32,360 nucleotides of DNA, from contig JAITGS010000097.1 of NCBI GenBank assembly GCA_031280435.1, forward strand, positions 1-32,360, given 5' to 3'. The first letter of the stretch is position 1; each line of letters opens with the position of its first letter. The position numbers and the translations under genes are program-made. Source of the DNA: Tannerellaceae bacterium (GTDB lineage Bacteria; Bacteroidota; Bacteroidia; Bacteroidales; Tannerellaceae). Shown here in pieces: positions 1-32,360 of the stretch. The notes beneath the pieces were generated by a model, which was not told where the DNA came from, made no database searches, and was given only the letters and a program-made list of their open reading frames with translations.

Positions 1-6
1 TATGCC

Positions 7-39
7 ACACTCTTTCCCTACACGACGCTCTTCCGATCT
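7..39 (+). other. Illumina adapter contamination
   Basis: These 33 bases match the standard Illumina TruSeq read-1 adapter/primer, beginning ACACTCTTTCCC and ending CTCTTCCGATCT. Read in frame it gives the peptide FPTRRSSDL, a common contaminant in translated assemblies. Bases 1-6 before it are probably also non-genomic. The genomic sequence therefore begins at about position 40, inside a tandem repeat where the assembly evidently stopped. Any protein predicted across this junction (2-208) is an artefact. Confidence 0.97.
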
Positions 40-182
40 GTCCAAACCTTTGGATCCTTTGCCTGCGAAGTCAAACAAACCGTCCAAACCTTTGGATCCT
101 TTGCTCGCGAAGTCAAACAAACCGTCCAAACCTTTGGATCCTTTGCCGGCGAAGTCAAACAAACCGTCCAAACCTTTGGATT
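40..182. repeat. 42-bp tandem repeat, 3 full units plus a partial one
   Basis: Units begin at 40, 82, 124 and 166 (the last ends near 180). Each starts GTCCAAACCTTTGGATCC and ends GTCAAACAAACC. Differences are confined to a few bases in the middle (gcctgc, gctcgc, gccggc). Every unit contains the inverted repeat TCCAAA-CC-TTTGGA. The true copy number is unknown because the array runs into the adapter. No gene is supported here. A reading frame stays open only because 42 is divisible by three. Confidence 0.9.
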
Positions 183-262
183 CCTCTAACCGGGAGATTG
201 ACTTCTAAAGATTTCGAGCAGAACCTCGTTTGCGACGCAGCCGGTCAGGTTCCATGCAATAA

Positions 263-311
263 AAAGAGAGCCGTTGAAGCAGTCCTTGCAGGCTGTCCAA
301 CGGCTCTCTTT
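263..311 (-). terminator. Rho-independent terminator of susC-susD
   Basis: The 14-base arms at 263-276 (AAAGAGAGCCGTTG) and 298-311 are perfect inverted complements around a 21-base loop. Read on the minus strand, the stem is followed by a T-rich run (TTTTTATTG). It lies 16 bp beyond the susD stop, where the operon should end. Confidence 0.85.
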
Positions 312-326
312 AATTAGGTAGATCGC

Positions 327-2006
327 TTAGTTGGCGGAGGGTGCCGTGGTGCAATAGTTTTTGCCCAGGTCCCACCAGATGGGAGTGCTTACAACGTCGC
401 GTCCGCCGAGGAGCTGAACGCCTTTGTCGTATTCGGCTTTGTTGATCTGGATTTCGTTTTGCGGATACTGAATGCGGCGGATGAAGTTTGCGGGCTTCAG
501 GAAGTCGCGGTCGCTGTTGTTGTACAGAAGTTCGTCGCGGAACATGGGTACGTCGAAGCGCGGGAGGTTAAGCCTGCGGTGGTCGCTCCATGCTTCCATC
601 GCCATGTCGGGGAAGAGCGCGAGGTACTTCTGGGTGATGATTTTCTCGAGGGGGGTATTGCCGGGCCCCTGATTGTCGTCGAAGCCGGCGCTTGTTCCGG
701 CGAGGTTCTTGTCGGTTGAAGCGAGATATTCGTCGGCCAGGCTTCCTACGCCCCATGTTGTGAAGGAGGTGCGCACGCCTTTTTCGTACTCGCTTTTTGC
801 GTCGCCGGTTATGAATCCGCGCAGGGCGGCTTCGGCTTTAAGGAAGCATACTTCTTCGTAGAGGAAGACGTCGTACGGGCGGCTTGTATACCTGGCTCCG
901 TTGCGAATGAGGGTGCCGAGCTCGGCCCAGAGCACGCTGGTTGCATAGTCGCCGGTGATGAGTGCGCCGTACATTCCGTCGGGATAGCCTCTCCATGCGC
1001 CGTTTTCGTAGCCGGGGTCGAACATGACGGGGCCGCGCGGGTCGACGGTTTCGGGATGCGTGGATACGGCCACGGGAGTGGCTCCGCTAAGCCCCGAACG
1101 GCGATTGACTATTCCGGCGGGCCATGCCGTTCCGCCTATGCCGGTGAGGAGTTTCTCCATGGTGGTGGTCATTTTCAGAGGGCCTCCCCATGTGATTTGG
1201 AACATCACGTAGTTGTAATCCTGTCCCCATCCGCCGTCGGCTTTGGGCGGTATGTATGCGTTGTCGGCTGATGATTCCATCACTCCGGAGGCTATTGCTT
1301 TTGCGGCCTGCTCTTTGCAGAGGTCGGGCTTCACTTCGGAGAGGCGGAGGGCCAGGCGCAGGCGCAGCGAGTTGGCAAAGCGTTTCCACTTGGCGTCGTC
1401 GTTGCGATAGATGATGTCGGAGGCTGCATCGTTGAAGATGGGGAACGTGCCGCCTTTGTCGAGCAGCGCTACGGCTTCTTCAAGCTCTTTGAAAAACTCG
1501 TTGTATGCATTTTCAACCGACATGTATGGCGGATTTTCTTCCACTTCCGAATATTTGGCGAAGGGTATGGGGCCGAAATAGTCTATCCCTATGGATTCCA
1601 CATACACGCGCCAGATCTTGGCAACAGCAATGGCCCTTGCGAAATCGTCCTGGCGATCGCTGAGGTTGCGAATCACGATGTTGAGCGAGGCAATGGCATT
1701 CTGCACCCGGCGATACATGCGCTGGTTCCAGTCCTCGTTCATCAGATAGTTGCGGGTGGTGAAATTACCGCCGTCGAGCATCTGCGCATAGAAATCGACC
1801 ATCAGCGATTTGACGCGCTGCTCGTCGTCGCCTTCAACGGCCGGGAGGCTGGTGCGGAATGCGGAAGCAAGGCGGGCGTCGTTGAGGTTATAGTCAACTT
1901 CCGCGCTTGGCTGGTTAGGATTGACGTTTATAGGCGTCAGGTCGCAAGCTGTCGGCATCAATATTAACATGGCGCAGACGGCAGCCGCTTTGAATATATT
2001 TTTCAT
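327..2006 (-). CDS. SusD/RagB-family outer-membrane lipoprotein
   Basis: The 559-residue product is a SusD/RagB-type surface lipoprotein, which captures a nutrient (usually a glycan or peptide) outside the cell and passes it to the partner SusC channel. The N-terminus has a short basic start, a hydrophobic stretch and a lipobox (LMPTAC, Cys at about 21), so it should be lipidated and held in the outer membrane. The downstream sequence is rich in helical and aromatic segments as in the TPR-like SusD fold, and the C-terminal part contains the family-like stretch TPLEKIITQKYLALF. Length is normal for the family. It lies 27 bp downstream of susC on the same strand and a terminator follows. The substrate cannot be inferred, because no glycoside hydrolase or sulfatase lies nearby. 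Confidence 0.93.
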   Translation of the reverse strand: MKNIFKAAAVCAMLILMPTACDLTPINVNPNQPSAEVDYNLNDARLASAFRTSLPAVEGDDEQRVKSLMVDFYAQMLDGGNFTTRNYLMNEDWNQRMYRRVQNAIASLNIVIRNLSDRQDDFARAIAVAKIWRVYVESIGIDYFGPIPFAKYSEVEENPPYMSVENAYNEFFKELEEAVALLDKGGTFPIFNDAASDIIYRNDDAKWKRFANSLRLRLALRLSEVKPDLCKEQAAKAIASGVMESSADNAYIPPKADGGWGQDYNYVMFQITWGGPLKMTTTMEKLLTGIGGTAWPAGIVNRRSGLSGATPVAVSTHPETVDPRGPVMFDPGYENGAWRGYPDGMYGALITGDYATSVLWAELGTLIRNGARYTSRPYDVFLYEEVCFLKAEAALRGFITGDAKSEYEKGVRTSFTTWGVGSLADEYLASTDKNLAGTSAGFDDNQGPGNTPLEKIITQKYLALFPDMAMEAWSDHRRLNLPRFDVPMFRDELLYNNSDRDFLKPANFIRRIQYPQNEIQINKAEYDKGVQLLGGRDVVSTPIWWDLGKNYCTTAPSAN

Positions 2007-2033
2007 ATCCTGTTATATTTTGAAGTAAGACAT

Positions 2034-5000
2034 TTAGAATGATACATTGATATTGAATCCTATGCTGCGCATTGTCGGCATAGAGCCATATTCATATCCT
2101 TGCGTTTTACTGCCGCTGCTGAAGCCCGCTTCAGGGTCGAAGCCTTCGGTATTGCTGTGAATCATGAAGAGATTGCGGGCAACGAGGCCGGCCTTGATTC
2201 CTCCGAAAGGAGTTTTGCGCAACAGTTGCTTGGGCAGCGAGTAGGCAATATTAAGTTCGCGGAGGCGAACATTAGTAGCGTCGAAGATAAAAGCTTCGTC
2301 GATGGAACCGAGGTTGCTCCAATAATCCTGCGCCTTAACGCTCACGGTATTCGCCGCGCCGGCCTGAGTAACTCCGGCTACAACCATTCCGTCGCGTCCG
2401 GCAAGGGTGCTTGCAAGGCTGCCGAATTGCGTTCCAACTCTGATCGAGCCCATATAAACGCTGCCGCCGTAGTTCATATCGACGAGGAATCCGAGCGAAA
2501 TGTTCTTGTACGAAAACTCATTCGACCATCCCAGCATCCACTCCGGCTGGTTGTTGCCAAGCTTTTTCATCTCGGCCGCACGAACCGGAAGCCCGTTGTC
2601 GCCGACAACTATTGCGCCCGCAGCATCACGCTCGTAGGCATAGCCGTACATGTCGCCGTAAGCACCACCTTCCTCAGCCACTATCTGTATGGGTATGGAG
2701 GTTCCGTCGCTCAGAACCTGACGCTTCGTATCATCGGTAAGGGCTATGATTTGGTTCACGTTCTTCGACCAGTTCAGCAAGGTTTCCCACTTGAACCGAC
2801 CCGCAGTCTGCACCGGAGTAGCATTCAGAGCAATTTCGAAGCCATGGTTCTGAATATTTCCCGCATTGATCAGCTTGTAGCGATAGCCGGTTGCAGGAGG
2901 AACCGAGATCTTCAGGATCTGGTTGAAAGCATTCTTCTTATAGTACGACACATCGAGCCCGATACGGTTCTCGAAGCCTCTCAGCTCAAGTCCCAGCTCC
3001 CACGAGCGTATAGACTCGCTCTTAAGCCCGGGATTAGCCATAAAGTCAAGGCTGTTCACCGTAAAGACGCCGCCCTTGATGTCATATCCTATATTATAAT
3101 AGTCCTTCAACTGATACGGATCGGTATCATTACCGACTTCGGCCCACGACACACGAACCTTACCGTAGGTAAGCGGGCCGAGGCTTTTACCCTTCTGGCT
3201 CAGCATCTGCGAGAACACCCAGCTACCGCCAATCGACGGATAAGAGTACGAGCTGTTATCCTTGGGAAGAGTAGACGACCAGTCCGTACGGCTCGTAAGG
3301 TCGAGGTACAGATAATTATCCCACGACAGCGACGCCGTAGCATAAAGGGAGTTGATTTGCTTGCGGCTCTTCCAGAACCCCGCGCCCGAATGTGTCTTAC
3401 CATTCGAAATAGTGTAAAAGTCAGGGATAACAAGCTCGCCCGAAAAATCATTGTTCAGCGTACTCGAGCGAAACATAGTATTACCGCCGGCGGTAATAAT
3501 CAGCCCCAGGCCTCCGAAAGTCTTCTGAGCCGTAAGCAGGAAGTCCGTATTGGTCTCCTTGAAACGCTCCGTCTGAATGCGGATGCTCCCCTGGTTCTCC
3601 CAGTAAGGATTACCCGTAGCGCGAACATTCTCAGAGTACAAAGTATAGTTATCCATACCGCTGCGCAGCTTCAAACTCAGCCAGTCGGTAATTGTGAAGT
3701 CAAAAGCCACGAGGCTGATATAACGATCACGCTCATCACTGTTGGTATTGCGATAAGCCGTCCAGTAAGGATTATTAGGCGAAGAAGCATGCGTATCCAG
3801 ATACGTCGCAGGCTTACCGTCAGGCCGCTTCCAGTTGGTAGATTCGAAAGCCGAGAAATCCGAATAGCCAACACTGCGAGGCATAAACAAACTCTCGAGG
3901 AAGATATTATCAGGGTCAGCCGCAACCTTGATACGGTTTTTAGCTTTCTGATTCACATAGTTCACCTTAACGTCAACCGAAAGCCACTTAGTCAGATTAG
4001 CCGTCGAGCGCAACGTCATAGAGGTACGGTTAAGGCCGCTGTTAGGCACAGCCCCGCTGTTATCCATCCTCGTAACGGCCGCGCGGAAGGTCAAATCCTC
4101 CGTAGCCTTATTAATATCCAGACTGTTGGTCCAGCTCGAGCCCGTTTGCAGGAAATCCTTGTAAACATCATTGTCCCGAGCCGCATAAGCAAACGAACCA
4201 AGCCCGTTGGTAACGCTCTTGCCATCCATAACAGGCCCCCAGCTTCCGCGAGTGTCACGGTTAAACTCACCGTTGGTGCCCTGTCCGTAAATGTTTTGCA
4301 GCTCCGGCGTTTGCATCGGAGTCTCAAACGTATAATTGGTGTTATAAGCAATACCTATGCCCTTCGAAGTGCCTTTCCGCGTTGTGATCATCACAACACC
4401 GTTGCCCGCACGGCTTCCGTAAAGCGCCGCAGCGGCAGGACCCTTCAGCACCGACATAGTCTCAATATCATCAGGCGAAATATCCGAGATACCGGAACCT
4501 TTGTCAATATTCCCATTGCCCCAATAATCAGCCGTATTATTAGCGAAATTATCAATAGGCACACCATCGACAACAATAAGAGGCTGGTTATTTCCCGCAA
4601 TAGAATTGTTACCGCGGATAAGAATATTAGTAGCACCACCAACGCCCGTACCATTCTGGCGAATCTGAACGCCGGCAACCTTACCGGCCAGAGCATTAGC
4701 AACATTAGCATCACGGGTTTCCGTAAGCCTGTCACCCTTCACCTCCTGCATGGCATAGCCCAACGCTTTCTTGTCACGCTTGATTCCCAGAGCCGTAACA
4801 ACAACCTCACCCAAGGCCTGCGCATCCTCAACAAGCACGATCGACAGCGTAGGCTGCCCCGCATAATTAATACGCTGAGAAACATAACCCACATAAGAAA
4901 CGAGGATTACATCGCCATTCTTCACTCCTTCCAGAACGAAACCTCCGTCCAAATCCGTAACGGTTCCGTTCGAAGTACCCTCAATCAGCAGCGAAGCTCC

Positions 5001-5165
5001 GGTTATAGGACCAAGCTCATCAACCACTGTTCCGGTCACTTTCCCGCTTTGCTGAGCAGCATCCGCGGCATGCTTGACAGATGCGCCAACAGCCTCCACA
5101 TTCCATGAGAAACACAGAAACGCAGCTAACGCGATCAAACTCTTTAAATTTAAACACTTTAACAT
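2034..5165 (-). CDS. SusC/RagA-family TonB-dependent transporter
   Basis: The 1043-residue outer-membrane importer takes up a substrate delivered by its SusD partner, using energy from TonB-ExbBD. It has a signal peptide (about 1-26), an N-terminal carboxypeptidase-regulatory-like domain (about 40-115, starting GKVTGTVVDELG), a plug domain (about 130-260, with LTETRDANVANALAGKVAGV and PLIVVDGVPIDN), and a long beta-barrel ending in an aromatic residue (NINVSF), as outer-membrane barrels do. Length and domain order are normal. No SusC-specific anti-sigma partner is visible, so regulation may rest on the promoter at 5425-5453. The substrate is unknown. Confidence 0.96.
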   Translation of the reverse strand: MLKCLNLKSLIALAAFLCFSWNVEAVGASVKHAADAAQQSGKVTGTVVDELGPITGASLLIEGTSNGTVTDLDGGFVLEGVKNGDVILVSYVGYVSQRINYAGQPTLSIVLVEDAQALGEVVVTALGIKRDKKALGYAMQEVKGDRLTETRDANVANALAGKVAGVQIRQNGTGVGGATNILIRGNNSIAGNNQPLIVVDGVPIDNFANNTADYWGNGNIDKGSGISDISPDDIETMSVLKGPAAAALYGSRAGNGVVMITTRKGTSKGIGIAYNTNYTFETPMQTPELQNIYGQGTNGEFNRDTRGSWGPVMDGKSVTNGLGSFAYAARDNDVYKDFLQTGSSWTNSLDINKATEDLTFRAAVTRMDNSGAVPNSGLNRTSMTLRSTANLTKWLSVDVKVNYVNQKAKNRIKVAADPDNIFLESLFMPRSVGYSDFSAFESTNWKRPDGKPATYLDTHASSPNNPYWTAYRNTNSDERDRYISLVAFDFTITDWLSLKLRSGMDNYTLYSENVRATGNPYWENQGSIRIQTERFKETNTDFLLTAQKTFGGLGLIITAGGNTMFRSSTLNNDFSGELVIPDFYTISNGKTHSGAGFWKSRKQINSLYATASLSWDNYLYLDLTSRTDWSSTLPKDNSSYSYPSIGGSWVFSQMLSQKGKSLGPLTYGKVRVSWAEVGNDTDPYQLKDYYNIGYDIKGGVFTVNSLDFMANPGLKSESIRSWELGLELRGFENRIGLDVSYYKKNAFNQILKISVPPATGYRYKLINAGNIQNHGFEIALNATPVQTAGRFKWETLLNWSKNVNQIIALTDDTKRQVLSDGTSIPIQIVAEEGGAYGDMYGYAYERDAAGAIVVGDNGLPVRAAEMKKLGNNQPEWMLGWSNEFSYKNISLGFLVDMNYGGSVYMGSIRVGTQFGSLASTLAGRDGMVVAGVTQAGAANTVSVKAQDYWSNLGSIDEAFIFDATNVRLRELNIAYSLPKQLLRKTPFGGIKAGLVARNLFMIHSNTEGFDPEAGFSSGSKTQGYEYGSMPTMRSIGFNINVSF

Positions 5166-5424
5166 AAAACTACAATTGGGTTAATAATACATTATAAAAA
5201 TTAGAATAATCTCAGAATAGTTTTCCAACTATCATCAGGCAAGAAAAAATACTGGTAATGAGAAAAATACAATCCATTTCGGAGTATTTATAAGAGAAAC
5301 AGTATTTAGTATTTTCGGCGGTCATAAAACAATTATTTAAACGGTTCAACATCAACGGCATCAATTCTTTAAAGTAAATAATATCATTGTCTGAAAAAAG
5401 GAACGGTTGTTCTGACAATGACAG
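5166..5424 (-). other. Long 5' leader of the susC-susD operon
   Basis: About 250 nt separate the putative promoter from the susC start codon. The stretch is AT-rich and contains no convincing small gene; a 71-codon frame at 5212-5427 starts with TTG inside the promoter box. No clear riboswitch fold was recognised by eye. A leader of this length leaves room for post-transcriptional control. Confidence 0.45.
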
Positions 5425-5453
5425 CAAAGGTATGTGAATAATTGAAAAAACAA
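5425..5453 (-). promoter_or_regulatory. Bacteroidota promoter for susC-susD
   Basis: On the minus strand the -7 box is TACCTTTG (5425-5432), a match to TAnnTTTG, with a TTG -33 element at 5451-5453 separated by 18 bp. It implies a transcript start near 5418. Confidence 0.6.
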
Positions 5454-5700
5454 GCTCTTATCCCAAAAAATATGGAAAAAAAATTTCAACAAGCCCTCCA
5501 TACCTGATAATCAACATTCCAGGAAAACAAAAAAAGACACCCACAAAGCCGGTATCAACTCCCAAAGCAGCCCGGCGCGCTCCTCAGCCCCCAAAAAATT
5601 GTCACTTTAAACCTTCCTTTTTTCCGACAATATCCCCTCCACCCCCATTTTCCCTCAACCGGACACAATAACAGTTTTGCGTAGTTCCGCAAGCCAATTG

Positions 5701-6135
5701 TGGGCTCCCCTAAAGCGTTTATGGGCTCCCCTAAAGCGATTATGGGCTCCCCTAAAGCGATTATGGCCTCCCCTAAAGCGTTTATGGCCTCCCCTAAAGC
5801 GTTTATGGGCTCCCCTAAAGCGAATATGGGCTCCCCTAAAGCGATTATGGGCTCCCCTAAAGCGTTTATGGGCTCCCCTAAAGCGATTATGGGCTCCCCT
5901 AAAGCGTTTATGGGCTCCCCTAAAGCGTTTATGGCCTTCCCTAAAGCGATTATGGGCTCCCCTAAAGCGTTTATGGCCTCCCCTAAAGCGTTTATGGGCT
6001 CCCCTAAAGCGTTTATGGGCTCCCCTAAAGCGTTTATGGCCTTCCCTAAAGCATTTATGGGCTCCCCTAAAGCGATTATGGCCTCCCCTAAAGTGATTAT
6101 GGAACCCCACAAAGTGCCTGTGGAACTGCGCAAAG
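5701..6135. repeat. 21-bp tandem array, about 19 units plus 2 degenerate
   Basis: Units begin every 21 bp from 5701 (TGGGCTCCCCTAAAGCG followed by TTTA or ATTA). The last clear unit begins at 6079, and two decayed copies follow at 6100 and 6121. Variation is concentrated at two places, the GGGCTCC/GGCCTCC/GGCCTTCC block and the CGTTTA/CGATTA/CGAATA block. Because 21 is a multiple of three, four reading frames stay open on both strands (for example repeats of GSPKAFM or GEPINAL). These frames mirror each other and none has an upstream start signal, so I treat the array as non-coding. It fills the space between divergent susC and the AlaX-type gene. Confidence 0.93.
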
Positions 6136-6245
6136 AGGGTAGGGGCTGCAATTTTCCGGCCGGCTATGCCAATGATGGAGTATATATATATAATGTATGC
6201 CCGGCGGAAGCAGATAAGCGGTAGGATTTTTCAGATAAATAGATT

Positions 6246-6253
6246 TATCTTTG
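6246..6253 (+). promoter_or_regulatory. Bacteroidota -7 box for the AlaX-type gene
   Basis: TATCTTTG matches TAnnTTTG and lies 28 bp before the ATG at 6282. No clear TTTG -33 element is seen at the proper distance; only a T-rich run is present at 6227-6231. Confidence 0.5.
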
Positions 6254-6281
6254 CCGCTAAAAAAATATAGACAAAAAAAAC

Positions 6282-6755
6282 ATGGATACAAGTGCATTAA
6301 ACAGAAGTAACAAGGACTATTGCCCCGAAATGCATACTGCCGAACATATTTTGAATCAAACCATGGTCAGGATGTTTGGCTGCGGACGTTCGAAAAACGC
6401 CCATATTGAGCGTAAAAAGAGCAAATGCGATTATATCCTGCCGGATGATCCCGGGGTGGAACGGCTTGCGGAGGTAGAGAAGGTGGTTAATGATGTTATT
6501 GCCCAAAACATGTGCGTTACTGTTGAATATGTAAGCAAAGAGGATGCGGCCGAATGGGTTGACTTGAGCAAACTGCCTGAGGATGCGAGTAATACTATCC
6601 GGATTGTTAGGGTTGGCGACTATGATACCTGCGCTTGCATTGGCGAGCATGTTCAAAATACGTCGGAGATTGGTACTTTCCGCTTTCTCAACTGCGATTT
6701 TAGCGAAGGCCGCCTGCGAGTTCGGTTTAAGGTGAGCGGCGGTGCTGAGGCTTAG
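6282..6755 (+). CDS. AlaX-type alanyl-tRNA editing protein
   Basis: The 157-residue cytoplasmic protein corresponds to the free-standing editing domain of alanyl-tRNA synthetase (tRNA_SAD fold). Such proteins hydrolyse Ser or Gly wrongly attached to tRNA-Ala. The zinc-binding signature is complete: HxxxH at 18-22 (MHTAEHIL) and CxxxH at 119-123 (CACIGEHV). There is no synthetase catalytic domain, and the length fits a small AlaX protein. The ATG at 6282 is preceded by an A-rich stretch and a TAnnTTTG box. It is monocistronic or weakly linked to pgk 135 bp downstream, which has its own promoter. The exact amino-acid specificity cannot be told from the sequence. Confidence 0.85.
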   Translation: MDTSALNRSNKDYCPEMHTAEHILNQTMVRMFGCGRSKNAHIERKKSKCDYILPDDPGVERLAEVEKVVNDVIAQNMCVTVEYVSKEDAAEWVDLSKLPEDASNTIRIVRVGDYDTCACIGEHVQNTSEIGTFRFLNCDFSEGRLRVRFKVSGGAEA

Positions 6756-6811
6756 TCCCCGGAGCTTTTCCGGCTTATTAACGACTAATAACAGTGAGTT
6801 TTCCGGCGCTG

Positions 6812-6844
6812 TTTTGTAATATCAAATGTGTTTGATTAAATTTG
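6812..6844 (+). promoter_or_regulatory. Bacteroidota promoter for pgk
   Basis: TTTTG at 6812-6816 and TAAATTTG at 6837-6844 are separated by 20 bp, close to the consensus TTTG-N19-21-TAnnTTTG. It predicts a leader of about 40 nt before the ATG at 6891. Confidence 0.7.
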
Positions 6845-6890
6845 TCGACTTTTTAAGGCAGTCATAATTCATATTTAAAATATTATATTC

Positions 6891-8150
6891 ATGCAAACAG
6901 TTGATACATATAATTTTAATGGCAAAAAGGCTTTTGTAAGAGTAGACTTCAATGTCCCTCTGGATGAGAGTTTCAACATTACGAATGATTTGCGTATTAG
7001 TGCGGCTATTCCTACTTTGAAGAAAATTCTGAACGATGGCGGCAGCGTAATCATAGGTTCTCACCTGGGGCGTCCTAAAGGCGTTACGGAGAAATATTCT
7101 TTGAAACATATACTGCATCGCGTTTCTGAGCTTCTTGGTGTGAGTGTTTTATTTGCCGATGATTGTGTTGGTGAGGATGCGGTTCTGAAGGTTGCAGCCC
7201 TCAAGCCGGGCGAGGCTTTATTGCTTGAAAATCTGCGCTTCTATGCTGAAGAAGAGGGCAAACCGAGGGGCTTGGCGGAGGATGCTCCTGCCGAGGAGGT
7301 GGCCGCGGCCAAGAAGGCTGTTAAGCAGAGCCAAAAGGAGTTTGCTAAAAAGCTGGCTTCGTATGCCGATGCTTATGTGAATGATGCTTTCGGGACGGCT
7401 CATAGGGCCCATGCTTCGACTGCGTTGATGGCTGAATACTTTGCGGCTTCGGACAAGATGTTCGGATATTTGATGACAGCTGAAGTGGCGGCGGTTGAGA
7501 AGGTTCTGGAAAGGATTGAGCATCCGTTTACTGCCATTCTGGGCGGTTCGAAGGTGTCGTCTAAGATTGATATTATCCAAAATTTGCTTGGCAAGGTCGA
7601 CAATCTCATTATTACCGGTGGGATGACATATACGTTCACGAAAGCTGTTGGCGGGAAAATCGGCAACTCTATTTGTGAAGATGATAAGCTGGATGTGGCT
7701 CTGCAAATATTGAAGATGGCTGCTGAAAAGGGTGTGAGGATTGTGCTTGCGGTTGATACAAAGATTGCCGATTCGTTTTCAAATGATGCTAAAACGGCTT
7801 TTTGCCTGGTTGACAAGATTCCGGATGGCTGGGAAGGCCTTGATATTGGCCCTGAAACGGAGAAGATATATGCCGAAGTGATTGCGGAATCAAAGACTAT
7901 ATTATGGAACGGCCCTACGGGGGTGTTTGAGTTTGAAAACTTTACGCATGGTTCCCGCTCGGTTGCCGAGGCGATTGCGGATGCTACCCGGAAGGGTGCT
8001 TTTTCGCTGATTGGCGGTGGCGACTCGGTTGCATGTGTTGAAAAGTTCGGCTTGTCGAAGCAGGTGTCTTATGTTTCTACCGGCGGCGGCGCTTTGCTTG
8101 AGGCCATTGAGGGTAAGATCTTGCCTGGCGTAGCTGCAATTTATCAATAG
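6891..8150 (+). CDS. pgk: Phosphoglycerate kinase
   Basis: The 419-residue enzyme transfers phosphate between 1,3-bisphosphoglycerate and ADP in glycolysis. Visible family features are the N-terminal substrate region ([10 protein letters not shown] near residue 17), GSHLGRPKG near residue 57, the hinge-region stretch [22 protein letters not shown] near 345, and the C-terminal GGGDSVA and STGGGALLE. The order and length match bacterial Pgk. It has its own promoter and ends before a weak hairpin. Nothing suggests loss of function. Confidence 0.98.
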
Positions 8151-8194
8151 TCTACAAAGCAATACAAATAGCAACTTTTCGTTTTATGTTTTAG

Positions 8195-8227
8195 ATGGGG
8201 GAGCTGTAAGAATGCAGACTTCCCCAT
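8195..8227 (+). terminator. Hairpin between pgk and ftsX
   Basis: The arms ATGGGGGAG (8195-8203) and CTTCCCCAT (8219-8227) pair with one G-T wobble, and a shorter CTG/CAG pairing lies inside. No good T-run follows, so it may be a weak terminator or a leader hairpin of the ftsX operon. Confidence 0.4.
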
Positions 8228-8255
8228 TCTATGAATAAAATAAGAACCTTGGATA

Positions 8256-9131
8256 ATGAAACGCAGGAAAATTAAGGCTATATCTTTTTTTCACTCCCGT
8301 CTTATTTCAATTATCAGTATCGCTCTGGTGCTGTTCCTGCTTGGTTTGATCTTTTTGATAGCTTTAATGGGCAATCGTTTGTCGGATTACGTGAAGGAAA
8401 ATATTTCGTTTTCGGTCATGCTGAAGGATGATATGCGTGAGGCTGAGATTAAGCGTATCCAATCGGCCTTGAACGCTATGCCTTTTACACGTGAGACCGA
8501 GTATATTTCTAAGGAACAGGTGACGCAGGAAATCAAGGCTGAACTTGGTGAGGATCCGGAGCTCTTCCTTGGCTATAATCCGTTTCAGGCTTCGATTGAG
8601 GTGAGGCTTCGGCCGGAGTATGCGAATCCGGACAGCATGCAGGTTATCGAACGGCGTGTGCGTGGTTATGCATCTGTGTCGGAGGTTTTATACCGCAAGG
8701 ATATGATGCAGATTGTGAACGAGAATATGAGGCAACTGAGCTTGGCTCTTCTGGCTCTGGCGGTGGTGCTGATGGCTATATCGTTTGTGCTGATTGGTAA
8801 TACGATACGGTTGCTGATTTATTCGAAGCGTTTCCTGATTCATACGATGCAGCTGGTGGGCGCTACGGCTGGGTTTATCTGCCGTCCGTTTATTACTCAT
8901 AATATTGTGAACGGGATTATTGCTTCGTTTCTTGCGATAATGATGCTTATAGCTGCGTTGTATTATATACAGGGTGAGTTAACGGACTTTGTGAAAATGC
9001 TTAATGTCGGCACATTGGCGATGGTTTGCGCAACGGTATTTTTGATGGGTATAATCCTGACGCTGCTGACTACAATTATGGCGGTGAACAAGTACCTGAG
9101 AATGGATATTGATAAAATGTATTATATATAA
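8256..9131 (+). CDS. ftsX: Cell division protein FtsX
   Basis: The 291-residue inner-membrane protein is the permease-like partner of the FtsE ATPase and links division to cell-wall hydrolysis. A first membrane helix (about 13-36) is followed by an extracytoplasmic domain (about 40-160) and three further helices (about 165-190, 220-245, 260-285), the usual FtsX topology. ftsE is not adjacent, as is common in Bacteroidota. It is the first gene of a compact operon running to folK; the next gene starts 12 bp later. Confidence 0.93.
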   Translation: MKRRKIKAISFFHSRLISIISIALVLFLLGLIFLIALMGNRLSDYVKENISFSVMLKDDMREAEIKRIQSALNAMPFTRETEYISKEQVTQEIKAELGEDPELFLGYNPFQASIEVRLRPEYANPDSMQVIERRVRGYASVSEVLYRKDMMQIVNENMRQLSLALLALAVVLMAISFVLIGNTIRLLIYSKRFLIHTMQLVGATAGFICRPFITHNIVNGIIASFLAIMMLIAALYYIQGELTDFVKMLNVGTLAMVCATVFLMGIILTLLTTIMAVNKYLRMDIDKMYYI

Positions 9132-9143
9132 CAAGTAGAAACT

Positions 9144-9389
9144 ATGGAGCAAAAAGATTTTGCATTTGGAAAAATGAACTATTTAATAATAGGCATATCC
9201 GTTATAATCATTATAATTGGCTTTGCATTGATGAGTGGAGGCGGTGTCCCTCAGGACGGGGTATCGTTTAATCCCGAAATATTCAGCACGCGGAGGATAG
9301 AATTTGCGCCGGTAATTACTGTGAGCGGATTTGCGCTCACCATCGTCGGTATTCTATACAGTAAGAAGGAAAAGAAGCCCTTGGAATGA
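9144..9389 (+). CDS. DUF3098 small membrane protein
   Basis: The 81-residue protein has two membrane helices (about 14-32 and 54-72) separated by a short loop containing [19 protein letters not shown], which is characteristic of the DUF3098 family found between ftsX and uppP in Bacteroidota. A basic tail (SKKEKKP) suggests a cytoplasmic C-terminus. Its function is unknown. Its stop overlaps the uppP start by 4 bp (ATGA), so the two are translationally coupled, which hints at a role in the same envelope pathway. Confidence 0.88.
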
Positions 9390-10186
9390 GTATTCCGGAA
9401 AGCATTATCCTTGCTGTTGTTGAAGGCCTCACAGAGTTTCTGCCTGTGTCGTCGACAGGGCACATGATCATCGCCCAGCATTTGATGGGTATGGAAAGCA
9501 CTGATTTGGTTAAGGCCTTTACGGTAATTATTCAGTTTGGCGCGATTCTGTCTGTGCTTGTTTTGTATTGGCAGCGTTTCTTTCGCAGCTGGGATTTCTA
9601 CCTGAAACTTTTTATTGCTTTCCTGCCGGCGGGGATCTTCGGATTACTGTTTAACAAGCATATAGACATCCTGCTGGAGAACGTATGGGTTGTTGCATTG
9701 ATGCTGGTTGCGGGTGGAATCTTCATGCTGTTTGTTGATAAGCTATTCAACCGTCCGGGCCAACCACAAGAGATTACTGTGAAGAAGGCTTTATATATCG
9801 GTTTGTTTCAAGCAATCGCAATGATTCCGGGAGTATCGCGCTCAATGGCAACAATAGTGGGAGGCATGGCTCAAAAGCTTACACGAAAAACTGCGGCTGA
9901 GTTTTCTTTTTTCCTGGCTGTGCCTACAATGTTCGTGGCTTCGGCATGGAAAGTATGGAAATTGTTTTCCGAAGGTGGAGGCGAAGGTCTGCGAATGTTT
10001 AACGAGAATATCCTGATATTGGTTATAGGAAATGTCGTAGCCTTTCTGGTTGCAATAGCGGCAATACGTTTTTTCATTGAATATGTAACGAGATACGGTT
10101 TCAAAGCTTTCGGATATTACAGGATACTCCTGGGAACTCTGATCATCATCTTGCTATTAGCCGGACAAAAATTGCAGATTGTTTAA
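9386..10186 (+). CDS. uppP: Undecaprenyl-diphosphatase
   Basis: The 266-residue integral membrane enzyme removes a phosphate from undecaprenyl diphosphate and so recycles the lipid carrier for peptidoglycan and other surface polymers. Both family signatures are present: [15 protein letters not shown] near residue 14 and [10 protein letters not shown] near residue 148. About eight hydrophobic segments fit the BacA/UppP fold. It is coupled to its neighbours on both sides: ATGA with the DUF3098 gene, and TAATG with truB, where the stop shares a base with the next start. Confidence 0.96.
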
Positions 10187-10875
10187 TGGACTTTGCGGCA
10201 GGCGAAATCGTTTTCCTTGACAAGCCCCTTCGATGGACATCATTCGATTTGGTAAACAGATTTCGATATAAGCTTTCACGAAAGTTGAACGTAAAGAAAG
10301 TGAAAGTAGGGCACGCCGGGACACTCGATCCCTTGGCCACCGGAGTTATGATTCTCTGTACCGGAGGGGCAACTAAACGGGTCGAGGAGTTACAGTATCA
10401 TACTAAGGAATATATAGCAACTCTTAAACTCGGAGCTACAACTCCATCGTTCGATCTCGAAAAAGAAGTGGACGCTATCTATCCTACCGAACATATTACG
10501 GAAGAACTCGTAACCGAAACTCTAAAACATTTCAAAGGAGAAATCGAACAGGTTCCTCCAGCTTTTTCGGCCGTCAAAGTAAACGGGCGAAGAGCATACA
10601 AATACGCCAGAAAAGGACGCGAAATCGAAATTAAACCCAAGACTCTGGTTATCGACGAAATCCAATTGCTCGAATATGCGATGCCCATTATCAAAATCAG
10701 AGTAGTTTGCAGTAAAGGAACATACATCCGAGCTTTGGCAAGAGACATAGGAACAGCATTGGAATCAGGAGCGCATCTGATTGCACTCCAGCGCACAAGA
10801 ATCGGCGACGTAACACTCGAGATGTGCTTACAGGCAGATGAAATTGACTCATTTTTGGAAAAAGTAATAATATGA
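10186..10875 (+). CDS. truB: tRNA pseudouridine-55 synthase
   Basis: The 229-residue enzyme makes pseudouridine at position 55 in the T-loop of tRNA. The catalytic motif [12 protein letters not shown] is present with the nucleophile Asp48, followed by the family stretches [16 protein letters not shown] and [13 protein letters not shown]. It lacks the longer C-terminal PUA extension of the E. coli enzyme, which is normal for Bacteroidota. It overlaps the uppP stop by one base and queA by four. Confidence 0.97.
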
Positions 10876-11921
10876 AACTCTCTAAATTCAGATTTACATT
10901 GCCGGCAGAGCTGATAGCTTTCCACCCGGCGCACAACAGGGACGAATCGCGCATGATGGTTATACATCGTGCGACGGGTAAGATTGAACATAGGATTTTT
11001 AAAGATCTTATTGAATATGTTTCACCGGGAGATATATTCGTTTTCAATAATACCATGGTATTCCCGGCTCGATTGTACGGAAATAAGGAAAAGACAGGCG
11101 CACGCATCGAAGTATTTCTGCTCAGAGAGCTTAATCAAGATATGCACCTTTGGGACGTGCTTGTCGATCCGGCACGCAAAATCCGTATCGGCAATAAACT
11201 TTATTTCGGCGATGATGATTCACTCGTAGCCGAGGTTATCGACAATACTACCTCACGTGGGCGCACTGTACGCTTCCTTTTCGACGGAACTCCCGATAAA
11301 TTCAAAAAGCTTATTTACGGGCTGGGCGAAACCCCTATCCCAAAATATATAGATCGCAAGGTCGAACCCAGCGACGCCGATAGATATCAAACAATTTACG
11401 CCTCAGTGGAAGGTGCAGTTGTCGCTCCCGCTGCAGGATTCCACTTCAGCCGGGAGCTCATGAAGCGCTTGGAAATCAACGATTGCCAATTCACATATCT
11501 CACCGTACATTCAGGTCTGGGAAACTATCGCGATATTGACGTCGAAGACCTAACCAAACACAAAATGGACTCCGAACAGATGCTCGTCGATACCGATATT
11601 GTGAGAGTTGTCAATACAGGCAAAGAACGGAACAACAACATCTGCGCCGTAGGAACCTCCGTCATGAGGGCAATTGAAACAGCCGTCAGCACGCACGGCA
11701 GGCTCAAGGAATACGAAGGCTGGACCAACAAATTCATCTTCCCGCAATACGAATTTAGCGTGGCAAACAGGATGATCACCAATTTCCACATGCCGCTTTC
11801 TACTTTGTTGATGATGACCGCAGCCTTCGGAGGGTACGACCTGATTATGGACGCCTACAAGCTGGCCGTTGAAGAGAAATACCACTTCGGAGCATATGGT
11901 GATGCAATGTTTATACTTTAG
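10872..11921 (+). CDS. queA: S-adenosylmethionine:tRNA ribosyltransferase-isomerase
   Basis: The 349-residue cytoplasmic enzyme moves the ribosyl part of S-adenosylmethionine onto 7-aminomethyl-deazaguanine in tRNA, forming epoxyqueuosine. The start ([16 protein letters not shown]), [36 protein letters not shown] and the C-terminal [12 protein letters not shown] are typical of the family. The ATGA overlap with truB groups two tRNA-modifying genes. Length is normal. Confidence 0.97.
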
Positions 11922-11927
11922 ACAATC

Positions 11928-12389
11928 ATGAACAATGCGTACCTTGCCCTGGGAAGCAATTTAGGCAACAAAACAGAAAATATTCTCACGGCAATACGCA
12001 AAATAGAAGGCAGGGCAGGCAAAATAACCTCCCTGTCTTCTTTTTTTGTGACACAACCATGGGGATTCGTCTCCGATAACGATTTCGTGAATACAGCCGC
12101 CTGCCTCACAACCAGCCTCGCCCCACATGATCTCCTCAACACTGTCATGCAAATCGAAAGAGAAATGGGGCGCCTGCCACACAACAAAAATACTTGGGAA
12201 GATCGCCTCATCGACATCGACATTCTATTATACAATAGCCTCATATTATCCGGCACCAGCCTGACTATCCCGCACCCACTAATGCACAGCCGAAAGTTCG
12301 TTCTCCAGCCATTGGCAGAGATAGCCCCCACACTTTTGCATCCTATTCAACAGAAAACCATAACCGAGCTACTATTTGCACTTACGTAA
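11928..12389 (+). CDS. folK: 6-hydroxymethyl-7,8-dihydropterin pyrophosphokinase
   Basis: The 153-residue enzyme pyrophosphorylates hydroxymethyl-dihydropterin in folate synthesis. Family marks are AYLALGSNLGNK at the N-terminus, TQPWGF near residue 42, the metal- and ATP-binding stretch WEDRLIDIDILLY near residue 87, and IPHPLMHSRKFVLQPLAEIAP. It starts 6 bp after queA and closes the operon. Its last 18 bp overlap the 3' end of the convergent histidine kinase gene. Confidence 0.96.
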   Translation: MNNAYLALGSNLGNKTENILTAIRKIEGRAGKITSLSSFFVTQPWGFVSDNDFVNTAACLTTSLAPHDLLNTVMQIEREMGRLPHNKNTWEDRLIDIDILLYNSLILSGTSLTIPHPLMHSRKFVLQPLAEIAPTLLHPIQQKTITELLFALT

Positions 12390-13541
12390 CTCAATCCTGA
12401 AGGTCGTCCCCCGGCCAATCTCCGACGCCTTCACAAAAATCTTGCCGCCATGATAAGATTCCACAATACGTTTCACCAACGATAGCCCTAACCCCCAACC
12501 TCTCGTTTTTGTAGTATATCCGGGAGTAAAAACAGTTTGGAATTTTGATTTATGTATTCCCTTTCCGGAATCAGACACATCCATCACTACAGCCTTCGGC
12601 GTTGTTTCCACCTTAATATTAATACATCCTTGCCCTTCCATCGCATCCACGGCATTCTTTACTAAATTTTCGATAACCCAGGAAAATAAAGAATCATTAA
12701 TAAGCACCGGCATTGGCTCGTCGGGCAATTGCATCAGGATCTTCACCTTCGGAGAAATCCGGTTTTGCATATAACTCACGGCGGCCTGCAGAGATGTAGC
12801 AATCTCGATCGGAAGAGGATCGGGCTTCGAGCCAATCTTCGAAAAACGCTCTGCGATAGTTTCCAAACGCTTCACGTCTTTTTTCATTTCATCCAATAAT
12901 TCGAGATCAAATTCCTTGCTCCTAAGGTACTCTACCCAAGCAACCAGCGACGAAATAGGAGTGCCCAATTGATGAGCTGTTTCCTTAGATAAGCCAACCC
13001 AAACCATGTTTTGTTCCGCCTTTTTGGTGCTGGAAAGCGCGAGAAAGGCTGTCAAAATAAATACAAACAATACCGAAAGTTGTATATACGGGAAAACAAT
13101 CAGCCGCTTCAAGATAATGGAATCATCGTAATACAGATGCTGATAAGTGCCGTCGAGCATGTCAATCAATATGGATTTATTCTTTTTCTTAAGCTCAGCA
13201 ATCTTATCCTTCAGGAAAAAATCCGCTTTTTTCTCGGGAATCTCGAAATTCTTCTTTTCTATAATTTTGTCGTTCTCGTCGCAGAGCAAGACAGGAATAG
13301 TTGTATTCGACTCCAGAATATTCAGGAAAAAATTGATAAGTTCAGGGTCGTCACCCTCATATTGCAGGAATGCCTGTGTTGCTCCAGCCCAGATCTTCAC
13401 CCTTTCGCGCTCCTCCGACTCCAATTTTTTTATCAAAGAATTCGAAGCCAGCAAAGATGCTATCGCAATCATAATGGCAACAACAATAAAGACATACTTC
13501 AATTGTTGGCGCGAATTGTATATACGGCTAACTATACTCAT
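12372..13541 (-). CDS. Membrane-bound sensor histidine kinase
   Basis: With the start placed at the ATG at 13541 the protein has 389 residues. Two membrane helices (about 15-36 and 150-170) flank an extracytoplasmic sensor region. The phosphoacceptor is His190 in KETAHQLGTPISS, followed by the N-box (ENLVKNAVDAMEG), G1 (DSGKGI) and G2 (GWGLGLSLVKRI) of the ATPase domain. The frame is open upstream to 13742, but a promoter at 13588-13619 lies inside that extension, which supports the later start. No response regulator is adjacent, so it is an orphan kinase here. The sensed signal is unknown. Confidence 0.92.
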   Translation of the reverse strand: MSIVSRIYNSRQQLKYVFIVVAIMIAIASLLASNSLIKKLESEERERVKIWAGATQAFLQYEGDDPELINFFLNILESNTTIPVLLCDENDKIIEKKNFEIPEKKADFFLKDKIAELKKKNKSILIDMLDGTYQHLYYDDSIILKRLIVFPYIQLSVLFVFILTAFLALSSTKKAEQNMVWVGLSKETAHQLGTPISSLVAWVEYLRSKEFDLELLDEMKKDVKRLETIAERFSKIGSKPDPLPIEIATSLQAAVSYMQNRISPKVKILMQLPDEPMPVLINDSLFSWVIENLVKNAVDAMEGQGCINIKVETTPKAVVMDVSDSGKGIHKSKFQTVFTPGYTTKTRGWGLGLSLVKRIVESYHGGKIFVKASEIGRGTTFRIELRKCK

Positions 13542-13587
13542 TATCTTATTTCTCTTTATCTCAAAATATATTTTACACGATATTGGG

Positions 13588-13619
13588 CAAAGATAAAAAG
13601 GCTTTTGATTTCTATCCAA
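13588..13619 (-). promoter_or_regulatory. Bacteroidota promoter for the histidine kinase
   Basis: Read on the minus strand: TTG (13617-13619), a 21-bp spacer and TATCTTTG (13588-13595). It predicts a leader of about 40 nt before the ATG at 13541 and so decides the start of that gene. Confidence 0.65.
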
Positions 13620-13921
13620 TAAGAGGCTGAAATAAGCAAGGCAAACCTTAAGTTCATTATACATACCCCCGATTTCCGCAAACCAAATCGATTTCGAAAG
13701 GGCATCATGGCAAAAGGATTTAAGCAATTCCAGGCAAGCCAATAAAACTCCGGTGTTTTATCTGAGCAAAAAGCAAAACTTTGGCTCGTCAAACAAGCCT
13801 GTTATGTTACAAGAGTTATTACAGTATGTTCAACCTCAAGAAACAGCAGACTATTTTGAATTGCTTGCATGGCAAACGCCCTTTTGGACTTTCACCACAG
13901 AGGGAAAACATGCCCGGCATA

Positions 13922-13957
13922 CAAAAAGGCAGTCACATTTTTCAATGTAACTGCCTT
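13922..13957 (-). terminator. Rho-independent terminator of tRNA-Leu
   Basis: On the minus strand AAGGCAGTTACATT and AATGTGACTGCCTT pair almost perfectly around a GAAA loop, and TTT follows. It begins about 10 bp beyond the 3' end of the tRNA. Confidence 0.85.
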
Positions 13958-13966
13958 ATGTTCATG

Positions 13967-14050
13967 TACTCGAAGCGGGACTCGAACCCGCACAGCTGCA
14001 ATAGCCAAAGGATTTTAAGTCCTTCGTGTCTACCATTCCACCATTCGAGC
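13967..14050 (-). tRNA. tRNA-Leu (anticodon UAA)
   Basis: The 84-nt gene folds as a type II tRNA with a long variable arm. The acceptor stem pairs GCTCGAA with TTCGAGT (one G-T pair). The anticodon stem AAGGA/TCCTT encloses the loop CTTAAAA, giving anticodon TAA. The T-arm has GCGGGTTCGAGTCCCGC. The CCA end is not encoded. It has its own promoter and terminator, so it is a single-gene unit. Confidence 0.96.
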
Positions 14051-14086
14051 TGCTGTCGTCATCTGCTTATTATTTGTTTTCGGGCC

Positions 14087-14116
14087 CAAATGTAGTGATT
14101 TTTTTTTACCGGCAAA
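14087..14116 (-). promoter_or_regulatory. Promoter of tRNA-Leu
   Basis: On the minus strand: TTTG (14113-14116), an 18-bp spacer and TACATTTG (14087-14094), ending 36 bp before the tRNA 5' end. Confidence 0.65.
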
Positions 14117-14240
14117 CTCTCGGATGCTTCTCCACGCACTCCAATCTATTTTCACTGCATGTACGGCCGGCTCAGAGCGCCTAGTTCGTCGTTAAAACTG
14201 CCTCATACATCGAGCTGCGCTTGCTTTCCGACGATTATCC

Positions 14241-14271
14241 TTGCGCTGCCGTCTTGCAGGCGATAGCTTTG
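14241..14271 (+). promoter_or_regulatory. Promoter of the MacAB-TolC-like operon
   Basis: TTG (14241-14243), 20 bp, then TAGCTTTG (14264-14271). The ATG of the outer-membrane factor at 14293 follows 21 bp later, giving a very short leader. Confidence 0.55.
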
Positions 14272-14292
14272 CGGTCATATAATAATATATGT

Positions 14293-15591
14293 ATGAAAAA
14301 GATTTTGACTATACTCTGTTTATTTTTCCTCCCGGCGCTGATGGGGCTCGAAGCGCAGACGCTGCCTGAGGAATGGACGCTGAACGATTGCATCAGCTAT
14401 GCTATCGACAATAACATACAGGTGCAGAAGAGCAGGACGGCCTTGCTATCGGCTCGCGAAGACGCTCTGCAAGCAAGGGCGAGGCTACTGCCGACGGTTT
14501 CGGCATCGGTCTCGCAGAGCGGCTCCTACTATCCTTCCGGATCGGAGGCGAGCGTCGGAGGCAACTACGGCCTCAGCTCATCGTGGACGCTATTCGACGG
14601 AGGCCGGCGAGCACAGGCCGTCAGGCAGCAAGAGCTTCAGAGCGAGATACATCTGCTCGGCATTGAGCAGAGCGAGATCGACCTGCGCATAGCTGTCGTA
14701 CAGACTTATCTGCAAGCTCTGTACACCAAGGAAGCCGTTGGCATCGCCTTGCGAATGACCGAAACCTCGGCCGCACAGCTTCTGCGAGCACAGGAGCTAC
14801 TCCGGGCGGGAACCATTTCGCGAGTCGACCTCGCCCAGCTCGAAAGCCAGCACAGCACGAACAAATATCAGGCGACTGTGGCTCAGAAGAATTATGACAC
14901 CGAAATGCTGCGCCTCAAGCAACTGCTCGAGCTCGACATGGCAACCGACATGCGCCTCGCCGAATCCCTTCCCACCGAAGCGGACGTCCTTCGCCCGCTG
15001 CCCGCGCGCCCCTTAGTGTATGCCGCCGCATTAGCTTCGAGGCCGGAGATGAAGAGCGGGCAGCTTAGCATCGATGCCGCCAGGATTGACATTCAGCGCG
15101 CCAAGGCAGGATATTTGCCTACGCTATCGCTTAATGCTGCCATAGGATCGGGATATTCGTCCGGCGGCGGAACCTGGGGAGCGCAGCTCGAGCGGTCGCT
15201 GAACGGCAATGCCGGCATCAGCCTCAGCCTGCCGATTTACAGCAACAGGGACAACCGTACAGCCGTCAACAAAGCCCGATACACAGTTACCACACAGGAG
15301 CTTAACCTCCGGAGCGCACGCAAAAGCCTCCTGGCTGCCGTAGAGGGCATATATCTCGACGCTGCTTCGTCGCAAACGCAGTATATGGCTGCAAATGAGA
15401 GGCTGCGCTATGTTGAAGAAAGTTTCCGTCTTACCGAAGAACAGTTCTTTCTCGGCATGAAAAATACTCTCGAACTGCTCACCGAACGCAACAACCTGCT
15501 CAGCGCGCAGCAGGAAGCGCTTCAATCTAAATATGTAAGCATAATGAGCATAAAGCTGCTCGATATATATCAAGGCCTTAACGCGCCCTGA
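14293..15591 (+). CDS. TolC-family outer-membrane efflux protein
   Basis: The 432-residue protein is the outer-membrane exit duct of a tripartite exporter. A signal peptide (MKKILTILCLFFLPALMG..) is probably cleaved near residue 22. The mature part has two tandem outer-membrane-efflux halves rich in long helices (about 30-220 and 230-425), the normal TolC plan. The ATG at 14293 was chosen because it begins the signal peptide and follows the promoter; the frame continues upstream to 14221 without a plausible leader. It is the first gene of a cluster with adaptor, ATPase and permease. Confidence 0.93.
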   Translation: MKKILTILCLFFLPALMGLEAQTLPEEWTLNDCISYAIDNNIQVQKSRTALLSAREDALQARARLLPTVSASVSQSGSYYPSGSEASVGGNYGLSSSWTLFDGGRRAQAVRQQELQSEIHLLGIEQSEIDLRIAVVQTYLQALYTKEAVGIALRMTETSAAQLLRAQELLRAGTISRVDLAQLESQHSTNKYQATVAQKNYDTEMLRLKQLLELDMATDMRLAESLPTEADVLRPLPARPLVYAAALASRPEMKSGQLSIDAARIDIQRAKAGYLPTLSLNAAIGSGYSSGGGTWGAQLERSLNGNAGISLSLPIYSNRDNRTAVNKARYTVTTQELNLRSARKSLLAAVEGIYLDAASSQTQYMAANERLRYVEESFRLTEEQFFLGMKNTLELLTERNNLLSAQQEALQSKYVSIMSIKLLDIYQGLNAP

Positions 15592-15639
15592 GATTTATAT
15601 GCAAACATTCCAAAAAAATTATAAGCCTATATATATAAT

Positions 15640-16833
15640 ATGAGAAAAAAGAAGAGAACAATTATTTGCGCCGCTGTCGTAATTAGCCTCGCAGCCTGCG
15701 CAATCTACATGGCCGGCAAAGGAAAATCCGCTGCATCAGGAGCTTATCAGCTTGAGACAGCAAGGGCCGAACGTAGGACAATGGTCAGCGCAATCACTGC
15801 AACGGGCACCGTCGAGCCCGTCGTAACCGTCGAAGTAGGCACGCAAGTGTCCGGCATAATCAGCGAGCTATATGTTGATTACAACGACGTCGTAAAGCGC
15901 GGACAACTGCTCGCCGAGATGGACAAAGTGAACCTCGAAGCCGAGCTCGCTGCCAAGGAAGCCGACATAGCCGCAAGCCGCAGCCAGCTTGATTATCAGG
16001 AGAAGAACTACAATCGCAGCCGCGCTCTGCATGAAAAACAGCTCATTAGCGAAAGCGATTTCGAAACCGCCACATATAATTATCACCAGGCCAAAAGCTC
16101 CTACGACCGCCTTCGCTCCGACATGATCCGCGTGCGCCGCAACCTTGAGTACGCCATCATAACCAGCCCTATCGACGGCGTCGTAGTCAAGCGAGCCGTG
16201 GAGCGAGGCCAGACCGTTGCCGCAGGATTCAGCACTCCAACCCTTTTCACCATAGCTAACGACCTGACACAGATGCGCGTAATAGCCAACGTAGACGAAG
16301 CCGACATAGGCGAGGTGCACGAAGGCCAGAACGTCTCATTCACGGTCGACGCCTATCCCGACGACATCTTCGAAGGCAGCGTCACGCAGGTGCGCCTCGA
16401 AGCAACCGTAACTGCCAACGTAGTAACCTATTCCGTCGTCATAAGCGCACCAAATCCCGACCTTAAGCTAAAGCCGGGCCTCACCGCCAACGTAAGCATA
16501 CGCACCCTTGAGCGCCACTCCGTGCTCGCGCTGCCATACAAGGCTCTCCGCTTTGTGCCCGACGGCGCCGTCCTGAAGGCGATGGAGCTCGAAACGGCCG
16601 AAATTCCCGATCCGGCTCCGGGCAAAAAAATCGTATGGCAAAAGGACGGAAATGTGCTCAGGCCGCGAGAGATAATTGCCGGCGCATCCACCGTCAGCGC
16701 CGTCGAGATTCTCGAAGGCCTGTCCGAAGGAGAAGAAATTATTACAGACATACAAATCGCCCAGCCGGAGCTCAAACAATCTCCCGGTGGATTGTTCGCA
16801 CCCCCAGCGCCGCGGGGAGGAGGAAGGAGGTAA
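15640..16833 (+). CDS. Periplasmic adaptor (MacA/HlyD family)
   Basis: The 397-residue membrane-fusion protein bridges the inner-membrane ABC transporter and the TolC duct. It has one N-terminal membrane anchor (about 7-26), a lipoyl/barrel half (VEVGTQVSGIISELYVDYNDVVKRGQLLAEMD), a coiled-coil hairpin (about 105-175), the second half of the lipoyl domain (IITSPIDGVVVKRAVERGQTVAAG) and a beta-barrel domain. The C-terminus is Gly/Pro-rich (APPAPRGGGRR). The ATPase gene starts 6 bp after its stop, which points to cotranscription. The exported substrate cannot be inferred. Confidence 0.93.
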   Translation: MRKKKRTIICAAVVISLAACAIYMAGKGKSAASGAYQLETARAERRTMVSAITATGTVEPVVTVEVGTQVSGIISELYVDYNDVVKRGQLLAEMDKVNLEAELAAKEADIAASRSQLDYQEKNYNRSRALHEKQLISESDFETATYNYHQAKSSYDRLRSDMIRVRRNLEYAIITSPIDGVVVKRAVERGQTVAAGFSTPTLFTIANDLTQMRVIANVDEADIGEVHEGQNVSFTVDAYPDDIFEGSVTQVRLEATVTANVVTYSVVISAPNPDLKLKPGLTANVSIRTLERHSVLALPYKALRFVPDGAVLKAMELETAEIPDPAPGKKIVWQKDGNVLRPREIIAGASTVSAVEILEGLSEGEEIITDIQIAQPELKQSPGGLFAPPAPRGGGRR

Positions 16834-16839
16834 ACAGGC

Positions 16840-17580
16840 ATGAAAGAAATAATACGCCTCGACGGCATCAGGCGCGAGTTCCGTGTCGGCGACGAAACCA
16901 TACATGCCCTTCGCGGCATAACATTCGTGATAAAAGAAGGCGAGTTCGTTTCCATCATGGGCTCCTCAGGTTCAGGCAAAAGCACGCTCCTTAATACGCT
17001 CGGATGTCTCGACACGCCATCGGCAGGCGAGTACTATCTCGACGGCGTCTCCGTCCGTAGCATGGGACGCAACGCACGGGCGGCGCTGCGAAATCGCAAG
17101 ATTGGCTTCGTTTTTCAGAGCTATAATCTGCTGCCCAAGACAAGCGCTGCGGAAAATGTTGAGCTGCCGTTATTATATAATCCGGCCTACGGAAGCTCCG
17201 AGCGCCGCCGCAAGGCCATAGAAGCACTCAGCGCCGTAGGCCTCGCCGACCGCCTTCGCCACAAAAGCAACCAAATGTCCGGCGGACAGATGCAACGAGT
17301 GGCAATCGCACGCGCCCTGGTTAACGATCCGGCTGTCATACTGGCCGACGAAGCCACGGGTAACTTGGATTCCAGAACCAGCTGCGAGATCATAATTCTC
17401 TTCCAAAAGCTTCACCGACAGGGGCGTACCATCATATTTGTTACGCACAACCCGGAAATAGCCCAGTACAGCAGCAGGAATATTCTTCTGAAAGACGGCC
17501 GAGTGCAGAGCGACACGCTTAACACAAACGTCCTCTCCGCAGCCGAAACCCTTGCGGCAATGCCCGTTGCCGAAGATTAA
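16840..17580 (+). CDS. ABC transporter ATP-binding protein (MacB/LolD type)
   Basis: The 246-residue ATPase has a complete set of motifs: Walker A GSSGSGKST (41-49), Q-loop near VFQSYN (91-96), signature MSGGQ (146-150), Walker B VILADE (166-171), and the H-loop His in FVTHNP. Sequence and context place it in the MacB/LolD group that powers mechanotransmission-type permeases. In E. coli MacB the ATPase and permease are fused; here they are separate genes, as is usual in Bacteroidota, but unusually 345 bp containing a repeat array lie between them. Confidence 0.95.
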   Translation: MKEIIRLDGIRREFRVGDETIHALRGITFVIKEGEFVSIMGSSGSGKSTLLNTLGCLDTPSAGEYYLDGVSVRSMGRNARAALRNRKIGFVFQSYNLLPKTSAAENVELPLLYNPAYGSSERRRKAIEALSAVGLADRLRHKSNQMSGGQMQRVAIARALVNDPAVILADEATGNLDSRTSCEIIILFQKLHRQGRTIIFVTHNPEIAQYSSRNILLKDGRVQSDTLNTNVLSAAETLAAMPVAED

Positions 17581-17658
17581 CCAGCCGGCAAACACATGTT
17601 TATAGCGGCGGAAGAGAATATTCGTATGCTTCAAAATAAATACCCCACCTTTGTCACG

Positions 17659-17804
17659 TTTATGCGCGTGTACTGCCGAATTTATGCGCGTGTACTGCCG
17701 AATTTATGCGCGTGTACTGCCGAATTTATGTGCGTGTACTGCCGTATTTATGCGCATGTACTGCCGCATTTATGCGCGTGTACTGCCGCATTTATCTGCG
17801 TGAA
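17659..17804. repeat. 22-bp tandem array, 6 full units plus a partial
   Basis: Units begin at 17659, 17681, 17703, 17725, 17747, 17769 and 17791. The core is TTTATGCGCGTGTACTGCCG followed by AA, TA or CA. The last copy is decayed. Frames crossing it encode cysteine-rich repeats (for example AFMRVYCRIYV) but have no start signals or conserved features, so the array is treated as non-coding. The gap of 345 bp between the ATPase and permease genes otherwise holds nothing recognisable. Confidence 0.9.
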
Positions 17805-17911
17805 CTCACAGAAAAATCTGCGAGTGTGGATATGGAAGCCGGGAACCGCTTTTGTAAACATCCGGCAACAGTTGAAGCCTTATCTTATCCCACATATAAA
17901 TAAATATTAGT

Positions 17912-17919
17912 TATATTTG
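17912..17919 (+). promoter_or_regulatory. Possible -7 box just before the permease gene
   Basis: TATATTTG matches TAnnTTTG but lies only 6 bp before the ATG at 17926 and has no visible -33 element. If used it would give a nearly leaderless transcript. It may be chance in AT-rich sequence. Confidence 0.2.
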
Positions 17920-17925
17920 AAAAAA

Positions 17926-19146
17926 ATGAACATACCGAATCTTTTTAAAATAGCACTGAAGGCACTGGCAAACAACAAGATGCGCGGCTTTCTTACAATG
18001 CTTGGCATAATAATCGGCGTAGCCTCCGTAATAACTATGCTCGCCATAGGGCAAGGATCTAAAGACAGTATCCATCAGCAGATCAGCGAGATGGGAGCAA
18101 ATATGATCATGGTGCAGCCCGGCGGTGACATGCGCTTCGGAGCCAGGCAGAGCGCGTCGGACATGGAAACGCTCAAGCTGCCTGATTTTGAGGCCATACG
18201 CCGCGAAGCCCGCTTCATAAGCGGGGTGTCGCCAACCGTCACGGCCGGCGGGCAATTTATCAACGGGGCCAATAATCATCCGAGCACGCTCTACGGAGTT
18301 AATGAAGACTATCTCACAATCCGCCACTTTGCTGTGGATAATGGTACGCTCTTTACAGATCAGGAAATTGCAACGGCGGCCAAAGTTTGCGTCATAGGCC
18401 AGACCGTTGCCCGCGAACTGTTTCCGGACGGGGCTGACCCTGTCGGGAGAATTATCCGCTTCCGGAAGATACCGTTTTTGATAATAGGTACACTAAAAAG
18501 TAAAGGCGCCAACGCGATGGGAATGGACCAGGACGACATGGTTTTCGCACCCTACTCAACTGTGCAGAAGCGCGTTCTGGCAATCACGCACCTGCATGGC
18601 ATCACCGCTTCGGCCATTAAGGAAGAATACTCTGAGCAGGCGATGAGCGAAATCGGCAATATCCTCCGCACAAATCACCGCCTGAAGCCAACGGATACTG
18701 ACGATTTTGGCATAAGCTCGATGGAAGAGATCGCGTCGACAATGAACACGGTGATGAATACGCTCACCGTGCTGCTCGGCTCCGTGGCGGGTATTTCGCT
18801 GCTGGTCGGGGGAATAGGGATAATGAATATCATGTACGTATCCGTAACGGAGCGCACCCGTGAGATAGGTTTGCGTATGAGTATAGGAGCAAAATCGCAT
18901 GACATTCTGGCACAATTTCTGCTCGAATCCATACTTATCAGCCTTACGGGCGGTATAATCGGGATGCTGCTCGGAGCTCTGCTTGCGATGGGCATCTCGC
19001 AGGTTCTGAACATGGCGGCATCAATTCAGCCATGGAGCGTGGCGCTGTCGTTTGGCGTTTGCACCGTTACGGGCGTCTTTTTCGGCTGGTATCCGGCCCG
19101 TAAGGCGTCGAATCTTGATCCTATTGATGCCCTGAGATACGAATAG
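17926..19146 (+). CDS. MacB-like ABC transporter permease
   Basis: The 406-residue inner-membrane protein has the MacB plan: a first membrane helix (about 22-44, FLTMLGIIIGVASVITMLAIGQG), a large periplasmic domain (about 50-280), and three C-terminal helices (about 285-310, 335-360, 370-392) in the FtsX-like permease domain, ending YPARKASNLDPIDALRYE, a typical family terminus. The ATG at 17926 is preferred over an in-frame TTG at 17917. With the upstream ATPase, adaptor and outer-membrane factor it forms a tripartite exporter. Confidence 0.95.
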   Translation: MNIPNLFKIALKALANNKMRGFLTMLGIIIGVASVITMLAIGQGSKDSIHQQISEMGANMIMVQPGGDMRFGARQSASDMETLKLPDFEAIRREARFISGVSPTVTAGGQFINGANNHPSTLYGVNEDYLTIRHFAVDNGTLFTDQEIATAAKVCVIGQTVARELFPDGADPVGRIIRFRKIPFLIIGTLKSKGANAMGMDQDDMVFAPYSTVQKRVLAITHLHGITASAIKEEYSEQAMSEIGNILRTNHRLKPTDTDDFGISSMEEIASTMNTVMNTLTVLLGSVAGISLLVGGIGIMNIMYVSVTERTREIGLRMSIGAKSHDILAQFLLESILISLTGGIIGMLLGALLAMGISQVLNMAASIQPWSVALSFGVCTVTGVFFGWYPARKASNLDPIDALRYE

Positions 19147-19169
19147 TGGGATATTTGCGTGCCCAGGCT

Positions 19170-19177
19170 TATATTTG
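19170..19177 (+). promoter_or_regulatory. Possible -7 box for the LytS-LytR pair
   Basis: TATATTTG fits TAnnTTTG and lies 54 bp before the kinase ATG. The nearest upstream TTTG (19154-19157) is only 12 bp away, so the -33 element is missing. Confidence 0.35.
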
Positions 19178-19231
19178 AATATAAAACAGTAGGAAGATGA
19201 TTTTCAATACGATCGACAATTTTATTTCGGC

Positions 19232-20311
19232 ATGGCGATGAAAGCTGCGGAAGATGTGAAAATAAACAGGCGCTGGAGGCTGGTGCTCAGGATAGCCGGC
19301 TGGGGCGTTTTGCTGACATGGCCCTTTGTTGTTACCGACAGGGATGCGGGCATTTCGTGGATAAGGTATTTTCATTATTTGCTTGGTATGGCCACATTTG
19401 TGGTGATATACTTCGCTAATTATTACTATCTTATCAACAGATTTTTGATTCGGAAGCAGATTTTCTTATACGCGGCGGTAAACATTTTGCTCAGCGTGTT
19501 GCTGCTTTTGCTGGCGTATGTGGTGGCAACCTTGCTGCCGGCGCCTGAGGATATTGAGAAGCTGAGGCAGATGCCTGCGCCTCCGCAGTTTTCTCTTTTC
19601 CGCTTTATATGCAGCAGCCTTGTGGTATGCGCGTTTGTGTGTGCTATAAGTGTGTCGGCGCGTATGACAAGCAGCTGGTATGCAGCTGAAGACGAGCGCA
19701 AAGAGCTGGAGCGCAGCCGCAGCGAAGCTGAGCTCCAGAACCTGAAAAGCCAGCTCAACCCGCACTTTTTATTCAACACCCTGAACAACATTTACAGCAT
19801 GATTGCGTTCAGCCCTGAGGGAGCGCAGAGCGCTGTGCATGAGCTAAGCCGCCTGCTGCGCTACGTGCTCTACGAGAGCAGCGAGCCGGGGGTGGCGGTT
19901 GGAAGCGAGCTGGATTTCGTGCGCAACTACGTTGAGCTGATGCGGATTAGGCTGCCCAAGCACGTGGAGCTTCGCACGGCGATCGAATGCAGCTCGCCGC
20001 AGGCGCGAGTGGCTCCGCTTCTGTTTATAGCCCTGGTGGAGAATGCCTTCAAGCATGGCGTATCGGCGGAGCAGCCTTCGTTCATAAAGGTGGAGATTGC
20101 GGCGGACGAGGCCTGCGCGAAATGCGAAATAGCAAACAGCCTTTTTCCGAAGGCTGAGGGAGATAAGAGCGGGTCGGGTATTGGAATTGCTAACCTGCGC
20201 AAGCGGCTCGACTTGCTTTACTGCGGCAAATATAGCTTCAGCTATGGGGCTGAGGGCGACCAATGGCGCTGTCTGCTGACGATCCCGCTGGCAAATGAGA
20301 TTGGGCTATGA
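19232..20311 (+). CDS. LytS/YehU-type sensor histidine kinase
   Basis: The 359-residue membrane kinase has four helices (about 18-35, 46-72, 76-102, 122-146), then a His_kinase domain with the phosphoacceptor His178 in LKSQLNPHFLFNTLNNIYS, and an ATPase domain with ENAFKHG and GSGIGIANLRKRL. This kinase class pairs with LytTR regulators, and its stop overlaps the next gene start by 4 bp (ATGA). A second ATG lies two codons downstream. Its place after the exporter genes suggests that it controls them, which is inference. Confidence 0.94.
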   Translation: MAMKAAEDVKINRRWRLVLRIAGWGVLLTWPFVVTDRDAGISWIRYFHYLLGMATFVVIYFANYYYLINRFLIRKQIFLYAAVNILLSVLLLLLAYVVATLLPAPEDIEKLRQMPAPPQFSLFRFICSSLVVCAFVCAISVSARMTSSWYAAEDERKELERSRSEAELQNLKSQLNPHFLFNTLNNIYSMIAFSPEGAQSAVHELSRLLRYVLYESSEPGVAVGSELDFVRNYVELMRIRLPKHVELRTAIECSSPQARVAPLLFIALVENAFKHGVSAEQPSFIKVEIAADEACAKCEIANSLFPKAEGDKSGSGIGIANLRKRLDLLYCGKYSFSYGAEGDQWRCLLTIPLANEIGL

Positions 20312-21036
20312 GGCTGACTTGCATCATTGTGGACGACGAGCCACCGGCTGTTGCTTTGCTTGAGAGCTACGTGCGGCGAACGTCTTTCCTGAGCTTGGAG
20401 GGGAGCTATAATTCTGCGATGCAAGCGGCTGCGCACATGGCTCAGAGCGCTGTCGACCTGCTTCTGCTGGATATTCAGATGCCTGAGGTGAACGGCATGG
20501 AGTTCTCGCGCATGATTGGGGGCGACACTCGGATCATTTTCACCACTGCCTTCGGACAATATGCCTTGGACAGCTACAAGGTTAATGCGCTCGATTATTT
20601 ACTAAAGCCCGTGAGTTATGCGGACTTCCTTCAGGCTGCGGGGAAGGCTCTGCGATGGCATGAGATGCTGCGTGCGTCGCGGGAAGGCGTGGCGGCCGAA
20701 AGCCGCAGCATGTTTGTGAAAAGCGAGCATAAGCTGATTCAGGTGGAGTTTACACATATTATATATATAGAGAGCCTGAAGGATTACGTGCTGATCCATA
20801 CGGATGGAGGCGCGGCGCCGATTTCGTCGCTCACGGCCATGCAAACTATGGAGAGCGTGCTGCCGGCGGATACCTTCATAAGGGTGCATCGTTCGTTCAT
20901 AGTTAACATGGATAAGATCAAGGTGATCGAGAATAACCGTATTGTGTTCGGCAAGGTATATATCCCGGTGTCGGATACTTACAGGAGGCGGTTTACGGAT
21001 ATGCTGAACCTGCGGTCGCCTTTCTTCAAGGGCTGA
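20308..21036 (+). CDS. LytTR-family response regulator
   Basis: The 242-residue regulator has an N-terminal receiver domain (1-120) with acidic residues IIVDDE (Asp9, Asp10), phosphoacceptor Asp55 in LLLLDIQMPEVNG, and Lys in YLLKPV. The C-terminal LytTR DNA-binding domain (about 135-240) has IYIESLKDYVLIHT and FIRVHRSFIVNMDKI. It is the direct partner of the upstream kinase. It converges with the hybrid regulator gene, which ends 34 bp away. Confidence 0.95.
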   Translation: MRLTCIIVDDEPPAVALLESYVRRTSFLSLEGSYNSAMQAAAHMAQSAVDLLLLDIQMPEVNGMEFSRMIGGDTRIIFTTAFGQYALDSYKVNALDYLLKPVSYADFLQAAGKALRWHEMLRASREGVAAESRSMFVKSEHKLIQVEFTHIIYIESLKDYVLIHTDGGAAPISSLTAMQTMESVLPADTFIRVHRSFIVNMDKIKVIENNRIVFGKVYIPVSDTYRRRFTDMLNLRSPFFKG

Positions 21037-21070
21037 GGGAGCTTACGGATGAGCTGCATGCGTCGGCTTG

Positions 21071-23989
21071 TCAGGCCTTGTTGCGGTTCATGTACTCCGT
21101 TGGCGACATGCCGTAGAACTCGCGGAAGCTGATGGAGAAGTGCGACAGGTTGCTGAATCCTACGGCTTCGTAGACTTGCGATACGGATAGTTTTTTGCCG
21201 GCAAGCAGCTCGCCTGCCTGCTTGAGCCGGATGGTTCGGATAAAGTCGCGGGCCGACTGATTCGTAAGCTCCTTAAGTTTGCGATGCAGATGTACGCGGC
21301 TTATGCCTATGTCGATGCTGAGCATCTCTCCGTTCAGGTTGGGGTTGCTGATGTTGCTGTTCACGGCCTTCAGGATTCGATCCATGAGGGCCTCGTCGTA
21401 GGATTTGATCTGCACGGATGTGATGCGGCCTTCGGTTTGCGACTGCAGCTTGCCCTTCAGTCGCTCTCGATTACCGAGCAGGTTGGCGACGGTCTTCAGG
21501 AGTATTTCCGGGTTGAAGGGTTTGACGAGATAGGAGTCGGCTCCTGTTTCCAGTCCCTCCAGATGATCTTCGTCGCTCGACTTGGCTGTTAGCAATACCA
21601 CAGGTATATGGTTAATCCGCACGTTGGATTTGATCTTCCTGCACAGAGTGATTCCGTCCATACGCGGCATGAGGATGTCGCTTATCACAAGGTCGGGCGC
21701 TTCCTTGAGGATAAATTCGAGCGCATCGCGCCCGTTGTACATCTGCGATACTTTGTAGAGGGGGGCCAGCTCGGCGCTGATGTAGCGACTGATTTCCACG
21801 TCGTCCTCCACAATCAGTATGCGATATTTCGTACGTGCCTGCACGCTGTCGGCATCGTCGCCGAGGCATTCATCGGTTTCAAACAGATTATCCTTTCTGG
21901 AGTAGACGAAGCCTGCCATGGGAGCTTCTCCCGACATTATCTCGATTTCGGCCGCCTCCAGGTGAGCATTGCCCATGGGCATGCGGATGATGAACCGGCT
22001 GCCGCTGCGGTCGGTACGGTTCTCGGCGTGAATGCTTCCCTGCTGGAGCTCTACGAGCGAGCGGGCGAGGTGCAGGCCTATGCCCGTGCCGTAGTTGGAG
22101 TGCGTTACCTCGTTCTCAATCTGGTAGAAGCGCTCGAAGATGAGCTCTATCTGCTCGGCGTCTATGCCGGGCCCGGTATCGGTTACGCTTATGCTGAAGT
22201 AGTTTTTGAGCGGGCCCGAGGCGGTGGGGTCGGCTCCCTGCATGAGCTCTACCTCTATCTCGCCCTGTTCGGACGTAAACTTGAATGCATTGGAGAAGAT
22301 GTTGAAGAGCACCTTGTCGAAGTTATTCAGGTCGATCCAGACTTTCAGCTCAGGGCTGCATGGGTTGAAGCTGAAGTTGATGTTTTTCTTCTGAGCCATA
22401 TACTCGAATGACTGCATGACGTCTTTGATGAAGCCTACCATATCGGTTTCGCGAGCCTTTATATGCATCTGCCCGCGGTCGATCTTGCGCATGTCCATCA
22501 GTTGGTTGATGAGGCGGAGTATCCTCTGGGCGTTGCGATAGATGAGCAGATGAGCGTTGCGCAGGCGCGCATCGCTGTCGGTCACCAGCAGTTTCTCGAG
22601 CGGCCCCATTATGAGCGTCATGGGCGTGCGGATTTCGTGGGAGATGTTGGTGAAGAAGCGCAGCTTGGCTTCGTTGAGGCGGTCGGCATTCTCAAGCCTG
22701 AGCATCTCGTGCCGTTCCTTTATCCTGTATGAAAAGAAAAGATAGAGAGCGTAGGCCGCCGAGAGGCTCAGCAGCACATATATAATCCTGGCCGCGACGG
22801 ATGCATACCATGGCGGGCGTATGATGATGCTGATGGAGCGGATGGCCGACGAGCATCCTTTGTCGACAGCCCGGTACAGGAACTTGTATCGGCCCGGCGG
22901 CAGATTGCTGTACGCAATGCGGTTGGTGCCCGATAGCATGCTCATCCACTCCGTATCCGGCTTCTCGAGCTTGTACTGGTAGGAGATTTCCTCCGAATTA
23001 GTGTACTCAAGGGTTGAGAACTCGAAGCCTATGACGTTGTCGGATGCGGCAAGGCGTATCTCCTGCAAGTCGAGCACGGGCGTATCGAATATCACCTGCC
23101 TGCCCGACTTTTGATTCCGGTGAACCGGCTTGCCGAACAGGTAGAAGTGAGTGACGTAAACGTTCAGGGCTTTTTGCTGCGTATGAATATCATTAGGATA
23201 GAAGCCGGTCAGGCCGTTCACTCCTCCGAAAAATATCTCGCCGCTGCTCGACATGCAGTTGGCCCGGTAGCTGAACTCATTTCCCTGAAGCCCGTCGGAG
23301 GCATAGAAGTTAGAGAATTTGTTGTCGCCGGGCGAGTACTTCGATATACCCGAAAGGGTGCTTAGCCAGATGTTGCCGGCCAGGTCCTCCTCTATGGCGC
23401 AGATTTCGTTGCTTGCCAGGCCGTCTTGCGTGGTGAAGTGAGTTATGGCCGAGTTGCGTTTGTTGAATCTCACGAGGCCCTCGTCCGTACTGATCCAGAG
23501 GTTGTCGTGCTTGTCCGATTGCAGGGCAAAGACGCTGTTGCTCGGCATGTCGGAGTTCTCCTTCCTAAGGTTGCGAAACAGGCCGGTGCGGGTATCGAGG
23601 CAGCTCAGCCCCTCCATTGTTCCCATCCACAGCAAATCGTTGTCGTCGTATATCAGCGAGTTGATCCAGTTGTTCGGCAGTCCGGAAGCCTCCTGCTGAT
23701 AGTGCTCAACTATTGATTGCGAAGCTATGTCGTAGCGGTACAGTCCGCATCCGTAGGTACTCACCCAGAGGCCTCCGCGGCGGTCGCCTATGATGCAGTA
23801 CACCTTGTTGCATATAAAATCGCTGTGGGTTTGATTATTAATGTAGGAACATTTGCCCGTTCGCTTGTCGAAGATAGCCATGCCGTGCAGGAAGGAGCCC
23901 AGCCACAGCTTGCCGTCCTGCGTATCGTGTATGCAGAGTATAGCCCCCGGCACGGCTGTTGCCGACGCATTGTGCTCGTAGTGGCGCAC
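21071..23989 (-). CDS. Hybrid regulator, C-terminal part: propeller end, kinase, receiver, AraC
   Basis: The part after the amber codon could start at a GTG at 23989, though it would then lack a signal peptide. Domains, numbered on the full-length protein: end of the propeller (to about 660), Y_Y_Y domain (about 710-780, with IRLAASDNVIGFEFSTLEY), membrane helix (about 790-810), HisKA with His841 (FFTNISHEIRTPM), ATPase (about 940-1060, NAFKFT, DTGPGI, GTGIGLHLARSL), receiver with Asp1161 (LVISDILMPRMDG), and an AraC-type helix-turn-helix at the C-terminus (VYEAVGFSNLSHFSISFREF). All catalytic residues are intact, which argues for recent inactivation or a base-call error. Confidence 0.9.
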   Translation of the reverse strand: MRHYEHNASATAVPGAILCIHDTQDGKLWLGSFLHGMAIFDKRTGKCSYINNQTHSDFICNKVYCIIGDRRGGLWVSTYGCGLYRYDIASQSIVEHYQQEASGLPNNWINSLIYDDNDLLWMGTMEGLSCLDTRTGLFRNLRKENSDMPSNSVFALQSDKHDNLWISTDEGLVRFNKRNSAITHFTTQDGLASNEICAIEEDLAGNIWLSTLSGISKYSPGDNKFSNFYASDGLQGNEFSYRANCMSSSGEIFFGGVNGLTGFYPNDIHTQQKALNVYVTHFYLFGKPVHRNQKSGRQVIFDTPVLDLQEIRLAASDNVIGFEFSTLEYTNSEEISYQYKLEKPDTEWMSMLSGTNRIAYSNLPPGRYKFLYRAVDKGCSSAIRSISIIIRPPWYASVAARIIYVLLSLSAAYALYLFFSYRIKERHEMLRLENADRLNEAKLRFFTNISHEIRTPMTLIMGPLEKLLVTDSDARLRNAHLLIYRNAQRILRLINQLMDMRKIDRGQMHIKARETDMVGFIKDVMQSFEYMAQKKNINFSFNPCSPELKVWIDLNNFDKVLFNIFSNAFKFTSEQGEIEVELMQGADPTASGPLKNYFSISVTDTGPGIDAEQIELIFERFYQIENEVTHSNYGTGIGLHLARSLVELQQGSIHAENRTDRSGSRFIIRMPMGNAHLEAAEIEIMSGEAPMAGFVYSRKDNLFETDECLGDDADSVQARTKYRILIVEDDVEISRYISAELAPLYKVSQMYNGRDALEFILKEAPDLVISDILMPRMDGITLCRKIKSNVRINHIPVVLLTAKSSDEDHLEGLETGADSYLVKPFNPEILLKTVANLLGNRERLKGKLQSQTEGRITSVQIKSYDEALMDRILKAVNSNISNPNLNGEMLSIDIGISRVHLHRKLKELTNQSARDFIRTIRLKQAGELLAGKKLSVSQVYEAVGFSNLSHFSISFREFYGMSPTEYMNRNKA

Positions 23990-24280
23990 CTCGCCCGTCT
24001 GTTCGTTGATTGCATAGAGGCCGTCGTTATCCGTCCCTACCCATATTATTCCCTCCCTGTCTTTATGCAGCGCCCTGACGCAGTTGGAGCCTATGCTGTT
24101 GTGCCGGTACGATTTGTATCCGTAGTATTTAAAGCGGTTGAGGTTGGCGGGGATGAAGAAGAGGCCCTTCTGGTATATGCCTGCCCAGGTATTTCCGTCT
24201 TTGTCCTGTATGAGATGATGAACCTTTGAGGAAGAAAAATCGAAGGGAGCCGCGAAGGGTTCGTAGGCCCGGAGGATACG

Positions 24281-25159
24281 CTAGTGCGGCTCATACTTCT
24301 TCATGCCGAAGCCGTCGGTTCCCACGAGCAGTTGCCCGGCGCTGTCGAATATCAGGCTTTTGACCGGAAGGTTGGGAGTACCTTCGGCGTCGGGAATACG
24401 GCTGACGGACATGCTCGACTTATCGAACCGCAGCAGTCCGCCGTAGAGGGTGCCTACAAACATCTCGCCGCTGTCGCCTTCGCATACGGCCGAGATGGTA
24501 TTGCAGTCTATGCGTTGCGACGGAGGGGCGGAGGATGAAAAGCTCAGCAGCTCGTCCGTATCGAACGAGTAAACGTACAGCCCGCTGTTTTCCGTCCCAA
24601 TCCACAGGCGGTTGTCCGAATCTTCGTATACGACGGTCAGTAGCAGCTCCGTGAAGCGTTCGTTCAGGTGAGCAACAGGCCTGCATTGCGTCTGGCCCTT
24701 CCCCACGGTGTAGAGGCCGTAGCCGGTGGCAAAGTAAAGGTCGCCGTTGTGTCGCTCGCATACAGAAATAACGGAGAGGCTGATGGGCATGCCGTTGGCG
24801 TCCGAAACGGCAAGCTCGACGAAAGTATCCGAATCGCGGTCGTAGAGCATCAGTCCGCCGGAGCATCGCACCCAGAAGTTGCCCGACGAATCCTCGAAGA
24901 CGGCCTTCACATGATTGCTTTTGAGCGAAAGCGTATCGCCGGCCGATTTCATATATACGACAAAGCGGTTGCCGTCGAATTTATTGAGCCCATTTTCGGT
25001 TGCGACCCATATAAATCCCTTTTTATCCTGGTAAATCTGATTAATCATGCTGTTTGAAAGTCCCTGCTCCGTGGAGTAGAACTTGGTTGTTTGCGACGAG
25101 ATTGCGAGCGTTGCAATAATCGCAAACAGTATGGATGCGTATCCCTTTGTCGGGTTCAT
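24281..25159 (-). CDS. Hybrid regulator, N-terminal part: signal peptide and propeller
   Basis: The 292-codon part from ATG 25159 to the TAG has a hydrophobic N-terminal signal (about 6-22) and repeated periplasmic sensor blades. The two-component-propeller repeat is seen as MINQIYQDKKGFIWVATENG, VKAVFEDSSGNFWVRCSGG, VVYEDSDNRLWIGTENSG and ISAVCEGDSGEMFVGTLYGG. On its own it would be a secreted partial propeller with no output domain. An in-frame ATG also exists at 25219, but the signal peptide and promoter favour 25159. Confidence 0.85.
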   Translation of the reverse strand: MNPTKGYASILFAIIATLAISSQTTKFYSTEQGLSNSMINQIYQDKKGFIWVATENGLNKFDGNRFVVYMKSAGDTLSLKSNHVKAVFEDSSGNFWVRCSGGLMLYDRDSDTFVELAVSDANGMPISLSVISVCERHNGDLYFATGYGLYTVGKGQTQCRPVAHLNERFTELLLTVVYEDSDNRLWIGTENSGLYVYSFDTDELLSFSSSAPPSQRIDCNTISAVCEGDSGEMFVGTLYGGLLRFDKSSMSVSRIPDAEGTPNLPVKSLIFDSAGQLLVGTDGFGMKKYEPH

Positions 25160-25188
25160 AATAATAAGAGTTTTAAGATTGTGAGCGG

Positions 25189-25220
25189 TAAAGGTAGAAT
25201 ATTTGGAGAATGGAGGCAAA
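25189..25220 (-). promoter_or_regulatory. Possible promoter of the hybrid regulator
   Basis: On the minus strand: TTTG (25217-25220), 20 bp, and TACCTTTA (25189-25196). The last base deviates from TAnnTTTG. It gives a leader of about 25 nt. Confidence 0.45.
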
Positions 25221-25249
25221 ATCTGCTTGGCAGTTTGCGCAAGGCGGCC

Positions 25250-25275
25250 GTCGCCTGCCGTCTCTCACAGGCGAC
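25250..25275 (-). terminator. Hairpin after the TPR gene
   Basis: Perfect 8-bp arms GTCGCCTG (25250-25257) and CAGGCGAC (25268-25275) lie 10 bp beyond the TPR stop. No T-run follows on the minus strand, so termination would be weak. Confidence 0.3.
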
Positions 25276-25284
25276 AGACGCGGT

Positions 25285-25698
25285 TCAGAGCCTGCTGTCG
25301 TCCTGCTCTTTGAGTCGCTTGCGCAATGCGTCGAGCTTCTGGCGCGAGCTCTTGTCGTAGGGGTCGATGCCGAGGGCCTCCTCGAAAGCCTCTATGGCGC
25401 TAAGGTAGTCGCCCAGCATTATGCAAGTGAGGCCTATGTTATAATAAGCCGTGGCGTAGTGAGGATTAATGCGCAGAGCCTGACGGAAGTTCATCAGAGC
25501 TGCGGCATGATCGCCGAGGCCGTTATAGGCATTGCCCATGTTGTTGTAAGCCTCAACGAAGGAGGGATTCAAATCGGTTGCCCTGCGAAAAGCGCGGATG
25601 GCCTTGGCATATTTGTCATGCCTGTTGTAGCGATTGCCTCGACGGAAATAATATTCGTCTTTGCTTTGAAAAAGAAAAAACCTATGTAACTTGATCAT
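25285..25698 (-). CDS. Small TPR-repeat protein
   Basis: From ATG 25698 the protein has 137 residues and consists mostly of three tetratricopeptide repeats (about 19-120): YAKAIRAFRRATDLNPSFVEA, HAAALMNFRQALRINPHYA, YLSAIEAFEEALGIDPYD, each with the expected A/Y/P positions. Such repeats bind protein partners. There is no clear signal peptide, so it is probably cytoplasmic. The frame is open to 25770, but a TAnnTTTG box at 25749-25756 lies within that extension, so the later start is chosen. It sits on the same strand 125 bp upstream of the hybrid regulator; a functional link is possible but unproven. Confidence 0.85.
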   Translation of the reverse strand: MIKLHRFFLFQSKDEYYFRRGNRYNRHDKYAKAIRAFRRATDLNPSFVEAYNNMGNAYNGLGDHAAALMNFRQALRINPHYATAYYNIGLTCIMLGDYLSAIEAFEEALGIDPYDKSSRQKLDALRKRLKEQDDSRL

Positions 25699-25748
25699 TT
25701 GGCGAAATGTTTTAAATGTGATAGCACGTTTTTTGTTTTTGACAATGG

Positions 25749-25756
25749 CAAAGTTA
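25749..25756 (-). promoter_or_regulatory. -7 box of the TPR gene
   Basis: TAACTTTG on the minus strand matches TAnnTTTG and would give a leader of about 44 nt before ATG 25698. No -33 element is at the usual distance. Confidence 0.45.
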
Positions 25757-25897
25757 ATATTTATTATCAATATATTGATTGGAGCTAAGCAATACAGGCG
25801 GATGGAGGTATCAAAACAAATTCAGGCCATGTTCTTTCGGGCCGGAAGGGCTTTCGCAGATTTTCTATGCAAAATAATTTTGCGTGGACTTACTACA

Positions 25898-26351
25898 CCG
25901 ATGCAAGCTTGCCCCGGCTCCGGATTTTCGCTATCTTTACAGCGATGTAACGCCATTTTTTTGGCAGGAAGGTTTTACAGCGCCGTAAAAGTTCAAAACG
26001 ATTAGCAGGAAGGTTTTACAGCGCCGTAAAAGTTCAAAACGATTTGCGGGAAGCTTTTACGGCGCTGTAAAATTCAAACCGATTTGCAGGAAGCTTTTAC
26101 GAGCTTGTAAAAGTTCAAAACGATTTGCAGGAAGCTTTTACGAGCTTGTAAAAATTCAAACCGATTTGCAGGAAGCTTTTACGGCGCCGTAAAAGTTTAA
26201 AACGATTTGCAGGAAGGTTTTACGAGCTTGTAAAAGTTCAAAGCGATTTGCGGGAAGCTTTTACGGCGCTGTAACGGCTTCCTGCAATTTCAGGGGCGTT
26301 ACATCGCCGTATCGGCTACGAAAATTTAATGCCGTTACAGCCTTGCATCGG
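25898..26351. mobile_element. MITE-like element with 57-bp imperfect terminal inverted repeats
   Basis: The left end (25898-25954, beginning CCGATGCAAG and ending GCGATGTAACGCC) and the reverse complement of the right end (26295-26351) align without gaps over 57 bp with about 40 identities. The outer 10 and inner 13 bases are perfect. Between them lies an array of 41-bp palindromic repeats and no coding capacity. The structure resembles a non-autonomous miniature inverted-repeat element. I found no target-site duplication at the ends, so a mobile origin is an inference; a regulatory or structural repeat is the alternative. Confidence 0.6.
25964..26275. repeat. 41-bp palindrome-bearing tandem array, 7 units plus a partial
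   Basis: Units begin at 25964, 26005, 26046 (40 bp), 26086, 26127, 26168, 26209 and 26250 (partial). Each is GCAGGAAG(G/C) plus a palindrome plus a linker ending CGATTT. The palindrome is perfect in unit 6 (TTTTACGGCGCCGTAAAA) and nearly so in the others. There are two core types, GCGCC/GCGCT and GAGCTT, and both keep the TTTTAC...GTAAAA arms. The array therefore offers eight potential hairpins or binding sites for a dimeric protein. Confidence 0.92.
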
Positions 26352-26608
26352 ATAGACGATAACGGAATTTCTTTTTTGGCAGTGCAAAAAGCATTTTGCC
26401 GGCTTCGATTGGCCGTCGCGGAGGGCTTGCAGGGCCGGGCGGGCAGCTTGCGGATGCGGCAGGGCATCCCTGCTTTCCGGGGCATCCGCCAGGGCCGGGG
26501 GAGGCTTTGCAGGCTATGGGAGGCTCTGCGCAGCCGCGTTAACATTATTTGTGGGATTGTGAAGCTTTTTTTTATTGCAGGTATGATAGCAGTTGAAATT
26601 ATTTACTC
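26352..26608. other. Gene-free GC-rich stretch with nested hairpin
   Basis: No gene is supported. A G-rich segment at about 26400-26540 contains a nested inverted repeat: outer arms GCGGATGC (26450-26457) and GCATCCGC (26482-26489) around an inner GCAGGG-cat-CCCTGC hairpin. Frames open on both strands here look like by-products of the composition. Confidence 0.4.
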
Positions 26609-26616
26609 TAACTTTG
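26609..26616 (+). promoter_or_regulatory. -7 box for the membrane protein-regulator-creD operon
   Basis: TAACTTTG matches TAnnTTTG and lies 34 bp before the ATG at 26651. A TTG at 26593-26595 is too close (13 bp) to be a standard -33 element. Confidence 0.5.
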
Positions 26617-26650
26617 CATCACAAAGCAAACATCAAAAAAATATTATCTC

Positions 26651-27241
26651 ATGAACAAACATTCTGAAGACATCAAAGCTATTCGCACAATGATGGAGAA
26701 ATCCTCGAAGTTCCTTTCCCTGAGCGGCCTGTCGGGGGTATTTGCGGGCCTCACGGCTATTGCGGGGGCATCGGTAGCGCATTTTTTTATACTGACCGAT
26801 GAGCTTGCAACCGACCCTCGCCTGCTTCTGCTGGCCGATGGCCTGGGCATGCTGCTGCTGTCGGTTGGGCTATGCGTTCTGCTGTCGCTGATGAAGGCCC
26901 GGCGTATGCGGCTGAGGCCTTCCGGTAGCATGACGCTTGCCATACTCTACAATCTGGGCCTGCCGCTGGCCGTTGGCGGGGCCTTCGCCCTTGCGGCGCT
27001 CGTGCGTGGAGATATTCAGGGCCTTACGGCAATAACGCTTGCCTTCTACGGCATCGCTTTGGTTGCCGTGTCAAAGTATACATATCGCGAGCTGAATTAC
27101 CTGGGCCTGACGGATGCGGCTCTGGGAGTGACGGCGCTGCTGGTTCCCTGCTTGGGCGAGCTGCTGTGGGTTGCGGGCTTCGGGCTTTGCCACATACTCT
27201 ACGGCGGGGCTATGTACCTGAAATACGACAGGAAGCAATGA
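26651..27241 (+). CDS. Six-helix membrane protein, unknown function
   Basis: The 196-residue protein has a short polar N-terminus (HSEDIKAIRTMMEKSSKFLSLSG) and six hydrophobic segments (about 25-48, 60-82, 95-118, 122-140, 150-170, 172-190). I do not recognise a characterised family. Similar proteins sit before a winged-helix regulator and creD in other Bacteroidota. The stop overlaps the start of the regulator gene by 4 bp (ATGA), so the two are translationally coupled and probably act together, perhaps as sensor and regulator. Confidence 0.8.
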   Translation: MNKHSEDIKAIRTMMEKSSKFLSLSGLSGVFAGLTAIAGASVAHFFILTDELATDPRLLLLADGLGMLLLSVGLCVLLSLMKARRMRLRPSGSMTLAILYNLGLPLAVGGAFALAALVRGDIQGLTAITLAFYGIALVAVSKYTYRELNYLGLTDAALGVTALLVPCLGELLWVAGFGLCHILYGGAMYLKYDRKQ

Positions 27242-27549
27242 AAGACAAGCTGCTCGCTACGTTCGACAAGACCCTCGAAAACCGAATCAGGCTGGGAATA
27301 ATGTCGATTCTGTACGTCAACCGGTCCGCCGACTTCACCACCCTCAGAGACACTCTCGAAATTACCGACGGCAATCTCGCAAGCCACATCAAAGCCCTCA
27401 CTGCCGCAGGATACATCTCGACAGCCAAGTTCTCGGCCGGACGAAACTCGAACACCGTGTACAGCATCACCGATCTGGGCCGCATGCAATTTCAAACTCA
27501 TCTCAACGCTTTGGAACAGATACTCCAAAACATGGAGCACAAACACTGA
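27238..27549 (+). CDS. Winged-helix transcriptional regulator (HTH_34/MarR-like)
   Basis: The 103-residue protein is a single winged-helix DNA-binding domain: helices around ENRIRLGIMSILYVN and FTTLRDTLEITDGNLASHIKAL, and a wing near AGRNSNTVYSITDLGRMQF. It lacks a ligand-binding domain, so any signal may come from the coupled membrane protein. The ATG at 27238 overlaps the upstream stop (ATGA) and is preferred to an earlier in-frame ATG at 27166. It probably regulates its own operon and creD. Confidence 0.9.
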   Translation: MKDKLLATFDKTLENRIRLGIMSILYVNRSADFTTLRDTLEITDGNLASHIKALTAAGYISTAKFSAGRNSNTVYSITDLGRMQFQTHLNALEQILQNMEHKH

Positions 27550-27593
27550 CTGCTAAACCCACCGAACATTCATTTTTTAATATATAATCAGTA

Positions 27594-28913
27594 ATGGAAA
27601 AATTCGCAAACAACCCGATGCGCTTCTCAGCGTCTATCACCGTGAAGGCAATCATCATTGCCATGCTAACGATCTTTATGATCATTCCAAGTTTTATGAT
27701 TCGCGAACTCATCAGCGAAAGACAAAAGCGCAGCAAGGAAACCATCGAACGCATCAACGAGAAGTGGAGCCGCTCGCAAACCCTGGTCGGCCCCCTGCTG
27801 TTCATCCCCTACCAAAAGACCTTCGTCGACGAACGGGGCGTATCAAGCATGCGCACGCAGGAGCTCTGCCTTGTTCCGGAAGACCTCAGCATCAGCGCAC
27901 GCCTCTATCCCGAAGAGCGGCACTACGGCATCTATAAAACCATCCTGTACAAAAGCGAGATAAGCATAGAGGGAACTTTTCCCGCCGATGCGCTTGCGCA
28001 GATAGGAGCCGACTCGGTTTTTTGGGACAAGCTTAGCGTCAGCATGGGAGTGTCCGACCTGCGCGGACTAACGAGCAAGATTGCAGTAAACGTAGACGGC
28101 AAATCCTTCGAAGCTGTCACCGGAGGGATACCCGAAATCGACAATGCGGTGTCGGCCTTCCCGGGGCGGGTAGAGTCGCTCGTCGGCCGTCGGCCCACCT
28201 CCTTCGCATGCAAGTTCAACCTGAACGGCAGCAGCAGCATAGACTTCGTGCCGGTAGGCAAAACAACAGAGGTGAGCCTCAGCGGAGCATGGGATTCGCC
28301 CAGCTACATAGGCGACTTCAGCCCCGAAATAATAGCGGCCGAAAACGGATTCGAGGCCAAATGGAGCGTGCTGAGCTTCAACCGTAACATACCCGACTCG
28401 TGGACCGACCGTCAGGGCCTCCGCCAGGCATCCCACTTCCCCTCTTTCGGCGTCTATCTCGTGGAGCCGGTCGATCATTATCAGCAGAACATGCGATCGG
28501 CAAAGTACGCACTGCTGTTTATCATACTCACCTTCGTGGTATTCTTCTTCGTAGAGCTGCTCACGCGCAAACGGATTCATCCCATACAGTATCTGCTCGT
28601 GAGCGCCGCCCTGATCATCTTCTACACCCTGCTGCTCTCACTTTCGGAGCAGATAGCTTTCGGAGGCGCCTACCTGATAGCCAGCCTCGCCACCCTGTCG
28701 CTCATCACGGCCTACACCTATTCCATATTCGGGAACAAGAAACAGACGGCCATCCTCTCCGGAACGCTGTCGGCCCTCTACGTGTTCCTCTACGTCACGC
28801 TGCGGATAGAGGACATAGCCCTGCTGATAGGCAGCACAGGCCTCTTCCTCATCCTTGCCGCCATCATGTACATCTCCCGCAAAGTCAACTGGTACAAGCA
28901 GGACGAGATATAG
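27594..28913 (+). CDS. creD: CreD-family inner-membrane protein
   Basis: The 439-residue envelope protein begins with a membrane helix (about 12-34, VKAIIIAMLTIFMIIPSFMIRELI), then a large extracytoplasmic domain (about 40-300, with VGPLLFIPYQ and VDHYQQNMRSAKYALLFIILTF), and five or six C-terminal helices (about 305-430). Topology and length fit CreD, which in E. coli belongs to the CreBC regulon and affects envelope integrity and colicin tolerance. It follows the regulator by 44 bp and a terminator follows it. Confidence 0.93.
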   Translation: MEKFANNPMRFSASITVKAIIIAMLTIFMIIPSFMIRELISERQKRSKETIERINEKWSRSQTLVGPLLFIPYQKTFVDERGVSSMRTQELCLVPEDLSISARLYPEERHYGIYKTILYKSEISIEGTFPADALAQIGADSVFWDKLSVSMGVSDLRGLTSKIAVNVDGKSFEAVTGGIPEIDNAVSAFPGRVESLVGRRPTSFACKFNLNGSSSIDFVPVGKTTEVSLSGAWDSPSYIGDFSPEIIAAENGFEAKWSVLSFNRNIPDSWTDRQGLRQASHFPSFGVYLVEPVDHYQQNMRSAKYALLFIILTFVVFFFVELLTRKRIHPIQYLLVSAALIIFYTLLLSLSEQIAFGGAYLIASLATLSLITAYTYSIFGNKKQTAILSGTLSALYVFLYVTLRIEDIALLIGSTGLFLILAAIMYISRKVNWYKQDEI

Positions 28914-28930
28914 CCGTCCCGCCGAATGTG

Positions 28931-28970
28931 AATGGCCCCGGCTGTGAAGGTCGGGGCCATTCTGCTTTTA
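28931..28970 (+). terminator. Rho-independent terminator of the creD operon
   Basis: Perfect 10-bp arms AATGGCCCCG (28931-28940) and CGGGGCCATT (28952-28961) enclose an 11-base loop, followed by CTGCTTTTA. It ends within the last codons of the convergent radical SAM gene, and the stem could also work for that gene on the minus strand. Confidence 0.75.
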
Positions 28971-31205
28971 TGGGTTGGAGCTATACGGCTCCAAAGTTCT
29001 GCCGGCCAGCTCCACAAGCTTTTTGTAGTAATTGTATTCCTTCCCGCAATCCTGCCTTATCCTGCAAACCCCGCCGCAGATGTAGCGCACGTCGCATTTG
29101 CTGCACTTCGGATTGGAATCGACGCTGATGTTCTTCCATGCCAGGAAGGTTTCGGAATGAACGGCTTTCTCCAAAGCTTTTTCATCGGCCGCGTTGCCAA
29201 GGTAGTTCTCATCATTTATAAAGATGTAACAGGGATAAACAGAGCCGTCCGGCTCAATGTGCAGATGGTTCCCCAGGCCGCATTTAATCTGCGGCACGAA
29301 ATATTTATACACTATATCGGGGTGGAGGCTATACTCGGAATTGTCCGTCTCGGAATTTCTTCCCAGATGCTTCAGCTCGCGCACTTCGACAGGCAGCTTG
29401 CCCAGTTCCTTGGCGAGCTGTTGTACGGCTGCGCCTGCCGTTCCGTGCAGCTCTGTGCGCGACAGTGTCGGCGTAATCACAACTTTGGTATCTGGAGCTA
29501 TATTGCGAAGCTCTATAATGTTGGCTACGGCTTTGTCGTATGAGCCTTTCCCGCGACGCTCGTCGTGCTGCTCCCGGTTGCCGTCTATGCTGACATTCAC
29601 GCAAGTGAAACATTCGGCTATCAGATGGAACAGCTGCGGCGTCAAGGGAATGGCCAGCGAGGTTTGCAGCGTCAGCATGGGTGTTCGGTGTTTTTTCCTG
29701 TAATCCGCAAGCGATAGCAGGATGTTGCTGATGTCCTTGTGAAAAAGAGGCTCTCCGCCTGAGAAGATGATCTGCCGGAAGTTCAATGCAAAAGCTTCGT
29801 CAATCACTTTCAGTATTGTCCCGACGGATGTTTCGCATGAGCGATTGGTTCCGGCATCGGCCCAGCAATGCGTACAGCGCAAAGGACAGTTGTAGGTGAT
29901 ATTGAAGAAGACTGTTTCCGGGCCCCTGCGTTGCAGCCATGCAGGGGCAGTTTGCCATTGTGAGGCCTCAACTATTTTACGGGCGTTCGCAGCCGGCATG
30001 TATGCACGTCGCCTGTTCTCTGCAATAGCCAGCAAGGGAGCCGGCGCCTCCTCTTTGAGCAGCTTCCGGCTCATTTCGGCTGTCATTCTCTTGTCGAGCT
30101 CATCGTAGAAGCTGCGGAAGGCCCGGCAGAAGGGATCGCGCCCGTCCGGGTCCTTCCCGTGGCGCTGCTCGGCAAGCGCGGCATAGCAGCATCCTCCGTT
30201 GCAATATTCGATATGCCTGCATCCGGCCTTAGTGCAGCTCTCCTTTGATTGCTGATGCAGTTTCTCGAACACGGCATAGCCCTTGCTGTTCAATATAGTC
30301 TCCGACGTAGGATTCTCCGAAAGCTTGCCGAGTGAAAACTCGTGCATGCCGCAAAAGCGCTGGCAGGAATACAAGTAGCCTTGGGTGTCGATGGCAAGGT
30401 AGGTTCCCAGGCAGTTCGAGAAGGTGCAGAGGCAGGGCGATCTGTGGTAGATGTTTTTCACAATATGATCAATGGTGCCGACCGTGGTTTCCTCGTAATG
30501 GGCAAAGTATTCCTCCGAGACATTGAGCAGCACTTGAAGCATCTCGTCGGCCGTCAGAGCTTCGCCTTCGTATCCGTGGCCCATGGAGGGAACGGCGCCG
30601 TGCAGCGAGAAGCGTATGCCTTCGTCGAGGAAGAACCTGAACATTTGCCGGCACTTCTCCGGGCTGATGTTGCTGCGGCCCAGGGTTGCGATCACGGATA
30701 CATTCCGCCCGTTCTCCTTCAGCAGCCTGATGCCCTTCATGGTTTTCTCGAAGTATCCTTCGCCGCGCTGGCTGTCGCAAATCTCTTTGGGCCCGTCGAG
30801 GCTTGTGGATATGCTGACGCCGTATTCTCCGAAGAGGTCTATCCACTCCTGACTGAGCAGCCAGATGTTGGACTGTACGTTCAGCTCGACGTTATGCCCG
30901 AACTTCTCCCGTATGAGTGCAAGCGATTGCCTGTACCAGTCTAATCCGGCCAGCAGAGGTTCGCCGCCATGAAACATCATCAGGAAGCCTTTGTCTTTAG
31001 GGAAAAGCCTGTCGAGGAAGTCCACTGCCCGGGCAAAGGTATCATGGGGCATCACATGGTTCTCATGAGGCATGAAGCAGTACTTGCAGTTTGCCTGGCA
31101 TGAAGACGAGGGCGTGAGCATAACCGTGCGCGGGTTGAATGTCTGAGGGGAGGCGGAGGGGCAGCCGTTGCACGAATGGCAGCTCTCCGCACGTTGAGTT
31201 TGCAT
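28968..31205 (-). CDS. Twin radical SAM/SPASM maturase (two fused radical SAM modules)
   Basis: The 745-residue protein has two full radical SAM modules in one chain. Module 1: an N-terminal extra cluster C9-C12-C15 (CHSCNGC), CxxxCxxC at 36-40-43 (CQANCKYC), MFHGGEPLL near 77, and a SPASM-like Cys set at 258-360 (C281, C285, C324, C329, C335, C339, C340, C360). It resembles anaerobic sulfatase-maturase-type enzymes. Module 2: CxxxCxxC at 440-444-447 (CPLRCTHC), FSGGEPLFH near 481, and a SPASM-like set C642, C659, C701, C704, C710, C714, C720. Radical SAM/SPASM enzymes modify peptide or protein side chains. It starts 18 bp after the His/Asp-tailed gene on the same strand, which is its probable substrate. 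No sulfatase lies nearby. Confidence 0.92.
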   Translation of the reverse strand: MQTQRAESCHSCNGCPSASPQTFNPRTVMLTPSSSCQANCKYCFMPHENHVMPHDTFARAVDFLDRLFPKDKGFLMMFHGGEPLLAGLDWYRQSLALIREKFGHNVELNVQSNIWLLSQEWIDLFGEYGVSISTSLDGPKEICDSQRGEGYFEKTMKGIRLLKENGRNVSVIATLGRSNISPEKCRQMFRFFLDEGIRFSLHGAVPSMGHGYEGEALTADEMLQVLLNVSEEYFAHYEETTVGTIDHIVKNIYHRSPCLCTFSNCLGTYLAIDTQGYLYSCQRFCGMHEFSLGKLSENPTSETILNSKGYAVFEKLHQQSKESCTKAGCRHIEYCNGGCCYAALAEQRHGKDPDGRDPFCRAFRSFYDELDKRMTAEMSRKLLKEEAPAPLLAIAENRRRAYMPAANARKIVEASQWQTAPAWLQRRGPETVFFNITYNCPLRCTHCWADAGTNRSCETSVGTILKVIDEAFALNFRQIIFSGGEPLFHKDISNILLSLADYRKKHRTPMLTLQTSLAIPLTPQLFHLIAECFTCVNVSIDGNREQHDERRGKGSYDKAVANIIELRNIAPDTKVVITPTLSRTELHGTAGAAVQQLAKELGKLPVEVRELKHLGRNSETDNSEYSLHPDIVYKYFVPQIKCGLGNHLHIEPDGSVYPCYIFINDENYLGNAADEKALEKAVHSETFLAWKNISVDSNPKCSKCDVRYICGGVCRIRQDCGKEYNYYKKLVELAGRTLEPYSSNP

Positions 31206-31223
31206 GCTAAGTTTTGTTGGCTG

Positions 31224-31913
31224 TTAATTAAAACGTATTTCCATCCCGCTCCGGTAGTCCGTATGGCGGGAGTCTCTAACACCACCGTGATCGGAATGGC
31301 TTCCGTCACCGCACCAATCAGTATGTACATCGCTGTGGGAGCTGCATGAATCCGAATGAGAATCAGTATGTATCTGACCCCTTTCAAATTTACGTAGTAT
31401 CTGCTTCTGCTCCTGTTTCGATACCTTGTATGCGAACTGAATAAAGTCGGCCAATGCCGCACTTTCCAAGCTGTTGCTCATGACGTGTACAACTATGTTG
31501 GGAATAGACTCTAAGCTCTGTTCGTCGAAGTTTTTAAGCGCAGCTTTTTTTAGTTCATAGTGACGTGACGATCCGGCAATTTCTATAAGCGCAGGCTGGT
31601 CGGTCAGTTTTTCAATCGCCGCCAGGCAAACAGCCTTGTCCGCATCGGTTGTTGCTATCTCGGCCAGCAGCGGCTGATGCTCCTCGGCTATCAGATGCTT
31701 TATTGCAGCTATGCGAACATTGCTGTCCGCATCCGTCTTAGCCATCTCGGCCAGCAGAAGCTGAGCATCGGCCGGATTCATTTTCTCTATTCCATCTGAC
31801 ACCCGTACCTCGGCCGCCAGCGCTATCTCAGCCTGCAGAAGCTGAGCATCCGCAGCCTTCGCCGCCTCGGCCTTCTTAGGGTTCTTACTGTTCCATCGTG
31901 CAAAAAGTTTCAT
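31224..31913 (-). CDS. HEAT-like protein with His-Ser/Thr-Asp tail, putative maturase substrate
   Basis: The 229-residue protein has two parts. Residues 20-165 are Ala/Leu-rich helical repeats resembling HEAT repeats (QLLLAEMAKTDADSNVRIAA, PLLAEIATTDADKAVCLAAI), with no signal peptide. Residues 182-220 are a tail with six H-[S/T]-D triplets at 182, 186, 193, 197, 206 and 217, plus Cys190, Trp200, Cys201 and Tyr220 (HTDSHSDSCSSHSDVHTDW). The three HSD copies use different serine codons (TCG, AGC, TCC), so the pattern is kept at protein level. It sits directly upstream of the twin radical SAM gene. I infer a RiPP-like precursor whose helical part serves as leader; a metal-binding tail is the alternative. 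I do not recognise a named family. Confidence 0.85.
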   Translation of the reverse strand: MKLFARWNSKNPKKAEAAKAADAQLLQAEIALAAEVRVSDGIEKMNPADAQLLLAEMAKTDADSNVRIAAIKHLIAEEHQPLLAEIATTDADKAVCLAAIEKLTDQPALIEIAGSSRHYELKKAALKNFDEQSLESIPNIVVHVMSNSLESAALADFIQFAYKVSKQEQKQILRKFERGQIHTDSHSDSCSSHSDVHTDWCGDGSHSDHGGVRDSRHTDYRSGMEIRFN

Positions 31914-31983
31914 GGTTGTTTATATTTTAAGTGTTTAACATTCCTCATCCTGTTCCTGTCGCCGCTTAGCCGGCGGTGATGTA

Positions 31984-31991
31984 CAAATATA
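31984..31991 (-). promoter_or_regulatory. -7 box of the His/Asp-tail gene and maturase
   Basis: TATATTTG on the minus strand matches TAnnTTTG and predicts a leader of about 65 nt before ATG 31913. No -33 element was found at the usual spacing. Confidence 0.4.
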
Positions 31992-32220
31992 GCAAATGAT
32001 AGCGTATGACGGCAGGCTGTTACTGCAACAAGCAGGCAGCTTGCCCGAACAGGAAGCGAATGAGCAGTCGCCGCAACAGCTGCAAGGCAAACGCGCCCGT
32101 TTCGGCGATCCTTCAGAGAAACTATGCCTCGCTGCTCTTCAATCCGTCGGAAGCTGCACACAACAATTTTTTTCAACATAAAAAAAGAGGCGGAAGTACA
32201 AGATCACTTTCGGCAAACGA
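31992..32220. other. Gene-free stretch upstream of the precursor gene
   Basis: No gene, RNA or repeat is recognised. Open frames on both strands (61 and 89 codons) lack start signals and family features. Confidence 0.4.
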
Positions 32221-32256
32221 AAAAAAAACAGGCAATAGTGTTCGTTACTATTGCCT
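32221..32256 (-). terminator. Rho-independent terminator on the minus strand
   Basis: On the minus strand AGGCAATAGT (32256-32247 region) and ACTATTGCCT (32239-32230) form a perfect 10-bp stem, followed by G and eight T. It would stop a transcript entering from beyond the right edge, before the precursor gene. Confidence 0.75.
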
Positions 32257-32286
32257 CAAAAAAATCCGGGAGGCAATAGTAACGAA
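32241..32286 (-). promoter_or_regulatory. Antiterminator-like hairpin competing with the terminator
   Basis: A 17-bp perfect inverted repeat pairs 32270-32286 with 32241-32257 around a 12-base loop. The inner arm also supplies one arm of the terminator at 32221-32256, so the two hairpins cannot form together. This is the geometry of a transcription attenuator. Confidence 0.45.
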
Positions 32287-32304
32287 TACGATTTTACCAA
32301 TCCG

Positions 32305-32347
32305 TTTTCCGCAAGGGATCGACACGATGACGATCCCTTGCGGAAAA
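32305..32347. repeat. 17-bp perfect inverted repeat
   Basis: TTTTCCGCAAGGGATCG (32305-32321) and its exact complement (32331-32347) enclose a 9-base loop. No T-run follows on either strand beyond the stem itself. It may be a terminator, a processing site or a dispersed palindromic repeat. Confidence 0.7.
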
Positions 32348-32360
32348 TCGATTCGCCAAA

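Follow-up and report, generated by a model that had tools for sequence, protein, structure and literature searches.

A HEAT-type protein with a His-x-Asp tail encoded beside a twin radical SAM/SPASM enzyme: a candidate system for protein-tail modification

Sequence comparisons suggest that a HEAT-type protein with a tail of His-x-Asp (HxD) triplets and a twin radical SAM/SPASM enzyme, encoded side by side at one end of the window (i.e., the whole stretch of 32,360 nucleotides of Tannerellaceae DNA that was analysed), form an undescribed system that modifies protein tails chemically. The pairing of the two genes, the covariation of tail and enzyme, the conservation of the tail motif and the architecture of both proteins were established. 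We think it rather probable that the two are substrate and maturase, that the solenoid guides the enzyme, that its N-terminal half cross-links His/Tyr-x-Asp and its C-terminal half changes Cys, and that the product is retained.

The gene pair and its recurrence across genomes

The original prediction described a protein of 229 residues, bearing six H-[ST]-D triplets and encoded 18 bp upstream of a twin enzyme, and the open reading frames and the gap are indeed as stated there:

28968..31205, reverse strand: twin radical SAM/SPASM enzyme, 745 aa (open reading frame, Pfam, NCBIfam, alignment, model)
30006..31136, reverse strand: N-terminal radical SAM/SPASM half, approximately residues 24-400 (TIGR04083 family, anSME-like fold)
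29001..29924, reverse strand: C-terminal radical SAM/SPASM half, approximately residues 428-735 (EpeE/MoaA-like fold, cluster cysteines kept)
31206..31223, no strand: intergenic gap of 18 bp between substrate gene and enzyme gene
31224..31913, reverse strand: candidate substrate, a HEAT-type protein with HxD tail, 229 aa (open reading frame, profiles, AlphaFold2)
31389..31913, reverse strand: HEAT-type solenoid, approximately residues 1-175, presumed recognition part (AlphaFold2 model)
31227..31388, reverse strand: disordered tail, approximately residues 176-229 (AlphaFold2 pLDDT)
31257..31370, reverse strand: six H-[ST]-D triplets, starting at residues 182, 186, 193, 197, 206 and 217 (sequence, motif conservation among relatives)

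The triplets occur in the order HTD, HSD, HSD, HTD, HSD, HTD, and the tail holds cysteines at residues 190 and 201. Upstream of the substrate gene the contig continues for only 447 bp, so additional genes beyond its end are possible.

The helical-repeat part foreseen in the 229-aa protein was recovered: it is HEAT-like by profile and helical over residues 1-175 in the AlphaFold2 model. HEAT_2 matches at E = 0.0018 (19 bits, under the Pfam cut-off of 27.7) and reaches E 0.01 or better in 14 of the 26 proteins of alignment A3. The modelled helices extend up to residue 174, with pLDDT block means of 71-98, and the tail from residue 181 onward has block means of 50-63. A Foldseek search with the HEAT model had no match at E 0.001 or better and returned, from E 0.02 up, only armadillo/HEAT/PUF-like and designed repeat chains; the HEAT label therefore rests on sequence profiles. 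Proteins with an HxD tail measure 153-1037 aa (41 open reading frames), a size other than that of short RiPP precursor peptides. By eye, the tail protein of locus L017 shows membrane-helix-like stretches at its start.

The genome scan covered the best 80 of 167 relatives; adding the window and loci L013, L017 and L018 and dropping L021 and L022, which are duplicates, brought the set to 82 loci, 37 bacterial or Asgard and 45 archaeal. With a HEAT profile partly built from the partners themselves, a HEAT protein whose last 75 residues contain two or more HxD was found within 2.5 kb of the enzyme in 31 of the 37 bacterial/Asgard loci, where the enzymes are mostly double, but by the same measure in none of the 45 archaeal loci, where TIGR04083 members are single-domain; two of these archaeal loci have a nearby HEAT-profile reading frame from which the tail is absent. 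The pair was found in several bacterial phyla, from Bacteroidota to Chloroflexota, and in one Asgard archaeon. Among neighbour families, HEAT proteins were counted near the enzyme in 32 of the 37 loci and the next commonest family in four. Several loci, namely L013 (C15), L018, L023, L028, L033 (Parabacteroides sp. PF5-9), L034, L036, L089 and L090, carry more than one tail gene.

Where the enzyme has no adjacent tail, a tail gene occurs elsewhere in the genome in five of six cases (L032, L096, L066, L056 and L041), and the genome of L052 (G515) has the enzyme and no HEAT match. In genome G107 (79% complete, with a contig end) two HxD-tail genes are intact and a third stretch resembles a tail, and the twin enzyme was not found. 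The G107 and L052 cases count against the pairing. Nine HEAT-paralogue reading frames, picked by a simple pattern from 25 loci, are listed for four family genomes without the twin enzyme (G005, G012, G018 and G019), and each has at most one HxD. Six methanogen genomes gave 21 HEAT matches, and none of these loci holds a closed reading frame with two HxD in the last 75 residues. The short tail profile A5 recovers only 7 of the 14 genomes known to carry tails, and for this reason its result of 0/6 for the methanogen genomes and its miss of the L041 genome are weak; the longer profile A3 detects two tail genes in the L041 genome, whereas the six methanogen genomes yield none with it. The similarities of enzymes and tails (last 130 aa) are correlated over 30 loci (Mantel r 0.58, 0/5000) and, with near-copies removed, over 15 loci (r 0.38, 19/5000). 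Adjacency, covariation and motif conservation among the relatives thus back the substrate-maturase pairing originally proposed: the genes are commonly adjacent, and the tail covaries with the enzyme, being missing from the archaeal loci and from paralogues in genomes without the twin enzyme and present, unlinked, in five of six others.

The tail motif and its predicted chemistry

Motif statistics were obtained from 40 tails that had been selected for carrying HxD, so that the motif occurs in 40/40; L025_5717, with one HxD and a long unrelated end under the counting rule, was left out. After the first residue, 93 HxD were observed versus 17.2 in shuffled tails, and none of 2000 shuffles was as high. 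Asp stands at +2 of 93 of the 124 further His. By position relative to His, the share of Asp is 74% at +2, compared with 13-19% at -4 to -1, 10% at +1, 6% at +3 and 2% at +4; Glu (3%) and Asn (2%) are nearly absent from the +2 position. In eight pairs of related tails both His and Asp are kept in 25/25 triplets, whereas the middle residue is kept in 9/25 and other positions in 399/563. Tyr-x-Asp is also enriched (18 of 80 Tyr versus 6.1 shuffled; 0/2000 shuffles as high), and the same shuffle test revealed no enrichment for Trp and Phe at the aromatic position. The aromatic-X-X pattern that had been anticipated in the linked precursor is thus present. By analogy, we infer that the enrichment of H-x-D and Y-x-D fits an aromatic-X-Asp cross-link of the triceptide kind.

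In the reading that we prefer, the role of a short leader peptide would fall to the HEAT solenoid, to which the enzyme would bind, and the flexible tail of the 229-aa protein would be the part that is modified. Each His-x-Asp, and some of the Tyr-x-Asp, would be acted on by the N-terminal, TIGR04083-type half; the likeliest reaction, of the kind carried out by triceptide-forming enzymes, would link the ring of residue i (imidazole or phenol) to Cbeta of the Asp at i+2 and remove two hydrogens per unit. The C-terminal half may introduce a second change, most likely a thioether, in which the tail cysteines take part. The product would probably remain on the HEAT protein, with no release or export step encoded alongside.

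Such bonds have precedents. In the available part of the review PMC11002830, C2(His)-Cbeta bonds are attributed to HaaB and YhhB, a C3(Tyr)-Cbeta(Asp) bond to YxdB and a Trp-Cbeta(Asn or Asp) bond to OscB, all between i and i+2, and dynobactin is given a His-nitrogen to Cbeta bond between residues two apart. The triceptide enzymes treated there (HaaB, YhhB, YxdB, OscB and XncB) share with the window enzyme the SPASM domain and the aromatic residue i with a partner at i+2, and triceptides have His or Tyr as ring donor and Asp as acceptor, as in the window motif; His-x-Asp as a repeated unit is not described for triceptides in that part of the paper. The window enzyme differs in being double and in scoring under the listed cyclophane-maker cut-offs (YhhB 141.7 bits versus 445, AmcB 125 versus 425, GrrM/OscB 105.3 versus 310), and its candidate substrate is a folded HEAT-like protein. 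The maturases of dynobactin (NF041298, 209.9 bits versus a cut-off of 450) and of the PapB ranthipeptide (NF047865, 172.2 versus 340) are among its best NCBIfam matches after TIGR04083 but fall far under their cut-offs.

The tail could also be the substrate of a change other than a cross-link, such as desaturation, hydroxylation or epimerisation of Asp, or a change confined to His or Cys, which we regard as unlikely. Asp is as invariant as His (25/25), the closest solved fold of the N-terminal half in the PDB is anSME, which oxidises a single residue, and the C-terminal half has the epimerase EpeE and MoaA as its closest folds, all of which would suit such a change. However, a single-residue change would not need a fixed His/Asp spacing, for which Asp is so frequent at +2 and so much rarer at +1, +3 and +4, and Tyr has the same +2 Asp spacing.

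It is quite improbable, in our judgement, that the HEAT protein is instead a metal-binding or scaffold partner, the tail of which binds metal or iron-sulphur intermediates while the target of the enzyme lies elsewhere. His and Asp can serve as metal ligands, HEAT solenoids often act as scaffolds, and no assay of any relative was found in the literature searched. The near absence of Glu and Asn at the Asp position, the equal spacing of Tyr and His to Asp, the several tail proteins per locus and the genomes that keep tails unlinked to the enzyme all argue against such a role.

If the cross-linking reading is true, radical SAM/SPASM cross-linking reaches beyond small secreted peptides to folded repeat proteins, with the solenoid as leader, and the retained tail could be a metal-, redox- or partner-binding element of the solenoid. 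TIGR04083 would gain a concrete candidate substrate class and a prediction at the level of residues, and an enzyme that joins two complete radical SAM/SPASM units, with a possible link of the second to tail cysteines, would lend itself to the study of programmed double modification in a natural setting. More tentatively, the double enzyme may set two kinds of cross-link, ring-to-Asp with one half and cysteine-dependent with the other, into the disordered tail of an intracellular HEAT protein, where the tail is kept as a working part; this would be a widespread and hitherto undescribed class of modification.

Fate of the product and relation to known systems

No protease or exporter family recurs widely near the enzyme in the 37 loci, several of which lie on contigs cut near the unit, and linked genes for leader removal and export, as in RiPP clusters, were not found to characterise them. 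The product is therefore more likely to be a modified protein that is retained than a peptide that is released. The earlier remark that no dedicated exporter is seen in the window needs a correction: an export-type set with OEP, HlyD, ABC and MacB/FtsX domains (Pfam) lies at 14221-19146, about 10 kb off and outside the unit. That set, the gene order of precursor before maturase and the patchy spread of the enzyme (4 of 123 family genomes and 2 of 393 order-sample genomes at E 1e-60, own genome included) would agree with a conventional RiPP, in which a protease from elsewhere in the genome would cut off the tail for export as a bioactive peptide. We nevertheless consider this very improbable, given the lack of a widely recurring protease or exporter (an ABC-transporter-like family occurs in four loci), the membrane-helix-like start of the L017 tail protein and the tail end G-I-G-x-D-F-P, which is conserved across three phyla within alignment A5.

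Long-leader RiPPs such as the proteusins resemble the window protein in having a longer, structured leader and a modified C-terminal end (see PMC10858898). The window leader is HEAT-like and has no protease or exporter linked to it. Proteusin leaders, in contrast, are nitrile-hydratase-like. The His-Xaa-Ser system combines a repeated His-x-residue motif with two radical SAM activities; the window pair, however, has Asp as the last residue of the motif, a fusion of the two radical SAM units and a HEAT-like candidate substrate, and its enzyme scores 116.9 bits with the HxsB model TIGR03978 versus a cut-off of 370.

The pairing of enzyme and HEAT tail is not described in the literature searched, which leaves out most subscription journals. 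Nor was a paper found there on Mhun_1560, which we take to be a name for TIGR04083. Among the matches listed, TIGR04083 is not named, tandem, twin or two radical SAM domains are not described, and the combination of HEAT repeat, SPASM and radical SAM retrieves only PMC7159879, the available part of which is unrelated. This scope falls short of proving that no description exists.

Enzyme family and the second radical SAM half

The window enzyme carries two Radical_SAM (PF04055) and two SPASM (PF13186) domains, and an alignment of 25 twin enzymes shows no variation in the three radical SAM cysteines of either half. Compared with NCBIfam (best 25 of 89 families), residues 28-381 score 377.5 bits with TIGR04083 (rSAM_pep_methan), a radical SAM family of unknown function with a cut-off of 300, and hence belong to it; all 25 twin enzymes scanned match this family at E 1e-20 or better. 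No PqqD/RRE match occurs among the four Pfam families of the enzyme, the NCBIfam comparison covering the best 25 of 89 families, and in the model a disordered stretch (residues 1-19) is followed directly by the radical SAM fold.

It is hardly credible that the enzyme is a common anaerobic sulfatase maturase which has a HEAT protein beside it by chance, even though it matches TIGR03942 at E 1.3e-59 and its best PDB fold match is anSME: curated scores (202.1 bits versus a TIGR03942 cut-off of 349.45) and a HEAT neighbour that recurs in 32/37 loci argue against this identity, the source genome encodes a separate, true sulfatase maturase on contig C84 (NF010308, 715.6 bits versus 484; TIGR03942, 456.5 versus 349.45), and Pfam scanning of 20 window proteins revealed no sulfatase domain. 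By curated score the enzyme is thus no sulfatase maturase, despite the fold of its N-terminal half, and the earlier remark that no sulfatase is nearby holds within these 20 proteins, which are part of the reading frames of the window.

Two further assignments were rejected. For a phage origin, the substrate has no match among phage records and viral contigs give weak, mostly partial matches to the enzyme. For a defence system, PADLOC returned viperin models on the radical SAM core of the C-terminal half (best 79.4 bits) and, in relatives, generic HEAT-type models.

The second radical SAM/SPASM half is present in most of the 37 bacterial/Asgard enzymes. Of the eight single-domain loci, seven come from genomes in which no second half encoded in trans was found at E 1e-20; G528 gave one weak match (82.7 bits). 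A possible association of the second half with tail cysteines emerges from the sequences: the tail contains Cys in 26 of 28 loci with a twin enzyme (the exceptions being L027 and L039) and in none of seven with a single one (Fisher p 5e-6), but shared descent can explain this link because well-supported contrasts that are independent on the tree number only two, of which mostly one agrees and the other shows no difference. In this count L090, the halves of which lie in two reading frames, was taken as twin. L038, L057, L058 and L067 are missing from one tree, their translation from the match start being too short, and L038 also from alignment A4 and from the 34-row tree of the Cys analysis. 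L041 and L052 were excluded from the count; the two L041 tails, found afterwards, both contain Cys.

The gene pair and further copies in the same genome

The pairing of the twin radical SAM/SPASM enzyme with a HEAT-type protein bearing a His-x-Asp tail is strong, as is the conservation of the tail motif, and this tail is very likely the substrate of the enzyme. As originally noted, the candidate substrate gene is followed after 18 bp by the enzyme gene, both on the minus strand:

31224-31913, minus strand: 229-aa ORF, HEAT-like, candidate substrate (ORF reading)
28968-31205, minus strand: 745-aa ORF, twin radical SAM/SPASM enzyme (ORF reading)

Radical SAM and SPASM stretches each occur twice in the 745-aa enzyme. 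The first half scores above the curated cut-off of the radical SAM family TIGR04083 (377.5 bits; cut-off 300) and, among the models listed, stays below those of the sulfatase maturase, dynobactin, PapB, HxsB, and cyclophane models. The three radical SAM cysteines of each half are invariant in an alignment of 25 twin enzymes, as are most of the SPASM cysteines. The AlphaFold2 model of the HEAT-like 229-aa protein is helical to approximately residue 175 and ends in a low-confidence tail, in which six H-[ST]-D triplets and two cysteines lie. At the contig end, upstream of the candidate substrate gene, are two inverted repeats (32234-32360; 24 nt, 92% complementary, and 33 nt, 82%).

A second pair occurs on contig C15 of the same genome, where three small genes, resembling the window protein or one another, precede a twin enzyme of 728 aa (38% identity); two of the three encode His-x-Asp tails, and the first has no Pfam match. 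Two HEAT paralogues on contig C62 begin like the window protein at the N terminus and have no His-x-Asp tail, and the enzyme search of the genome found nothing on this contig. A separate true sulfatase maturase is encoded on contig C84. This genome also contains 42-bp tandem repeats (L013 3710-3931 and L014 8142-8437; 5.3 and 7.1 copies), one of them just upstream of the C15 HEAT/radical SAM cluster. Two related genomes (L013 8749-10029 and L018 3381-4661) carry, after the twin enzyme, a further radical SAM protein that gives a weak B12-binding match.

Distribution of the enzyme and its partner

At E 1e-60 or better, and with the own genome counted, the enzyme was detected in 4 out of 123 genomes of the window's family and 2 out of 393 of the order sample. 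A wider scan (one genome per species; query, an alignment of six twin enzymes) retained the best 80 of 167 relatives; adding the window and three loci found in genome searches, and removing two duplicates, brought the set to 82 loci. By record title, archaea account for 45 of these, chiefly Methanomicrobiales, and their enzymes are single-domain. The remaining 37 are assigned to Bacteroidota, Chloroflexota, Bacillota, Actinomycetota, Acidobacteriota, Nitrospirota, Armatimonadota, Verrucomicrobiota, Thermodesulfobacteriota, and Promethearchaeota, likewise from record titles and mostly of metagenome bins, so that single placements may be wrong. A tree of the N-terminal halves (79 rows; four loci omitted, one sulfatase maturase added) separates 42 archaeal rows (support 98/95) from 36 others (93/92). 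The Nitrospirae enzyme reading at L038 has an in-frame stop near the first radical SAM motif (2737-2812), which may mean that the gene is broken or the assembly faulty.

In bacterial/Asgard relatives the two genes mostly lie together: a partner, defined as an ORF within 2.5 kb matching the HEAT profile with two or more His-x-Asp among its final 75 residues, was found at 31 of the 37 bacterial/Asgard loci versus 0/45 archaeal loci, the archaeal zero being the fairer test because the HEAT profile was built partly from the partners themselves. Two archaeal loci have a tailless HEAT-profile ORF nearby. Under a looser rule that asked only for two motifs within the last 60 residues of an ORF, the counts became 33/37 and 4/45. 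HEAT proteins are the sole neighbour family common to many loci (32/37; next family, 4). Among the six partnerless loci, four (L032, L096, L066, and L056) carry a tail gene at another place in the genome, and at L032 the HEAT gene is cut off at the contig end. The genome of L041 holds two unlinked tail genes, which strengthens the covariation of enzyme and tail and makes a mere scaffold role for the HEAT protein slightly less likely; that of L052 gave no HEAT match. Enzyme and tail similarity are correlated over 30 loci (Mantel r 0.58, 0/5000; last 130 aa) and, with near-copies dropped, over 15 loci (r 0.38, 19/5000; last 60 aa, r 0.35, 23/5000). The tail protein at L017 (3700-4509) starts, by eye, with hydrophobic membrane-helix-like stretches before its HEAT part; some modified HEAT proteins may, therefore, be membrane-anchored.

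HEAT matches in six methanogen genomes numbered 21; none of the closed ORFs at those loci carries two His-x-Asp within its last 75 residues. Within L045-L100, the TIGR04083-like enzyme of Methanomicrobiales is conserved and single-domain, and no HEAT/His-x-Asp gene lies beside it. In the window's family, HEAT paralogues of four genomes (G005, G012, G018, and G019) in which no twin enzyme was found carry no more than one His-x-Asp in their last 80 residues (9 ORFs listed); upon recheck, G018 and G019 hold only single-domain, weaker matches. However, genome G107 counters the covariation: no twin enzyme was found in this bin (79% complete), although two tail genes are intact there and a third stretch resembles a tail. 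The last of these stretches ends ~190 bp short of a contig end, namely the end at which the window's gene order would place the enzyme. G107 also encodes a WD40-type protein whose C-terminal tail consists of Cys-Thr-Cys repeats (L166 5031-5885, minus strand; contig C43), the gene of which shares a stretch with the HEAT/His-x-Asp genes of G107. This protein likewise joins a repeat scaffold to a short-motif tail, and it may be the substrate of a different enzyme.

The tail motif and its candidate chemistry

In 40 tails, selected for at least two motifs, Asp occupies position +2 of 93 out of 124 further His, compared with a mean of 17.2 in shuffled tails (0/2000 shuffles as high), whereas in the HEAT bodies this holds for only 11 of 171 His. 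Eight related tail pairs, some with members in common and with gapped columns omitted, kept His in 25/25 and Asp in 25/25 cases, the middle residue in 9/25, and other positions in 399/563. Enrichment extends to Tyr-x-Asp (18 of 80 Tyr versus 6.1 by shuffle), which occurs in 10/40 tails, some of them close relatives, and is mixed with His-x-Asp at L025 and L026; Phe and Trp before x-Asp showed no enrichment in the tails. This pattern is what selection for a ring-to-Asp cross-link at fixed spacing would give. For a metal site one would expect Glu, Asn, or Cys to be accepted as well; Glu and Asn make up 3% and 2% of the +2 positions of His (41 tails).

A review (PMC11002830) describes SPASM enzymes forming i to i+2 cross-links from His C2 to Cbeta of Ala (HaaB) or Arg (YhhB), from Tyr C3 to Asp Cbeta (YxdB), and from Trp to Cbeta of Asn or Asp (OscB), as well as the His-nitrogen to Cbeta bond of dynobactin. 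Read against that review, His-x-Asp would join an established donor to an established acceptor at the established spacing. The window enzyme falls outside the curated cyclophane models listed. The best guess for the tail is His-Asp cross-linking.

The second half and the tail cysteines

Tails contain Cys at none of seven single-domain loci (L044, L048, L051, L094, and L095, and the unlinked L056 and L066) versus 26 of 28 twin loci (Fisher p 5e-6), although four of the seven are closely related and the tails of single-domain loci are short. L041, outside this count, has tails with Cys. No second half encoded elsewhere was found in seven of eight single-domain genomes, and G528 has one weak match. 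The distribution suggests that the first half may handle His-x-Asp and the second the cysteines. Of the five independent contrasts on the tree just two have good support, and because these are few and mostly show one concordant case and one without difference, the link between Cys and the second half is a lead and not a proof. The single-domain enzyme reading frame at L095 (5731-7416, plus strand) ends in a tail-like HTDEGIGVEF, as if a substrate piece had been fused to the enzyme.
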